A stretch of DNA of 64,000 bases. Origin: Hydrogenovibrio sp. GTDB lineage: Bacteria > Pseudomonadota > Gammaproteobacteria > Thiomicrospirales > Thiomicrospiraceae. The notes under the pieces are model-generated. The model made no database searches, had not been told where the DNA came from, and worked only from the letters and a program-made list of their open reading frames with translations. Location of the stretch: contig WFMZ01000056.1 in NCBI GenBank assembly GCA_015484555.1, positions 1 through 64,000 on the forward strand. Reading direction: 5' to 3'. Positions 1 through 64,000 of the stretch are shown piece by piece (position 1 is the stretch's first letter; each line of letters begins with the position of its first letter). A program made the position numbers and the translations under genes.

Positions 1-178
1 CGGTAATGTGTAATAAACGCACTTTACCTTTCATAGGTAAATCATACATTGCTGATGATGCTGCTTCGCCTTTAGCACCAGATGGGCTAGAAGACATTGC
101 ATTTGCTGTACCAGGTAACATACCTGCAGCAGCTGCTAAAGACATTACATGAAGAAATTCACGACGATTTAAAGACAT
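1..178 (-). CDS. soxB: SoxB, thiosulfohydrolase of the Sox pathway (N-terminal part only)
   Basis: Partial gene: the first 59 codons run off the left edge. Translation from the ATG at 178 begins MSLNRREFLH, a twin-arginine type signal (RREFL) followed by an Ala-rich hydrophobic stretch. It then reaches YDLPMKGKVRLLHIT, which matches the start of the mature SoxB domain, where the LLHxTD metal-binding strand begins. SoxB is a periplasmic dimanganese hydrolase that releases sulfate from the SoxY-bound cysteine S-thiosulfonate. A GGAG ribosome site lies about 8 bases before the ATG. The gene stands about 34 kb from soxXYZA, so the sox genes are split here. The metal ligands lie outside the window; identity rests on the N-terminus alone. 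Confidence 0.82.
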   Translation of the reverse strand, partial: MSLNRREFLHVMSLAAAAGMLPGTANAMSSSPSGAKGEAASSAMYDLPMKGKVRLLHIT

Positions 179-226
179 TTTGTCTACTCCGTTTTGGATA
201 AAATGATAATTTGTGCTTTACAAAAC

Positions 227-248
227 TTAAGGTTACATTCAACCTTAA
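227..248. promoter_or_regulatory. Perfect inverted repeat in the soxB leader
   Basis: TTAAGGTT, six bases, AACCTTAA: two perfect 8-base arms about 50 bases before the soxB start codon and downstream of the predicted promoter. It could be an operator or a leader-RNA hairpin. A shorter AGGTT-N3-AACCT repeat lies upstream between the -35 and -10 boxes, so the half-site recurs. No known regulator is assigned. Confidence 0.5.
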
Positions 249-285
249 ACCCTTATTTAACGAGCACAAACCGCTAAAAGTTTAA

Positions 286-321
286 TTGCGACAATGTATA
301 GGTTTTTAACCTTTTTGTCAA
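286..321 (-). promoter_or_regulatory. Predicted sigma-70 promoter of soxB
   Basis: On the minus strand a perfect TTGACA (316-321) is followed after 17 bases by TACATT (293-298, four of six consensus bases). The spacer contains an AGGTT-N3-AACCT inverted repeat. The 11-mer AAAAACCTATA (297-307 on the complement) also occurs just before soxX. Confidence 0.5.
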
Positions 322-383
322 ATTCAAAAACCCGCCAGCCTATAAAATAATTTTATTAGATCAACTAAGTTCTTTAATAGGAA

Positions 384-3300
384 TTAACCCACCCATTTCC
401 TAGCATTCCTGAATAAACGCATCCATGGGGCATCCTCTTCCCATTCATCAGGACACCAAGAGTTCTGAACGGCTCTAAACACTCTTTCAGGATGTGGCAT
501 CATAATCGTAACACGACCATCAGGTGTGGTTAACCCGGTCATACCCGCCACTGAACCATTTGGATTTTGAGGGTAGGTTTCTGTATTTTGGCCATTAGCA
601 TCAACATAGGTTAACCCAATTAAACCTTGCACCTCTGTAGCAGGTCGCCCTTGAAAGTCCATTTGACCTTCGCCATGCGCCACTGCCACAGGAATACGTG
701 TACCCACCATGCCTGCTAGTAAAATAGAAGGTGATTCTTGAATTTGAACTTGAGAAAAACGGGCTTCAAATTGTTCAGATTTATTCTTAACAAACTTAGG
801 CCAGCTTTCAGCTCCTGGAATAATTTCTTTTAAGTTTGATAGCATTTGGCAGCCGTTACAAACCCCTAATGTAAAAGTATCTTCACGATTGAAAAAGCTT
901 TCAAATACATTACGAGCTTGTGGATTTAGCAAGATTGAGTTTGCCCAACCACGACCAGCACCCAATACATCACCGTAAGAAAATCCACCACAAGCTACCA
1001 AACCTTTGAAGGATTTAAAATCTAAGCGACCGGTTAGAATATCGGTCATATGGACATCTACTGCTTCAAAACCTGCTTTATCAAAAGCGGCAGCCATTTC
1101 TTGCTGACCATTTACGCCCTGCTCTCTTAAGATAGCGACCTTAGGCCGAGACTCATCTAAAAATTCTGCGGTAATGTCATCATTCATATCAAAAGTGACA
1201 ATAGGTACAATCTCTGTATTTTGATCCTTTTCAATCAAGTCAAATTCTGACTGAGCACAAGCATCATTATCTCTCAACGACTGCATTCTATAACTGGTTT
1301 CTGACCACATAGCCTGGTAAGTTTTACGCGTACCTTTTAAGATGTTTTTGCCATTAGAAACAATATTAATATCATCATGACTAGCAACCGAACCAATCCA
1401 ATGAGATAGGTTAGTTAAGTCATATTTTACCAAGATGGCTTCCACAGCAGCTTTATCTGATGCCGCTACTTGAACAACCACCCCTAGCTCTTCTGCGGTT
1501 AAAGCAGACACTACTTCTGATGATAAGCTTGAAATATCTATATCAAGCCCACAATGCCCTGCAAAAGCCATTTCTAGTAAGGTTACTAATAAACCGCCAT
1601 CAGCTCTATCGTGATAAGCCAAAACTAGCTCGTCAGCTAACATGGTTTGTGTGGCATTAAATAGATTACGTAAGTCATCTGCTGACTCTAAATCGGCCGA
1701 AACATCCCCCATTTGATTATAAACCTGTGCTAAACAACTACCGCCTAAACGGTTTAAGCCATGACCTAGATCGATCAATAATAATGCTGTCTCACCCTTG
1801 TCTATACGTAACTGTGGTGTCACTGTTTTACGTACATCAGTGACAGGCGCAAAAGTAGTGATGTTTAAAGACATAGGAGACGTAACAGATTTTGTCTGCC
1901 CTTCGTCTTCCCAAACAGTCTTCATCGACATAGAGTCTTTACCTACCGGAACCGCAATACCAAGCGCAGGACATAATTCCATTCCCACTGTTTCAACGGC
2001 ATCATAAAGTGCTGAATCTTCACCAGGGTGGCCAGCAGCTGACATCCAGTTTGCTGAGATTTTAATATCTGATAGTTTGTCAATTTTGGCACAAGCAATA
2101 TTGGTAATCGCTTCACCAATAGATAGGCGCGCTGAGGCTTTAGGGTTAATCAAGGCAACAGGCGGTCTTTCACCAGAGGCCATTGCCTCTCCTGTGTAAC
2201 CTTTGTAGTCTGAACAGGTAATACCTGCATTGGCAACTGGAACCTGCCAAGGGCCTACCATTTGGTCACGTGTCACCATACCGGTAATACTTCTATCACC
2301 AATCGTGATTAAGAAACTTTTACTGGCAATGGTCGGTAAATTTAATAAACGCTCTGTCACTTCATTCATGTCCAACACAGCGGCATCAAAACCTGGCTGA
2401 GGGCAGTGACGAGTAACGGCTGTTCGGTGCATTTTAGGGGGCTTGCCTAGCAATACATTTAAAGGCATATCGACGGGTTTGTTTTCAAAGACCGTGTCAT
2501 TTACCACAAGCTCTTGTTCTTTGGTTGCTTCACCCACAATGGCATATAAACAACGTTCACGCTGACAAATCGCTTCAAACTCTTCTATTTTGTCAGGGTA
2601 AATGGCAATAACATAACGTTCTTGAGATTCATTACTCCAGATTTCCATTGGTGCCATGCCTGGCTCATCGTTTGGAATATCTCTTAAGTTAAAACTGCCA
2701 CCACGCCCAGAATCGTTGACTAATTCTGGAAAAGCATTTGATAAACCACCTGCTCCCACATCATGAATAGAAGCTACTGGCGAATCGTCACCTAAATAAG
2801 TGCAACGATCAATCACTTCTTGTGCACGCCTTTCCATTTCGGGGTTTTCACGTTGTACAGAAGCAAAATCTAGCTTTTCAGACCCAACACCACTGTCAAC
2901 AGAAGAAGCGGCACTACCACCTAAACCAATTAACATAGCAGGACCACCTAATACCACTAGCTTTGCGCCAACAGGAATATCATTTTTAAGCACATGCATG
3001 CCACGGATATTCCCTAGACCACCGGCCAACATAATGGGCTTATGATAACCACGCACTTCATCGCCATCGTGCGTTAACTGTGTATTTTCATAGGTTCTAA
3101 AATAACCATTAATGGCAGGACGACCAAATTCATTGTTAAAGCCTGCTGCCCCCAAAGGACCTTCCATCATAATGTCAAAAGCAGACACAATACGCGATGG
3201 CTTGCCGTAATCTCTTTCCCAAGGTTGCTTAAAACCAGGGATATTTAAGTTAGAAACCGTAAAACCAGTCAGACCAGACTTAGGTTTAGAACCACGCCCA

Positions 3301-4259
3301 GTTGCGCCTTCATCACGAATCTCACCACCCGCGCCTGTTGCGGCACCAGGCCAAGGAGAAATAGCCGTTGGGTGGTTATGTGTTTCAACTTTAATTTGAA
3401 AGTGAACCGACTCATCAACCGCTTGGTAAGTCTTGCTTGCAGGGTTGGGAAAGAAACGTGAAGCAGGTAAGCCTTCCACCACAGCAGCATTATCACTGTA
3501 AGCAGACAAGACACCTTCTGGATTCAGCTGATACGTATTACGAATCATACCAAATAGTGACTTCGGCTTATCTTCACCGTCAATCGTCCAATCGGCATTA
3601 AATATTTTATGGCGACAATGCTCAGAGTTCGCTTGAGCAAACATCATTAATTCTGCATCAACCGGGTTTCTGTCCAAATTTTGAAAAGAGGTAACCAAAT
3701 AATCTATTTCATCTTCAGATAACGCTAAACCCATTTCTTTGTTGGCTTTAACCAAGGCAAGCTTGCCTTCAGACATAATATCAACCGTCTGATAAGGTTT
3801 TGGACTTTGGTGCGAGAAAAGCCCTTCTAAACTATTGAACCCAGAAAATACTTGTTGCATCATTCGGTCATGCAATACTGCTTGCATAGCCACTAAATCA
3901 GTTGATGAAACACCTTCTAAGAAGTAGACAATACCTCGTTCAACTCTATTTAAAGCCGTCATACCGCAGGTTTTAGTAATGTCCGTTGCTTTAGAAGCCC
4001 AAGGAGAAATAGTGCCTAAACGAGGAACAACAATATAGGCATTTTCGGTTAGCTCACCGGATAACAATTCGGTCGAATCATTTAATAAAATTGATAACTT
4101 CTCAAGATCTTCAGTTAAAAGTTGAGCACCCTCATTCACATCAACAATATAAACATATTGGCTGCGAATAGAATCAATATTGCCCACGACTTTTAGCTGA
4201 GAAAATAACTTATTTAGACGATATTGAGAATGGGCTGAATGCCCCCAGATGATTTGCAT
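384..4259 (-). CDS. purL: Phosphoribosylformylglycinamidine synthase
   Basis: Purine biosynthesis step 4: converts FGAR, glutamine and ATP to FGAM. At 1291 residues it has the length of the large single-chain gammaproteobacterial PurL (about 1295). Visible in order: N-terminal PurS-like region, linker with the SEHCRHK motif, two AIRS-type halves (the first with [12 protein letters not shown] and [19 protein letters not shown]), and a C-terminal class I glutaminase domain with nucleophile Cys in GVCNGCQML and the His-Glu pair in PHPERVF. The ATG at 4259 is the natural start. It appears monocistronic, with 147 bases to bamC upstream and about 200 bases to soxB downstream. Nothing unusual was seen. 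Confidence 0.97.
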
Positions 4260-4406
4260 AACGAACCCTTATTTTTGAAGTTTTGGCTAAGCCAATGTGG
4301 CCTAACTGGTTACCTTGTGACTTTGTAACTGCTAACAATAGCTTAATCATAATGACATAAACCAAGCTTAAAAAGCTGTCTTATCATTGTATTTTGGTAA
4401 ACAGAA

Positions 4407-5567
4407 TTACTTGGCTAATAAACCAAGTGATTTAAAGATATGTTCTTGCTCTTCAGGCTTGAAAGGCAAGTCATCTTCAGTCGACCGCACGGTTAATAAA
4501 GTGAAATGTTTCACTGCATTTACTTTATTTTCAAGCTTAAAGCTAACAACTTGAGGCAAGCCTAACTTGGCATCTCCCCAAAAAGCTAACTTATCAGAGA
4601 AACTAGAAATATCCCTAACAGAGTCTGGCAACTTAACTTTTACCACAAAATTAGCTTTATCCATTTCATCTACTGACCAGCCTGCTCGGTAGATTAATGC
4701 GACCAAATAACTCCACGTTTCATCTCGACTGGCATCTATCTCTAAACCATTCAATTCAGAACTACCATCGTCCATTTCAATCAAGGATCTCGTCGCTTCG
4801 ACCTGCTTGAGAGCTGTTCCTGAAGCAGCACCGAAGAAGATCATAGCCTGGTAAAGCACTTCTGATTCAATCATCGGATTAAAGGGCTTAATGCGCCAAC
4901 CACTTCCAAGAGAAGAACCTGACACATCGTCATCGTCAGCTTCATTGCCATCAACCACCATATAGTGGTAAAAATAAACCTTAGTTACTTTTGTAGTTTT
5001 ATCATAAATTACACGGGCAACCAACCTATCGTAAACCCCTGTCGCAACTTCTTCATGCCAGCTGTTTAACAGTTTGGTTAAAGGACCTTGTGCATCAATA
5101 GGGGCTAGTTCTTTACGAGGAATAAATTTAGTTTTAATAAAACCAATATCTTTTCTACTTTCTTTAATTTCAAAACCAAGAGAAACTAAGAATGATTGCA
5201 CACCATCCCAAACTTGCTTACTAGGTAAGCCCGATACTTCTAACCATCTTTCTGAAAGGTTATGTCCAATTTTAACTTTATCAGAACGATAAGTTGGTAT
5301 GAACTGAAATCCATTTTCGGGGTTTGCACTATTCTTAGCTAGAGCCTCATCAAAACGGCTAGAGCCCCGCTTAGGCTTAGGCGCTAATAAGTTTGGAGGC
5401 ATATCTAAAGCTTGGGATAACTGCTTTTCAGTATCCTTATAATCTGTATTTGCATCATAGTTAATAACCCCCTCGGCATTTTTAACACCGTTCGAAGAGC
5501 AGCCTATTAAAGAAAAAACAAAGGTTGACACCACAACACCAACAAAAGAACGTTTAAGGATTTTCAT
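4407..5567 (-). CDS. bamC: Outer-membrane assembly lipoprotein BamC
   Basis: Lipoprotein subunit of the BAM complex that inserts beta-barrel proteins into the outer membrane. A signal peptide ends in the lipobox LIGC with acylated Cys23. The unstructured N-terminal segment that contacts BamD in the family is recognisable (LDMPPNLLAP around residue 55). Two helix-grip domains should follow, at roughly 95-225 and 270-386. Length 386 is slightly above the E. coli protein (344). It sits 3 bases downstream of dapA, the dapA-bamC order known from E. coli, so the two are very likely co-transcribed. Confidence 0.9.
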   Translation of the reverse strand: MKILKRSFVGVVVSTFVFSLIGCSSNGVKNAEGVINYDANTDYKDTEKQLSQALDMPPNLLAPKPKRGSSRFDEALAKNSANPENGFQFIPTYRSDKVKIGHNLSERWLEVSGLPSKQVWDGVQSFLVSLGFEIKESRKDIGFIKTKFIPRKELAPIDAQGPLTKLLNSWHEEVATGVYDRLVARVIYDKTTKVTKVYFYHYMVVDGNEADDDDVSGSSLGSGWRIKPFNPMIESEVLYQAMIFFGAASGTALKQVEATRSLIEMDDGSSELNGLEIDASRDETWSYLVALIYRAGWSVDEMDKANFVVKVKLPDSVRDISSFSDKLAFWGDAKLGLPQVVSFKLENKVNAVKHFTLLTVRSTEDDLPFKPEEQEHIFKSLGLLAK

Positions 5568-5570
5568 GGT

Positions 5571-6446
5571 TTAAAGTGCTCCTACAGCATGTAAAGCTTG
5601 TCGAACAATAGTTTGAGAACCGACCGTTAGCGGGGTTAATGGCAAGCGAATTGCCAAGTTCATCTTATCCATTTCAGCCAGCGCCCATTTAACGGGAATA
5701 GGGTTGCTTTCTACAAATAACACTTTATGTAAACAGGCAATAGAAGCATCTATTTTACGCGCACCCTCTTTATCACCCGCTAACGCTAAGTCATAAGCTT
5801 CAGCCATTTTTCCAGGCACGACGTTAGCAGTTACTGAAATAGCCCCATGTCCGCCTAGCAACATAAACTCAATACCAGTCGCATCGTCACCCGTATAAAG
5901 ATCAAAGTCATCATCCACTAACGCCTTGATTTCAGCCAACCTATCTAAAATACCTGTCGCTTCTTTTACACCCACAATATTTTTAACTTTAGACAATCTA
6001 CCGATGGTTTCTGGCAATAAATCTACGGCCGTTCTACCAGGCACATTATAAAGGATTTGGGGAATATCGACTGCTTGCGCTATTTTCTGATGGTGTAAAA
6101 ACAGCCCTTCTTGTGTTGGCTTATTGTAGTAAGGTGAGACTAATAAACAAGCATCAGCGCCCACTTCTTTAGCACGTTGTGTTAATTGAATCGCTTCAGA
6201 AGTTGAGTTAGCGCCTGTTCCAGCAATGACCGGAATACGCCCTGCAGACTTCTCAACCACAAATTTAACGACAGAACAGTGTTCATCAAAATCAAGTGTT
6301 GCAGATTCACCCGTTGTTCCCATGGCAACAATCGCCTTGGTACCCGATTTGATATGAAATTCAATCAAATTTTCTAAGGCATTAAAATCCACAGACTCGT
6401 CTGCTAACATAGGTGTGACCAATGCAACCATACTACCTCTAAACAC
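5571..6446 (-). CDS. dapA: 4-hydroxy-tetrahydrodipicolinate synthase
   Basis: Condenses pyruvate with aspartate semialdehyde in lysine/diaminopimelate synthesis. The 291-residue TIM barrel keeps all catalytic residues at E. coli numbering: Thr44-Thr45 (GTTGES), Tyr107, Tyr133 (YNVPGR), Arg138 and the Schiff-base Lys161 (GVKEATG). The start is GTG; the sequence MFRGSMVALVTP aligns with the family from residue 1. It is first gene of a dapA-bamC unit, divergent from bcp. Confidence 0.96.
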   Translation of the reverse strand: MFRGSMVALVTPMLADESVDFNALENLIEFHIKSGTKAIVAMGTTGESATLDFDEHCSVVKFVVEKSAGRIPVIAGTGANSTSEAIQLTQRAKEVGADACLLVSPYYNKPTQEGLFLHHQKIAQAVDIPQILYNVPGRTAVDLLPETIGRLSKVKNIVGVKEATGILDRLAEIKALVDDDFDLYTGDDATGIEFMLLGGHGAISVTANVVPGKMAEAYDLALAGDKEGARKIDASIACLHKVLFVESNPIPVKWALAEMDKMNLAIRLPLTPLTVGSQTIVRQALHAVGAL

Positions 6447-6612
6447 GGAGAACCTCTCTGAAAAATGATTATATTTAAAAAGGAGATTTTACCCGCTAAG
6501 TCCCCGTAATTCAATCAATTAATTAGCAACCCTAAAGCGATATTTTTTATATAAAAATGTCTTCATTGTGTTACTTTTAAAGCTCTACAACTCACTCAAC
6601 AAGGACAGAGCA

Positions 6613-7068
6613 ATGAACATAGGCGACAAAATACCCAACTTTAGCTGTGAAGCAACCAATAATTTACAAGTCACCCAAGAATCTTTACTTGGAAAACAGA
6701 CCATTTTTTTCTTTTATCCGAAAGATAATACCTCCGGTTGCACCACTGAAAATATTGAATTTTCACAAGCTTACGAACAATTTAAAGCTTTAAATACACA
6801 AATATTTGGTATCTCTAGAGATAGCTTACGGACACACAATAACTTCAAAGAAAAGTTCGAATTAAAAACCCCTTTATTAGCCGATACAGAAGAAAAGCTC
6901 TGTCAGTTATTTGATGTGATTAAGCTAAAGAAAAACCATGGCAAAGAGTACCACGGCATAGAAAGAAGTACTTTTATTATTGATGAAAATGGAATTTTAA
7001 CCCATGAATTTAGAAAGGTGTCGGTCAAAGAGCATGTGCAAACAATCTTAAACATACTTAAAGGCTAA
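6613..7068 (+). CDS. bcp: Thioredoxin-dependent thiol peroxidase, Bcp/PrxQ family
   Basis: Peroxiredoxin reducing hydroperoxides. The start is placed at the ATG at 6613 because AAGGA lies 7-8 bases upstream and the family begins at MNIGDKIPNF; the open frame extends 15 codons further upstream without support. 151 residues. The peroxidatic motif PKDNTSGCT gives Cys43. The resolving Cys usual five residues later in E. coli Bcp is Ile48 here, so the protein should work as a 1-Cys type or use another cysteine, such as the one in EEKLCQLF. Divergent from dapA. Confidence 0.9.
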   Translation: MNIGDKIPNFSCEATNNLQVTQESLLGKQTIFFFYPKDNTSGCTTENIEFSQAYEQFKALNTQIFGISRDSLRTHNNFKEKFELKTPLLADTEEKLCQLFDVIKLKKNHGKEYHGIERSTFIIDENGILTHEFRKVSVKEHVQTILNILKG

Positions 7069-7125
7069 GCTACTCACTCTTGGCTTTATATCCTTTAGGG
7101 TAGATTTTTAAAGCTTTCAGAAAGC

Positions 7126-7161
7126 AAAAAGCCGCTAACAAGTTTATTGTTGGCGGCTTTT
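7126..7161. terminator. Bidirectional terminator between bcp and the LysR gene
   Basis: AAAAGCCGCTAACAA and TTGTTGGCGGCTTTT form a 15-pair stem (one G-U) with a short loop and T-runs on both strands. It lies between two convergent genes. Confidence 0.85.
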
Positions 7162-7198
7162 CAAATAAGACTTAATACTTTAAATTTTAGTTAGACCT

Positions 7199-8158
7199 TT
7201 AACGACTAGAAGTATATTTTTTCACATCTTCTTCTGTTGGCACTTGGTACCCCTGTTCAATCGCTTTTTCTTTACAATATTCAACTGCGAAGTCTAGCAA
7301 CTCACCTACCGCTCTGTGTCTAAACTTGTGCTTTTGTCTCACGTGTGAGAAGGGACGAGTTAAAGGAGGATTTAACGTAATCGCTTTCAATGTATTCAAC
7401 TTTAGCTCTTTGTTTAGCGTTGTTCTCGAAACAATGGCGATACCTACATCAGATTCTACTGCCATTTTAACGGCTTCTGGTGACCCTAACTCCATGACTA
7501 CTTTTAAATCTGAATAGCTTAATCCCTGCTCTCGGATATAAGCGTCGACAACAGACCGTGAACCAGAGCCTTCTTCGCGAGAAATATAAGGATAAGATTT
7601 TGCATCTTCAATAGAGATCACATCTTTCTTAGCGAGAGGATGCCCAATAGGAACGATTAAAACCATCTCATCTAGTCGGCAAATATTTACTTCTAGGTTT
7701 TTATTATAAACAGGCGCTTCAACCACACCCAAGTCAATCATGTTATTTTCAACCATCGCAACAATAGCATCAGTATTACCCACTTGCAAACGGATATTAA
7801 CATCGTCAAACTGCTTTTTAAACGCACCCAATAAACTCGGCAACATATATTCTGCAATAGTCGTACTTGCACCAATTAATAAACTACCCGTCACTTCACC
7901 GGTTAGTTCACGAACTTCATTGTTCATTTGTTCGTAATGCTCAAGAATTCGATCAGCGTACTCGTAGACGACTCGACCCGCTTCGGTTAGGGATATTTTG
8001 TTATGAGTGCGGTCAAACAAACGAGTGTTAAAAAACTCTTCTAGTTGCTTTACCTGAAAGGTTACCGCTGGTTGCGTCATGTGTAGCGTTTCAGCAGCCT
8101 TAGTAAAACTTAATACTTTTGCTACTGTGTAAAATACCTGAAGTCTTCTATCAGCCAT
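7199..8158 (-). CDS. LysR-family transcriptional regulator (CbbR/CysL-like subgroup)
   Basis: 319 residues. An N-terminal winged helix-turn-helix is clear (VLSFTKAAETLHMTQPAVTFQVKQLEEFF, split over residues about 14-43), followed by a linker helix and a periplasmic-binding-like effector domain (about 90-300). The spacing and phrases such as GSGSR and MELGSPEAVKMAVESDVGIAIVS resemble CbbR and CysL/YeiE relatives, which sense metabolites of carbon fixation or sulfur/amino-acid metabolism. No cbb or cys target gene is adjacent and the gene stands alone, so the regulon cannot be named. It is convergent with bcp. Confidence 0.85.
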   Translation of the reverse strand: MADRRLQVFYTVAKVLSFTKAAETLHMTQPAVTFQVKQLEEFFNTRLFDRTHNKISLTEAGRVVYEYADRILEHYEQMNNEVRELTGEVTGSLLIGASTTIAEYMLPSLLGAFKKQFDDVNIRLQVGNTDAIVAMVENNMIDLGVVEAPVYNKNLEVNICRLDEMVLIVPIGHPLAKKDVISIEDAKSYPYISREEGSGSRSVVDAYIREQGLSYSDLKVVMELGSPEAVKMAVESDVGIAIVSRTTLNKELKLNTLKAITLNPPLTRPFSHVRQKHKFRHRAVGELLDFAVEYCKEKAIEQGYQVPTEEDVKKYTSSR

Positions 8159-8319
8159 CCAAAACCACCTTTTTTGTTAGCCATAACTTTACGAAAGCTA
8201 GCTATAAATTTTATTTGTGCTTCGACTATAAAACCATAACGAATAAAAGTCAAAAGTTTTTATGTTTAATTTCAATCTTGACTTAAAAAGTTAAGTAATT
8301 ATATTTATGCCTATGAAAT

Positions 8320-9237
8320 CTATTTTAATCGCTCTTCTATTAGGTCTAACTGTTTTTTAATTAAATTAGTTTCGCTAATCAACTTTCCTTCTAACGATTT
8401 GATATGCATTTCCACTCGCTCTTTTGCCTCAGCAGCATGTTCATCCTGAAGAGCTTCTATTTTGACCATTAAATCATGCAATGCTCGCGTAAATTGCTCT
8501 TCATTTATCTCTGCCTGCTTAGCCAGACTGAGTTTAACGTCTTTAACATAATTTAAAATATCTTTCTCTGTTGTACGCTGCGTACTGCCTATTAAGAAAG
8601 CAGAAATATTCGCCGTCACCAAAGAGAATAAAACGACACCCAAAACAATCAATAGAGCACCAAATATTTGGCCTTTATCAGTAATAGGGACCACATCCCC
8701 ATAACCAACCGTCGTCACCGTCACCAATGCGTACCAAAGACCCGTACTTAAATCCGTATTTTCTATAACTGAAAATATAGCCCCCGCTAACACAATAAAA
8801 ATACTAGCAATACCTAAAACTATGCCAAAATTATTATGTTTGAGCACCTGAATAATATTATACAAAATGTCTGAAGCCACTCTTAGGAAGAGCATTAATC
8901 GTAAAATTCGTAATGCCAATGCCCAGTCATTTTCAACAGGTAGCCAAGGAAATGCAAATATAATAATGGCGACATTTAGCCAGTTAGTTTTTAAATAACG
9001 TTTTTTATCATTTACTAGCCAAGTATTAACGGTTAGTTCCACTGCAAAAATAGTCCATACTAGAATAGATAACCATAAATCTCCTCTTTCAATCGTAGAA
9101 AAATCTACTACCAACTGAACAACAATGGCAACTAATGCAATAATGACTAGATACGAAAAATAGTTACCCACTTTAACGGCTAATTTATTTTCATGAGGAT
9201 CAACGCCTGCAACCCCTAAAATTGCTTTTAAGCCCAT
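8320..9237 (-). CDS. Voltage-gated-type potassium channel protein
   Basis: 305 residues with a six-helix membrane region (about 25-220). Helices 1-4 include an Arg-bearing segment (ALRILRLMLFLRVAS) like an S4 sensor, and the pore loop carries the selectivity filter TTVGYGD. The cytoplasmic C-terminus (about 225-305) is rich in Glu, Lys and Leu and likely forms a coiled coil. It lies 2 bases after ubiI, so it is probably co-transcribed with the ubiquinone genes, an association I do not know from the E. coli operon. Ion selectivity for potassium is inferred from the filter. Confidence 0.85.
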   Translation of the reverse strand: MGLKAILGVAGVDPHENKLAVKVGNYFSYLVIIALVAIVVQLVVDFSTIERGDLWLSILVWTIFAVELTVNTWLVNDKKRYLKTNWLNVAIIIFAFPWLPVENDWALALRILRLMLFLRVASDILYNIIQVLKHNNFGIVLGIASIFIVLAGAIFSVIENTDLSTGLWYALVTVTTVGYGDVVPITDKGQIFGALLIVLGVVLFSLVTANISAFLIGSTQRTTEKDILNYVKDVKLSLAKQAEINEEQFTRALHDLMVKIEALQDEHAAEAKERVEMHIKSLEGKLISETNLIKKQLDLIEERLK

Positions 9238-9239
9238 GT

Positions 9240-10532
9240 TTAACCTCTGTTCAATCTTTTAGTGGTTTTATATTTTTGCTTAGCCAATGTAGGCAAATCC
9301 CCTCGGCCATTTAATGCCTGTTTGACTAACCAATTTTTTACAGTCAAAAATTTATTTCCTAAAGAAATAAAGGAAGAGCGCAAACTATTTTTAGATTCAT
9401 TTTCTTGCTTAAAGAGCCAATCAAACCCCTCCATAGAACGTTGCACAATTGCATTATCCCCTTTTCGCCAACGCTCATAACGGCGTAGTACACTTTTTCG
9501 AGACCAGTCTTTTTGATCTTGAGCCTCTGCATCCCTTGCGGTCACAACAGTTTCAACCAAGGCGGCAGCATCTAACAACCCTAGGTTCACGCCTTGCCCT
9601 GCTTGAGGGTGAATCGTGTGCGCCGCATCACCGACTAGCGCAAAGTGAGGCAATACATATTGATTGGCATGTCGGCGAACAAGTGGAAAACCTGCTCTTT
9701 CATAAACCTTCGTTATCTTGCCAAGCTTTAAGCCAGATGCCTGTTCAATAGCGAGTTTAAAATCTTCAGCATTTAAGCCCAATGCCCAGGCCATTTTTTC
9801 AACTGGCAAATACCAGGCAATGGAGCTCACATTATTAGCCATCGACAAAAAAGCAAAAGGTCCCGTTTGCTGATAACGTTGCCAACAGGTTGCTTGGTGT
9901 GGTAATTCTGTTTCAACACAGCCTACAATGGCACATTGTTGATACTCATGTTCTGTATGGTCAATACCAACCAATTCACGGGTTTTAGATAAGGCACCAT
10001 CTGCCCCTACCAATAACTTGGCTTGTAACATAATTTGATTTGAAAAAGTAATGTCTGCCGTTTCATCAGCCAAGTTGACTGCTGAAATACTTTCTCCTAG
10101 TAATACTTTAATATTGTCATGATCGGCAATCGCTTGCCAAAGTGCATTCACAACAATATCATTTTCCACCACATACCCTAGGTTAGGTTCATCAATATCT
10201 TTAGCTGAAAAATGTACTTCTGCTGCTGAAATATCTTCCCAAATATGCATATCCGTAAAGGCACAGTTTCGGTGATTTTGAATGGTTTCCCACACACCTA
10301 GTGAGCGGAATATATTTTCTGACGCTCGGGTTAAAGCGCTGACTCTTGGACGATAGTCACCTTCTTCTGACCAATCTAAATTAAGTTGTTGACGTTCTAA
10401 CAAAAGTACTGAAAATCCTTGCTGTGCAAATGCTAAAGCCGTGGTGGCACCGACCATGCCGCCACCAACAATAACAACATCCCAAACTTTATTTTGATTT
10501 TGCAAACTTTCTAACGACACGATATTTTTCAT
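9240..10532 (-). CDS. ubiI: FAD-dependent ubiquinone-biosynthesis hydroxylase, UbiI (VisC) type
   Basis: 430-residue flavoprotein monooxygenase. The N-terminal Rossmann fingerprint is VIVGGGMVGATTALAF, and the second FAD motif is ALVGDAAHTIHPQAGQGVNLG near residue 300. It hydroxylates the benzoquinone ring during ubiquinone synthesis. UbiI is preferred over UbiF because the order ygfB-pepP-ubiH-ubiI matches E. coli and the C-terminus (LRRYERWRKGDN) resembles VisC. The start ATG overlaps the ubiH stop as ATGA, implying translational coupling. The exact ring position cannot be read from sequence. Confidence 0.85.
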   Translation of the reverse strand: MKNIVSLESLQNQNKVWDVVIVGGGMVGATTALAFAQQGFSVLLLERQQLNLDWSEEGDYRPRVSALTRASENIFRSLGVWETIQNHRNCAFTDMHIWEDISAAEVHFSAKDIDEPNLGYVVENDIVVNALWQAIADHDNIKVLLGESISAVNLADETADITFSNQIMLQAKLLVGADGALSKTRELVGIDHTEHEYQQCAIVGCVETELPHQATCWQRYQQTGPFAFLSMANNVSSIAWYLPVEKMAWALGLNAEDFKLAIEQASGLKLGKITKVYERAGFPLVRRHANQYVLPHFALVGDAAHTIHPQAGQGVNLGLLDAAALVETVVTARDAEAQDQKDWSRKSVLRRYERWRKGDNAIVQRSMEGFDWLFKQENESKNSLRSSFISLGNKFLTVKNWLVKQALNGRGDLPTLAKQKYKTTKRLNRG

Positions 10533-11716
10533 TTTGCTTTTAATCCCATTGCCATGGTCGCTAACTTTTGGCGTGTTTTAGGCATGACTTCCATTGCTAT
10601 CAAGCCCAAACCACGTAAATGTCCCACTACGGGCGAACCATTTTCAAATACTTGAATCAAACTATCGGTAAAGCCCATGATACGTTCATGCTCTGGCTTT
10701 CTATCCACCTCATAATTTGTTAATAAATTTGCATTGTTTAAGTTAGCTATCCCTGCACTTAGTGCCAACAAAGCTTGAATATCGCTAATCCCTAAGTTTA
10801 AGCCTTGTGCTGCCACAGGGTGTTGGGTGTGAGAGGCATTACCAATCAGCAAACAATTTTTAGCCACCATTTTATCAGCATAATATTCAATTAAGGGATA
10901 ACACACCCGGTTTGAAACGGAGGTAAATTCACCTAAACGCTCACCCATTTTGTCAGCAAACAGTTCAATATAGTCTGCCGAATTTAATGCCATAACTGAT
11001 TCTTTTTGCTCGGCCGGCACAACCATTACCGCTTTATGAAAATGACCTTCCATGGGCAGTAAGGCAACAGGACCTTCTGTGGTAAAACGTTCATACGACC
11101 AACCTTTGGGATGCATTTCTGTTTCTATTTTGGCCAGAACAGCAAAGGCACCATAAGATTTTTTAGCCGCCTGAATGCCACAGATTTCTCGTACTTTAGA
11201 TTGTGTCCCATCCGCGCCCACTAAAAGATCACAGTGTTGGGTAATTTTACCTTGTGGTGTTTTTAGCTCAACAGCCACGCCTTGCATATCATTTTCATCA
11301 CTGTTGGAAAAGTGAATAAGCGTACTATCAGATTGCAACGTAATATAGGTAGACTTGGCGACGGCTTGCCACAAGACACTTCCTAAGTCAGAAGCGGTAA
11401 TACTGTAACCTAAAGCTTCTACATTCATGTCTACTGCATGAATTTTAGTTAAGCCTAAGTAGCCTTTTTGAGAAACATGTACGTGCTCTATGGGTGTGAC
11501 AAAAGGCATTAAATCTTGCCAAATTTGTAACGAGTCCAGCATCAACATAGAACCGTAGGTTAATGCCAATACTCTGCCATCAAAAGACTCACTTTTTTGG
11601 AAAGGCTGTCTTTCCACCAAACAAACTTTTCGCTCTTGCTGAGCAAACCCTAAGGCTAAGATAAGACCCACTGGCCCCGCGCCAATGATGGTGGTATCGA
11701 AAGTTTGACTGGTCAT
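10529..11716 (-). CDS. ubiH: 2-octaprenyl-6-methoxyphenol hydroxylase
   Basis: 395-residue paralogue of the downstream gene. The FAD fingerprint is TTIIGAGPVGLILALGF. Its second FAD motif reads LIGNASHTQHPVAAQGLNLG, with Asn in place of Asp in the usual GDA, as in E. coli UbiH (GNA). This supports the UbiH assignment. It lies between pepP (6-base gap) and ubiI (4-base overlap) in the conserved ygfB-pepP-ubiH-ubiI operon. It acts on ubiquinone precursors in the cytoplasm, with other Ubi proteins. Confidence 0.9.
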   Translation of the reverse strand: MTSQTFDTTIIGAGPVGLILALGFAQQERKVCLVERQPFQKSESFDGRVLALTYGSMLMLDSLQIWQDLMPFVTPIEHVHVSQKGYLGLTKIHAVDMNVEALGYSITASDLGSVLWQAVAKSTYITLQSDSTLIHFSNSDENDMQGVAVELKTPQGKITQHCDLLVGADGTQSKVREICGIQAAKKSYGAFAVLAKIETEMHPKGWSYERFTTEGPVALLPMEGHFHKAVMVVPAEQKESVMALNSADYIELFADKMGERLGEFTSVSNRVCYPLIEYYADKMVAKNCLLIGNASHTQHPVAAQGLNLGISDIQALLALSAGIANLNNANLLTNYEVDRKPEHERIMGFTDSLIQVFENGSPVVGHLRGLGLIAMEVMPKTRQKLATMAMGLKAK

Positions 11717-11722
11717 AAAATA

Positions 11723-13057
11723 TTAGCTCGCCGTTTTATCAGCCATGAAGGCTTCTATTTCAGCAACGGTTCTAGGCAAACCCACACTCAGCACATCTGC
11801 CCCTGTTTCTGTCACCACAACATCATCTTCGATGCGAATACCAATATTCCAATATTGTGCATCCACGCCCTTCGCTTTTCCAACCTCTTCTGAAATGTAA
11901 ATACCTGGCTCCACCGTCAACACCATACCTATTTGTAAAGCTCGCCATTCGCCCTGTTGTTTGTAGTCACCAACATCATGCACATCCATTCCTAACCAAT
12001 GACCCGTGCCATGCATAAAGAAAGGTTTGTAAGCATTATCTTCCATTAAGCTATCAACATTGCCTTTTAATATGCCTAAGCTCACCAAGCCTTCCGTAAT
12101 GACTTTGGCTGCGGTTTGATGTAGTTCATTATAGAGAACACCTGGTGCAATCAAAGCGATGACTGCTTGCTGTGCTTTTAAGGTCAGTTCATACAGGCGC
12201 TTTTGCGGTAAACTAAACTTGCCGTTAGCAGGAAAGGTCGAGGTAATATCTCCGGCATAACCTTGGTATTCAGCCCCAGCATCTACCAAGACTAAATCGC
12301 CCTGTTGAATGGGCAAGGTATTTTCGGTGTAATGCAAAACACAGGCATTTTCACCACCGGCGACAATAGAACTAAAAGCAACTCTAGGTGAACCACGGTG
12401 TTTAAACTCTGCCTCTAAAGCGGCTTGTATTTGGTATTCCCAAAGCGTATCAGCCGACCCACCCCTGGCGATTTTTAAGGCTGCCAAATGTCCTTTCATA
12501 GAAATTTGGGCAGCTTTACGCATAATCTCAATTTCTGCTGAAGATTTAATCAAACGAGCTTCATGCAACAAATTGTCTGCATCTTTTAGTGTGTGTGTCG
12601 CTTGTACGCCTTGTCGGGCTTTTGCTTTTTGTGAACTTAACCAGCCTTCTAACATGGGCGCCCAATCTGCTAGCTCGGCAAAGCTAAAGTATACGGACTG
12701 AATATCTTCAATTAAGCTTTCAACTTCTTCAGACAACAACTCAATGTCAAAAGCCAGGTCTAGCTTTAATTGCTCTGGCGCAGCTTCCACGCCTAAACGC
12801 CTGCCTTGCCAAATTTCTTGCTCTACATCTTTGGTGCGCAAAAACAAAATACTTTGGCATTCACCTGCTTTTTTTAGCAAACACAAGACCGCATCTGGCT
12901 CTTCGAAGCCCGTTAGGTAAAAGAAACTCGATTCTGCTCGAAAGTCATATTCTACATCTCGGTTGCGAATTTGCTCGGAACCGGAAGAAACAAGCACTAA
13001 ACTGTTATCAGAAATCTGGCTAAATAGGCTTTCGCGTCTTGAAGAAAATTCGTTCAT
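11723..13057 (-). CDS. pepP: Xaa-Pro aminopeptidase (aminopeptidase P II)
   Basis: 444 residues. N-terminal AMP_N domain (about 1-140, with RNRDVEYDFR and FFYLTGFEEP) and C-terminal pita-bread metallopeptidase with the dimanganese ligands visible in LVDAGAEYQGYAGDIT, HGTGHWLGMDVHD, VEPGIY and the final IRIEDDV. It releases N-terminal residues preceding proline. The start ATG overlaps the ygfB stop by one base (TAATG). Positions 12456-12476 inside the gene hold a copy of the dispersed repeat, read here as LKIARGGS, without any obvious length change compared with E. coli PepP. Confidence 0.96.
   Translation of the reverse strand: MNEFSSRRESLFSQISDNSLVLVSSGSEQIRNRDVEYDFRAESSFFYLTGFEEPDAVLCLLKKAGECQSILFLRTKDVEQEIWQGRRLGVEAAPEQLKLDLAFDIELLSEEVESLIEDIQSVYFSFAELADWAPMLEGWLSSQKAKARQGVQATHTLKDADNLLHEARLIKSSAEIEIMRKAAQISMKGHLAALKIARGGSADTLWEYQIQAALEAEFKHRGSPRVAFSSIVAGGENACVLHYTENTLPIQQGDLVLVDAGAEYQGYAGDITSTFPANGKFSLPQKRLYELTLKAQQAVIALIAPGVLYNELHQTAAKVITEGLVSLGILKGNVDSLMEDNAYKPFFMHGTGHWLGMDVHDVGDYKQQGEWRALQIGMVLTVEPGIYISEEVGKAKGVDAQYWNIGIRIEDDVVVTETGADVLSVGLPRTVAEIEAFMADKTAS
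12456..12476 (+). repeat. Dispersed 18-21 bp motif, copy A (inside pepP)
   Basis: Full match to the family core CCACCCCTGGCGATTTTT preceded by GAC, on the strand opposite to pepP. Right flank AAGG.TGCC resembles copy D. Confidence 0.85.
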
Positions 13058-13626
13058 TATTGCATCATATCCGTTGGTGGCTCGACCACATTAATAGGGG
13101 AACCTTCAACAGGGTTAAGCTCTTCATTAATCGTCATCACACCAATTTTGACGTATTCAATTAACTGCATCAAGCTGCTTTCATCATCTTCATTGCTATC
13201 TTCTAAATCGGATACATCAATGCAGGCAATATTACCAAAGTCATTAAACAATTCTAAAACATCACCTTTTAGCTTCTGTTCACTTTGCCCAACCAAGCCC
13301 ATTCCGTAAGAAAATCCTTCACAGAACTGCCCTAACATGCCACCACGAAAGCGTAGGTCTTCCCCATCATCAGGCAGGCAAATATCTAGTTCAAAACCTG
13401 AACCATTTAAAGCTCTATCAGTTTCTAAAAATAGCTCGTGTAGCACCAGTAAAAAGCTTTCTTTAACCGACTTTACGCCCGCTTCTTCTAAAATCTTTTT
13501 TAACCAAACGCTTTCTTTAATCGAGTTATCGCCACACATTAGGCCAATTAACATGCCTTGTAAAAATGAAGGCGATTCTAGCTCTGGGTAAGGCGTTAAT
13601 ACTTCGTTAATTTGGTCAAATTTCAT
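13057..13626 (-). CDS. ygfB: UPF0149 (YgfB) family protein
   Basis: 189 residues, acidic, with the family hallmarks LQGMLIGLMCGD near residue 22 and FCEGFSYGMGL near residue 100. No catalytic motif is visible and the molecular role in this organism is unknown; in Pseudomonas a YgfB protein has been linked to regulation. It heads the ygfB-pepP-ubiH-ubiI operon and is divergent from zapA, the same arrangement as in E. coli. Starts at the ATG at 13626. Confidence 0.88.
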   Translation of the reverse strand: MKFDQINEVLTPYPELESPSFLQGMLIGLMCGDNSIKESVWLKKILEEAGVKSVKESFLLVLHELFLETDRALNGSGFELDICLPDDGEDLRFRGGMLGQFCEGFSYGMGLVGQSEQKLKGDVLELFNDFGNIACIDVSDLEDSNEDDESSLMQLIEYVKIGVMTINEELNPVEGSPINVVEPPTDMMQ

Positions 13627-13781
13627 ACAAACATTTCCTAAAAATATAAAACCAGCCTGTTATTTCCATAATAATGAAAAGACAAACCAACTGATAAGCA
13701 GAACTTAATGAATCTGCTTGAGTAATCTAATAATATGGTGAATAATACCACATTATCCCTTTATTTCGAGTACTGAAACTT

Positions 13782-14051
13782 ATGTTAACGCTTTCTCTAA
13801 TGAACCATACTTTTGAAGTGCCTTGTGAGCCAGATGATAAAGAAAAACTCATTGAAGCGGCCACCTTGCTCGAAGATAAGTTAGACCAGGTTTCTGGGTT
13901 AAAGGGAGAAAGCAAGGTGTTAATGGTCGCTTTAAACATGTGTTATGACTACGTTCAAATGAAGTCGGATACAGAGCAGTATTGTCAACGTATTGAAGCG
14001 GAACTAGAACAACGTATGAATGAAATTGTTGACGGCCAAACGCCAACTTAA
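13782..14051 (+). CDS. zapA: Cell-division protein ZapA
   Basis: 89-residue protein. An N-terminal beta-rich part (LTLSLMNHTFEVPC) and a C-terminal coiled coil (about 50-85) match the ZapA family, which tetramerises and cross-links FtsZ filaments at midcell. Slightly shorter than E. coli ZapA (109). Placement upstream of 6S RNA and fau and divergent from ygfB is conserved across gammaproteobacteria. Start ATG chosen because the family alignment begins at residue 2-3. Confidence 0.88.
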   Translation: MLTLSLMNHTFEVPCEPDDKEKLIEAATLLEDKLDQVSGLKGESKVLMVALNMCYDYVQMKSDTEQYCQRIEAELEQRMNEIVDGQTPT

Positions 14052-14229
14052 CTAAGTTACACACGGCAAAAACCAACCAAACCAAAGTAACTTTTATAAA
14101 GCTTCAACCCTTCTCTTTTAAAGCACCATTCTGTACAAGCCAAACAAAATCACGTTGTTTTACCCAGTAAAACCGCCTTTTCATTAAAAACTTTAATCAA
14201 TTTTTCTCCTTAAATCTTAAAAGCTTGGG

Positions 14230-14235
14230 TATAAT
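14230..14235 (+). promoter_or_regulatory. -10 box of the 6S RNA gene
   Basis: Consensus TATAAT at 14230-14235, about 7 bases before the predicted 5' end of the RNA. No clear TTGACA is seen at the expected -35 position. Confidence 0.65.
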
Positions 14236-14241
14236 AGAAGC

Positions 14242-14400
14242 ATATACGGGCTGGGCCTTTACCCCTGCCGATAATTACTAAACCGGGACCAGACTCTTAA
14301 GATGGTGAGCATCTCGCTTATGTCCGAGAAGCCTAAATCTTTTGCCGAGGTTGCCACCTGAACTTTACGGTTCAGGGTTCGTGCTCAGTTCGTATTCTTT
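14242..14400 (+). ncRNA. ssrS: 6S RNA
   Basis: The region contains GGTGAGCAT and GTCCGAGAAGCCT, the conserved right arm of 6S RNA, with CACCTGAAC and GGTTCAGGGTT downstream as in E. coli SsrS. Complementary ends (ATACG near 14244 and CGTAT near 14391) would close the long stem around the open central bubble that mimics a melted promoter and binds sigma-70 RNA polymerase. It is flanked by zapA and fau as in E. coli. Ends are approximate, taken from the -10 box and the terminal stem. It fills the stretch between those two genes; nothing else was seen there. Confidence 0.93.
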
Positions 14401-14429
14401 ATTCCCACTCTGTTGGCTTATTGATCATT

Positions 14430-15020
14430 ATGTCTATTCAATCATTCGACCGACAACAATGCCGAACCGCTAGAAACAAACTATCCAACACCCAACAACA
14501 ATGCCATGCTGTACAAGCACGTCGCTTATTGCTGCTGTCTGGCTTATTACGTGGGCAACAAAAAATAGCGTTTTTTTTAGATGGTGATGGCGAACTCCCT
14601 ACTCAAAAACTAATTCAATATTTATGGTCACAGGGTAAACACGTTTATTTACCTGTTATTCAAGCAGACGCCAGCCTATTGTTTAGCCGCTACTTGCCGA
14701 ACAGCCATTTTAAAAAGAATAAATATGGTATTGCGGAAGTAGTCAGCCACCAAACCCTTAAAGCTGCTGACTTAGATTTGGTGTTTACACCACTCAGTTG
14801 CTTTGATGAAGCTGGCTATCGTATTGGAATGGGAGGAGGTTTTTATGACCGAAGCTTCCAGTTTAAAAACCAAAGACCTTATGCAAACAAACACCAACAA
14901 CCCAAACTAATTGGCTGGGCGCATGAAGGTCAGAAGATTACAAAGGTGAACGTGCAATATTGGGATGTAAGACTAGATTATTGTGTGACAGAACGAGCGT
15001 ACAGACGTTTTAACCGTTAA
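14430..15020 (+). CDS. fau: 5-formyltetrahydrofolate cyclo-ligase
   Basis: Converts 5-formyl-THF to 5,10-methenyl-THF with ATP. 196 residues from the ATG at 14430; the frame can be opened 9 bases earlier at a TTG, which is less likely. The nucleotide/folate signature GMGGGFYDR is present near residue 135. It is probably co-transcribed with and processed from the upstream 6S RNA transcript, as for ygfA in E. coli. Confidence 0.93.
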   Translation: MSIQSFDRQQCRTARNKLSNTQQQCHAVQARRLLLLSGLLRGQQKIAFFLDGDGELPTQKLIQYLWSQGKHVYLPVIQADASLLFSRYLPNSHFKKNKYGIAEVVSHQTLKAADLDLVFTPLSCFDEAGYRIGMGGGFYDRSFQFKNQRPYANKHQQPKLIGWAHEGQKITKVNVQYWDVRLDYCVTERAYRRFNR

Positions 15021-15046
15021 AGATACAAACGAACTAACCTCATAGA

Positions 15047-15067
15047 GACCCACCCCTGGCGATTTTT
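15047..15067 (+). repeat. Dispersed motif, copy B (fau / dehydrogenase intergenic)
   Basis: Full motif (GAC plus the 18-base core), followed by GGCTTT as in copies E and G. The downstream TTTGGC-TTTC-GCCAAA can form a small hairpin. It lies between convergent genes. Confidence 0.88.
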
Positions 15068-15099
15068 GGCTTTCGCCAAAGCTATCCTTTCAAAAGAAG

Positions 15100-17880
15100 T
15101 TATAACGCTAGGTTAAACACTTCTACTGGGTGTAAAGCTTCCCTATCCGCAAAGTCTGATAACTGGTGACGGCAACTGGTGCCAGGTGCAATAATAAAGT
15201 CTTCTTTGCCTGCCTTGTTCACTGCTGGTACTAATATTTGATGCGCAATTGTATGAGAAACCTCATAGTTCTTATAACCAAACTCACCTGACATACCACA
15301 GCAACCACTATTAATATATTCAATTTCCAAGTCAGGAATTAAAGACAAAGCTTGCACAGAGTCACTGGCTTTTGCCAAAGACTTTTGATGGCAATGTACA
15401 TGTAAGTGACCACGTTTCTGCAAAGGCTTAAAGGCTATTGGTTGTTCACTTTGCTGTTGTAACACAAACTCTTCAAACAATAATACATCCGAAAACTGCC
15501 AAGTAGTTTTGTCTGATATTGAAAGTAAATCTTTTGCTTCATCACGCCAGACTAAAGTATCAGAAGGTTCAATACCGACAATAACATCGTCTTTAGCAAC
15601 CATTGTTAGCTGAGATTGGATGTTGGCTAATGCCTGTTTGACTTCAACCAACAAACCTTGGCTTAACATCGCACGCGGTGAAGTTTTCAAGAAAATTGGC
15701 TGTACATTGAAACCCATCTTTTGCACCGCTTCAATACCTGCTCGACCAATTTTAGACTCTTGGAAATTGACATATAAATCGATTAACAACCAGACCGTTT
15801 TACCATTTTTCTTAGGTTCAACAGCTTGTTTTGCCCACCAGTTAGCAACCGATTGCCCTTCTATTGTAGGAAGCGTACGTCGAACATCGACACCCATCAT
15901 TCGTTTCACGATAGATAAATTTTGTACCACATTATAAATACCCGGTGCAAAAGAACCTAACTGCATTAACTGGCCGTAAAATTTAATTGATAGCTTGGTC
16001 AATGAAAACTGGTTTAGCTGATACAACACTTCTGACTTCAGCCTTGCCATATCGACACTGGCAGGACATTCTGTTTTACATGCTTTACAAGATAAACAAA
16101 GAGATAAGGCATCTTGCAAGTCTTTACCTTTTAAAGCTTTCAATGGATTCGGTTCCGTTAAAGCATGGCGTAATAAGTTGCTACGCCCACGGGTAGAATA
16201 ATTTTCTTCTCGAGTAGCTTGATAAGAAGGACACATGGTGCCGCGCCCAGGCGACTTTCGACAAGCCCCCGCGCCATTACATTTTTCAACTGCGTCCATT
16301 AAACTTAACTGTTCAGACCAGTCATAGCCAGGGCTCAATAATTCTTTAACTTGTCTGTCAGCGCGTAAATTCTTAACAATAGAAGCATCACCAATAATCA
16401 CCCCTGGGTTAAATAGGTTTTCTGGATCAAAACTCTGTTTTAAATTAACCAGTTGTTGGTAAACGGCTTCGCCCACTTGTTCTTTAATGTAAGGTGCACG
16501 AATACGGCCATCACCATGCTCACCAGAAATAGCACCTCGGTATTTTTTAACCAATTTAGCACTTCTCGCAGCGACTTCTTGAAACAAAATCTTGCCTTCA
16601 TCAGTCGCTAAATCCATTTCAGGGCGCACATGAATTAAGCCAACGGAGGCGTGTCCGTAATACACACAGCCAATCCCCAGGTCAGTCATAATTTGCTGAG
16701 TTTCTTCATAAAATTTTGGCAAAGAAGCAATTGGAATGGCAGCATCTTCAATGACAGCAACGGCTTTCTGGCGAGTTGGTTTACCCATTAACAAGCCTAA
16801 ACCGGCTTTACGTAAGTTCCAAACTTTACCACTGTCTTTAATGTCAATAATAGGACAAGCATAGGCGCCCTGGTCGAGCATCCATTGTTGCCCTGCTTTC
16901 AGGCGCTCTTGCAGACTGTCAGCATCTTCATCAAACAGTTCTACTACCAACAAACCAGAAGGATCGCCTTCTACCCAAAAACGATTAGCTTGTTGTTCGG
17001 CATTATTTTTGGTGCCATCCATGGTCGCTTTATCAATTAGCTCAATAGCGGCCGGTTTAAAAGCTAGATAGTCAGGAACAACTTCCATCGCACGTTTAAT
17101 GGAGTCAAAATGTGCACAAAATAATTGACGATACTTAGGTAAATCCACCAAATTTAAGGTAGCTTTGGTAATAACACCTAAAGTTCCTTCACTACCACAG
17201 ATAAGCGGTGTTAAGTTAAAGAGCTTACCTTCTGGGTTAAAAGGTTGGTATTGTGAATATAAAACATCTAGTGCGTAACCCGTGGTACGTCTGACCAAAG
17301 AAGGGTCTGGAAAATTAGCGACGATATCATCGCCATGATTTTCTAAAATTTGAATGACACTACGGTAAATATCACCTTCTAAACTGGTTAAGTTTAATTT
17401 TTCATGCAATGCTTCGGCAGTTAATGAGCCAAAATGTACTTCTTGACCGTCTGCTAAAATCATATCAACGCTTTTAACATGGTCGCGCGTGGTGCCATAA
17501 AAAATAGAATAGGAACCACAAGAGTTGTTACCAATCATACCGCCTATCATCGCGCGGTTTGAGGTCGAGGTATCTGGCGCAAATCGCAAACCATCTTTAG
17601 CCACAATATCATTTAAATCATCTTGAATAACACCCGGTTCAACCACGACTTCTTTAACTTCTGGACGATATTCTAAAATACTCGTTAGGTTCTTAGAAAT
17701 ATCTACCAACAGGCCTGCGCCAATAGCTTGTCCGCCTAAAGAAGTGCCCCCCGCTCGCATGGTAATCGCCTGCTTATTGTTAAGGGCTTGTTGCACACGA
17801 GACAATAAATGAGCCTGGTCTTTTGGGTAGATAAAATCTTCAGGGTGTATTTGAAAAACAGAAGCATCAGTTGAGATCAT
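15100..17880 (-). CDS. FAD-linked oxidase fused to a GlpC-like Fe-S domain (D-2-hydroxyacid dehydrogenase type)
   Basis: 926 residues. An N-terminal PCMH-type FAD-binding domain (about 15-220; RAGGTSLGGQ, GGMIGNNSCGSYSIFYGTT), an FAD-oxidase C-terminal domain with SGEHGDGR, then a ferredoxin-like segment with CLSCKACKTECP, and a C-terminal heterodisulfide-reductase-type domain with the Cys-rich SGCCGMSG. This is the YdiJ / D-lactate dehydrogenase (GlcD+GlpF-fusion) architecture, which oxidises D-lactate or D-2-hydroxyglutarate and passes electrons to the quinone pool. The substrate cannot be settled: 2-hydroxyglutarate is attractive because serA, whose enzyme can produce it, is the next gene upstream. 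Confidence 0.85.
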   Translation of the reverse strand: MISTDASVFQIHPEDFIYPKDQAHLLSRVQQALNNKQAITMRAGGTSLGGQAIGAGLLVDISKNLTSILEYRPEVKEVVVEPGVIQDDLNDIVAKDGLRFAPDTSTSNRAMIGGMIGNNSCGSYSIFYGTTRDHVKSVDMILADGQEVHFGSLTAEALHEKLNLTSLEGDIYRSVIQILENHGDDIVANFPDPSLVRRTTGYALDVLYSQYQPFNPEGKLFNLTPLICGSEGTLGVITKATLNLVDLPKYRQLFCAHFDSIKRAMEVVPDYLAFKPAAIELIDKATMDGTKNNAEQQANRFWVEGDPSGLLVVELFDEDADSLQERLKAGQQWMLDQGAYACPIIDIKDSGKVWNLRKAGLGLLMGKPTRQKAVAVIEDAAIPIASLPKFYEETQQIMTDLGIGCVYYGHASVGLIHVRPEMDLATDEGKILFQEVAARSAKLVKKYRGAISGEHGDGRIRAPYIKEQVGEAVYQQLVNLKQSFDPENLFNPGVIIGDASIVKNLRADRQVKELLSPGYDWSEQLSLMDAVEKCNGAGACRKSPGRGTMCPSYQATREENYSTRGRSNLLRHALTEPNPLKALKGKDLQDALSLCLSCKACKTECPASVDMARLKSEVLYQLNQFSLTKLSIKFYGQLMQLGSFAPGIYNVVQNLSIVKRMMGVDVRRTLPTIEGQSVANWWAKQAVEPKKNGKTVWLLIDLYVNFQESKIGRAGIEAVQKMGFNVQPIFLKTSPRAMLSQGLLVEVKQALANIQSQLTMVAKDDVIVGIEPSDTLVWRDEAKDLLSISDKTTWQFSDVLLFEEFVLQQQSEQPIAFKPLQKRGHLHVHCHQKSLAKASDSVQALSLIPDLEIEYINSGCCGMSGEFGYKNYEVSHTIAHQILVPAVNKAGKEDFIIAPGTSCRHQLSDFADREALHPVEVFNLAL

Positions 17881-17960
17881 TTCAGTAACCTTAACGGTAA
17901 ATTAAAGAAGGGTTGATAAAAAGGTGTTACAAATGTTGAATAAGCAGGATAGAAAAGATA

Positions 17961-17986
17961 AAAAAGACCTAATAAAAGGCCTTTTT
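17961..17986 (-). terminator. Terminator downstream of serA
   Basis: On the minus strand AAAAAGGCCT, six bases, AGGTCTTTTT: a 10-pair stem with one G-U followed by a T-run, 11 bases after the serA stop. Confidence 0.75.
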
Positions 17987-17996
17987 CAATCGTATT

Positions 17997-19250
17997 TTAG
18001 TGCAAAATTCGAGTACGAATGGTGCCTTCAATTTCTTTTAACTGAGACAAGGCCACTTCACGATCATCGGCATTAATATCAATCACAACATACCCTATAT
18101 TGCCATCGGTCTGTAAATACTGCGCGGCAACATTCACTCCATGAGTGGCGAAAGATTCATTGATTTGATTCATCACCCCTGGCTTATTTTCATGTATATG
18201 TAACAAACGACTACACCTTGAATTGACATCAGAACGACAGTTCTTTTGTTCTGGTAAAGAAACTTCAGGGAAATTCTTTGCTGACAAAGTTGTGCCCGTA
18301 TCAGAGTAGCGAACTAATTTAGTGGCGACTTCTAACCCAATATTAGCCTGGGCTTCTTCAGTACTTCCACCAATATGTGGCGTTAAAATCACATTGTCTA
18401 GCCCACGTAAGGCTGAATGAAATTCTTCACCGTTAGACTTAGGTTCAGTTGGGAATACATCCACCGCTGCACCCGATAAATGGTCTGACTTAATCGCATC
18501 TGCAAGGTCATCAATTTTTACAACTGTACCCCGTGCGGCGTTAATAAAAATAGCCCCTTTCTTCATCAATGCAAACTGTTCCGCACCCATCATATCTTGA
18601 GTTTCATTCGTTTCAGGTACGTGTAAGCTGATAACATCAGACTCTGACAATAAACTGTTTAAGGTTTTAGCTTGAACTGCATTACTTAAAGGTAACTTCG
18701 TTTCAACATCATAAAACTTAACGCGCATACCAATATTTTCTGCCATGATACTTAACTGAGTACCAATATGACCGTAACCAATAATACCCAAAGTTTTACC
18801 ACGAGCTTCAACTGAACCCACTGCAGACTTATCCCACTCACCACGGTGTACTTTTGTACTTTTACGAGGAATATCTCTTAAAAGTAATAGAAGCTCACCT
18901 AGCACTAACTCAGCCACAGAACGTGTATTTGAAAAAGGAGCATTAAAAACAGGGATACCTTTTGCTTTTGCTGCCGCCAAATCTACTTGGTTAGTACCAA
19001 TACAAAAGCAACCTACAGCCACTAATTTATCAGCTGCTTCAAAAATCTCTGCCGTTAACTGGGTACGTGAACGAATACCAATAAAGTGTACATCTTTAAT
19101 TTTTTCTTTTAAGTCTTCATCGGCCAGTGAGGTCTTTAAGTACTCAATATTGTCATAGCCATTTTCAGTCAGAACTTCTACCGAACTAGGATGTAGACCT
19201 TCTAATAATAAAACTTTAATTTTACTTTTACTTAAAGAGTTCTTGCTCAT
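17997..19250 (-). CDS. serA: D-3-phosphoglycerate dehydrogenase
   Basis: First committed step of serine synthesis. 417 residues (E. coli 410). Catalytic domain with NAD-binding GYGHIGTQL near residue 155, catalytic Arg in ARGTV, Glu in VFPTEP, and HIGGSTEEAQ carrying the catalytic His. A C-terminal ACT domain (about 345-417; LHIHENKPGVMNQIN) would allow serine feedback inhibition. ATG start at 19250. It follows der by 64 bases on the same strand. Confidence 0.96.
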   Translation of the reverse strand: MSKNSLSKSKIKVLLLEGLHPSSVEVLTENGYDNIEYLKTSLADEDLKEKIKDVHFIGIRSRTQLTAEIFEAADKLVAVGCFCIGTNQVDLAAAKAKGIPVFNAPFSNTRSVAELVLGELLLLLRDIPRKSTKVHRGEWDKSAVGSVEARGKTLGIIGYGHIGTQLSIMAENIGMRVKFYDVETKLPLSNAVQAKTLNSLLSESDVISLHVPETNETQDMMGAEQFALMKKGAIFINAARGTVVKIDDLADAIKSDHLSGAAVDVFPTEPKSNGEEFHSALRGLDNVILTPHIGGSTEEAQANIGLEVATKLVRYSDTGTTLSAKNFPEVSLPEQKNCRSDVNSRCSRLLHIHENKPGVMNQINESFATHGVNVAAQYLQTDGNIGYVVIDINADDREVALSQLKEIEGTIRTRILH

Positions 19251-19314
19251 GCTGGCTCCGATATTATGGTTTTAGAGATTAAAAATAAAAGCCCTTTTGA
19301 GGCTGTTTATAACT

Positions 19315-20760
19315 TTAGTGGTTACGTCTTTTAGCTTGGGTTTTCTTTTTATTTTTACGTTTTAAAAAAGCATTTGATGCTTGGCTTTCTGATTGTCCAC
19401 GACGGTGGGTAAAATTAGATTTTTTAGTTTCAAACGGGTTAACGCTGGTTTTATATTCAATGAAGACAGGTGTTCCAATCCATTTAAAGGATTTACGGAA
19501 GAAGTTCATCAAATAACGCGTATAAGATTTTGCTAACTTATCCACTTTGTTACCGTGAATAATCACTCTTGGAGGGTTAAGCCCCCCTAAGTGGGCATAG
19601 CGCAACTTCACACGGCGACCGTTGATTAAAGGAGGCTGATGATCTAAGACGGCTTGTTCTAGCACACGGTTAAGATCAGAGGTCGAGACCTTCTTCATCA
19701 CGGCACTGTAAACAACCTGTACTGATTGAAATAAATCACCCACACCAGAGCCATGTAAGGCTGAAATCAAGTGCTTTTTGGCATACTCAACAAACAGTAA
19801 TTTACATTCTAGCTCGTGCTTAATTTTACTACGCTGCTCTTCGCTAAGGTTGTCCCATTTATTAATGGCCAATACCATACCACGACCTGACTCTAAGGCC
19901 AGACCAAGCAGAGTTAAATCTTGATCGGTAATCCCTTCTGACCCATCAATGACCAAAATAACCACGTTACAAGATTCCATCGCTTCAATGGCTTTAACAA
20001 TACTAAATTTTTCTATTTTTTCTTTAATATTTTTACGACGACGCACACCGGCGGTATCAATTAACGTATAGTCTTGCCCATCTCGTTCAAAAGGTACAAA
20101 GATACTGTCTCTCGTGGTGCCCGGCATATCATAGGCCACCACACGTTCTTCACCAATCATTCTATTGATTAGGGTCGATTTCCCCACGTTAGGTCGCCCA
20201 ATAACCGCGACTCTAATACCTGGATGATCATCTAACCCAAACTCTTCTTCATTTTCATCATACTCGGCACCAATATCACCCAGAATATGCTCGACAGTTT
20301 CAGCTACATTTTCACCATGTGCAGAAGAAATAACATAAGGTTGACCTAAGCCCATTTGAAAGAAATCTGCAGAAATAACATCTGCATCAAAGCCTTCTGC
20401 CTTATTAATTAATAAATAGATTGGCTTATCAAAGTTACGTAAGTAAGCGGCAATGGCTTCATCCGTAGGTAGTAAACCTGCACGGCCATCTACCATAAAT
20501 AAAACGGCATCGGCTTCTTGAATAGCTGAACGAACTTGACCCGCCATCAAAGGATCCACCCCCTCTTGCTCGCCGCTAAGTCCACCTGTGTCAACAACAA
20601 TAAAAGGGATATCACCTACTCGGCCACTTCCATATTGACGGTCACGAGTTAACCCAGGATAGTCAGCGACAATCGCATCTCGACTTCGTGTCAGACGATT
20701 AAATAAAGTAGACTTCCCCACATTGGGTCTGCCCACTAGGGCGATTACAGGTTTACTCAC
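19315..20760 (-). CDS. der: Ribosome-assembly GTPase Der (EngA)
   Basis: 481 residues with two tandem G domains, each with its own P-loop (GRPNVGKSTLFN near 10, GRPNVGKSTLIN near 190), DTGG/DTAG switch II motifs and NKxE/NKWD specificity motifs, then a KH-like C-terminal domain. It acts in 50S maturation. The start codon is GTG. The very basic C-terminal tail (KRKNKKKTQAKRR) is typical. It follows bamB as in E. coli. Confidence 0.97.
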   Translation of the reverse strand: MSKPVIALVGRPNVGKSTLFNRLTRSRDAIVADYPGLTRDRQYGSGRVGDIPFIVVDTGGLSGEQEGVDPLMAGQVRSAIQEADAVLFMVDGRAGLLPTDEAIAAYLRNFDKPIYLLINKAEGFDADVISADFFQMGLGQPYVISSAHGENVAETVEHILGDIGAEYDENEEEFGLDDHPGIRVAVIGRPNVGKSTLINRMIGEERVVAYDMPGTTRDSIFVPFERDGQDYTLIDTAGVRRRKNIKEKIEKFSIVKAIEAMESCNVVILVIDGSEGITDQDLTLLGLALESGRGMVLAINKWDNLSEEQRSKIKHELECKLLFVEYAKKHLISALHGSGVGDLFQSVQVVYSAVMKKVSTSDLNRVLEQAVLDHQPPLINGRRVKLRYAHLGGLNPPRVIIHGNKVDKLAKSYTRYLMNFFRKSFKWIGTPVFIEYKTSVNPFETKKSNFTHRRGQSESQASNAFLKRKNKKKTQAKRRNH

Positions 20761-20772
20761 GTATTATCTCTT

Positions 20773-22047
20773 TTAATTATCATTTTTTGGCTTCGGTGAT
20801 TTTGGTTGTTTGGCCAACTTAATATCCCCATTTGGATGGTTAAATTGATACCAGTCAGATATGACGACTTGGTAAACAGAAATATAACCTTGAATGTCTT
20901 GCGTATAGATTTCATTGCCGCTAGACCAAATACGAACAATTGTTTGACCAGGCATACCCTGTTCTACATGTTTCGCACGTGCTATTTCAGTACCATCAAC
21001 CTTATCTACCCAATGAAAATAACCAAGGCCATCTGCTAATAGTAATTGATTTTTACCGTAAAAGATTAAATCGACTAACCTACGATACTTATAATTCTCT
21101 TGCTTCCAAAGCATCGTGCCACTGTACAAGTCATACGCCATTAAAATATCATTTTCATTTACCATATATAGTGCTGTTTTATCGACTACAAAATTTCGGA
21201 ACCCAGATACATCTTTAGCCCAAAATAAGTTGCCATTTTCAGGATTTAAGGAAACCAATTTACCATGATAGCCTAATACATATAAGCGCCCATTTTCATA
21301 AATCAATTTAGCCTGAATATCAATTAAACGTTCTAAATCTGTACGACCATGTGGAATAAGAACTTGAGCCTGCCAAATCATTTCCCCAGTATTCACATCA
21401 AGGGCTTCAACCTGTCCATCCTCCCAACCCACATAAAGGACATTATTAACCAAGGTAACAGGGGCAATACCACGTAACGATAAACTCGGTAAAGAGTGCT
21501 CTGCTACCCAATTAATATGTCCTGTTGCTAAGTTGACAGAATAAAGCTTGCCATCGACTGTTCTAACAAAAGTAGTCGTATCATTTACAACTGCGCGACT
21601 AAGTACTTCGCTAGACAGTTGTGCTTCCCAGATTAGTGCGCCATTTTCCGGCTTAACCAGTAAAAGATGCCCTTTTGCTGTCCCAATAATTAAACCTTGC
21701 TTAGCTAAAGTAGGCCCTGAAACAATGGATTCTCCGAACTTACGTTGCCAAGAAACTTGATCTGTCCAACGAACATTACCCGCTTTCAATGCAGATGTTA
21801 ATACACCATCCGGGTTAGCAAAATAAAGGTGAGTTTTGCTTTCCGCAAAATATAGCCCTTCACTATCAGAATATTTCAAAGCATCAAATCGAAGTTGCCA
21901 AAGTAATTTAAGACTATAAGGCGAAGATAGTGCTACCAGTGGAGCAGGTATTTTCACAATTTTAGGGGACGTTGAGCAAGACTGCAACCCCGCCAATAAA
22001 GTGACCCATAAAAGTATTCGACTTAGTGTATTCAAATTTAAGCTCAT
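20773..22047 (-). CDS. bamB: Outer-membrane assembly lipoprotein BamB
   Basis: 424 residues. Lipoprotein signal with lipobox near LLAGLQSC (Cys24), then PQQ-like beta-propeller repeats (G-LIWEAQL, GHINWVAEH, GEMIWQAQV, GNLFWAKDV, GTMLWKQE). BamB is the propeller scaffold of the BAM complex. Gene order hisS-yfgM-bamB-der is the conserved one. bamC lies in this window too, bamA, bamD and bamE do not. Confidence 0.93.
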   Translation of the reverse strand: MSLNLNTLSRILLWVTLLAGLQSCSTSPKIVKIPAPLVALSSPYSLKLLWQLRFDALKYSDSEGLYFAESKTHLYFANPDGVLTSALKAGNVRWTDQVSWQRKFGESIVSGPTLAKQGLIIGTAKGHLLLVKPENGALIWEAQLSSEVLSRAVVNDTTTFVRTVDGKLYSVNLATGHINWVAEHSLPSLSLRGIAPVTLVNNVLYVGWEDGQVEALDVNTGEMIWQAQVLIPHGRTDLERLIDIQAKLIYENGRLYVLGYHGKLVSLNPENGNLFWAKDVSGFRNFVVDKTALYMVNENDILMAYDLYSGTMLWKQENYKYRRLVDLIFYGKNQLLLADGLGYFHWVDKVDGTEIARAKHVEQGMPGQTIVRIWSSGNEIYTQDIQGYISVYQVVISDWYQFNHPNGDIKLAKQPKSPKPKNDN

Positions 22048-22056
22048 CAGTTTATT

Positions 22057-22698
22057 TTACTTAGCCAAATCATCAAGCTGCAAACGTGCTAAATTCAACA
22101 AGTTAGGTGACGTTTCTTTATTATCAACCACCGCAGTTAATGCTTTAGTCGCCTCATCAAATTTCCCTAACTTTAAAGCAAGCATTGCTTTTGAATAGGT
22201 TACATTTGCCTGCTCAGCAGGCACTAATTTAGCTAAATTAATACCTGATAACAAACTACTTGCTTCATCATATTTAAGGGTATCAATTAAAATATTGACC
22301 ATTCTTAACTGAGCAACTAGTTTTAAAGAAGCATCCTTAGAATTATCTAAAACCCACTGCAGATGCACCAAAGCTTCTTCAGGCTTATGCTTTTGCATAC
22401 TATTTTTCGCCATTAACAAAGAAACACCAACCGAATAAGGACTATCTGGCTGTTCATTCATTAATTTTAAGCCTTCACGAGCAACATCACCAAAGCTACC
22501 TTGCGCTAAACGAATTTGCATCGTTTCAAAAATAGCAGATGCTGTTTCAGCTTTAACCTGCTGATTTTTCTGGTAATAAGTCCAACCAGACCACCCCAGT
22601 ACAATCACTAATAAACCGATTAAAACCTGACTACCATTCTTTTTCCACCAGTCTTTAATTGCGGCAACTTGCTCATCATCTGTTTCATAACGACTCAT
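22057..22698 (-). CDS. yfgM: YfgM-type ancillary SecYEG translocon protein
   Basis: 213 residues. A short cytoplasmic N-terminus (SRYETDDEQVAAIKDWWKK) precedes one membrane helix (VLIGLLVIVLGWSGWTYY, about 25-43) and a periplasmic TPR-like helical domain. In E. coli YfgM binds SecYEG and PpiD and contributes to periplasmic folding. It lies 9 bases before bamB and 18 after hisS, in the conserved block. Confidence 0.9.
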   Translation of the reverse strand: MSRYETDDEQVAAIKDWWKKNGSQVLIGLLVIVLGWSGWTYYQKNQQVKAETASAIFETMQIRLAQGSFGDVAREGLKLMNEQPDSPYSVGVSLLMAKNSMQKHKPEEALVHLQWVLDNSKDASLKLVAQLRMVNILIDTLKYDEASSLLSGINLAKLVPAEQANVTYSKAMLALKLGKFDEATKALTAVVDNKETSPNLLNLARLQLDDLAK

Positions 22699-22716
22699 CT
22701 CAACTTCTCTCTTCTC

Positions 22717-24003
22717 TTATAAATCTAATTTAGGGTTAAAAATTTCTGCTACTTTATCATGTAGCGCTGCCCAGGAAACAACTTCCTGCGGCTTATCGAC
22801 TCTTAAATACTTAATCGTAACTTGCTGATTGGCCACTTCGTCTTCTGCCAATACCAAGGCAATGTCTGCACCTGACTTATCGGCTTTTTTAAACTGACTT
22901 TTAAAGCTACCGCCCCCGCAGTTCATTTGTACTTTTAAGCCAGAAAAACTATCTCTCATTTGTTCTGCAATGACCATGCCCGGACGCAATGCTGACTCAC
23001 CCACCATCACCATAAAGATATTGGCCATTTTATTAGCTTCAACCAATGACTTATCAATCAACAATGACATTAACCTTTCTAGTCCCATTGCAAAACCACT
23101 GGCAGGAACAGGCTTTCCACCAATTTGCTCAACTAAACCATCATAACGCCCACCGGCACATACCGTACCTTGTGCGCCTAGCTCGGTGGTGACCCACTCA
23201 AATACCGTTTTATTATAGTAATCTAAACCACGCACTAAATTGCTATTCACAACATAGGCAATACCCGCGTCATCAAGGTAGGATTTCAATAAATTAAAGT
23301 GCATTAAAGATTCTTCGTCTAAGTGATCAATTAACTTCGGAGCGCCTTCTACAATCTCTTTTAACGCAGGATTTTTGGTATCTAAAATTCTAAGCGGATT
23401 ACTGTCTAAACGGCGTAGACTATCTTCATCTAAAGAAGACTTATGCTCTGTTAAGTAAGCAACCAAAATTACTCTGTAGGCTTGGCGTGCTTCTGCGCTG
23501 CCCAGTGAGTTAATTTGAAGCTCTAAATTATCTAGCCCCAATTTTTCCCACAAGCGAGCTGTCAGCATAATAAGCTCTGCATCAATATCGGCATCGGCCA
23601 AACCAAATACTTCCACACCAAATTGGTTAAACTGACGGTAACGCCCTTTTTGAGGACGTTCATGACGAAACATGGGGCCAGTGTAATATAGCTTCTGGAT
23701 TTGATTATGTGATAAACCATTTTGAATAATCGCGCGAACACAGCCTGCTGTTCCTTCTGGACGAAGGGTTAGGCTGTCACCATTACGGTCTTCAAAAGTA
23801 TACATTTCTTTTTCAACAATATCGGTTACTTCACCAATTGAGCGCTTAAATAGTTCTGTTTTCTCAACAATCGGCAAGCGAATAGACTGGTAGCTATACT
23901 GGTTCAACACAGACTCAGCGGTGCTGACAATATAATCTAGTACGGCTGATTCTTGACCATACCAATCATTCATTCCACGAATAGAGGCAATTTGTTTTGA
24001 CAT
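22717..24003 (-). CDS. hisS: Histidyl-tRNA synthetase
   Basis: Class II synthetase, 428 residues (E. coli 424). Motif 2 ([18 protein letters not shown]) and the histidine-binding loop [11 protein letters not shown] plus the HisA signature GGRYDGL are visible; anticodon-binding domain from about 330. Located in the rlmN-hisS-yfgM-bamB-der string, but the rodZ and ispG genes that normally lie between rlmN and hisS are absent. Confidence 0.97.
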
Positions 24004-24028
24004 TTTTAGACTACCCTTAAACTTTTAA

Positions 24029-25177
24029 TCAAGATTTTGTTTTAATTTCAATGGCTTTCAAGGTACGCTTGGTTCTATCAGATACCTTACCCGCAAGCTG
24101 ACCACAGGCAGCATCAATATCATCTCCACGAGTTCGTCTTACCGTGCATTTTAAACCCGCTTGAACCAACTTATCTTGAAAGCGATGAATAGCATTATTT
24201 GAAGAACGCACATAGTCAACACCTTCGAAAGAGTTGAAGGGGATTAAATTAATCTTACAAGGCAATTCACCTAATAACCCAATCAATTCTTCTGCGTGCT
24301 CAACACGATCGTTTATTTTATCTAACATCACATATTCAATTGTGACATGCTTCTTACTATGGCCATCTTTAACATAGTCATACAAGGCTGGCATTAGTTT
24401 CTCAAGTGGATACTTCTGGTTAATGGGCACTAACTCATCACGCAGTGCATTGTTAGGCGCATGTAAGGAAATCGCCAAACTAACGTCTAAAGCTTCTTTA
24501 ATTTTTTCAATCGCAGGCACAACGCCCGCGGTACTAATTGTAACGCGACGCTTCGATAAACCATAAGCATTGTCATCCATTAGTATTCTGGCTGCCGGAA
24601 AAGTATGGGTAACGTTCAATAAAGGCTCACCCATCCCCATAAACACGACGTTTGAAATAATACGTTCTTCTTTTGGCTTGCAACCTAACGCTTTATTAGC
24701 AACCCACATTTGAGCAATAATTTCCCAGTTTTCTAAATTCCGGTTGAAACCCTGCTTACCTGTCGCACAAAAACTACAATCTAACGCACAACCTACTTGA
24801 GAAGAAATACACAAGGTACCACGATTTTTTTCTGGAATAAATACCGCTTCTACTGAGTTTTTTTGATCCACTTCTAGCAACCATTTAATGGTGCCGTCTT
24901 CAGACTTTTGCTCTGCAATAATTTTAGGGGTACGAATAATCGCGGTTTGCTTTAATTTTTCTCGTAGCGCTTTGCTCAAGTTAGTCATTTCATCAAAATC
25001 ACTAACACCAAATTGATGAATCCACTTCATGATTTGAGTAGAACGAAAAGGTTTTTCGCCAATGCTAGTAAAAAACTTAGCCAACCCTGCTTTATCCAAC
25101 CCTAATAAATCAGTTAGGCCTTCATAGACAATACTATTGTCTTCTAAAATATTTTCATCTTCAAATTTCAAAGGCAC
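24029..25177 (-). CDS. rlmN: 23S rRNA/tRNA adenine C2-methyltransferase RlmN
   Basis: Radical-SAM enzyme methylating A2503 of 23S rRNA and A37 of some tRNAs. 382 residues. The radical-SAM cluster is [15 protein letters not shown] (CxxxCxxC), followed by GMGEPLLN; the second catalytic Cys lies near the C-terminus in DIDAACGQL. The start is read as GTG at 25177, 3 bases after the ndk stop, so coupling with ndk is likely. Confidence 0.96.
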
Positions 25178-25180
25178 GGA

Positions 25181-25603
25181 TTATCGCTCACAAATTTCAG
25201 ATTCGCTAAAAAAGTATTTAATTTCACGTTTTGCACTGACCACAGAATCAGAACCATGTACCGAATTTTTTTGCATAGAAACAGCAAATAACTTACGTAA
25301 AGTACCTTCTTCAGCCTCTTCAGGGTTAGTTGCGCCCATCACTTTTCGATTTAATTCAACCGCATTTTCACCCATTAAAACCTGCACAACAATCGGCCCA
25401 GCGGTCATGTTGTCAACTAGAGTTGGGTAAAAAGGCTTTCCTTTATGCTCCGCATAAAACCCACCAGCTTGTTCTGCTGTTAAGAGAATCATTTTAGAAG
25501 CCACTACTTTTAAGCCGTTAGCTTCTAGCTTAGACAGAATAGAACCAATTAAATTTCTACGTACAGCATCCGGTTTAATGATCGAAAATGTTCTTTGCTG
25601 CAT
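25181..25603 (-). CDS. ndk: Nucleoside diphosphate kinase
   Basis: 140 residues. Catalytic phospho-His116 in NSVHGSDS, plus the family start [11 protein letters not shown]. It balances NTP pools by ping-pong phosphate transfer. It is directly followed by rlmN, the order conserved in gammaproteobacteria. Confidence 0.97.
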
Positions 25604-25729
25604 GAAAGGTGCCTAAATATTTTTTATAATTTGCTATTTTAACAAGAGAAGCAGTTTTTTGCCGAACTAATTCGCTCTTTAAGAGTAGCTTTTTACATCA
25701 AATTCAAAAGAATAAATCGTTAAAAATAA

Positions 25730-25758
25730 AAAAGCCCCAGTTAAATACTGAGGCTTTT
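25730..25758 (-). terminator. Terminator downstream of iscA
   Basis: AAAAGCCCCAG and CTGAGGCTTTT pair into an 11-base stem with a G-U on the minus strand, ending in a T-run. It lies 46 bases after the iscA stop and separates iscR-iscA from ndk. Confidence 0.8.
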
Positions 25759-25803
25759 ACAAAAATAAAGCATTCGAACGCCACTTTATTTGCTTAAACA
25801 AGG

Positions 25804-26130
25804 TTAAACAGAGAAGGACTCACCGCAACCACAAGCATCTTTCACCAAAGGATTGTTAAATTCAAACCCTTCATTTAACAAGCCATCTTTAACATAATCT
25901 AGTTCCATGCCATCAATTTGAGATAAACACTTTTTAGGCACGACCACTTTAATACCGTAAGATTCAAACACCTCATCGGCATCGGTAATCTCATCGGCAT
26001 AATCAACAACATAAGAAAACCCTGCACAACCACTTACCTTAGTTGAAAGCTTCAGACCAACACCAGACCCACGCTTTGCTAACATGGTTTCGACTCTATT
26101 TGCTGCTGTTTCCGTTAAAGTTATACTCAT
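25804..26130 (-). CDS. iscA: A-type Fe-S carrier IscA
   Basis: 108 residues, the E. coli IscA length (107), with the three conserved cysteines Cys35 (SGCAGF), Cys100 and Cys102 (DACGCGES). It carries iron or Fe-S clusters to apo-proteins. An AGGAG site precedes the ATG. It directly follows iscR; iscS and iscU, which normally stand between them, are absent. ErpA is an alternative name, but the near-identical C-terminus (NPLVKDACGCGESF) favours IscA. Confidence 0.88.
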   Translation of the reverse strand: MSITLTETAANRVETMLAKRGSGVGLKLSTKVSGCAGFSYVVDYADEITDADEVFESYGIKVVVPKKCLSQIDGMELDYVKDGLLNEGFEFNNPLVKDACGCGESFSV

Positions 26131-26149
26131 ATCATCTCCTAGCTCTTTA

Positions 26150-26178
26150 GTAAAATGCGTCTACAAGGCGCATTTTAC
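26150..26178 (-). promoter_or_regulatory. Intercistronic stem-loop between iscR and iscA
   Basis: A perfect 10-pair stem (GTAAAATGCG / CGCATTTTAC) with a 9-base loop. It overlaps the iscR stop codon and lacks a T-run, so it looks like an mRNA-stability or processing element rather than a terminator. Confidence 0.6.
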
Positions 26179-26603
26179 ATAAAAGTTACTTCTTTAATAT
26201 TCGATTTTCTATCAATCACTTGCTGCAAGCTAACGCCACTTAAAAAACGTTCAATCGTTTCACTTAGGTCGTGCCATAAAGCATGGGATAAACAAGGCGA
26301 CCCGCCTTTACAGTTTTCTTTACCCCTACATTTTCTAGGCTCAAGCGTTTCATTAACCGCACTAATAATATCATTAATCGAAATATCAGAGGCATCACGG
26401 CTTAAGCGATAACCACCGCCAGGCCCCCTGGCACTCAATACCAACCCTGACTTTTTTAACTTTGCAAAAATCTGCTCTAAATAAGAAAGTGAAATCTCTT
26501 GTCTATCAGAAATCATCGATAAGGTAATTGGCCCTTCAGACTGCTTAATAGCAATATCTAGCATCGCAATAACCGCATAGCGACCTTTTGAAGTTAACTT
26601 CAT
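26175..26603 (-). CDS. iscR: Fe-S cluster-sensing regulator IscR
   Basis: 142-residue Rrf2-family winged-helix regulator. Cluster ligands Cys92, Cys98, Cys104 and His107 (KCRGKENCKGGSPCLSH) are at E. coli positions. The recognition helix region ISLSYLEQIFAKLKKSGL is intact. Holo-IscR normally represses isc genes; here the only linked isc gene is iscA, and an IscR-type site lies at sufB in this window. cysE lies upstream on the same strand. Confidence 0.95.
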   Translation of the reverse strand: MKLTSKGRYAVIAMLDIAIKQSEGPITLSMISDRQEISLSYLEQIFAKLKKSGLVLSARGPGGGYRLSRDASDISINDIISAVNETLEPRKCRGKENCKGGSPCLSHALWHDLSETIERFLSGVSLQQVIDRKSNIKEVTFM

Positions 26604-26692
26604 TTAATACCAACCTTTTTTCAAACAAATATTGTCTTATAACTACTTTTCTATCTAGCAATAATACAATAACCTAGCAAACAACTCAAGAA

Positions 26693-27466
26693 TTACTTAA
26701 TATGAGCCATTTGCTCTGGATCATTAGGCTCTAACACGACGTCTTCCAAGCTAGTCATTTTAACACTGGTATCTTTACAGCCTAATTCTTGAACCGCGGC
26801 GTTCAATTTTGCTAACTGTTCATCCTGCCCTTGAATATGATCGAGTAAGCTATAAATCGCCTTCTCAACAGGGTCTGTTGCATTAGCTGTGACACCGTAG
26901 GCATCAAACCCAATTTTATCCGCCATTTCTTGGCATTTTGAACTGACCTCTTTATCTGGTTCTATCACTCTACCCGGAACACCTACCACCGTTCTATTAC
27001 ATACCACTGACTTTAACACCACCGCATTCGAGCCAATTCGTACATCATGCCCAATATCAATTGGCCCAAGCACTTTCGCACCCGCCCCCACCACAACACG
27101 GTTGCCTAATGTTGGGTGGCGCTTACCTTCACTAGTATTGACGCCACCCAATGTCACGCCATGGTACAAGGTGCAATCATCACCAATTTCTGCTGTTTCC
27201 CCTATCACTACACCCATACCGTGGTCAATAAAAAAACGGTCACCAATAGTTGCTGCGGGGTGAATTTCAACCCCCGTAAACCAACGTGCTAACCCTGAAA
27301 TAAAGCGAGCCAACCACTTCAACCCCTTTCCCCACAACCAATGGGTAAATCGGTAGAACAAAATAGCATGTAAGCCAGGGTAAGTTGTTAATACCTCAAA
27401 GGTATTTCTAGCCGCGGGGTCTCGTTCAAAAACAGATTTTATATCTGACTTAATTCGTTTAAACAT
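26693..27466 (-). CDS. cysE: Serine O-acetyltransferase
   Basis: Makes O-acetylserine for cysteine synthesis. About 257 residues. Left-handed beta-helix hexapeptides ([38 protein letters not shown]) with catalytic His in DHGMG and in YHGVTLGG. Start set at the ATG at 27466; a GTG directly before it abuts the trmJ stop and is an alternative. The order trmJ-cysE-iscR matches Pseudomonas. Confidence 0.94.
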
Positions 27467-27469
27467 CAC

Positions 27470-28309
27470 TTAACTCTTTTCTTTGGGTTTAACATTATTT
27501 GAATCAACTTCATTTTCAGCCGACTTACCCATTAAAGCCAGTAATTTCTTACTTTGCCTTTGAGAAGCGGTTAAAATGCCGCGCAGAATATCCACTTCTT
27601 TAATATCTAACTGCGTACGATTAAACAAGCGACGCATTCGCCTCATAAATTGAGCATTTTTTGCCACATCTAAAAAACCGATGTCCTGCAACATTTGAAA
27701 TAAATGACCATAAAACCCTTCCAACTGTTCTGCAGAAGCCAAAGGGTGCTTATAGCCTTTCAAAATTTTCGATTCTACTTCCGCTTGAACAATATCAGTC
27801 GCCATTAAACATTCGTAAGCAAACACTTGAACCGCCGCCGCAATATTTAATGAACTATAAGCAGGATTCGTGGGAATACTCGCCAAATAATGACATTGAT
27901 CCATTTCCACATTACTCAAACCAGAATCTTCTCTGCCAAATAAAATCGCAACCGTTGCAGCTTCATCTTGCGTAGTTTCCATAATTAAGTTGGCCGTCTC
28001 TCTGACATCTAGCTGTGGCCAAGATACTCTACGTAGCCTAGCACTTGCACCCACCACCAACTGGCAATCTTTAACCGCCTCTTCCAAAGTCGGTACCACT
28101 TGTGCCGAACTTAAAATATCTGCCGCACTTGAAGCCCTTGCAGAGGCTTCTTGGCTCGGAAAATCTTTAGGATTAACCAAAACCAGCTGTGATAAACCCA
28201 TGTTTTTCATTGCCCTTGCCACCGCGCCAATATTGCCTGGATGAGAGGTTTCAATCATGACTATTTTAATTTTTTGCAATTTAGAGTGGTTTCTATAATC
28301 TTTAAGCAT
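27470..28309 (-). CDS. trmJ: tRNA (cytidine/uridine-2'-O) methyltransferase TrmJ
   Basis: SPOUT-class methyltransferase acting on Nm32 of tRNA. 279 residues. N-terminal IKIVMIETSHPGNIGAVARAMKNMG, and the SAM-knot motifs ILFGREDSGLSN and IPTNPAYSSLNIAAAVQVFAYE (family motifs 2 and 3). C-terminal extension rich in helices (MRRMRRLFNR), typical of TrmJ versus TrmL. Divergent from suhB with a 110-base gap, as in E. coli. Confidence 0.95.
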   Translation of the reverse strand: MLKDYRNHSKLQKIKIVMIETSHPGNIGAVARAMKNMGLSQLVLVNPKDFPSQEASARASSAADILSSAQVVPTLEEAVKDCQLVVGASARLRRVSWPQLDVRETANLIMETTQDEAATVAILFGREDSGLSNVEMDQCHYLASIPTNPAYSSLNIAAAVQVFAYECLMATDIVQAEVESKILKGYKHPLASAEQLEGFYGHLFQMLQDIGFLDVAKNAQFMRRMRRLFNRTQLDIKEVDILRGILTASQRQSKKLLALMGKSAENEVDSNNVKPKEKS

Positions 28310-28419
28310 CAGTTTTCGCTATAATTACCTTATTAATTTTTATATTCTACCCAAAACAAGCCCTTTAGGTTTAATTTCTAAAGTCAAATGCTGGGTGAAC
28401 ACCTACTGGAAACCACTAA

Positions 28420-29220
28420 ATGAACCCTATTTTAAACGTCGCTATCATTGCCGCTAAAGAAGCTGGCGAATACATCAAAGAACAGCGAGACAATCTTGCG
28501 CGCGTTGAAATTGAAGAAAAAGGCCTAAATGACTTTGTTAGTTATGTTGATCTTCAATCTGAAAAAATGATTATGCTTGCCATCCGCAAGTATTATCCAG
28601 ACCACAACATTACCGCCGAAGAATCTGGCAAACATTCAACACCTTCTAAGTTCGAATGGATTATTGATCCATTAGATGGCACCACTAACTTTTTGCACCA
28701 AATCCCTCACTTTGCCATTTCTATTGCTGTGAAAGAGAATGGTAAGTTAATGCATGGCGTAGTTTACGACCCTATAAAAGATGAAATGTTTTCAGCTTCT
28801 CGAGGCGATGGCGCACGTTTAAATAATTTTAAAATACGTGTTTCTGACCAAAAAGCTCTTAAAAACTCTGTATTAGCTACCGGCTTCCCTTACACAAACT
28901 TTGACTACATTGACCCTTACATGGATAGTTTAAAAAGCTTTATACTAAAAACAGCAGGTATTCGTCGTGCAGGCTCAGCGGCTTTAGACCTAGCTTATGT
29001 AGCTTGTGGCCGTGTAGATGGTTACTGGGAATTTAACTTGAAAGAATGGGATATTGCCGCAGGTGCACTTATCGTGATGGAAGCTGGCGGACTGTCTACC
29101 GACTTTGCCGGTGGAGATAACTTCCTGGAATCTGGAAACATTGTAGCGGCTAGCCCTAAAATGCTACAAGCCATGGCGAAAGTAATTGGCCAAACCGTTC
29201 CAAAAGAACTTAGAAACTAA
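28420..29220 (+). CDS. suhB: Inositol-1-monophosphatase / NusA-associated SuhB
   Basis: 266 residues. Metal-binding motifs are EES (residues near 68), WIIDPLDGTTNF and WDIAAGALIVMEAGG. The family dephosphorylates inositol monophosphate; E. coli SuhB also joins the rRNA antitermination complex. ATG start at 28420, opposite trmJ. Confidence 0.95.
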   Translation: MNPILNVAIIAAKEAGEYIKEQRDNLARVEIEEKGLNDFVSYVDLQSEKMIMLAIRKYYPDHNITAEESGKHSTPSKFEWIIDPLDGTTNFLHQIPHFAISIAVKENGKLMHGVVYDPIKDEMFSASRGDGARLNNFKIRVSDQKALKNSVLATGFPYTNFDYIDPYMDSLKSFILKTAGIRRAGSAALDLAYVACGRVDGYWEFNLKEWDIAAGALIVMEAGGLSTDFAGGDNFLESGNIVAASPKMLQAMAKVIGQTVPKELRN

Positions 29221-29276
29221 ACCTTTAGGTTTACTAGAATCCCCTTAGCATTTATAGACCAAATAGGCTAAAGGCT

Positions 29277-29296
29277 AAAATCGCCAGGGGTGGTCT
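29277..29296 (-). repeat. Dispersed motif, copy C-left
   Basis: Reverse-orientation copy forming, with C-right, a 17-pair stem between convergent suhB and rimI, T-run on each strand. One G is missing in the outer flank. It likely doubles as a bidirectional terminator. Confidence 0.88.
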
Positions 29297-29304
29297 CAAC
29301 AACA

Positions 29305-29325
29305 GACCCACCCCTGGCGATTTTT
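29305..29325 (+). repeat. Dispersed motif, copy C-right
   Basis: Full forward copy, 8 bases after C-left, giving the right arm of the hairpin. Confidence 0.88.
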
Positions 29326-29386
29326 ACGTTTCTAAGCCTTGTAAACCTTACTAAGCCAAGCCTTTCTTTCGAAAACCTTCTCTCAG

Positions 29387-29893
29387 TCAATTTTTTAACA
29401 CACAAGACATCAATACCGCATCTTCTTTAACAGAACAACCTCTCTCCGTTTGTAAAGCTGTCGGGTAATAACCTTTTCGCACCCCATCTTTTTGAAAACC
29501 AAGTTTTTGATACAGAAAAATAGCCGAGTTACTTTCTCTTACCTCTAAAAACATCGTCACAAAATTAGCTGCATAAAAGTATTTCATTAAACCCAACAAG
29601 CCTTTCTGAGCTATTTGGCATTTTTGATATTGCGGGTGAATACAGATATTTAATAAATGAATTTCATCCAGCACAGATAAAAAGCAAGCGAAGCCTAGAA
29701 TAGTACCTTCGACACTACAAAAGACATAAGCAAGGCCATCATCTAGTACTTTATTAAACCCTACTTCTGACCAAGGAAAGTCATAACACAGCTTTTCTAA
29801 AACCAATACCTCTGGTAAATCAGAAGCATCCATAATGCGAAAGTAACTGTACAAAGTGGAAACTAGCTTACTTGCTGAAGCGCTTGATAGCAC
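29387..29893 (-). CDS. rimI: Ribosomal-protein-S18-alanine N-acetyltransferase
   Basis: GNAT-fold enzyme acetylating ribosomal protein S18. Family landmarks are CYDFPWSEVGF, LLNICIHPQYQKCQIAQKGL (the acetyl-CoA loop, lacking the usual RxxGxG pattern), LEVRESNSAIFLYQKLGF and GYYPTA. The 168-residue reading opens with GTG and overlaps the preceding gene by 31 bases. A TTG shortly after that gene's stop would give a shorter N-terminus, so the start is uncertain. In E. coli holD-rimI form an operon, the arrangement proposed here. Confidence 0.85.
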   Translation of the reverse strand: MLSSASASKLVSTLYSYFRIMDASDLPEVLVLEKLCYDFPWSEVGFNKVLDDGLAYVFCSVEGTILGFACFLSVLDEIHLLNICIHPQYQKCQIAQKGLLGLMKYFYAANFVTMFLEVRESNSAIFLYQKLGFQKDGVRKGYYPTALQTERGCSVKEDAVLMSCVLKN

Positions 29894-30351
29894 TCACGCT
29901 TACTGGCGCCAGATTGAGCTTGAACTTCAAGGGAAGGTAAAAAGATGACTGACAAGCTTTCTTGCAACTGATAGACCAACTCATGCTCTTCTTCAAAGGC
30001 ATAAATACATTCTACGCCGGACTCAATCACTTCTTCAATACAGCTAAAAATAGCCTCTTCAGTTTGTACAATGTCTGTATCAAAATAACTTGCCGATTCA
30101 AGATCAATACTCACCGACTGAAAAATATTCTCCAGCAGTCTCCACAATACGTTCATATCGTCCTGCCAAAGTATTGATAAACCTGACCCTACCAAAACAC
30201 AACTGGTTTCCTCTAACGCATTCATCAAAGACACATTCTCTCCCGACTTTAGTGGTTCCTGCATAACCTCAATAACCTCTTGAGAAGATGAAAATGCAGG
30301 CTTAAGCGAAAACGCTGCTAAGCCTAGCTGGGTTAAGTCTTCAGTATTCAC
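29863..30351 (-). CDS. Candidate DNA polymerase III psi subunit (HolD), divergent
   Basis: 162 residues with no catalytic motif. Two features suggest HolD. The N-terminus LTQLGLAAFSLKP resembles the chi-binding peptide LQQLGITQWSLRRP of E. coli HolD. The gene is directly upstream of rimI, as holD is. The C-terminal LPSLEVQAQSGASKRECYQALQQ (split for length at residue 140) also resembles the HolD end (SPALTDLRANPTARAALW). The middle (about 45-125) is acidic and unmatched. Start is GTG, 3 bases after the pssA stop. Identity is a proposal; otherwise hypothetical. Confidence 0.5.
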   Translation of the reverse strand: MNTEDLTQLGLAAFSLKPAFSSSQEVIEVMQEPLKSGENVSLMNALEETSCVLVGSGLSILWQDDMNVLWRLLENIFQSVSIDLESASYFDTDIVQTEEAIFSCIEEVIESGVECIYAFEEEHELVYQLQESLSVIFLPSLEVQAQSGASKRECYQALQQVS

Positions 30352-30354
30352 TAA

Positions 30355-31242
30355 TTAAGCTTTCGGGGTTTCTTGAATAGCAGTTGATTCTGATACTTTC
30401 TCGCTTATTGCTTCGATATTTTGATCAGCAACCATGCCTTGTTGAGCAACTGCATTCTCAGCCGTGTCTTCGCTAGAAACTTGCTCGTTAACCGTCGTTT
30501 CATCACTTGTTTCTGCCGTTTGATTACGACAAAAACGCTTTTTTTGAAGCATTCTTAAGGTCATAATTGGACCATAAATAATATAAGCCATCACAAGAAT
30601 AAATAAAATCATTGCCGGCTTTAGCGCGATAATAGATAGCACTAAAACGACTAATAGCAAGGTAACGAAAGGTACTTTTCCTTTTAACGTCAACTCTTTA
30701 AATGATTCAAAACGGATATTACTGACCATCATCAAACCAACAACTAGGGTAAAGCCTAAGGCCAAATAAGGCGCTATATTTGTATCAATTTCATTGGTTT
30801 CAATCATCCAAACAAATGCAGCCAGTAAAGCGGCGGCAACGGGGCTAGGCAACCCTTGAAAGTAACGTTTATCTGCAACACCTACCTGAGTATTAAATCG
30901 AGCCAATCTTAATGCCGCCGCAACCGTATAAATAAAGGCAACAATCCAACCTAACTTGCCAAAATCGTGTAACGCCCATTGGTACATTAATAACGCAGGC
31001 GCTAAACCAAAAGAGATCATATCTGCCAAACTATCATATTCGGCACCAAAGGCACTGCAAGAATTGGTCATCCGAGCAATTCTACCATCTAAACCATCAA
31101 ACACCATGGCGACAAAAATAGCAATTGCCCCCATTTCATATTGACCATTCATACCGGCAATAACGGCATAAAAACCAGCAAATAAAGCAGTTGTGGTCAT
31201 TAGATTTGGCAGTAGGTAAATCCCCTTTTCAAAAGGCTTCAT
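30355..31242 (-). CDS. pssA: CDP-diacylglycerol-serine O-phosphatidyltransferase
   Basis: Makes phosphatidylserine in the inner membrane, precursor of phosphatidylethanolamine. 295 residues from the ATG at 31242, which has GAGAAG in front; the frame runs 26 codons further upstream without support. The CDP-alcohol motif DG-xx-AR-x8-G-x3-D-x3-D is complete (DGLDGRIARM to EYDSLAD). About seven membrane helices are followed by an acidic, Thr/Glu/Ala-rich tail of about 55 residues of unknown role. This is the integral-membrane PssA type, not the E. coli one. Confidence 0.93.
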   Translation of the reverse strand: MKPFEKGIYLLPNLMTTTALFAGFYAVIAGMNGQYEMGAIAIFVAMVFDGLDGRIARMTNSCSAFGAEYDSLADMISFGLAPALLMYQWALHDFGKLGWIVAFIYTVAAALRLARFNTQVGVADKRYFQGLPSPVAAALLAAFVWMIETNEIDTNIAPYLALGFTLVVGLMMVSNIRFESFKELTLKGKVPFVTLLLVVLVLSIIALKPAMILFILVMAYIIYGPIMTLRMLQKKRFCRNQTAETSDETTVNEQVSSEDTAENAVAQQGMVADQNIEAISEKVSESTAIQETPKA

Positions 31243-31382
31243 AATCTTCTCTTTATTTTTGATGTCAATACTTTGCGTTATTTTAACAAAAAAGTAACGC
31301 GGGCAGAAATTGCTTTGCAAACCGTTTCAGTACGACTTAAAGTTAGACTCTAAGCACCACTCAACGAATAAACTTTATCACA

Positions 31383-31895
31383 TTATAAATATAATGACTG
31401 TGAAGGCATACTGTCGGCAAAGTAACTAGCTGCACCAGCAACCTCTATACTATCAATCAAGTATTCCTTATCTTGCCCTGTTAAATCAAGCGTCATACTA
31501 CAAACAGTAAACTGAACGCCTAGTTCCAAACAAATATCTCGCATCTCTACAATAGAGGGCTGGTTTTTTGCCTGCAATGCTTTCCTGAAAAAAGTGGTTG
31601 CTAAATAACGAGCACCGGGTAACAACCAAACAAATCTGGGCAAAACAGCATTCCAATCTACCTTTTTAAGCCACTTAGGGCCAAAAGGTAGGCGCATTAC
31701 CATGCCTTCATTTTCAATAGGGTTTAGCCTCAAAGCACTTAAATCTTTATACAGACATTTTATACTATTGCCTGCACAAAAAACCCGTACTTCTTTATCC
31801 ATCGCCACAGCCGTAGAGGCCAACACCAAGCAAGCGTAAAAAGCATCTAACGAGCCTTTGGTCATAATTAAACTTAAAGAGCCTTTAGAATTCAT
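31383..31895 (-). CDS. dsrE2: DsrE2-family sulfur-transfer protein
   Basis: 170 residues of the DsrE/DsrF/DrsH-like (DsrE2) type. Conserved region EMRDICLELGVQFTVCSMTLD contains Cys122 and Cys132; further cysteines at 22, 40 and 47. A hydrophobic middle (WLLPGARYLATTFF) fits the membrane-associated family. In sulfur oxidisers DsrE2 is encoded with TusA and a rhodanese and takes part in cytoplasmic sulfane-sulfur handling. It follows tusA directly (stop then ATG). No rhodanese gene is adjacent here. Confidence 0.83.
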   Translation of the reverse strand: MNSKGSLSLIMTKGSLDAFYACLVLASTAVAMDKEVRVFCAGNSIKCLYKDLSALRLNPIENEGMVMRLPFGPKWLKKVDWNAVLPRFVWLLPGARYLATTFFRKALQAKNQPSIVEMRDICLELGVQFTVCSMTLDLTGQDKEYLIDSIEVAGAASYFADSMPSQSLYL

Positions 31896-32117
31896 TTAAA
31901 CTTCCCTTTTAATGTAAAAGGCTAACACGCCCTTTTCTTCTTTTAAAAATACCGTTAAACTTTGCTGTTGACAAAAAGCAGGCACATCTTTTTTCGCCCC
32001 TTCATCAGTTGTCTTTAGCAAAAACTGCACAGACTCTTTTTGCACAGACAAAGCTCTCTTTAACTTCAAAATAGGCATCGGACAACCTAAGTTCACCGCA
32101 TCAACAACAACCATCAC
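31896..32117 (-). CDS. tusA: TusA-family sulfur carrier
   Basis: 73 residues. The signature CPMPILKLKRAL after GxxCPxP places the persulfide-carrying Cys at position 12. TusA hands sulfane sulfur between proteins for tRNA thiolation or, in sulfur oxidisers, for the cytoplasmic oxidation pathway. AGGAG is 8 bases from a GTG at 32117 and 11 from the ATG at 32114, so the start is ambiguous by one codon. Paired with dsrE2, which favours an energy-metabolism role. Confidence 0.87.
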   Translation of the reverse strand: MMVVVDAVNLGCPMPILKLKRALSVQKESVQFLLKTTDEGAKKDVPAFCQQQSLTVFLKEEKGVLAFYIKREV

Positions 32118-32236
32118 TTAATACTCTCCTTACCGTCACACTTTAGCAATGACATCACTTCAGCCTTGCTCTACAATAGATAAATACACCAAACCTTGGC
32201 TAGAACTTAATTTTACACAGAGATACTGCTAACTGC

Positions 32237-33661
32237 ATGAAACATTCTACCCTAATCATCATCCTTACTTTAAACCTACTGTCTATAAATATAAGTAATG
32301 CGTCTACACTACCCGACTTAGGCGCCAGTGATTTAAAAGACTATAACAAACAAACCGAAACAGCATTAGGTAGAGCTTTTTCAACCGCCTTATACCAACA
32401 TTATGACCTAGTTAAAGACCCTGTCATTTTAAGTTATATTCGACGCATTGGTAATAAAATTGCTTCAGAAACAGGTCATAGCCGACATTTCAGCTTTCAC
32501 GTTATTAACAATAGTGAGATTAATGCCTTTGCCGGCCCAAATGGTATCATTGGCATAAATACTGGGTTAATCAATGCCGCCAAATCTGAAGATGAAATAG
32601 CCTCTGTTATTGCTCATGAAATTGCCCACGTCACCCAGCGCCACCTATCCAGAACTTATGAATACCAAAATGCGACCAGTGTCACCAGCATTGCCACCTT
32701 AATTGCAGCCATATTAATTGGCACACAAGATCCCTCTGCAGGTTTAGCCACCTATTTAGGAGCCCAAGGCCTTTCCATTCAGCATCAACTCAAAAATTCA
32801 AGAATCCATGAAAGTGAGGCTGACTACTTTGGGATCAAATACTTGCAAGACGCAGGCTACAACCCAGAAGCCATGGCAAATTTCTTTGACAGACTTTCAA
32901 AATCTGCTCAAATATATGAATTTAAACCTCCAGAGATATTGCAAACACACCCTGTTACCGCTAGCCGAATGGCAAGAGCGAAAGAAAGAGCTTTCCAAGT
33001 TCAAACAGAAAAAAAACCCTTTAAAACAAAAACATTACGTTTAATTCAAATACGCCTAGTGAAGCTTGAAGGAACTCGCCCTGATAATTACCAAAATATT
33101 TCGTTAACACCCTCAGAGAAGTGCTATGAAAATAATCTACAAGCACGCTACAATGACACTTCCCCTTTAAAGCCAAACCTAAACTGCTTAGAGACTGCTA
33201 TATCTAATCACCCGACCCAACGTTTATATAAAATCCAAAAAGCGAATCTACTCTCATTCACAGCCCCTAAAAAATCATTCACCGAGTATAAATACCTACA
33301 AGCAATATACCCTTCAGACTTCAGTATTCCTTATTTCTATGCCACTGCATTAAATAGAGACAATAAAAAAAATGAGGCCATCCAAGTTTTACAAAATATT
33401 ACCCCCTCTTTCCATTATCAGTTTTTACTTTATTCAAAACTAGCGCGATTTTATTCCGATAAAAGAGAAAAGGATAAAGTTTATTACTATGATGCCCTGG
33501 CAAACTACAACATAGGAAACTGGAAAAAGAGCCAATATTTAATTAACCAAGCAAAACGTCTTACCAAAGACAAAAATACTAAGTTTTATACTCAACTCAT
33601 TAGGATTCAGTCCGAACTCAATGATAATGTTATAAAAATTCAAAAAAATAATGAGAAATAA
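32237..33661 (+). CDS. bepA: BepA-type periplasmic M48 metalloprotease with TPR domain
   Basis: 474 residues. A signal peptide (about 1-22) precedes the M48 protease domain with zinc site HEIAHVTQRH (His127, Glu128, His131) and third ligand in ESEADYFG. The C-terminal half (about 300-474) is TPR-like. This is the YfgC/BepA architecture, which maintains outer-membrane protein quality and works with BAM. The gene lies upstream of soxX but has a long AT-rich gap after it, so it is not clearly part of the sox operon. The final 40 residues are Lys/Asn rich. Confidence 0.87.
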   Translation: MKHSTLIIILTLNLLSINISNASTLPDLGASDLKDYNKQTETALGRAFSTALYQHYDLVKDPVILSYIRRIGNKIASETGHSRHFSFHVINNSEINAFAGPNGIIGINTGLINAAKSEDEIASVIAHEIAHVTQRHLSRTYEYQNATSVTSIATLIAAILIGTQDPSAGLATYLGAQGLSIQHQLKNSRIHESEADYFGIKYLQDAGYNPEAMANFFDRLSKSAQIYEFKPPEILQTHPVTASRMARAKERAFQVQTEKKPFKTKTLRLIQIRLVKLEGTRPDNYQNISLTPSEKCYENNLQARYNDTSPLKPNLNCLETAISNHPTQRLYKIQKANLLSFTAPKKSFTEYKYLQAIYPSDFSIPYFYATALNRDNKKNEAIQVLQNITPSFHYQFLLYSKLARFYSDKREKDKVYYYDALANYNIGNWKKSQYLINQAKRLTKDKNTKFYTQLIRIQSELNDNVIKIQKNNEK

Positions 33662-33799
33662 TAATACTTTTAATGAGCTGTTATAAATTTTTTTTTAAGA
33701 GCATTAAATATTACAATATCTAAACATCACAAAATACTTGCGAATATTTTGAATATGGGTAATCTATGTGCACAAGAGCTGAAAAGCTTTAAATAAAAA

Positions 33800-33830
33800 C
33801 CTATATTTAAAAATAGGGATTCGGTATAAA
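33800..33830 (+). promoter_or_regulatory. Near-palindrome and -10 element upstream of soxX
   Basis: An 18-base inverted repeat (CCTATATTT / AAAAATAGG, 33800-33817, 16 of 18 symmetric positions) lies 7 bases before TATAAA (33825-33830), covering the -35 region. No TTGACA is visible, so the promoter may need an activator. AAAAACCTATA at its left edge recurs in the soxB promoter. Confidence 0.5.
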
Positions 33831-33860
33831 AGGACTAACAACCTTTCCAGGAGGATAAGA

Positions 33861-34235
33861 ATGTTGAAATCAAAAACCAAGCAACTACTTACTGCTTTAG
33901 CTTTCTCAACAGCTATTATGGCTTCACCTATGGCGGCTAATGCAGCTGACAAAGGCATGAGTTCAGTTGAAGCGGGTAAAAAAATAGCTTTTTCTAAGAA
34001 AAAAGGAAACTGCCTTGCTTGTCATGCAATGCAAGGTGGGGCTATGGCCGGTAATATCGGTCCTGCTCTTATCGCAATGAAATTGCGTTTTCCTGATAAA
34101 CAAAAGCTAGTTGACAAAGTTTGGGGGAAGTTGGACTTACAAGTTCCAAATAGCATGATGCCCCCTTTCGGAAGAAACGAAGTACTTACAGATGCAGACA
34201 TCAACAAAATTGTTGATTTCATTTATACACTGTAA
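33861..34235 (+). CDS. soxX: SoxX, monoheme cytochrome c subunit of SoxXA
   Basis: 124 residues. Sec signal peptide (about 1-28, ending AANA), heme motif CLACH (51-55), and a Met ligand in NSMMPPFG (99-100). SoxXA joins thiosulfate to the SoxY cysteine in the periplasm and passes electrons to cytochrome c. A strong AGGAGG ribosome site stands 8 bases before the ATG. First gene of soxXYZA. Confidence 0.95.
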   Translation: MLKSKTKQLLTALAFSTAIMASPMAANAADKGMSSVEAGKKIAFSKKKGNCLACHAMQGGAMAGNIGPALIAMKLRFPDKQKLVDKVWGKLDLQVPNSMMPPFGRNEVLTDADINKIVDFIYTL

Positions 34236-34275
34236 TTTTTAATTTTAATCCTCATAAACGGGAGTTTAAAGCCTA

Positions 34276-34746
34276 ATGAAACGTAGATCTTTCTTAAAAG
34301 GTACATTAGCAACCGGTGCCGCTGCAGTTGCAGTAAACGCTGGCCTATTAACACCATCAACTGTATTAGCTGCAGATTGGAATAAAAAAGCATTTGGAGC
34401 TAAAAAAACTAGCGCCGCGCTTGATAGTATGTATGGTTCTTCTTCAACAGCTAAGTCTGGTGATATCAAACTTAAAGCGCCAGCTATTGCTGAAAATGGT
34501 GCTGTAACACCTATCACTGTTGATGCTTCTAAAATGTCTGGTGTTGAGTCTATCTCAATCCTAGCCGCTAAAAACCCTACACCTTTAGTCTGTGAATATA
34601 GCTTTGCTGCCTCTGCAGTAGGTTATGTTTCTACTCGTATTAAAATGGCTAAAACACAGAACGTAGTCGCAGTTGTTAAAGCTGGTGGCAAGTTATATCA
34701 AGCAGAACAAGAAGTTAAAGTAACCATCGGTGGTTGTGGAGGTTAA
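34276..34746 (+). CDS. soxY: SoxY, sulfur-carrier subunit
   Basis: 156 residues. Tat signal (KRRSFLKG, then an Ala-rich stretch ending VLAA) exports the folded SoxYZ complex. The C-terminal swinging arm GGCGG carries the covalent sulfur anchor at Cys154. Forms the SoxYZ heterodimer with the next gene. 40 bases after soxX. Confidence 0.97.
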   Translation: MKRRSFLKGTLATGAAAVAVNAGLLTPSTVLAADWNKKAFGAKKTSAALDSMYGSSSTAKSGDIKLKAPAIAENGAVTPITVDASKMSGVESISILAAKNPTPLVCEYSFAASAVGYVSTRIKMAKTQNVVAVVKAGGKLYQAEQEVKVTIGGCGG

Positions 34747-34797
34747 TCTTCCATTCATTGAACGTTATATTTATACTGAAAAATTAAAGGAATACAC

Positions 34798-35109
34798 ATG
34801 TCTATTAAAATCAGAATGCGTGGAAAAATTAAAGGCGGAATCGCTGAAGTTAAAGCGCTAATCAAGCACCCTATGGAATCAGGTGCTCGTATGAACAAGA
34901 AAACTGGCAAGCCATATCCAGCTAAGTACATTAACACTGTTATAGTTGCTGTAAATGGTAAAACAGAAATTGATGCTCAGTGGTCTGGTTCAGTTTCTGC
35001 TAACCCTTACATGGGTGTTAAAGTTAAAGCTAGTAAGGGTGACAAAGTTACTGTTACTGTCGCTGACAACACTGGTGGTACAGGTACTAAGTCAATTAAA
35101 CTTAAATAA
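34798..35109 (+). CDS. soxZ: SoxZ, SoxY partner
   Basis: 103 residues without signal peptide, as expected since it is co-exported with SoxY. Family marks are IKHPMESGARMNKKTGKP and the immunoglobulin-like strands ending NTGGTGTKSIKLK. AAAGGA precedes the ATG. Confidence 0.97.
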   Translation: MSIKIRMRGKIKGGIAEVKALIKHPMESGARMNKKTGKPYPAKYINTVIVAVNGKTEIDAQWSGSVSANPYMGVKVKASKGDKVTVTVADNTGGTGTKSIKLK

Positions 35110-35123
35110 TTAAGTTAATTGAG

Positions 35124-35147
35124 TACTCACTGTTTCGGCAGTGGGTA
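35124..35147 (+). promoter_or_regulatory. Stem-loop between soxZ and soxA
   Basis: ACTCACTG / CAGTGGGT (one U-G) with loop TTTCGG, extendable by two pairs. No T-run follows, so it may stabilise or process the soxXYZ part of the message. Confidence 0.45.
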
Positions 35148-35205
35148 TAAAAATAAATACATATAATAATACTTTTTAAGAAAGAGTTTTCTTCGGAGGA
35201 ATAGG

Positions 35206-36042
35206 ATGAAGAAATTATTGCTAGTAGCCTTATCATTAGGTGCAACAGCGACAGCTACAGTTTCTATGGCTGCAACTATGAATACGGATCCAGAGCAAAG
35301 CAGTCAACAATTAAGAGACTACTTTAAAGCTAAATATCCAACTATTAACATTGCAGATTATAAGAATGGTGCCTATATATTTAGTGCAGACAAAATGTCA
35401 CAATGGGAAGCTGCTGAAGAGTTCCCTCCATACTTAGATGCTATTGATGCGGGTGAGGCTTTATATGAAAAAGATAAAGCTACATTTGACAAGTGTTTTG
35501 GTTCTGACATAACTAAAGTACGTGTTAAGTTTCCACGCTTCAATGATAAAACGAACCAAGTTGAAACCCTTGAAGGGCAAATCAACAAGTGTCGTACAGA
35601 CGCTGGCTTAAAAGCCTATAAGTGGAAAAAAGGGCCTATCGCTCAAGTTTCTGCCTATTACGCTTATAACGCTCGTGGTCAGAAGATTAACGTTAAAATT
35701 AACTCTGAAGGCGCTAAAAAAGCTTTCTTAGCAGGTCAGAACTTCTACGTTCAGCCTCGTGGTCAATTTAACCTTTCTTGTGCAAAATGTCACACTTACA
35801 ATGCAGGACGTAAAGCTCGTTCTAACATCCTTTCTGCAAACTTGGGTCACACTACACACTTCCCTGTGTATCGTGCTAAGTGGAAGCATTTAGGTACTTT
35901 AGAGTATCGTTATACTGGTTGTAACAAAAACATGCGCGCTAAGCCTTTCAAAGTTCAAAGTACTACTTACAAGAACTTAGAATTTTTCGAGGCTTACATG
36001 GATAACGGACTAGAAATTAATGGTCCAGGTTACCGTGAATAA
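35206..36042 (+). CDS. soxA: SoxA, monoheme-type cytochrome c subunit
   Basis: 278 residues. Sec signal (about 1-22). Only one CxxCH is present, CAKCH (192-196). The site of the N-terminal heme seen in diheme SoxA is replaced by Cys97 and Cys129, which probably form a disulfide, as in monoheme SoxA. The axial cysteine is likely Cys239 in YTGCNKN. The active-site stretch GHTTHFPVYR is conserved. A GGAGGA site precedes the ATG. Last gene of soxXYZA, followed by a terminator. Confidence 0.95.
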   Translation: MKKLLLVALSLGATATATVSMAATMNTDPEQSSQQLRDYFKAKYPTINIADYKNGAYIFSADKMSQWEAAEEFPPYLDAIDAGEALYEKDKATFDKCFGSDITKVRVKFPRFNDKTNQVETLEGQINKCRTDAGLKAYKWKKGPIAQVSAYYAYNARGQKINVKINSEGAKKAFLAGQNFYVQPRGQFNLSCAKCHTYNAGRKARSNILSANLGHTTHFPVYRAKWKHLGTLEYRYTGCNKNMRAKPFKVQSTTYKNLEFFEAYMDNGLEINGPGYRE

Positions 36043-36070
36043 ATATTAGATTTTTAATCTAATAACTCTA

Positions 36071-36096
36071 AAAACCCAGTTATGCTGGGTTTTTTT
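36071..36096 (+). terminator. Terminator of the soxXYZA operon
   Basis: AAAACCCAG-TTATG-CTGGGTTTT with seven T in a row, 28 bases after the soxA stop. Confidence 0.9.
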
Positions 36097-36137
36097 ATAC
36101 CTACCTATAAATAACCCCATAAACCAACCAAACATAG

Positions 36138-36156
36138 ATCTCCCCTGGTTATTTTT
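36138..36156 (+). repeat. Degenerate copy H of the dispersed motif
   Basis: GATCTCCCCTGGTTATTTTT resembles the core with changes at the CG step and the left flank. It lies between convergent soxA and the TerB-like gene, like the intact copies. Confidence 0.45.
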
Positions 36157-36288
36157 ATACTTCTAACGCTCTTTCAGCAAGCTTCATTAAATCAGCGTAA
36201 TTCTTTAAGTAATACCACTCATCTACCTACCATTCTTCTTTAGCAATCACACAAGTTTATATCCTATCAATGTATTATTTTCAAGCAT

Positions 36289-36312
36289 AAAAAAACCACA
36301 ACAAGTGTGGTT
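36289..36312 (-). terminator. Terminator of the TerB-like gene
   Basis: AACCACA-N5-TGTGGTT with a run of T on the minus strand, 24 bases after the stop codon. Confidence 0.75.
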
Positions 36313-36336
36313 AATTATTTTAAACAGCCTGGGAGC

Positions 36337-36738
36337 TTAGTAATACTGTAGCATCTGCTCACCTTCATAAATCCAATCCACTCCGTCACGAACCCATTTT
36401 TCAATCCGTAAAATAAGCTCTGGATCATTCATTCCTATTTTCTGTGCAATCATAAAGACTTTATCCTGCTCTTCTTGTCCGAAATGCCCATCTTTATACG
36501 ATAACTTAATTAACTCTTGTAACAAAATAATCTTACAGGGTGCTGTTTTAAATACTACTAAAACATCATCAACATTCATATCGTCTTTATTTAGGTCATA
36601 CTCGATATCAAATCGAGCACTAAAATCTTTTAAGTAACTAATCTCTTCTTTCGACAAGTCATTGTCTGCATTTGCTAAATTAACTGCTAAATCAAATATA
36701 ACCTGTCTTTGCTCGTGTGAAAGTCTATTTGCAAACAT
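36337..36738 (-). CDS. TerB-like domain protein
   Basis: 133 residues, all helical in appearance, matching the tellurite-resistance TerB / DnaJ-N fold: repeated ANADNDLSKEEISYLKDF and KDGHFGQEEQDKVFMIA, acidic loops that could bind metal. The family is widespread and its function is unclear. Stands alone between sox and ilvD. Confidence 0.7.
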   Translation of the reverse strand: MFANRLSHEQRQVIFDLAVNLANADNDLSKEEISYLKDFSARFDIEYDLNKDDMNVDDVLVVFKTAPCKIILLQELIKLSYKDGHFGQEEQDKVFMIAQKIGMNDPELILRIEKWVRDGVDWIYEGEQMLQYY

Positions 36739-36775
36739 TTGTATTTCCCCTTGTGCTTTAAAAGCCGTAGATTAA

Positions 36776-38629
36776 TTATTTTTCAATTTGTTCAACATTG
36801 CGTACCGCACCAAATGCAGCACTAGTCGTCATCGCACCATAAGCACGCAAAGCAGGTGTTATTTTTCTAGGACGATTTTCAACGGGCTTCCAAGCCATTT
36901 TGCCTTTAGCAACCATGGCTTGACGTCTTTCTGCCAATATCTCATCGGTTAAGTCTACATTAATGGAGCGATTAGGAATATCAATCGTAATAGTGTCTCC
37001 ACTTTCAATTAAAGCAATATTACCGCCTTCTGCCGCTTCAGGTGAAACGTGCCCAATAGACAGGCCTGATGAACCGCCAGAGAAACGACCATCGGTTAAT
37101 AAGGCACAAGCCTTACCCAAACCTTTAGACTTTAAATAACTGGTTGGGTAAAGCATTTCTTGCATACCTGGCCCACCTTTAGGCCCCTCATAACGAATCA
37201 GCACAATATCACCCGGCTTAACATCACCGGCCAAAATACCTGCTACGGCAGTATCTTGGCTTTCAAAAATATTGGCAACACCTGTAAAGACAAATAACTC
37301 TTCTTCTACGCCTGCCGTTTTCACAATACAACCATCTTGGGCAATATTACCGTATAGAACAGCCAAACCACCTTCTTTGGTGTAGGCATGTTCAACACTA
37401 CGAACACAACCATTTTCATCATCTATATCTACCGTTTTCCAGCGCTTAGATTGACTAAAGGCTTCTACTGTACGAATATTACCTGGTGCTGCTTTAAAGA
37501 AGGTTTCAACCCCTTTATCTTCAGTTTGTGCAATATCCCATAGTGCTAAAGCCGCGCCCATAGTAGAGGCGTGTACAGTACTCACTTCACGGTGAATTAG
37601 CTCAGCTCTATCTAGCTCACCCATAATACGCATGATGCCACCGGCACGGTGAACATCTTCCATATGGTACTTTTTAGAATTAGGGGCAACCTTAACCAAA
37701 CAAGGTACTCGGCGTGAAATATGATCCATGTCTGACATGGTAAAATCAACTTCTGCTTCATGTGCAATCGCTAGCAAGTGCAATACGGTATTGGTTGAAC
37801 CGCCCATCGCAACATCTACTGTCATCGCATTTTCAAAGGCTTCTCTTGTCGCAATAGAACGTGGCAACACTGAAAAATCATCTTTTTCATAGTGTGCACG
37901 GGTAATTTCCACAATACGTCGCCCTGCTTCTTCAAATAGGTGTTTACGATCGGTATGGGTTGCTAAGGTTGTTCCATTACCAGGTAAGGCAATGCCTAAG
38001 GCCTCTGCTAAACAGTTCATAGAGTTTGCGGTAAACATACCCGAACAGGAACCACAGGTCGGACAGGCAGAAATTTCTACATCATCCACATCACCATCTA
38101 ATACATCATCATCTGCAGCCATCACCATGGCATCCACTAAATCTAGCTTAATTTCAATACCACCCAAAACCGTTTTACCTGATTCCATTGGCCCACCAGT
38201 TACGAAGATAGTAGGAATATTTAAACGCATGGCTGCCATCATCATACCAGGGGTGATTTTGTCGCAGTTTGAAATACAAACTAGAGCATCGGCACAATGA
38301 GCATTCACCATATATTCTACTGAATCGGCAATTAAGTCACGAGATGGCAATGAATACAGCATGCCATCGTGCCCCATCGCAATACCATCATCTACCGCAA
38401 TAGTATTAAATTCTTTAGCGATACCGCCCGCTTCCTCAATAATACCGGCAACCAACTGCCCCATATCTTTCAAGTGAACATGGCCAGGAACAAATTGGGT
38501 AAAAGAGTTCGCTATCGCAATAATAGGCTTACCAAAGTCTTCTGTTTCCATTCCTGTTGCGCGCCATAACGCACGTGCGCCAGCCATATTTCTTCCGTGG
38601 GTACTTGTTCTTGAACGATATTCAGGCAT
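36776..38629 (-). CDS. ilvD: Dihydroxy-acid dehydratase
   Basis: Third shared step of branched-chain amino-acid synthesis. 617 residues (E. coli 616). Fe-S ligands in [12 protein letters not shown] and [18 protein letters not shown]-terminal [23 protein letters not shown]. Its Fe-S cluster links it to the SUF/IscA machinery in this window. Divergent from argA. Confidence 0.97.
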
Positions 38630-38771
38630 TATTATCTCCTAATGACCATGGCCGATATGCTTTCAAATAGCGACTTCAATGCGATTTTAACTGGGCTAAC
38701 CAGAAAAGTTACATGAGTCTTAGCATCAGCCTGTTATACTTACTTTATTATTTATATATTCTCTCACAGTT

Positions 38772-40058
38772 ATGTTGCAATCTGAATTAGATTTTATTAA
38801 AAACCTGCGTCAAACTTCACCCTATATTTCTCAGCACAGAGGAAAAAAGGTGGTGATTTACCTGCCCAGTGAAATGATAGAAAATGATGCTAATTTACAT
38901 TGTTTTGTTCAAGATATTGTTCTGCTCAATAACCTAGGCATTAAAACCGTTATTGCCTTAGGTGCAACCCTACAAATTGATAAAGCTTTGGCCTTGAAAG
39001 GGCTTGAGTGGCACTCTTCTCAAAACATCAGAATTACCCCACAAGAACATATTTCCACCATTCAAGAAACTATCGGTCTAGTGCGCTCTAAATTAGAAGC
39101 CTCCTTTAGCTTAGCTTGCGCAGAGCAACATTCGCCTATCTCGTTAACCTCTGGTAACTGGGTGACTGCTAAACCAAAAGGCATTATTAACGGGGTTAAT
39201 TTCCAGCAAACAGGTGCTTTACGTAAAATGAATGTTGAAGCGATCGACAGTGCCTTAAACAACAAACAAGTTTGCCTGCTTACCCCGCTTGCCTACGCAC
39301 AGTCAGGTGAAGTGTTTAACCTAAATACCTTAGAACAAGCTTTTGCTATTTCTGCAAGCCTGCAAGCCGACAAGTTAATGATTTACACGCATCAACAGCA
39401 ATTAGAAAACCTTCCAAAATCTTTAAACTTGGCTGAAGTAGAACAGTTTTTAACCCAAGAAATTGACCTTTGTTTAGCCGATATTTTAAGCCAAACCTTA
39501 AAAGTGGGCGCCACAGTTAAACGTGTTCACCTCATGGATAAAGAAGAACCTAATGCCATGCTGCTCGAGCTGTTTACCCGAGAAGGACTGGGTACCTTAA
39601 TTTATAATGACCGTTACTATCAAATTCGCCCTGCTCGCTTGGAAGATACGGCGGCTATTCTGTGCTTAATTAAGCCTCTAGAAAATTCTGGTATCCTGAC
39701 TATTCGTAGCAAGGAATCCGTTGAACGAGATATTAAACAATTCATTGTTGCCGATATTGATGGTCAAATTATTGGCTGCAGTGCTATCTACCCTTATGCA
39801 AATAAAATGGCTGAACTCGCTTGCCTAGTCGTTGACCCTGACCATCAAGGTGAAGAAGTTGGCCAACAGTTGTTACTAAAAACAACTGAGCGGGCACTGA
39901 AATTAGCACAAACAGGGCTATTTATTTTAACCACGCATACCGACCACTGGTTTAAAGAACAAGGCTTTCAAGAAGCCAAACTAGAAAAACTTCCCCCAGA
40001 AAGGCAGGCGACTTATAATGCCGACCGACAATCTAAAATTTTAATTAAAGATATCTAA
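38772..40058 (+). CDS. argA: N-acetylglutamate synthase
   Basis: First step of arginine synthesis. 428 residues: N-terminal amino-acid-kinase-like domain (about 10-280; site of arginine inhibition) and C-terminal GNAT acetyltransferase (about 290-428; ELACLVVDPDHQGEEVGQQLL). ATG at 38772. rnt follows by 5 bases. argJ is also in this window. Confidence 0.94.
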   Translation: MLQSELDFIKNLRQTSPYISQHRGKKVVIYLPSEMIENDANLHCFVQDIVLLNNLGIKTVIALGATLQIDKALALKGLEWHSSQNIRITPQEHISTIQETIGLVRSKLEASFSLACAEQHSPISLTSGNWVTAKPKGIINGVNFQQTGALRKMNVEAIDSALNNKQVCLLTPLAYAQSGEVFNLNTLEQAFAISASLQADKLMIYTHQQQLENLPKSLNLAEVEQFLTQEIDLCLADILSQTLKVGATVKRVHLMDKEEPNAMLLELFTREGLGTLIYNDRYYQIRPARLEDTAAILCLIKPLENSGILTIRSKESVERDIKQFIVADIDGQIIGCSAIYPYANKMAELACLVVDPDHQGEEVGQQLLLKTTERALKLAQTGLFILTTHTDHWFKEQGFQEAKLEKLPPERQATYNADRQSKILIKDI

Positions 40059-40063
40059 ATTCC

Positions 40064-40693
40064 ATGAACAAAATTATCCATATTAAAGATCGCTTCCGCG
40101 GTTTTCTACCCGTTGTTATTGATGTTGAAACCGCAGGGTTTGATGCTAAAACGAATGCCTTAATTGAAATAGCGGCAGTCACTTTAAAAATGGATACGAA
40201 TGGAATGTTAAATTCTTACCAAACCATTCAAGCCAATGTATTGCCTTTTAAAGGGGCTAAATTAGATAAAAGTGCCCTTAAATTTATTGGTGTTGAAGAT
40301 CCAACCCACCCTTTTAGAATGGCTGTGTCTGAAAAAATAGCCTTAGAAAAATGCTTCGCACCGATTAATGCCATGCTAAAAGAAACGGGCTGTTCAAAAG
40401 CCATTTTAGTGGGCCACAATGCCTTCTTTGATTTAGGCTTTGTAAAGGCTGCCGCTGACAGAGCAAAAGTAAAAAGCCCTTTTCATGACTTTAGTACCTT
40501 TGATACGGTTTCCTTAGCAGGCTTGGCTTACGGGCAAACCGTACTGGCTAAAACAATGAAGTGTGCGGAGATAGAATGGGAAAATTCAAAAGCCCATTCT
40601 GCAGAATATGACACCGTTAAAACTGCAGAGTTATTTTGCAATATCGTTAACAAATGGCCGCTTGATCCTATCCATGTTGAAAACAAGTTTTAA
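40064..40693 (+). CDS. rnt: Ribonuclease T
   Basis: 3'-5' exoribonuclease maturing tRNA and other small RNAs. 209 residues. DEDDh catalytic motifs: VVIDVETAGFD (Exo I), LVGHNAFFDLGF (Exo II), and HSAEYDTVKTAELF (Exo III with His). Same length as the family (about 215). Co-transcribed with argA by the 5-base gap. Confidence 0.94.
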   Translation: MNKIIHIKDRFRGFLPVVIDVETAGFDAKTNALIEIAAVTLKMDTNGMLNSYQTIQANVLPFKGAKLDKSALKFIGVEDPTHPFRMAVSEKIALEKCFAPINAMLKETGCSKAILVGHNAFFDLGFVKAAADRAKVKSPFHDFSTFDTVSLAGLAYGQTVLAKTMKCAEIEWENSKAHSAEYDTVKTAELFCNIVNKWPLDPIHVENKF

Positions 40694-40726
40694 ATTCAAT
40701 ACTATCTTTGCTTAACAATTACGCCC

Positions 40727-40746
40727 TACCCACCCCTGGCGATTTT
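40727..40746 (+). repeat. Dispersed motif, copy D (rnt / grxD intergenic)
   Basis: Core with four instead of five T, then AAGGTTGCC as in copy A. Between convergent genes and before the grxD terminator. Confidence 0.87.
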
Positions 40747-40773
40747 AAGGTTGCCAGCATAATTTCCAGACAT

Positions 40774-40801
40774 AAAAAATCCCGCTTCAAGCGGGCTTTT
40801 T
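40774..40801. terminator. Terminator between rnt and grxD
   Basis: CCCGC-TTCAA-GCGGG flanked by AAAAAA and TTTTT, usable from both sides. Confidence 0.85.
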
Positions 40802-40822
40802 AATAAATATTGAAAGGTTTAA

Positions 40823-41173
40823 TTAAGCTTCGTTAGCTTTATTTGCTGCTTCCATCATCTTCTTTAGTTCGCCAGACTCGGCTAGTTCCATCGTAATATC
40901 ACAACCACCTTGTAACTCACCGCCAATATAAAGCTGTGGGAAAGTAGGCCAATCTTGAAACTTTGGAAGATGTTCAAAAATAAGAGGGTCAGCTAAAATG
41001 TTTACAAAAGCAAACTTCTCCCCTGTTTCTGCCATGGCTGCTGAAGCACGGCTAGAAAACCCACATGAAGGCATTTGCGGGGTTCCTTTCATATAAATCA
41101 CCACTGCATTATTAGTGACTTGGTCTTTAATTCTGTCTAAAGTTTCTTGTGTTTGGTCTGCTGGAAGTTCCAT
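40823..41173 (-). CDS. grxD: Monothiol glutaredoxin (Grx4 type)
   Basis: 116 residues with the monothiol active site CGFS (Cys37, PSCGFS), glutathione-binding TFPQLYIGGELQGGCDI. The family holds a [2Fe-2S] cluster with glutathione and delivers clusters, so it fits the Fe-S theme here. Slightly longer N-terminus than E. coli GrxD (115). Confidence 0.96.
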   Translation of the reverse strand: MELPADQTQETLDRIKDQVTNNAVVIYMKGTPQMPSCGFSSRASAAMAETGEKFAFVNILADPLIFEHLPKFQDWPTFPQLYIGGELQGGCDITMELAESGELKKMMEAANKANEA

Positions 41174-41248
41174 CTTTCTCTCCGTTAAACGGGTAATATC
41201 AATAATATATTTTACCCTAGTTAATTACTTGGTTATTATAGCAAACAA

Positions 41249-41269
41249 ACGGTTTATCATCAAAACCGT
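41249..41269 (-). terminator. Possible terminator of the asnB-type gene
   Basis: ACGGTTT and AAACCGT pair with a 7-base loop, T-rich tail only weak. It lies 25 bases after the stop. Confidence 0.4.
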
Positions 41270-41294
41270 GCTTATACGTATCTAAATTAAAAAC

Positions 41295-43097
41295 CTATTT
41301 AAATGGATCAACATGCTTTTGCAACCAAAGTTCTAACAAGGTTGCATGCCAAAGTTTACTGCCTTGAATGGCGGTAAAACTATCTTCCCCTTCTGGATCA
41401 TCTAGTAATTTTTGAATATAGGCAGGCTCGAAAATACCACGGTTTTGAGCCACTTCACTGGTTAGTGTTACTTTCATCATTTCATAAAAGCCACCACGCA
41501 CATACTTTAAAGCCGGCATAGGGAAATAACCTTTAGGTCGGTCAATCACTTCATCAGGCACAATACCTCGTGCTATTTTTTTCAACACATACTTAAAATC
41601 TTTTAGCTTTAAGCTTTCGGGTGCAGACATGGCTAGCTCAACCAAAGCATGATCTAAAAAAGGTACTCGGGCTTCTAAGCTCCAAGCCATGGTCATATTG
41701 TCTACCCGTTTAACAGGGTCATCTACCACCAACGTGGTCGAATCTAAACGCAATACCTGATCTAAAAAGCTATTCGCACCTGGCTCCATTAATTTGTCGT
41801 TAATAAAATCAGAAGTCACATCTTCTATATGATATTTGGGCTGAATCATGTCTAACCATTCTTGATGGCTTCGGTCAAAATAAAAGGGGGCAAAGGCATC
41901 AACCAAAGGCTGTTCTGGTGTTAAATGTTTTACCGCTTCTGCCATTTGTGGATACCAAAAATAGCCCCCAAAGACTTCATCTGCACCTTGGCCTGACATC
42001 ACCACTTTAACGTCTTTTGCCACCTGTTCAGACAATAAATAAAATGCTACTGCATCTTGCCCAAACATAGGTTCAGACATTGCATCAATTGCTTCTTGTA
42101 AACGAGGCAGCACTTCTTTATTAGCAATTAAATACTTTTTATGGTCAGTTTTATAACGTTCAACAACTAAATCTGAATACTCGAATTCACTGCCTTTTTC
42201 TTCTGGTACGTCTTCAAAACCAATCGAAAACGTTTTAATCTCTTTAACGCCTGCCTCCGCTAGCAAAGCCACAATTAAGCTAGAATCTAACCCACCAGAA
42301 AGCAGCACACCAACAGGTACATCGGCGGCCGTTAAACGTTTGTAAACCGCCGACTTTAAACGTTCATGCAGTGCATCCAACCACTCTTCTTCAGTGGTAT
42401 ATTGTTGCTGATGAGCTGGGTTATTTTCTAAACGCCAGAACTGCTTTTTGTACATTTGACCATCAGGGTTCACCACCAACCAATGACCTGGTTCTAATTT
42501 TTTAATACCTTTTAATAAAGTATATGGCGCAGGAATAACCGCATGCAAAGTAAACTGGTGATGTAACCCAACTGGGTCAATGTCTAAATCAATGCCACCA
42601 GACTGAATCAACGCCTGTGTATTAGAAGCAAACCGAACCCCACCTTTCACCGGTGAGTAATACAAAGGTTTAATGCCAAATCGATCACGAGCCATTAACA
42701 GCTGTTGCTGGTCATCATCCCAAATAGCAAAAGCGAACATGCCTTCAAAATGTCTAACGCAATCCATTCCCCATTGACGATAGGCTTTTAAAATGACCTC
42801 AGTATCTGAATGGCTTTGAAAGGTCTGACCCAATTCAATCAATTCAGTTTTTAAAGCTTCATAGTTATAAATACAACCGTTAAAAACCAGACTAAGTTCT
42901 TTGTCCAGCATCGGTTGATGGCCTGCTGCGCTTAAGTCAATAATAGATAAACGTCTATGTCCTAAGCCAACCTGGTCATTTAACCAAACACCACCATCAT
43001 CAGGACCACGCTTTTCTAAGGAGGCTAACATTGGCTTTAAAATTGAGTTTGATGCTGATTGGCCATCCCAATAAATTTCACCGCAAATTCCGCACAT
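41295..43097 (-). CDS. Class II glutamine amidotransferase / asparagine-synthase type (NAGGN-amidotransferase-like)
   Basis: 600 residues. N-terminal Ntn glutaminase (nucleophile Cys2 in MCGICGE) and C-terminal synthetase with PP-loop LLSGGLDSSL. Features such as LHHQFTLHAVIPAPYTLLKG, SIGFEDV...FEYSDLVVERY and SGQGADEVFGGYFWYP look closer to the N-acetylglutaminylglutamine-amide synthase branch (Pseudomonas AsnO-like) than to AsnB proper. That enzyme makes an osmolyte and normally sits beside an ATP-grasp synthetase gene, which is not in this neighbourhood. So either an asparagine synthase or an osmolyte amidotransferase; I lean to the latter. Confidence 0.8.
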   Translation of the reverse strand: MCGICGEIYWDGQSASNSILKPMLASLEKRGPDDGGVWLNDQVGLGHRRLSIIDLSAAGHQPMLDKELSLVFNGCIYNYEALKTELIELGQTFQSHSDTEVILKAYRQWGMDCVRHFEGMFAFAIWDDDQQQLLMARDRFGIKPLYYSPVKGGVRFASNTQALIQSGGIDLDIDPVGLHHQFTLHAVIPAPYTLLKGIKKLEPGHWLVVNPDGQMYKKQFWRLENNPAHQQQYTTEEEWLDALHERLKSAVYKRLTAADVPVGVLLSGGLDSSLIVALLAEAGVKEIKTFSIGFEDVPEEKGSEFEYSDLVVERYKTDHKKYLIANKEVLPRLQEAIDAMSEPMFGQDAVAFYLLSEQVAKDVKVVMSGQGADEVFGGYFWYPQMAEAVKHLTPEQPLVDAFAPFYFDRSHQEWLDMIQPKYHIEDVTSDFINDKLMEPGANSFLDQVLRLDSTTLVVDDPVKRVDNMTMAWSLEARVPFLDHALVELAMSAPESLKLKDFKYVLKKIARGIVPDEVIDRPKGYFPMPALKYVRGGFYEMMKVTLTSEVAQNRGIFEPAYIQKLLDDPEGEDSFTAIQGSKLWHATLLELWLQKHVDPFK

Positions 43098-43203
43098 AAT
43101 TGAACCTTCAAAATTTTAATTATCGTTATTTTAACTGATTATATTTTGAATCCTTTAAAATATACTTCTATTCAAACAACAGACAAGATAGTAAACTTAA
43201 CAA

Positions 43204-43854
43204 ATGATAACAATTGCAATTACAGGTGGCATTGGCAGCGGGAAATCGGCCGTTTTAAAATGGTTTGAAGCGCAAAGCATTCCAACCATTAATGCTGACC
43301 TAGTTGCTCGTCAAGTTGTCGAAAAAGGACAACCAGGCTTAACGGCGATTACAGAGCATTTTAATAAGCATGAAATTATTAATGAACAAGGCACGCTTGA
43401 TAGAGTGGCATTAAGGCATATTATTTTTAATGATACGCAAGCTAAAACAACCCTAGAAAATATCTTACACCCACTTATTAGAGCCGAAATACAGTCTCAA
43501 CTAGCTACTTTGAAACAAAACCAAACCGCTATTTGTGCCATTGAAATCCCTTTATTAACCGAAACAGGCAAACCAGATTATATCGATCAAGTTTGGGTGG
43601 TGGATTGCCAAGCTGAAACACAAATTCAGCGAGCAATGGTGAGAAGTCAGCAGCAAGTAAATCAAAAAGATCAAGAATCTAGGCCAACATTAAGCAGACA
43701 AGAGGTTGAAAAAATTATTGCTAGCCAAGCGAGTAGAGAAGAAAGAAAAGAAATTTCAGACGTATTGATTAATAGTGACCTCTCTCTTAATGAGATGTAC
43801 AATCAACTAGACAAGGCTTTACAAAATATTCGAACACTGCATACAGCACCATAA
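43204..43854 (+). CDS. coaE: Dephospho-CoA kinase
   Basis: Last step of coenzyme A synthesis. 216 residues. P-loop GGIGSGKSAV near residue 8, then NADLVARQVV with the catalytic acid, and VVDCQAETQIQRAMVR. An unnamed gene follows by 38 bases on the same strand. Confidence 0.95.
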   Translation: MITIAITGGIGSGKSAVLKWFEAQSIPTINADLVARQVVEKGQPGLTAITEHFNKHEIINEQGTLDRVALRHIIFNDTQAKTTLENILHPLIRAEIQSQLATLKQNQTAICAIEIPLLTETGKPDYIDQVWVVDCQAETQIQRAMVRSQQQVNQKDQESRPTLSRQEVEKIIASQASREERKEISDVLINSDLSLNEMYNQLDKALQNIRTLHTAP

Positions 43855-43892
43855 TAGCTCAAAAGCAACAAATTCTACGTTAAGGACAAACC

Positions 43893-44288
43893 ATGCCCTA
43901 TAAAATTACTGCAGAACGAGACCAACAACAATTTACCGCCATCGTTGCCAAAAAAAGATTGCCACATGTCATCATTAAAAATCTAGTCGCCTTAAAGTTA
44001 ACCTTAACCGACCTAACAACCATTGTTCAACAAAGCCAGGCAAACCCTTTAATGATTGTCAGCGAAACTGATTTCACTGAAATGGTGGCGCAGCAACCCT
44101 GCTTAGATATGATTTACGAATCAATAGTACTACATAATAATAGCCGAATTTATTACCACACCAACTGGACAGTCGGCCAAAACAGTTGGCAGCTAATGAC
44201 TCAACAATTAGACTATTACCATATTAAAGTTAGTACAATTGAAGGGCCTGATCCAAGCATCACTTTTAAAGAAATTATTGATTTATAA
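43893..44288 (+). CDS. Conserved-looking hypothetical protein after coaE
   Basis: 131 residues, not recognised. No signal peptide, membrane helix or cysteine cluster. Predicted mixed alpha/beta, with a run of hydrophobic strands (NPLMIVSETDF, SRIYYHTNWT). Codon usage fits its neighbours and the ATG has AAGGAC upstream, so it looks genuine. The usual coaE partners zapD and yacG are not found here, and it does not resemble them. Confidence 0.6.
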   Translation: MPYKITAERDQQQFTAIVAKKRLPHVIIKNLVALKLTLTDLTTIVQQSQANPLMIVSETDFTEMVAQQPCLDMIYESIVLHNNSRIYYHTNWTVGQNSWQLMTQQLDYYHIKVSTIEGPDPSITFKEIIDL

Positions 44289-44326
44289 AAGCAGGCTTCA
44301 CACTAACTTGCCTTTAAAACAATAAA

Positions 44327-44716
44327 TTAGAACGACTGGCCTAGGGCAAGTTTAATCTTTTCATTTGCTTCTGGAAATGGATAATTGTCTAGCTCAGCCA
44401 AGGACACCCACCTAATTTTTTGACCTTCACAGCCAGCAGGGTTGCCCTTAAAGTGCTCGGTTACAAATACATTTAGCTCTACGTTGGCATGACCATACAG
44501 CCAAGGAATAATAACTAAAGGTTGCCACGAATGTGTTTCAACACCCACCTCTTCCAAAAACTCACGAATAAGGGCTGGCTCTAGCGCTTCTCCCTGCTCG
44601 ACCTTTCCTCCTGGAAACTCCCAATAATTGGCATAGTCTTGATGAGTTTGCCTCAAGGAAATTAACACTTTATCTTGTCTTTTCAATACGCCTACCACAA
44701 TTTTAATTTGTTTCAT
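44327..44716 (-). CDS. mutT: MutT-family 8-oxo-dGTP diphosphatase
   Basis: 129 residues, the length of E. coli MutT. The Nudix box GGKVEQGEALEPALIREFLEEVGV has the GX5EX7REUXEEXGU pattern (residues about 36-58). Start at 44716 (MKQIKIVV): the frame continues 37 codons upstream, but that part only translates the dispersed motif copy E and the intergenic region. Sanitises oxidised guanine nucleotides. Confidence 0.92.
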   Translation of the reverse strand: MKQIKIVVGVLKRQDKVLISLRQTHQDYANYWEFPGGKVEQGEALEPALIREFLEEVGVETHSWQPLVIIPWLYGHANVELNVFVTEHFKGNPAGCEGQKIRWVSLAELDNYPFPEANEKIKLALGQSF

Positions 44717-44778
44717 ACTCAGTCTCTCTATTGGAAAGTTACTTGTTTTATCAAGGCGAAAAAAATGCCTATAAAGCC

Positions 44779-44797
44779 AAAAATCGCCAGGGGTGGT
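44779..44797 (-). repeat. Dispersed motif, copy E (mutT / hisC intergenic)
   Basis: Reverse-orientation core, read on the minus strand as the core followed by GGCTTT. Between divergent mutT and hisC, unlike most other copies. Confidence 0.87.
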
Positions 44798-44956
44798 ATC
44801 AGTATCAAAATGATCCGTCATACTCAATCAAAAATGACTATCTCGAATTATAGTATTTATTGTTGACCACTTGCTTTCATTTTGGCTAAACAATTTTTAC
44901 CCCCTATATCAGGTTTATTCGTTAAAATAAGCCTTTAATTTTATTGAGACCGTATC

Positions 44957-46018
44957 ATGAGCCAATTTTGGAGTGACCTTGTTCACAAACTGACCCCTTA
45001 TGTTCCCGGCGAACAACCTAAAATAGATAACCTGATTAAACTCAATACCAATGAAAACCCGTACTCCCCTTCGCCAAAGGTTAATCAAGCCATTGCTAAA
45101 GCTAATAATGGCAAGCTAACCCTTTACCCTGACCCAGGTGCAAGCGACCTTAAGCAGTCTATTGCAGACTACTATCAGCTAAACAGCAACCAGGTATTTG
45201 TAGGAAATGGCTCTGATGAAGTCTTGGCGCATGCTTTTTTAGGGCTGTTAAAACAAGACAAACCTATTTTATTTCCAGACATCACCTATAGTTTTTACCC
45301 TGTTTACTGTGGCCTTTATGAAATTGAATTTAATAAAGTACCTTTAAATGACAACTTTGAAATAAACCCCGAAGACTATGCCATTGAAAATGGTGGCATC
45401 ATTTTTCCCAACCCCAATGCGCCAACGGGTTTATTACTGGGTTTAACCGCCATTAAAAAGATACTAAACAGTAACCCAAATTCTGCCGTGATTGTAGATG
45501 AAGCCTATATTGATTTTGGGGGTGAAACAGCTATTAGCCTGGTGCAGGACTATCCAAACTTACTGGTCATTCAAACCTTTTCAAAATCTCGTGCCTTAGC
45601 GGGATTACGCATTGGCTTTGCCGTAGGACACCCTGATTTAATTGAAGGGCTAGAGCGTATTAAGAATAGCTTTAACTCCTACCCAATGGACAGATTAGCG
45701 ATTCCAGCAGGTGTAGCGGCGATGGAAGATAAAGACTATTTCAAGCAAACTTGCCAAGCTATTCAAAGCACACGAACACAGCTTAGCCAGTTTTTAACCG
45801 AGCATAATTTTACGGTATTGCCATCACAAGCTAACTTCGTTTTTGCAAAACATGAAAGTCATTCTGCTGAAGACATTGCCCAAGCATTACGTAAACAAAA
45901 TATTATTGTGCGCTATTTTAATCAACCTAGAATTGATGAGTATTTACGCATTACCATTGGCACAGACGAACAAAATGAACAGCTTTGCCAAGCCTTGAAA
46001 GATATTTTAAAGCCTTAA
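44957..46018 (+). CDS. hisC: Histidinol-phosphate aminotransferase
   Basis: 353 residues, PLP fold type I. Substrate/PLP motifs: [27 protein letters not shown], and Lys of the Schiff base in [18 protein letters not shown]. Acts in histidine synthesis. Followed by a strong terminator. Confidence 0.94.
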
Positions 46019-46029
46019 ACACTAAACGT

Positions 46030-46055
46030 AAAAAGGACCTACAAAGGTCCTTTTT
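46030..46055 (+). terminator. hisC terminator
   Basis: AAAAAGGACCT-ACAA-AGGTCCTTTTT, a perfect 11-pair stem with T-run, 12 bases after the stop. Confidence 0.92.
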
Positions 46056-46071
46056 AATAACTGCCAAACCC

Positions 46072-46093
46072 AAAAACCGCCAGGGGTGGTGTC
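46072..46093 (-). repeat. Dispersed motif, copy F-left
   Basis: Reverse copy with GCGG in place of GCGA. Pairs with F-right around an 8-base spacer; both arms carry the same substitution, so the stem stays perfect. Second terminator-like hairpin between hisC and argJ. Confidence 0.87.
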
Positions 46094-46101
46094 TAATTAA
46101 C

Positions 46102-46122
46102 GACCCACCCCTGGCGGTTTTT
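46102..46122 (+). repeat. Dispersed motif, copy F-right
   Basis: Forward copy with the same GCGG variant, in the hairpin with F-left. Confidence 0.87.
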
Positions 46123-46168
46123 GACTTTCAAACTCATCATATTTTAACAATATTCTTGAATTCGCATA

Positions 46169-47386
46169 TTAACTACGATATTCTGCATTAATCTTAACGT
46201 AATCATAAGAGAAATCAGTCGTCCAAACCGTTTCCTTTACCTTTCCACGGTTCAATACAATTCTAATTGTAATATCGGTTTCATTCATCACGGCCTGGCC
46301 CGCTTCTTCGGTATAGCTGCTGGCTCGTCCACCATTCTCTACCAATAAAACATCGCCTAAATAAATTTGAAGCGTGTCAACATTCAAGCTTTCAACGCCC
46401 GAACGCCCGACTGCCGCCAAAATACGACCCCAGTTTGGGTCTGATGCAAATAAAGCCGTTTTAACCAAAGGTGACAAGGCAACAGTATTAGCAACTTGTA
46501 AAGCTTCTTCTACGGTATGGGCACTTTCTACTTCAATAGACACAAACTTAGTCGCCCCTTCACCATCACGAATAATTTTTTGTGCTAAGTCCGTCATGCA
46601 CTCATGCATTGCCGCTGAAAACTGCTTAAAGGCGGCTGAATCTACCGAGTCAATTACCGGCATATCAGCTTGCTGTGTTGCAGTTAAAGTGCAGGCATCA
46701 TTCGTTGAAGTGTCGCCATCGACCGTAATACGGTTAAAGGATTGGTTGATAGCTGAAGTCATAATCGTTTGTAAACAGGCTTGGGTAATCTTGGCATCGG
46801 TCGCCACAAACCCTAGCATAGTTGCCATATTAGGGTGGATCATCCCCGAGCCTTTCGAGCAACCTGTCAAGGTAACGGTATGACCTTCTATATCAATCAC
46901 TTTGCTGTAAGTTTTTGCCACTAAGTCAGTGGTTAAGATACCTTCTGAAGCTTCTTTCCAATGAGTAGCTGCCAGATTTGCCACCGCCATTGGCATGGCC
47001 ATTTCAATTTTGTCCATCGGTAAGTTTTCACCAATAACGCCTGTTGAAAAAGGTAAGACTTGATTTGCATCACAACCTAGCTCATCGGCTAGTAAAGAAC
47101 AGGTTTGCATGGCATCATCCATGCCCTGCTTTCCCGTACCCGCATTGGCATTGCCACTGTTAATCACCAAGGCGCGAATATTATGCTGATGAGTCACTGC
47201 CAATAGGTTTTGCTTGGCCAAGGTCACCGGTGCGGCACAAAAGGCATTCTGCGTAAAGGTGGCCACAGTAATAGCTTCTTCAACAAATTGAAGCACGACA
47301 AAGTCTTCTGTACCCGACTTTTTAATTTTAGCTGCTGTTGTGCCAAGGTAGACACCTGCAACAGGATGTAAATTAATATGACTCAT
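46169..47386 (-). CDS. argJ: Glutamate N-acetyltransferase / amino-acid acetyltransferase ArgJ
   Basis: 405 residues from the ATG at 47386, which has GGAGAG 8 bases upstream; a TTG 5 codons earlier is less likely. Autocleavage site PNMATML gives Ala188-Thr189 with Thr189 the nucleophile. ArgJ recycles the acetyl group from acetylornithine to glutamate, and in some species also uses acetyl-CoA. argA is also present in this window, so a monofunctional ArgJ is likely. Confidence 0.95.
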   Translation of the reverse strand: MSHINLHPVAGVYLGTTAAKIKKSGTEDFVVLQFVEEAITVATFTQNAFCAAPVTLAKQNLLAVTHQHNIRALVINSGNANAGTGKQGMDDAMQTCSLLADELGCDANQVLPFSTGVIGENLPMDKIEMAMPMAVANLAATHWKEASEGILTTDLVAKTYSKVIDIEGHTVTLTGCSKGSGMIHPNMATMLGFVATDAKITQACLQTIMTSAINQSFNRITVDGDTSTNDACTLTATQQADMPVIDSVDSAAFKQFSAAMHECMTDLAQKIIRDGEGATKFVSIEVESAHTVEEALQVANTVALSPLVKTALFASDPNWGRILAAVGRSGVESLNVDTLQIYLGDVLLVENGGRASSYTEEAGQAVMNETDITIRIVLNRGKVKETVWTTDFSYDYVKINAEYRS

Positions 47387-47408
47387 TATTTTTCTCTCCA
47401 AAATAAAA

Positions 47409-47433
47409 AAGCCCTGTCCAAAAAACAGGGCTT
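47409..47433 (-). terminator. secA terminator
   Basis: AAGCCCTGT / ACAGGGCTT stem with TTTTTT tail on the minus strand, between secA and argJ. Confidence 0.85.
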
Positions 47434-47500
47434 CTTCAAAATTTAATCACTTTCATCTTAGCGATTTTTTATTGTGGAGTCAAGCTTGTGCAAAACACGA

Positions 47501-50206
47501 CTAACTTAACTTACCATGACATTGCTTATACTTTTTACCCGAACCGCAAGGGCAAGGTTCATTACGCCCTACTTTAGGCATCTCTCGCTTAAAGGTTCTA
47601 TCTTCTACAACCGTATCATCATTCACTTCATCTGCTGAAGGGTGCGTGGCTTCTAGATGATCTGGGCGCTCTGCAATTTGCGCTTCTTCAAATTCGGTTA
47701 CATCTTCTGAACTTTGAATTTGCACCTGCATTAGGGTCAAGGTGGTTTCAAAAACAACATCATTCAAGAAATTACCAAACATTTCAGCTGATGTTTTGCG
47801 ATACTCTTGAAAGGGGTCTTTTTGAGCAAAGCCTTTTAGGTGTATCCAACCACGTAAATAATCCATTTCATTTAGATGGTGACGCCATTGCTGATCAATA
47901 GTTCGCAACAAGACTTCTTTTTCAAAACGATGACGAGTATCTTCATCTAATGGGCTCATTTTAGCTAAATACAGTGCTTTTAGCTCAGTATTAATTTTTT
48001 CTTTCAAGGTCTCTTCATACAATGACTTATCCTTGTTAACCCATTCTTGAACCGCTAATTCAACTGAAAGCTCTTCTTTTAAGGACGCTTCTAAGCCCAC
48101 TAAATCCCATTGCTCTTCTAAGCTACCTGGTGGGACAAATTTCTCCATCATCACATCAATAGCACTTTCTCTTAATGAATCAATGACTTCAGAAATTTCT
48201 GATTCTTCCATTAATTCATTACGTTGTGAGTAAACAACCTTGCGCTGTTCGTTTGAAACATTATCAAACTTCAGTAAGTTAGCTCGCTCGTCTTGGTGCA
48301 TTCTTTCAACTTGCTTTTGTGCACGTTCAATAGATTTTGTCACCATATTATGCTCAATGGCTTCATCTGATTTCATGCCCAAACGACGCATCATATTTTT
48401 AACTTTTTCTGAAGCAAAACGACGCATTAGGTCATCATCTAATGAAAGGTAAAAACGAGTCATACCTGGGTCACCTTGACGACCGGAACGACCACGCAAC
48501 TGGTTATCAATACGTCGAGATTCATGACGTTCAGAACCAATGACCATCAAGCCACCTGCCTCTAATACATCGTGGTGTCGTTGCTGCCAGGCAGTTTTAA
48601 CGTCGGCAATATGTGCTTCTGAAGGATTATCTAAAGCATCTAGCTCTACTTCTAGGTTTCCACCCAAGACAATATCAGTACCACGACCAGCCATGTTGGT
48701 AGCAATAGTGATGGCACCAGGACGACCAGCTTCTGCAATAATAATCGCTTCACGACCATGCTGCTTTGCATTTAATACATTATGCTGAATTTTTGCTTTG
48801 TTCAAAAGTTCGGAAAGTACTTCAGACATATCAATAGAAGCCGTTCCCACTAGAATAGGCTGCCCTGTCTTATGAATTTTGATGATATCTTTGACAATAG
48901 CATTAAATTTTCCTTCAATATCTAAGAAAATGAAGTCTGGCTTATCTACTCTTTTGGGTTCTACATTAGTCGGAACCACCACCACTTCTAAATCATAGGT
49001 TGATAAAAACTCACCCGCTTCTGTATCCGCGGTTCCAGTCATACCAGACAGTTTTCCATATTGACGAAAGTAGTTTTGAAACGTGATCGAAGCATAGGTC
49101 TGACTTTCAGGCTGTATAGTAACGCCTTCTTTTGCCTCTACCGCTTGGTGCAGCCCACTTCCCCAGCGTCGACCGGCCATTTTTCGACCCGAAAATTCAT
49201 CGATAATAATAACTTCGCCATCTTGCACCAGATAATCGGCATTGACTTCAAACAATAAATTGGCGCGCAAGGTTGCATTAACTAGCGTCATTAACCCTAC
49301 ATTTTCAGGAGAATACAGTGAATCAAATTCTTCAAAAATACCCGCTTCAATTAAAATCCCTTCTACTTTGGAATAACCATCATCGGTTAAGTGAATTTGT
49401 TTTGTTTTCTCATCAATAACATAGTCGCCAGTTGAAGTTTTTGTCTCTTTATTTTCTTCACCACGCTCCAGCTTATCAACGATTGGCAGCATACTTTTAT
49501 ATAATTCAGACTTATCTTCTGCAGGACCTGAAATAATCAAAGGGGTTCTGGCTTCATCAATTAAAATTGAATCTACCTCATCAATAACCGCAAAGTTTTG
49601 AGGGCGCATAACACGTTCTTCAGCAAAAATGGCCATGTTATCGCGAAGATAATCAAAACCAAATTCATTATTAGTACCATAGGTAATATCAGATTGGTAA
49701 GCCGCCTTCTTTTGCTCTGACGACTGACCCGATAAAATAACCCCCGTATTCAGCCCTAAAAACGCATACAACTGACCCATTTGCTCAGCATCACGAGCAG
49801 CTAAATAGTCATTCACAGTAATAACATGGACACCATTTCCTGCTAAAGCATTTAGATAGACGGGTAAGGTAGCAACTAACGTTTTACCTTCACCTGTACG
49901 CATCTCAGCAATATCGCCTTCATGAAGCACCATGCCACCAATCATCTGTACATCAAAATGACGTAATTCTAAAGTACGTAAACTGGCTTCACGAACCACA
50001 GCAAAAGCTTCTGGCAAGATATCATCTAACGTCTTTCCATCTGCTAACTGTTGCTTAAATACTTCTGTTTTGGCCTTAAGTTCGTCATCATTTAACGATT
50101 GCAAAGCCGCTTCATAACTATTAATTAGTTGAATTCTTTTGTTGTATTTTTTAAGCAGGCGGTCGTTACGACTACCGAAAATTTTTGTGAAGAAGGACAA
50201 GGCCAT
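47501..50206 (-). CDS. secA: Preprotein translocase ATPase SecA
   Basis: 901 residues (E. coli 901). Walker [24 protein letters not shown], second nucleotide-binding domain with [13 protein letters not shown], and the C-terminal zinc site [13 protein letters not shown] that binds SecB and phospholipids. Drives Sec export, including SoxX and SoxA in this window. Confidence 0.98.
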
Positions 50207-50293
50207 TTTTGTAAAAATCCATATTTAAGTAGAAATGAAATATTGGCAAATATAGTACCATATTTATTCTATTTTTATGAGATGCAAATATAA

Positions 50294-50319
50294 AAAAGGC
50301 CAGCATTTGCTGGCCTTTT
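50294..50319 (-). terminator. lpxC terminator
   Basis: AAAAGGCCAGC / GCTGGCCTTTT, an 11-pair stem with tight loop and T-run on the minus strand; 15 bases after the stop. Confidence 0.9.
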
Positions 50320-50333
50320 AAAAACGCTAAAAA

Positions 50334-51254
50334 TTAAGCAGATATTTTACTGGTACCATAATCAATTGGTGGCTCTTGATCGCGGTAATCTACTATCTCA
50401 TAAGCCGACTTATCTGCCATTAATGCTCTTAGCAATTGGTTATTTAAAGCATGTCCAGATTTGTGGGCTGTAAACTCACCTACAATAGCATGACCTGCCA
50501 TAAATAAATCGCCCACCGCATCTAAAATTTTATGGCGAACAAACTCATCTTTATCACGCAAGCCTTCTTCGTTCATCACACCACTGTCATCTAAACCAAT
50601 CGCATTGTGTAGACCTGCGCCTAGGCCTAAATTCTTAGACCTTAAATATTCCATATCCTTCATAAACCCAAAGGTTCTAGCACGACTCACTTCTTTGAAA
50701 TAAGCGGTTGATGAAAAATCTAAGGTCATACTTTCAGCTGTGTTATCAAAAGCAGGGTGATCAAATTCTATTGAAAAGTTTAATTTAAAGCCTTCATAAG
50801 GCGTAAAAGTAGCCACGCCTCCTTTATCATTTGAAACAGAGACTTCCTTTAAAATTCGCAAGAAAGATTTCGGGGCATCCTGTAATTCAATACCGGCAGC
50901 TTGTAACAAGAACAAAAAGTGTGCGGCACTGCCATCCATAATAGGCACTTCATCTGAAGTAATATCAATATAAACATTATCAATACCCACGCCTGCCAAG
51001 GCTGACATAAGGTGTTCGATAGTTGCAATCTTCACCTTAGAGCCAGCTATATCTCGAACAATAGTGGTACATAAGGTAGTTTCACCAACAAGATTAGGGG
51101 AAACAGGGAATTCAACGATAGGGTCAACATCAACTCGTCGAAAAACAATACCCGTATTAATAGGGGCGGGGTGCAAAGTCAAAATAGCTTCATGACCTGT
51201 ATGCAGGCCAACGCCCTTTGCTTTTATCTTGTTAGAAAGTGTTTTTTGTTTCAC
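50334..51254 (-). CDS. lpxC: UDP-3-O-acyl-N-acetylglucosamine deacetylase
   Basis: Committed step of lipid A synthesis, zinc enzyme. 306 residues. Zinc-ligand His in TIEHLMSAL, then HKILDAVGDLFMAGH with His and Asp ligands and catalytic His. Start codon GTG. It lies directly after ftsA; the ftsZ gene usually between them is missing. Confidence 0.97.
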   Translation of the reverse strand: MKQKTLSNKIKAKGVGLHTGHEAILTLHPAPINTGIVFRRVDVDPIVEFPVSPNLVGETTLCTTIVRDIAGSKVKIATIEHLMSALAGVGIDNVYIDITSDEVPIMDGSAAHFLFLLQAAGIELQDAPKSFLRILKEVSVSNDKGGVATFTPYEGFKLNFSIEFDHPAFDNTAESMTLDFSSTAYFKEVSRARTFGFMKDMEYLRSKNLGLGAGLHNAIGLDDSGVMNEEGLRDKDEFVRHKILDAVGDLFMAGHAIVGEFTAHKSGHALNNQLLRALMADKSAYEIVDYRDQEPPIDYGTSKISA

Positions 51255-51367
51255 GAAATAAGACCCGTCATTCTATTTTTAATATAGGAAGCATTTTACC
51301 AGACTCGCCTTGTTTCTGGGAACAAAAGTTCAACTAGCTAGATTAGCTAAACCAATTAAAAATAGAC

Positions 51368-52621
51368 TTAAAAACTGGCTTTAAACCAACTTTTCATACT
51401 ATCCAAAATAGAGCCTGCATCCATCGGTTTTGAACCCTCTTCTTCAGGCTGTACTTTATAAACTGTGTTCTGCTGTGCATAATGCAACAGGCCGACAGTA
51501 GTCGCAAAAGAAGGGCTAGAAATTTCTTCTTTCAAACCTTTAACATCTGTAGGAACCCCCAAGCGAACAGGCATATGAAAAACTTCTTCAGCAAGCTCCA
51601 CAGCGCCTTCAACTAAGGAACTTCCTCCTGTTAAAACGATTCCTGCAGCAATTTTATCTTCAAACCCTGCTCGACGAAGCTCAGCTTGAATAAGTTGAAA
51701 TAGTTCTTCATAACGAGGTTCAATGACTTCTACCAAGGTATGGCGAGATAAGCAACGAGAAGGTCTATCGCCCACTGAGGCAACTTCAATTTCTTCATCT
51801 GTCGCAATGAGCTGTGGCAAAGCACAAGCATATTGACGTTTAATTTTTTCTGCAGCTGCTGTCGGTGTTCTTAAAGCAACGGCAATGTCATTAGTGACCT
51901 GGTCACCCGCAACAGGGATAACGGCTGTGTGGCGAATGGCGCCATTCTGAAAAATAGCAATATCAGTCGTACCACCCCCAATATCAACCAAGCAGACACC
52001 GAGCTCTTTCTCATCTTCAGACAAGACCGCTTCAGATGAGGCCAGTTGCTCTAAAATAAGTGCATCTACCTTTAAGTCGCATTTTTCAACACACTTTGTA
52101 ATATTTTGAGCGGCACTAACAGAACCTGTCACCATATGTACTTTGGCTTCTAATCGTACACCTGACATACCAATCGGCTCACGAATGCCACCTTGGCTAT
52201 CAATCATAAATTCTTGTGGCAAGATATGAAGTACTTCTTGATCACCTGGAATGGCAATGGTCTGTGCGGCATCAATAACGCGCTGAACATCTTCTTCTTG
52301 TACTTCTTGATTGCTAATGGCAACCATGCCATTTGAGTTAAAACTACCAATATGACTACCGGCAATACCCACTGAAACAGACTTAGCTTTAACGCCAGAC
52401 ATACGCTCAGCACCATCAATAGCATGCTGAATGGATTCTACCGTCGCATCAATATTCACAACCACACCCTTCTTCAAGCCTTTGGAGGGGTGTGTTCCCA
52501 AACCAATCACTTCAATAGAACCATCGTCTTTTATTTTACCGACAATGGCGGCTATTTTTGAAGTACCAATATCTAAACCAATTACCACGTTAGATTGTGT
52601 AGATTGTTGCTTCTTTGCCAT
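51368..52621 (-). CDS. ftsA: Cell-division protein FtsA
   Basis: Actin-like ATPase that anchors FtsZ to the membrane. 417 residues. ATP-fold motifs GLDIGTSKIAAIVG, DIGGGTTDIAIF and VLTGGSSLVEG, C-terminal amphipathic membrane-targeting helix (DSMKSWFKASF). Follows ftsQ. Confidence 0.96.
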   Translation of the reverse strand: MAKKQQSTQSNVVIGLDIGTSKIAAIVGKIKDDGSIEVIGLGTHPSKGLKKGVVVNIDATVESIQHAIDGAERMSGVKAKSVSVGIAGSHIGSFNSNGMVAISNQEVQEEDVQRVIDAAQTIAIPGDQEVLHILPQEFMIDSQGGIREPIGMSGVRLEAKVHMVTGSVSAAQNITKCVEKCDLKVDALILEQLASSEAVLSEDEKELGVCLVDIGGGTTDIAIFQNGAIRHTAVIPVAGDQVTNDIAVALRTPTAAAEKIKRQYACALPQLIATDEEIEVASVGDRPSRCLSRHTLVEVIEPRYEELFQLIQAELRRAGFEDKIAAGIVLTGGSSLVEGAVELAEEVFHMPVRLGVPTDVKGLKEEISSPSFATTVGLLHYAQQNTVYKVQPEEEGSKPMDAGSILDSMKSWFKASF

Positions 52622-52650
52622 CTTTTTTTGAGCCTTCAGTATGCTTGAAT

Positions 52651-53346
52651 TTAGAGTTTCTTAGGGTCGTTTTTTTGTTTGACTACGAAGCCATTACTAT
52701 AGCGTAAATCATACAATTTTGCTTGTTTTCTTAGGGAGCGTTTTATTTTAGGGTAGGCTTCAATAAACAGGTCTATTTTAGCTTGCCAGTTTTTATAACC
52801 TACTCTAACACTCGTGCCTGACATAAAATTAATTAACCAACTGCTATCTACTTGCTGTTCAATACTTTGAATAAGCCAACCGAGTTTTCCAAAAGATTTT
52901 TGAAAAGCAACAAGATGTTTAAGTAAATCTTTAGAGTTTTTATCCTCCCCGCTTAAGATAACGTAACCCTGAAAGGGCTTAATGGATCTAGGGTAAAAAA
53001 TATCACCATTTTGGTTTAATAAAGCATCATCTCCCCAACGAACAATAGGGTTTTGCTCTTCAATACTCACAGCAAGTGTTCCCGGCCATTTTCTAGTGAC
53101 GGTGGCTTTATACACCCAGTCCAACTGTAACAATTTAGCATGCAACGAGCTCAAATTTAAGCGCCAAAACTCTTGGCCGATATAAGGCTGTAAAACCTGA
53201 TCGACCTGCTCTGATTTTAGTTGCTTTAAAGGCGTTAGAATTCGGTATTCTTGCAACATACGACCCTGAAAAAATAGCAACCAAGCCAGGCCAATGAAGA
53301 TTAGCAAGGTTAACACAGCAGTAACCAGCTTACGTTTGGCCATCAT
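52651..53346 (-). CDS. ftsQ: Cell-division protein FtsQ
   Basis: 231 residues. Short cytoplasmic N-terminus, one membrane helix (TAVLTLLIFIGLAWLLFF), a POTRA domain (about 35-105) and a beta domain. Bridges early and late divisome. Family mark: RKWPGTLAVSIEEQNPIVRW. Confidence 0.9.
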   Translation of the reverse strand: MMAKRKLVTAVLTLLIFIGLAWLLFFQGRMLQEYRILTPLKQLKSEQVDQVLQPYIGQEFWRLNLSSLHAKLLQLDWVYKATVTRKWPGTLAVSIEEQNPIVRWGDDALLNQNGDIFYPRSIKPFQGYVILSGEDKNSKDLLKHLVAFQKSFGKLGWLIQSIEQQVDSSWLINFMSGTSVRVGYKNWQAKIDLFIEAYPKIKRSLRKQAKLYDLRYSNGFVVKQKNDPKKL

Positions 53347-53357
53347 TTATGCATTCC

Positions 53358-54314
53358 CTATTTTGCTTGAATCGACATCAGTAACAATACAACCAAGTCT
53401 GGGAATGAAAGCCCTATCGCCTTAGCTGCCATCGGAACCAAACTATGATCTGTCATGCCTGGCACGGTGTTCAATTCAATTAACCAAGGCTGATCCTCTT
53501 CATCAAGCATAATATCTACTCGCCCCCAACCTTCTGCACCCAGTACATCAAACCCTTGCAAACTTAAAGCCTGCATATGCTGTTCAACACCAGACGCTAA
53601 AGTCACTGGGCAAATATACTGCGTATCATGGGTTTTATATTTGGCATCAAAATCATAAAAATCATGATCTGTTTTTAACTCAATTAAAGGCAAGGCATGG
53701 CCGTCAATGACGGCACAGGTAAATTCACGACCCGTTATCCATTTTTCAATTAATATTTCAGAATCATAACCTTGCGCAAAGCTAACTGCATCCGTTAATT
53801 CTGCTAAGTTATTGGCTTTGCGCATACCGATACTTGACCCTTCTCGAACAGGCTTCACAATGACTGGGAAACCCATATCAAAAGTATCTGCCTCAAAAGG
53901 ATTTAAAGGCGACACTCTTTTAAAAGGTGGCGTGGCAATATCTACCCCTTTCCATAGCCACTTAGTTCTTAATTTATCCATCGCCAAGGCAGAAGCCGCT
54001 TGACCACTGCCTGTATAAGGAAGATTTAAAGAATCTAAAATGGCTTGCACACCACCATCCTCGCCCCAGCGGCCATGAATAATATTAAACACACTGTCAT
54101 ACTTTCCAGACAGGTCAAGCAACTGCTCAATACGAGTCACATCAATTAAAGTAGCATTTACTTGCTTTGAAATTAAGGCATCATAGACAGCTTTCCCACT
54201 ATTTAAAGACACTTCTCGCTCTGCCGCAGTACCCCCCATAATAACGGCCACTCTGCCTAAGTCTATTTGAGCAGCGCCATTTACTTTAGATAATAAGGCT
54301 GAATAACTAGGCAT
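53358..54314 (-). CDS. ddlB: D-alanine-D-alanine ligase
   Basis: 318 residues from ATG 54314, which overlaps the murC stop by 8 bases; a GTG further upstream would overlap by 44. ATP-grasp fold with GGTAAEREVSLNSG, EGSSIGMRKA and ELNTVPGMTDHSLVP. Confidence 0.95.
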   Translation of the reverse strand: MPSYSALLSKVNGAAQIDLGRVAVIMGGTAAEREVSLNSGKAVYDALISKQVNATLIDVTRIEQLLDLSGKYDSVFNIIHGRWGEDGGVQAILDSLNLPYTGSGQAASALAMDKLRTKWLWKGVDIATPPFKRVSPLNPFEADTFDMGFPVIVKPVREGSSIGMRKANNLAELTDAVSFAQGYDSEILIEKWITGREFTCAVIDGHALPLIELKTDHDFYDFDAKYKTHDTQYICPVTLASGVEQHMQALSLQGFDVLGAEGWGRVDIMLDEEDQPWLIELNTVPGMTDHSLVPMAAKAIGLSFPDLVVLLLMSIQAK

Positions 54315-55689
54315 CTTCGGTCCATTTTTTAGCGACTTGGCCAATATCACCCGCTCCCATCACCAAGACAACATCATCATCCATTAGAACGTTTTCTGCA
54401 ATGCCCTCTAAGCTATCAAAGGTTTCAGCATGTACACTTTCTTTTTTTCCCAATAAACGCAATGATTGTAACAAAGCTTTAGAGTCAAATGCCGTCAGGG
54501 GCGTTTCACCCGCTGGGTAAACTTCGGCTAGAATCAGTAAGTCAGGCACCATTAGGGCCTGCACAAATTCATCAAATAAATCACGGGTTCGTGAATAGCG
54601 GTGTGGTTGAAAAACCAATACTAAACGTTTTCCAGGGAATGCCTCTTTTGCGGTTTTTAAGGTGGCTTCAAGCTCCGTTGGGTGATGACCATAATCATCG
54701 ACCAAGGTAATATTTTTACCGCCAACCATACGATTTGGATAAACCTCAAAACGACGCCCCACCCCTTTAAAGTCAGCCAGCCCTTTTTGAATATCAGCAA
54801 CCGATACATCTAATTCTAATGCCACGGTAATGGCGGCCAATGAGTTTAAAACATTATGATCACCCGGTTGCGCCAAGGTAACGTCAAACGGGTCTATATC
54901 GTAGGCTTCAACAGTAAAGTGCATAATCAAGCCATCCGCCTTAACATTGACGGCTCTCACATCGGCATTTTCGCTGAAACCATAGGTAAAAATTTTACGA
55001 GAGAGTTTTGGTAAAATAGCCTGGATATTGACATCATCAATACACAAAATAGCCATACCATAGAAAGGTAGGCGGTGAATAAATTCAATAAAGGTATTTT
55101 CTAATACCTGATAATCGCCTTGATAGGTTTCCATGTGATCTTGATCAATATTGGTCACCACAGACATCATAGGGGAAAGGTGTAGGAAAGAGGCATCCGA
55201 CTCATCTGCTTCGGCCACCAAATATTTACTGGCGCCTAAACGTGCATTGGAATCTACCTGCTTTAACTTGCCACCTATTACAAAAGTAGGATCTAGCCCA
55301 CCTTGTGTTAAGACTGCTGCTGTTAAGCTAGTCGTTGTGGTTTTTCCATGAGTACCCGAAATAGCAATACCAAAACGCATTCTCATCAATTCGGCTAACA
55401 TCGCCGCTCTAGGAATCACAGGGATACGCATTTCACGAGCATAATCTACTTCTGGGTTGCCATCAGCAATCGCTGTCGATACCACGACCACATCACAAGT
55501 CTTAACCTGTTCCGCTTCATGGCCAATTTGAATTTGTGCGCCTAAAGACTTTAACCTGACGACCGTCGGGTTCATTTTAATATCTGATCCAGAAACGGTA
55601 TAACCCAGGTTTAAACAAACCTCGGCAATCCCTGCCATACCAACGCCGCCAATACCGACAAAATGAATTTTGCTTATATAATCTTTCAT
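54307..55689 (-). CDS. murC: UDP-N-acetylmuramate-L-alanine ligase
   Basis: 460 residues. N-terminal GIGGVGMAGIAEV, P-loop AISGTHGKTTTTSL, EADESDASFL and DYGHHPTELEATL. First step of peptide-stem synthesis. murB, normally between murC and ddlB, is absent. Confidence 0.97.
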   Translation of the reverse strand: MKDYISKIHFVGIGGVGMAGIAEVCLNLGYTVSGSDIKMNPTVVRLKSLGAQIQIGHEAEQVKTCDVVVVSTAIADGNPEVDYAREMRIPVIPRAAMLAELMRMRFGIAISGTHGKTTTTSLTAAVLTQGGLDPTFVIGGKLKQVDSNARLGASKYLVAEADESDASFLHLSPMMSVVTNIDQDHMETYQGDYQVLENTFIEFIHRLPFYGMAILCIDDVNIQAILPKLSRKIFTYGFSENADVRAVNVKADGLIMHFTVEAYDIDPFDVTLAQPGDHNVLNSLAAITVALELDVSVADIQKGLADFKGVGRRFEVYPNRMVGGKNITLVDDYGHHPTELEATLKTAKEAFPGKRLVLVFQPHRYSRTRDLFDEFVQALMVPDLLILAEVYPAGETPLTAFDSKALLQSLRLLGKKESVHAETFDSLEGIAENVLMDDDVVLVMGAGDIGQVAKKWTEDA

Positions 55690-55848
55690 GTTTTGCTCAA
55701 TGCCTAATCACTTACGTATATTTTAGGCTATATGATACAAAATACTAGGTCGGCCTGTGCCAGTTTTCAGCTAAAACTTAAAACGAATGGGCAGGCGTTA
55801 TTAAAGGGTGGGAAGAAAGTGGTAGAAAGTAATCAAGAGACATAAAGG

Positions 55849-55872
55849 AAGTAGGTTAGGTTTAACCTACTT
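55849..55872. repeat. Perfect hairpin between murC and sufS
   Basis: AAGTAGGTTA-GGTT-TAACCTACTT, 10-pair perfect stem with a 4-base loop, without a strong T-run. Possible weak terminator of sufBCDS on the minus strand or a protein site. Confidence 0.5.
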
Positions 55873-55908
55873 AAGCACGATAGCTTAAAAAAGAATTGCA
55901 GCAACATC

Positions 55909-57129
55909 TCACAGCAACATTTCTTTGGCTTCTTGAATAGCTTTGACCAAACAATCAATATCGGCTAAATTATTATAGACCCCAAAAGAGGCTCGCATTG
56001 TAGAAGGCACCTTAAACTTTTGCATCACCGGCATCGCACAATGATGACTCGCACGCAAGGCAATCCCATCTTGATCCATTAAGGTTGCCATATCATGCGG
56101 ATGCACACCTTCAATCGCAAAAGAGACAACCCCTCCTTTGTGCTTAGCCTGACCGATAATACGCAGGCCATCAATGGTTAATAGCTGTTCGGTTGCATAC
56201 TTGAGCAAACCATCTTCATATTCGGCTATTTCAGCTAAGCCAATACTTTGAACAAAATCAATCGCTGCACCTAAACCTATAGCACCAGAGATATTAGGCG
56301 TACCCGCTTCAAACTTATAAGGTAAAACATTAAATTTGGTTTGCTCAAAGGTAACTGAATAAATCATATCACCCCCACCTTGGTAAGGCGGCATTTCTTC
56401 CAACAAGGCTTGCTTACCAAACAATACCCCTATACCGGTTGGGCCATACATTTTGTGTGCTGAAAAAGCATAAAAATCACAGCCAATATCTTGAACATCA
56501 ACCGCTAAATGCGGCACAGATTGCGCGCCATCAATCAATACTTTCGCGCCTACAGCATGGGCTAAGGCGGTCATTTCTTTAACAGGGTTAATTGTGCCTA
56601 GTGCATTTGAAACATGCACAATAGATACAAACTTAGTTTTGCTCGATAACATACTTTTAAAGTCATCTAAACAAATTTCACCCAAATCATTAATGCGCAG
56701 AATACTTAAGATAATACCTAATTCATCACGCAAAAACTGCCAGGGCACAATATTAGAATGATGCTCCATTTCAGTAATGATAACTTCATCACCTGGCTTT
56801 AGGTTTTGTTTTCCCCAACTACTGGCGACCAAGTTAATAGACTCTGTTGTGCCGGCTGTAAAAATAATTTCTTGAGTGGCTGAAGCATTCAAAAATTGGC
56901 GCGTTTTTTTACGTGCACCTTCAAATAAATCGGTCGCTCGTTCACTTAAACCATAAACGCCACGATGTACATTGGCATTTTCAGAGGTGTAATAACGAGT
57001 AATGGCATCAATCACAGATTGAGGTTTTTGAGAGGTCGCACCATTGTCCAAATAGACCAAAGGCTGACCATTTTCAGTCTGCTGCAAAATAGGGAATTGT
57101 GCTCGAATATCAGTGAAATTTATACTCAT
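55909..57129 (-). CDS. sufS: Cysteine desulfurase SufS
   Basis: PLP enzyme supplying sulfur for Fe-S assembly. 406 residues. PLP Lys in AFSAHKMYGPTG, catalytic Cys in SHHCAMPVM. Group II desulfurase type. Last gene of sufBCDS; no sufE or sufU follows. Confidence 0.96.
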   Translation of the reverse strand: MSINFTDIRAQFPILQQTENGQPLVYLDNGATSQKPQSVIDAITRYYTSENANVHRGVYGLSERATDLFEGARKKTRQFLNASATQEIIFTAGTTESINLVASSWGKQNLKPGDEVIITEMEHHSNIVPWQFLRDELGIILSILRINDLGEICLDDFKSMLSSKTKFVSIVHVSNALGTINPVKEMTALAHAVGAKVLIDGAQSVPHLAVDVQDIGCDFYAFSAHKMYGPTGIGVLFGKQALLEEMPPYQGGGDMIYSVTFEQTKFNVLPYKFEAGTPNISGAIGLGAAIDFVQSIGLAEIAEYEDGLLKYATEQLLTIDGLRIIGQAKHKGGVVSFAIEGVHPHDMATLMDQDGIALRASHHCAMPVMQKFKVPSTMRASFGVYNNLADIDCLVKAIQEAKEMLL

Positions 57130-57144
57130 AAAAACCTTTAAATT

Positions 57145-58449
57145 TTAACGGGCTACATCAGCCAAAGAAGCTAATTTATTATTTACCTGCAGGGTTAACC
57201 ATTTTTTAATATCAGCCGAACCAATTAGGTCTAAAGGTTCTAACAAGAAAGCTTGAGTAATTAAATTTAGTGCATCGGCTTTCCTAATACCCCTTGCTTG
57301 GCAGTAGAACAGCTGATTTTCATCTATTTGACCAGAAGCGCAACCATGCGCGCACTTCACATCATCGGCATAAATTTCTAACTGAGGTTTGGTGTCCATC
57401 TTGGCTTCATTAGACAACAACAGATTTTTATTTTCCATTAAACCATTGGTTTTTTGAGCATCTTCTGCCACATAAATCATGCCGTTAAACACACCTCGTG
57501 CTTGCTGATAAAGGACAAACTTATGCAACTGCTGACTATTGCCATGCGGTTGATTATGTTGCGTGATGGTTCTTGAATCACAAACTTGCTTGCCTTCCAC
57601 TAATACAACAGAGTTCTGACTGGTTTCGCAGTATTCTGCATTCATTTCCACTACATTCATATGACGAGAAACCAAAGCCCCTAAGCTGATATAAAAACTC
57701 TGAAAGTCAGACTGCTTACCTTGGGTTACCCCTTGGTTTTTAAAGTAAAAGCTCTGCCCGTTCAAGTTTTGCAACACATACTGTTTAACCTGCGCCTGCT
57801 CTTTTAATTCAAACTGCTGGTAGCCATTTGAAAACTGGACAGAATTATCTAAGGTAATATGCTGCTGAATAAAGCTACACTGTGCTTGCTCATTGACCAC
57901 AACCTTCATACCCAACGACTCTACGCCAGGCTGAGTTGATACTTGAGCAATCAAAATAGGAGTTTCCACCCAAGCTTTTGGTTGAACTTGAACAGAAAGT
58001 GTTTGAGTCGATAGCATGGCATACAAGGCTTGAAAGGCATCTTGTGGCTGAAAGCTTAAAGGAGCAGATTGCAACGTAATTTCACAACCTTTAGGGGCGT
58101 TCGATAAAGTATCAGACAAGGTTTCTGAAAAAACACCATCTACAAAAACAAGTTTAAAACAATCAAAGCTAGGCAAGTGGTCTTTCAGCTGATTAGCTAA
58201 TACCACCCCTGGCGATTTTTGGCTTTGCAAGGCATTCATCCAACCGCTCAAAGGCGTATACTGCCAGTCTTCATGCCTTCTGGTTGGCAAGCCTTGTTCA
58301 CTCAAATAAGCTTGTGCTGTTTTACGAATACGCTGAACATCTGCAGGCTCTTGCGCCATTAACTCGTTAGATACACCAAGGTAATGTTCAATGGCTTTTA
58401 AAGCAATAGGACTTTGCTTAGGTGCAGGCTTGTTAATTTTTGTCGTCAT
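57145..58449 (-). CDS. sufD: Fe-S scaffold component SufD
   Basis: 434 residues, beta-helix scaffold partner of SufB. Family marks: LPTRRHEDWQYTPLSG near 55 and TKPQLEIYADDVKCAHG near 355. A dispersed-motif copy (58203-58220) sits in the variable stretch after the N-terminal helix and encodes part of QSQKSPGVVLA; total length between conserved YTPL and LVFVDG is the same as in E. coli SufD within about one residue. Confidence 0.94.
   Translation of the reverse strand: MTTKINKPAPKQSPIALKAIEHYLGVSNELMAQEPADVQRIRKTAQAYLSEQGLPTRRHEDWQYTPLSGWMNALQSQKSPGVVLANQLKDHLPSFDCFKLVFVDGVFSETLSDTLSNAPKGCEITLQSAPLSFQPQDAFQALYAMLSTQTLSVQVQPKAWVETPILIAQVSTQPGVESLGMKVVVNEQAQCSFIQQHITLDNSVQFSNGYQQFELKEQAQVKQYVLQNLNGQSFYFKNQGVTQGKQSDFQSFYISLGALVSRHMNVVEMNAEYCETSQNSVVLVEGKQVCDSRTITQHNQPHGNSQQLHKFVLYQQARGVFNGMIYVAEDAQKTNGLMENKNLLLSNEAKMDTKPQLEIYADDVKCAHGCASGQIDENQLFYCQARGIRKADALNLITQAFLLEPLDLIGSADIKKWLTLQVNNKLASLADVAR
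58203..58220 (+). repeat. Dispersed motif, copy G (inside sufD)
   Basis: Perfect 18-base core followed by GGCTTT as in copies B and E, on the strand opposite to sufD. Confidence 0.86.
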
Positions 58450-58467
58450 ATAAAAAAGTCTTTAACG

Positions 58468-59244
58468 TTAAATGTTGGCTTGTGCATGAAATGCTTGGAC
58501 GATTTGATCGTAACCATTCTCTTCAAGCTCATGAACCAATTCAAAACCACCTGTTTTAATGATTTGACCATCATATAAAACATGGACAAAATCTGGCTTA
58601 ATGTAATCCAATAAACGTTGGTAGTGGGTTACGACAATAAAACTACGCTCATCACTTCGCAACGAGTTCACACCATTAGCAACGACTTTCATCGCGTCAA
58701 TATCTAAGCCTGAATCGGTTTCATCTAAAATACATAGCTTAGGCTCTAACAATGCCATTTGAAAAATGTCGTTACGTTTCTTTTCACCACCTGAAAAGCC
58801 AACATTAACAGAGCGTTCTAGTAAATCTTTACGCATGCCCATTAATTCGATCTTCTCTTGTGCAAACTCGTCAAAGTCAAACATGTCCAACGCAGGCTGA
58901 CCACGCTCTTCACGAATAGCATTAACAGAAGTTTGTAAAAATAGCTTGTTGCTAACACCAGGGATTTCTACCGGATATTGAAAGGCTAAAAACACCCCTT
59001 TACGCGCACGATCTTCTGCATCAATATCTAATAGGTCTTCGCCATCAAACTGAATAGACCCTTCGGTCACTTCATAGTCTTCACGACCCGCTAGCACACT
59101 AGAAAGTGTACTTTTTCCGGCACCATTTGGCCCCATAATGGCATGCACTTCACCCGCTTTAATTTGCAAGTTTAAGCCTTTAAGTATTTGCTTACTTTCA
59201 TCTTCAGCCACTTGGGCTTTTAAATTTTGTACATCTAATAACAT
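58468..59244 (-). CDS. sufC: SUF ATPase SufC
   Basis: 258-residue ABC-type ATPase energising the SufBCD scaffold. Walker A GPNGAGKST, signature FSGGEKKRN, Walker B CILDETDSGLD. Confidence 0.97.
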   Translation of the reverse strand: MLLDVQNLKAQVAEDESKQILKGLNLQIKAGEVHAIMGPNGAGKSTLSSVLAGREDYEVTEGSIQFDGEDLLDIDAEDRARKGVFLAFQYPVEIPGVSNKLFLQTSVNAIREERGQPALDMFDFDEFAQEKIELMGMRKDLLERSVNVGFSGGEKKRNDIFQMALLEPKLCILDETDSGLDIDAMKVVANGVNSLRSDERSFIVVTHYQRLLDYIKPDFVHVLYDGQIIKTGGFELVHELEENGYDQIVQAFHAQANI

Positions 59245-59281
59245 GGTTAATTCTGTCCTTAAAAACGGGAAGTTAGGCGGG

Positions 59282-60766
59282 TTATCCTACCGAGCCTTCT
59301 AAACTAATGGCCAACAATTCTTCGGCCTCTTGTGCAAATTCTAGTGGTAATTCTTTAAATACGTCTTTACAAAAACCATTCACAATCATTGAAATGGCAT
59401 CTTGCTCACTAATGCCTCGCTGCTTGCAATAAAACAACTGGTCTTCACCAATTCGTGATGTTGTGGCTTCATGCTCCATCTTGGCAGTGGCATTTTCTAC
59501 TTCAATATAAGGAAAAGTATGCGCACCACATTTATCGCCAATCAACATCGAATCACACTGTGTAAAGTTACGCGCATTGTCCGCTGAAGGTAAAATTTTA
59601 ACCAAACCACGGTAAGTGTTTTGTGACTTACCGGCGGACAACCCTTTAGAAATAATCGTACTACTGGTATTCTTGCCAATATGAATCATTTTTGTACCCG
59701 TATCGGCTTGCTGACGCTGGTTCGTTAGGGCAACAGAATAAAACTCTCCAATGGAATAGTCACCTTTTAAAATGCAGGTTGGGTACTTCCAGGTAATGGC
59801 AGAACCCGTTTCGGCTTGTGTCCAAGATAACTTGGCATAATCACCTTCGCAAATACCACGCTTGGTGACAAAGTTTAAAATTCCCCCTTCAGAGTTTTCA
59901 TCACCAGGGTACCAATTTTGTACGGTTGAATATTTTACTTCTGCTTTTTCATGAACCACCACTTCGACTACCGCGGCATGCAGTTGATAAGCATCTCTTG
60001 CGGGTGCAGAACACCCCTCTAAATAACTTACATAACTACCTTTTTCGGCAATCAAAATAGTCCTTTCAAACTGACCTGTTTTGGCTTCGTTAATACGAAA
60101 GTAGGTTGATAATTCTATCGGGCAACGTACATTTTCAGGAATATAAACAAAGGTTCCATCGGAAGCAACGGCTGAATTTAAGGTAGCAAAGAAGTTGTCA
60201 TGATAAGGCACAACCGTTCCCAGATACTTTTGAACCAATTCAGGATGCTCTTGAACCGCTTCTGAAAAAGAACAGAAGATAATACCCAATGCCTCTAAGT
60301 CAGCACGTTTAGTAGTTGAAACCGAAACCGAGTCAAAAATAGCATCTACGGCAATATTAGTGTTTTCATCATCATTACCTACAACAGGCACACCTAAGGC
60401 TGCAAAAGTTTTGGCTATTTCATCATCTTGCTCTGAAATTTCAGCGGCTTTTTCTTCAGGTGTAGCAGTGTCGCAAGCTGAACATTCAGGGGCAGAGTAA
60501 TAACTATAGTCCTGGTAGTCTAAGGGCTGATACTCTAGATGTGCCCAGTGCGGCTCCTTCATGGTTAACCAGTGATGGTAAGCTTTTAAACGAAAATCTA
60601 GCATCCATTGCGGCTCATTCTTTTTCGCTGAAATAGCGCGCACAACCTCTTCGTTTAATCCTCTTGCAAAGGTTTCAACGTCGGTAGTAGTAATAAACCC
60701 TTCTTTATAGCTAGATTTACTGCCAATTAAATCATCAATTTCTTGGTACTGAGTCGGTCCGGACAT
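59282..60766 (-). CDS. sufB: Fe-S scaffold component SufB
   Basis: 494 residues (E. coli 495). C-terminal beta-helix with [34 protein letters not shown] (the conserved glutamate/cysteine core) and [12 protein letters not shown]. First gene of sufBCDS, preceded by a well-formed promoter overlapped by an IscR-like site. No sufA; IscA elsewhere may serve. Confidence 0.97.
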
Positions 60767-60789
60767 AACTTATTTCTATCTAATTTTTA

Positions 60790-60828
60790 ATATCCTAGTA
60801 TTCTAGTCGGTTATTCAGTTTTTGTCTA
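60790..60828 (-). promoter_or_regulatory. sufB promoter with overlapping IscR type-1-like site
   Basis: Minus-strand -35 TAGACA (60823-60828), 17-base spacer, -10 TAGAAT (60800-60805), each five of six consensus. The 25-base stretch 60790-60814, arms ATAACCGACT and ACTAGGATAT, matches 20 of 25 positions of the E. coli IscR type-1 pattern as I recall it and covers the -10. Holo-IscR would then repress sufB. Confidence 0.6.
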
Positions 60829-60929
60829 GTTTCGGACAGAATGAATACCCATAAAACACCAAAAATTTATTTTTATAGACAAGCGCCAAATGAGCAAATA
60901 CAGTGGGCTTTACGCATTAAACTTTCTTT

Positions 60930-61613
60930 TTAAAGCTGTGCAGCTTGTACAATTTGTTTAATAAATACCTTATCTAAGTTTCGTCCCCAAAATGCAACTT
61001 GATGACTATCTAGCTCTGCACCATAGGTTTCAATCTTAGCTAAAGTACCTTCTATTTGAATGGGATTTTGATATTCTGTTGTCTGCATAGAGCCTTTAAT
61101 TCGCCAAAATACCATACCTAAATTTTTCTGACAAGCATCTAAAGCGGCTAACAAATGTTCTAATTGAACTGTTTGTAATGAAAAAACAGCATATTGAAGT
61201 GGTTCAGAGACGGGTAACCGGCAAGCAGTCAAAGTAAGTTTCTGCCACTTATCGAGAGAGAGTCGTGTTTTAAACTCACCATAAAATAAACGATAAACAG
61301 GCTTATTAATAGCACACTGTACAACCCATTTTTGCCAAAATGATTGAGCATCTAACTCAGCCTGCTCCGTAAAAGAAAAGATAATAAAGCTAGCTTGTGA
61401 AGCAATAGAGGCCAATAAATCTAACCCCTCGGCATCAGCCAGTATAAACCTAACATCTACCACCAAACCCAATGTATTTAAAACCATCTGTGGTTGAATA
61501 ACGGGTAAATTTTGAATAACGACCTTGCCGCCACCCTGCTTTAGTAAAGCCGTTTTGGCGGTCTTTTTACCGCTACCAGGTAAGCCTACTAAGGTAATAT
61601 CAAAGGCATTCAT
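60930..61613 (-). CDS. Degenerate COG0523 (CobW-type) GTPase-like protein linked to znuA
   Basis: 227 residues from ATG 61613, which overlaps the znuA stop as ATGA. N-terminal P-loop GLPGSGKKT has Lys where Ser/Thr should follow the invariant GK. The expected NKxD motif after the second hydrophobic strand is replaced by SFTEQAEL, and the CxCC metal motif is absent. The C-terminus resembles the CobW_C domain (WRIKGSM, PIQIEGT, VAFWGRNLD). COG0523 proteins are metal insertases/chaperones, many under zinc control, so zinc is the likely context. Enzymatic activity is doubtful; it may bind metal or partner only. Confidence 0.6.
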   Translation of the reverse strand: MNAFDITLVGLPGSGKKTAKTALLKQGGGKVVIQNLPVIQPQMVLNTLGLVVDVRFILADAEGLDLLASIASQASFIIFSFTEQAELDAQSFWQKWVVQCAINKPVYRLFYGEFKTRLSLDKWQKLTLTACRLPVSEPLQYAVFSLQTVQLEHLLAALDACQKNLGMVFWRIKGSMQTTEYQNPIQIEGTLAKIETYGAELDSHQVAFWGRNLDKVFIKQIVQAAQL

Positions 61614-62521
61614 CTTTGTAAACAACTCAAATATTGTTGCGTTAACTGGGTCATTACTTCAACAGTGGTTTGGTTTGCATTACCCATAGGGTTTAAAACA
61701 ACAACCTTTAATGTTTCCTCTTCATTAGGTGCAATGTTATCAATCAGCTTAGGAGAAGTATCGACGGTGCTAAAAATACACTGTATATTTTCTATTGCCA
61801 CTTGTTTACGCAAAGCCAGTATTCTCTGAATGCTTGTCCCCGCTTCATTAACTTGTACACTACCCATATCTCGTAAGCCATACCGATGTTCAAAATAATG
61901 AAAACCAGGGTGTACCGTTAAAAATGGGGTATGCCTTACCTTCAGCAAAGCTTTTTGGCTGGCCTTATCTACCTGAGTCAACTGTTGCAATATCATTGCA
62001 AGCTGACTTGAAAAGTGTATATTTGGCTGACTAGCTACGGCTTTTACCAAAGCTTTTACATTATCAACATCCCACCATATATGGGGATCAACCCCTTTAT
62101 CATGGTGGTGAGCTTCAGCCTGTTCCTCTTCATGTTCATGTACTTTTTTAGACGAGATATTTAATAAATCGACTGCTTTTAATAAATGAATATTGGGCTG
62201 TTTTGACCACACTAAGTGTGCTGTTTGACTACGTTGCTTCTGATTGTTAAATGCTTTTTGCGCCCAGCCGTCTACTCCCAAACCCACGCTAATTAACAAA
62301 TCAGCTTGCTGAATACTAACCAACATAGATGGTTTTAACGTAAAGTGATGCGGAGATGCTTGGCTAGGTAACAAAACAATAACGTGATCATTTTCACCTA
62401 ACAAAGGTTTAATGGCCGAAGCAATGGGCGGAATTGATACCACAATAGTAGAGGCTTGTGCCGGAAATGGCATAGCGAAACCTAAAAGCAACCCTAAAAT
62501 AATAATCTTAAATTTTTTCAA
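61610..62521 (-). CDS. znuA: Zinc-binding periplasmic protein ZnuA
   Basis: 303 residues. Signal peptide (about 1-23), cluster A-I solute-binding fold. First ligand His in SPHHFTLKPS, then the typical histidine-rich loop (HEHEEEQAEAHHHDKG, about 130-145) preceding DPHIWWD, and later ligand in TVHPGFHYF. The frame opens with TTG, 5 bases after AAGGA; no ATG is better placed. Divergent from znuCB. Confidence 0.92.
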   Translation of the reverse strand: MKKFKIIILGLLLGFAMPFPAQASTIVVSIPPIASAIKPLLGENDHVIVLLPSQASPHHFTLKPSMLVSIQQADLLISVGLGVDGWAQKAFNNQKQRSQTAHLVWSKQPNIHLLKAVDLLNISSKKVHEHEEEQAEAHHHDKGVDPHIWWDVDNVKALVKAVASQPNIHFSSQLAMILQQLTQVDKASQKALLKVRHTPFLTVHPGFHYFEHRYGLRDMGSVQVNEAGTSIQRILALRKQVAIENIQCIFSTVDTSPKLIDNIAPNEEETLKVVVLNPMGNANQTTVEVMTQLTQQYLSCLQR

Positions 62522-62651
62522 AATATTCCTTATTGGATAAATATATCTACAAATAGCTTAAAGAAAAACTAATTTTCCTTAGTCGATAGATTTTAAAATA
62601 AAAAACGATCAAGTTAACTATTTTTCTCATTCTTAACATACAATATTTAAC

Positions 62652-63500
62652 ATGAAAATAAACTCAAACCCTAAAATAAGGTCATTTTTAATTAAAGCAG
62701 ATCATATTCATCATTTTTATGATGAAAAAGAAGTGCTATCTAATGTTTCTTTAACCATTAGAGCTAAAGAAATTGTGACTTTAATTGGCCCTAATGGGGC
62801 AGGGAAATCGACTTTATTAAAAATATTGCTAGGACTTATCCCCGCGTCCAAAGGAAAGGTGAGTCGACAAGCTAATTTAAAAATTGGCTTTATGCCTCAA
62901 AAGGTGCAACTTGACTCTTCTTTACCCTTAACCGTAGAAGGATTTTTAAATTTAGCCAATTCACAGCAACCTCTATTAAGTCGCTTAAAATCCTTACTCC
63001 GCACTGAAGCAACGCCTTTTCAAACTCATGTTATTCAGGCCATGACTTTACTAAAAATTGAAGACCTGGCCAAACAACAAATTAAAAATCTTTCCGGCGG
63101 AGAGTTTCAACGTGTGCTCCTGGCACGAGCTATTGTCTCTAAGCCCGACCTACTGGTTTTAGATGAACCCGTTCAAGGTGTCGATTTACAAGGCCAAACC
63201 GAACTTTACTATTTAATAAACCAAATTAAAGATGAACTGGGATGTGGCATTTTAATGGTTAGCCACGACCTTCATGTGGTTATGAAAAGCACCAACCGAG
63301 TATTGTGTTTAAACCAACATTTATGTTGTTCTGGCCACCCTAGTCAGCTTTCAGAAGACCCTAGTTTTCAAAAAATATTTGGCAATGAGTTTGAAGAGCT
63401 TGCTGTCTATGAACACCACCACAACCCAACACAGTGTGACCATACACATGGTCAACACAGTCAAACGGCCGAACAGAGTCACGGGCATCATCATGATTGA
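62652..63500 (+). CDS. znuC: Zinc ABC transporter ATPase ZnuC
   Basis: 282 residues. Walker A GPNGAGKST, signature LSGGEFQRVLLARA, Walker B LLVLDEP. A histidine-rich C-terminal tail (YEHHHNP, HTHGQHSQ, SHGHHHD) may hold zinc. Its stop lies inside the start region of znuB. No convincing Zur operator was found in the 130 bases between znuA and znuC. Confidence 0.95.
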   Translation: MKINSNPKIRSFLIKADHIHHFYDEKEVLSNVSLTIRAKEIVTLIGPNGAGKSTLLKILLGLIPASKGKVSRQANLKIGFMPQKVQLDSSLPLTVEGFLNLANSQQPLLSRLKSLLRTEATPFQTHVIQAMTLLKIEDLAKQQIKNLSGGEFQRVLLARAIVSKPDLLVLDEPVQGVDLQGQTELYYLINQIKDELGCGILMVSHDLHVVMKSTNRVLCLNQHLCCSGHPSQLSEDPSFQKIFGNEFEELAVYEHHHNPTQCDHTHGQHSQTAEQSHGHHHD

Positions 63501-64000
63501 TTTAGTGTTAAATCCACCCAATTTCTTAATCATGGCTTTAATAGGCGGTTTATTGGTAGCGCTTATTTCTGCCCCTCTTGGCACCTTTATGGTTTGGCAA
63601 AAACAATCTTACTTTGGCGCCACCCTTGCACACTCTGCCTTGCTGGGCGTTAGCTTGGGCATGATTATGCAGATAGACTTAACCCTAAGTATCTTAGTCA
63701 CGTCAGTCATTATTGGTGTTGCTCTTTTCTATTTAGCTCAAAAAAGTAGCTTATCTTCTGACACATTATTAGGTATCTTAGCCCATAGTAGTTTGGCACT
63801 GGGCTTAGTATTACTTAGCTTTCAACCCAATATTCAGCTAGACCTAATGCGTTATTTATTTGGGGATATTCTAAGCATCAATTTGGATGACATCCAATTA
63901 CTCTCTGCCCTGTTAGTGCTGACACTATTATTTTTTGCTAAATACTGGCAATCACTTTTAAACATTACTTTAAATATAGAATTGGCAGCGGTAGAAGGCA
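63493..64000 (+). CDS. znuB: Zinc ABC transporter membrane subunit ZnuB (N-terminal part)
   Basis: Partial, cut by the window end after 169 codons. Starts at ATG 63493, 8 bases before the end of znuC, indicating coupling. Begins MIDLVLNPPNFLIMALIGG; carries SAPLGTFMVWQKQSYFGATLAHSALLG (the family EAA-like stretch), then several hydrophobic helices. ABC-3 family permease. Confidence 0.93.
   Translation, partial: MIDLVLNPPNFLIMALIGGLLVALISAPLGTFMVWQKQSYFGATLAHSALLGVSLGMIMQIDLTLSILVTSVIIGVALFYLAQKSSLSSDTLLGILAHSSLALGLVLLSFQPNIQLDLMRYLFGDILSINLDDIQLLSALLVLTLLFFAKYWQSLLNITLNIELAAVEG

Follow-up and report, generated by a model that had tools for sequence, protein, structure and literature searches.

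The suf Operon and the Fe-S Assembly Pathway

How is Fe-S cluster supply controlled in a Hydrogenovibrio genome where searches for assembly machinery turned up SUF alone? The question is raised by the suf operon in a 64-kb window of this genome (the whole stretch of DNA that was analysed), where a candidate IscR operator falls on the sufB promoter. The operon lies on the minus strand and comprises sufB (59282..60766; NCBIfam SufB, 858.9 bits), sufC (58468..59244; NCBIfam SufC, 419.3 bits), sufD (57145..58449; TIGR01981, 227.9 bits) and sufS (55909..57129; TIGR01979, 592.1 bits), each over its cut-off, and SufE is present in the genome. No member of the scaffold family PF01592 (IscU/NifU/SufU) occurs in this genome or in 34 family relatives (0 of 35), and the same search detected it in 12 of 14 control genomes. 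A second cysteine desulfurase of the IscS kind was sought and rejected, the only other strong PF00266 match (L176) being, to judge by its sequence, a probable SerC. Across the 35 family genomes, SUF is thus the sole Fe-S assembly pathway found by sequence search, which goes further than the first-pass annotation, where it had been put forward as the main pathway.

The region upstream of sufB (60930-63999) holds a small GTPase-like gene and the genes of a zinc-type ABC transporter (binding protein, ATPase and permease). The GTPase-like gene and sufB share a strand, and no terminator was detected in the interval between them, so that read-through could add expression escaping the operator.

A Type-1-like Site on the sufB -10 Box

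The minus strand 5′ of the sufB start codon (60766) reads CTAGACAAAAACTGAATAACCGACTAGAATACTAGGATATTAAAAATTAG. It holds a predicted promoter with the -35 box TAGACA (60823..60828, minus strand; family form TRGACA, at a fixed distance) separated by 17 bp from the -10 box TAGAAT (60800..60805, minus strand; family form TARAAT). This TAGACA-17-TAGAAT arrangement (60828-60800) is the top promoter match in a 2.5-kb scan; the promoter scan alone was dropped as evidence, its yield being at chance level (8 found vs. 6.8 expected). The predicted operator, ATAACCGACTAGAATACTAGGATAT (60790..60814, minus strand), matches the type-1 consensus ATASYYGACTRWWWYAGTCRRSTAT, as quoted in PMC6599224, at 20 of 25 positions. 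As expected of a type-1 site, it overlaps the core promoter of an Fe-S gene, the whole -10 box being contained in its 25 bp. The first-pass annotation had claimed that the promoter and a 25-base site with 20 matches coincide, and coordinates and scan confirm this; the span that it marked (60790-60828) corresponds to the type-1-like site plus the -35 box.

The sufB site is the best type-1 match in the 64-kb window and the sole position there that scores 20/25. The expected number of sites of this quality over the usable intergenic DNA is about 0.0016, and among 1000 Markov-shuffled intergenic sequences 4 score as high, placing the chance of such a match in the intergenic stretch at ~0.002-0.004. 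On the same scale, the verified type-1 sites of Escherichia coli and Pseudomonas aeruginosa span 14 to 24, a range that includes the sufB operator. No tandem second type-1 site was seen at sufB. Two other kinds of site were searched for upstream of sufB and rejected: the best match to the type-2 IscR pattern (AWARCCCYTSnGTTTGMnGKKKTKWA) is 18/26, which is at the level of shuffled sequence (P 0.49; best matches across the family, 16-20), and no Fur box above chance was found.

Conservation of the Dyad across the Family

Evidence stronger than the match score comes from conservation. The sufB upstream regions of 30 genomes (Thiomicrorhabdus/Thiomicrospira relatives) were compared, and two named relatives, Thiomicrorhabdus sp. 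ZW0627 and a Thiomicrospira cyclica MAG, were also sampled. Nearly all regions show a TRGACA -35 box, 17 bases and then a dyad centred on the -10 box TARAAT. The type-1 match is at least 17 in all 30 family regions and at least 18 in 29 of them, a value seen in 3.1% of 807 control pieces (150 bp each) taken from these loci; at least 20 is attained by 17 of the 30 sufB promoters vs. none of the 807 control pieces. In two genomes (L111 and L112) the site at sufB is a perfect 25/25 type-1 sequence, ATAGTTGACTAAAATAGTCAACTAT.

The conserved columns begin 13 bases ahead of the dyad centre and end 14 bases beyond it. Information per column amounts to 1.12 bits in the arms outside the -10 box, 1.38 in the -10 box, 1.16 in the -35 box and 0.15-0.18 in the flanks; lining up by the consensus inflates the conservation of the site, and the -35 box played no part in the lining up. 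A control with permuted consensus sequences (n = 300) gave a maximum of 0.64, against 1.18 observed for the site block. Arm positions are paired about the type-1 centre in 68% of cases, and in 24-40% when the centre is slid by 1-3 bases. Matching changes on both sides of the dyad occur in several lineages (e.g., TT/TT in three loci), although this covariation is modest, with 18 cells changed on both sides, a number equalled by 9 of 500 shuffles. Two relatives (L096 and L102, of G023 and G016) depart from this layout: their TARAAT has decayed and a TATAAT stands immediately 5′ of the dyad, so that the -10 box seems to have moved by ~14 bases without loss of the operator. That a type-1-like site sits on the sufB -10 box is thereby borne out family-wide, and the presence of this conserved candidate operator of the IscR type at the promoter is no accident.

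IscR and the Stripped ISC Locus

The genome has one candidate regulator for this site. The gene iscR (26175..26603, minus strand) encodes the sole Rrf2 protein over cut-off in the genome, no second regulator of this family being found over cut-off in an assembly that is 94% complete. Its best NCBIfam match, and the top-scoring of all models, is TIGR02010, at 196.8 bits, 11 short of the curated cut-off of 207.55. The protein aligns without gaps to the E. coli IscR in the PDB and retains all four cluster ligands (Cys92, Cys98, Cys104 and His107, E. coli numbering) as well as the DNA-reading residues S40, Y41, E43, Q44 and R59 (listed in PMC11475020).

The gene adjoins one for an iscA-type carrier (25804..26130, minus strand), for which the best-matching NCBIfam IscA models fall slightly under cut-off and TIGR00049 over it. 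The surrounding order (19315-29220) is suhB, trmJ, cysE, iscR, iscA, ndk, rlmN, hisS, yfgM (assigned by position), bamB and der. This is the gene order of the E. coli ISC neighbourhood, here without iscS, iscU, hscB, hscA, fdx and iscX, and its core, trmJ-cysE-iscR-iscA-ndk-rlmN, recurs in almost every family locus that was checked. The distance between iscR and iscU is ~1.5-3 kb in outgroups that have an IscU of the ISC type, and in this genome 34 kb separate iscR from suf. From the stripped locus and the outgroup arrangement, IscR appears to have been left behind at the former ISC locus and to act now on suf. The retention of IscR in a family without ISC machinery contrasts with the statement in a review that IscR is conserved among species making an ISC machinery (PMC8593673).

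A matrix trained on the sufB sites of other genomes, with this genome excluded, was applied to the 64-kb window. It places the sufB site first (36.2) and the iscR promoter second (26668-26694; 13.0), and the third place scores 5.5. The iscR site, ATTCTTGAGTTGTTTGCTAGGTTAT (26669..26693, minus strand), is a weaker type-1-like sequence (17/25) that overlaps TTGAGT-17-TATTAT, and its register is kept in most family relatives. The IscR regulon was searched by model only. A second conserved target predicted in this way is selO/ydiU, which is preceded by type-1-like sites in about ten genomes of the family, this one included (L148 and L191, G000:C65:63531-63556; also L180, L181, L184, L186, L192, L193, L195, L198 and L201). 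The ydiU gene of E. coli is also a member of the IscR regulon, activated through a type-2 site (PMC8561392), in contrast to the type-1-like sites of the family. Some of the selO/ydiU sites are shared with a divergent peroxiredoxin (bcp-like) gene. In one relative, a near-perfect dyad, AATACCCGACTAAAATAATCGGGTATT (L167, G007:C13:10477-10503), lies between ycgL-like and iron superoxide dismutase genes and is possibly a further IscR target, judging from its sequence. Weaker model matches inside genes of relatives (e.g., L161, in a CobW-like gene) were taken as chance.

Proposed Mechanism and Competing Readings

The site is highly likely to be the IscR operator of sufBCDS, at which [2Fe-2S]-IscR would repress transcription by occluding the -10 box. 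When clusters suffice, [2Fe-2S]-IscR would bind the dyad, which covers roughly -21 to +4 relative to the predicted start, and the bound dimer would exclude sigma-70 RNA polymerase from the -10 box. Once clusters have been consumed or damaged, IscR would lose its own and leave, freeing the sufB promoter, and iscR itself would be under a similar, weaker site. Since SUF is the sole machinery found, such an operator would exert direct negative feedback on cluster supply. All type-1 promoters known so far are repressed (PMC8561392). We infer from the site and the regulator not only IscR binding at sufB and repression but also the cluster dependence and the start site, and the cluster requirement is the weakest step of the mechanism. 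By analogy with E. coli and P. aeruginosa, the form acting at sufB is probably the cluster-bound one, and the regulatory logic first proposed for suf, repression by the cluster-bound protein when clusters suffice, is very probably correct.

The half-sites bear directly on this weakest step. Both halves of the sufB operator are of the CC kind (CCGAC and CCTAG), with no TT half, so that the asymmetric TTGAC/CCGAC arrangement of E. coli type-1 sites is absent; CC/CC is found in 6 of 27 distinct family sites. The type-1 reading of the first-pass annotation stands as regards the 20/25 match, is supported by the conservation in the family and requires a caveat that it had not raised: with CC/CC half-sites the operator is better called type-1-like than strict E. 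coli type-1. In E. coli, type-1 sites carry TTGAC in one half, and E43 of the apo protein accepts CC and rejects TT. IscR could accordingly bind the sufB operator in both apo and holo forms, in which case suf repression would follow the amount of IscR and not its cluster occupancy. The CC in both half-sites, here and in the 6 family sites, and the conservation in this IscR of E43, a residue favouring CC over TT, would suit such a reading. We nevertheless consider it improbable, because neither CCGAC nor CCTAG fits the type-2 half-site CCxYA, because in some relatives a perfect type-1 site with TT/TT halves occupies this position, and because the tpx site of P. aeruginosa is CC/CC and yet needs cluster-ligating IscR in vivo.

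A more speculative extension, which we hold doubtful although less so than binding of both forms, is that ISC was lost, IscR stayed at the old ISC locus and took over SUF through type-1-shaped operators whose half-sites vary from TT/TT to CC/CC between genera, and the cluster requirement was perhaps tuned or lost in some lineages. If true, the family would offer a natural series in which the discrimination of cluster states by IscR could be tested.

Two further readings also compete with cluster-bound IscR as the repressor at sufB. A regulator other than IscR might read the dyad, and in other Gammaproteobacteria a different Rrf2 protein (25-30% identical to IscR) does adjoin sufB together with a related palindrome; this is very unlikely here, given that the genome (94% complete) has no other Rrf2 protein over cut-off, that two family genomes have 25/25 matches to the IscR consensus and that the matrix built on sufB sites picks out the iscR promoter as well. 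That the promoter alone is conserved, the type-1 match being a by-product of an A+T-rich -10 region, gains something from the core ACTARAAT, which includes the -10 hexamer, itself conserved, and is scarcely credible when arm columns well outside the -10 box match the -35 box in conservation, the symmetry peaks exactly at the type-1 centre, the -10 box of L096 and L102 appears to have moved while the dyad stayed, and the same motif recurs at the iscR and selO/ydiU promoters.

Relation to Known Systems

The predicted design resembles that of the E. coli iscRSUA promoter, where 25-bp dyads at the promoter mediate repression by [2Fe-2S]-IscR and feedback on cluster supply. On the same scale, the two best type-1 matches 5′ of iscR in E. 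coli reach 24 and 22, compared with 20 here. The systems differ in target and layout. In E. coli the type-1 target is ISC, and apo-IscR activates suf through a type-2 site, whereas here there is one site, on the suf -10 box, with CC/CC in place of CC/TT. The verified type-1 sites of P. aeruginosa (isc, nfuA and tpx; PMC6599224) score 14-20/25, and the tpx site shares its CC/CC half-sites with the sufB operator. Holo-IscR is thought to occlude the promoter in P. aeruginosa (PMC6599224). That organism, unlike the present one, has ISC only, and its sites are placed at the -35 box, 5′ of it or in the spacer between -35 and -10, and not on the -10 box (PMC6599224).

IscR-type control over a sole or joint SUF machinery, as inferred here, has parallels in Xanthomonas, Caulobacter and Rhodobacter. 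Xanthomonas campestris has SUF only and a characterised type-1 site, according to a citation in PMC6599224. In Caulobacter (PMC11475020) and Rhodobacter sphaeroides (PMC4618611), IscR represses isc-suf when iron or clusters suffice. In both of the latter iscR heads a joint isc-suf operon, in contrast to the distant iscR and stripped ISC locus described above. The Caulobacter site overlaps the -35 region rather than the -10 box, and the Rhodobacter IscR has one cysteine and a different box, as opposed to the full ligand set and type-1-like site found here.

Two gammaproteobacterial MAGs in which no adjacent Rrf2 gene was detected (L031 and L060) have 23/25 sites before sufB, and an iscR-suf operon (L019) has a 20/25 site before iscR, which extends the arrangement beyond this family. 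At six other loci (L048, L051, L062, L064, L071 and L080) a palindrome near GGACTAAAATAGTCC, with TAAAAT in its middle, lies 5′ of another Rrf2 gene that precedes sufB; by their sequence, these perhaps represent the same design under another regulator. The arrangement is no exception, since repression by IscR has been described for SUF-containing operons elsewhere among bacteria.

Its meaning lies in the wiring of suf in a sulphur-oxidising family that lacks ISC. A type-1-like site on the core promoter, with the repression that it implies, reverses the E. coli textbook case of activation through a type-2 site. The family-wide loss of ISC with the regulator kept adds to its interest, and the CC/TT variation at one orthologous operator provides material on how IscR separates type-1 from type-2 DNA.
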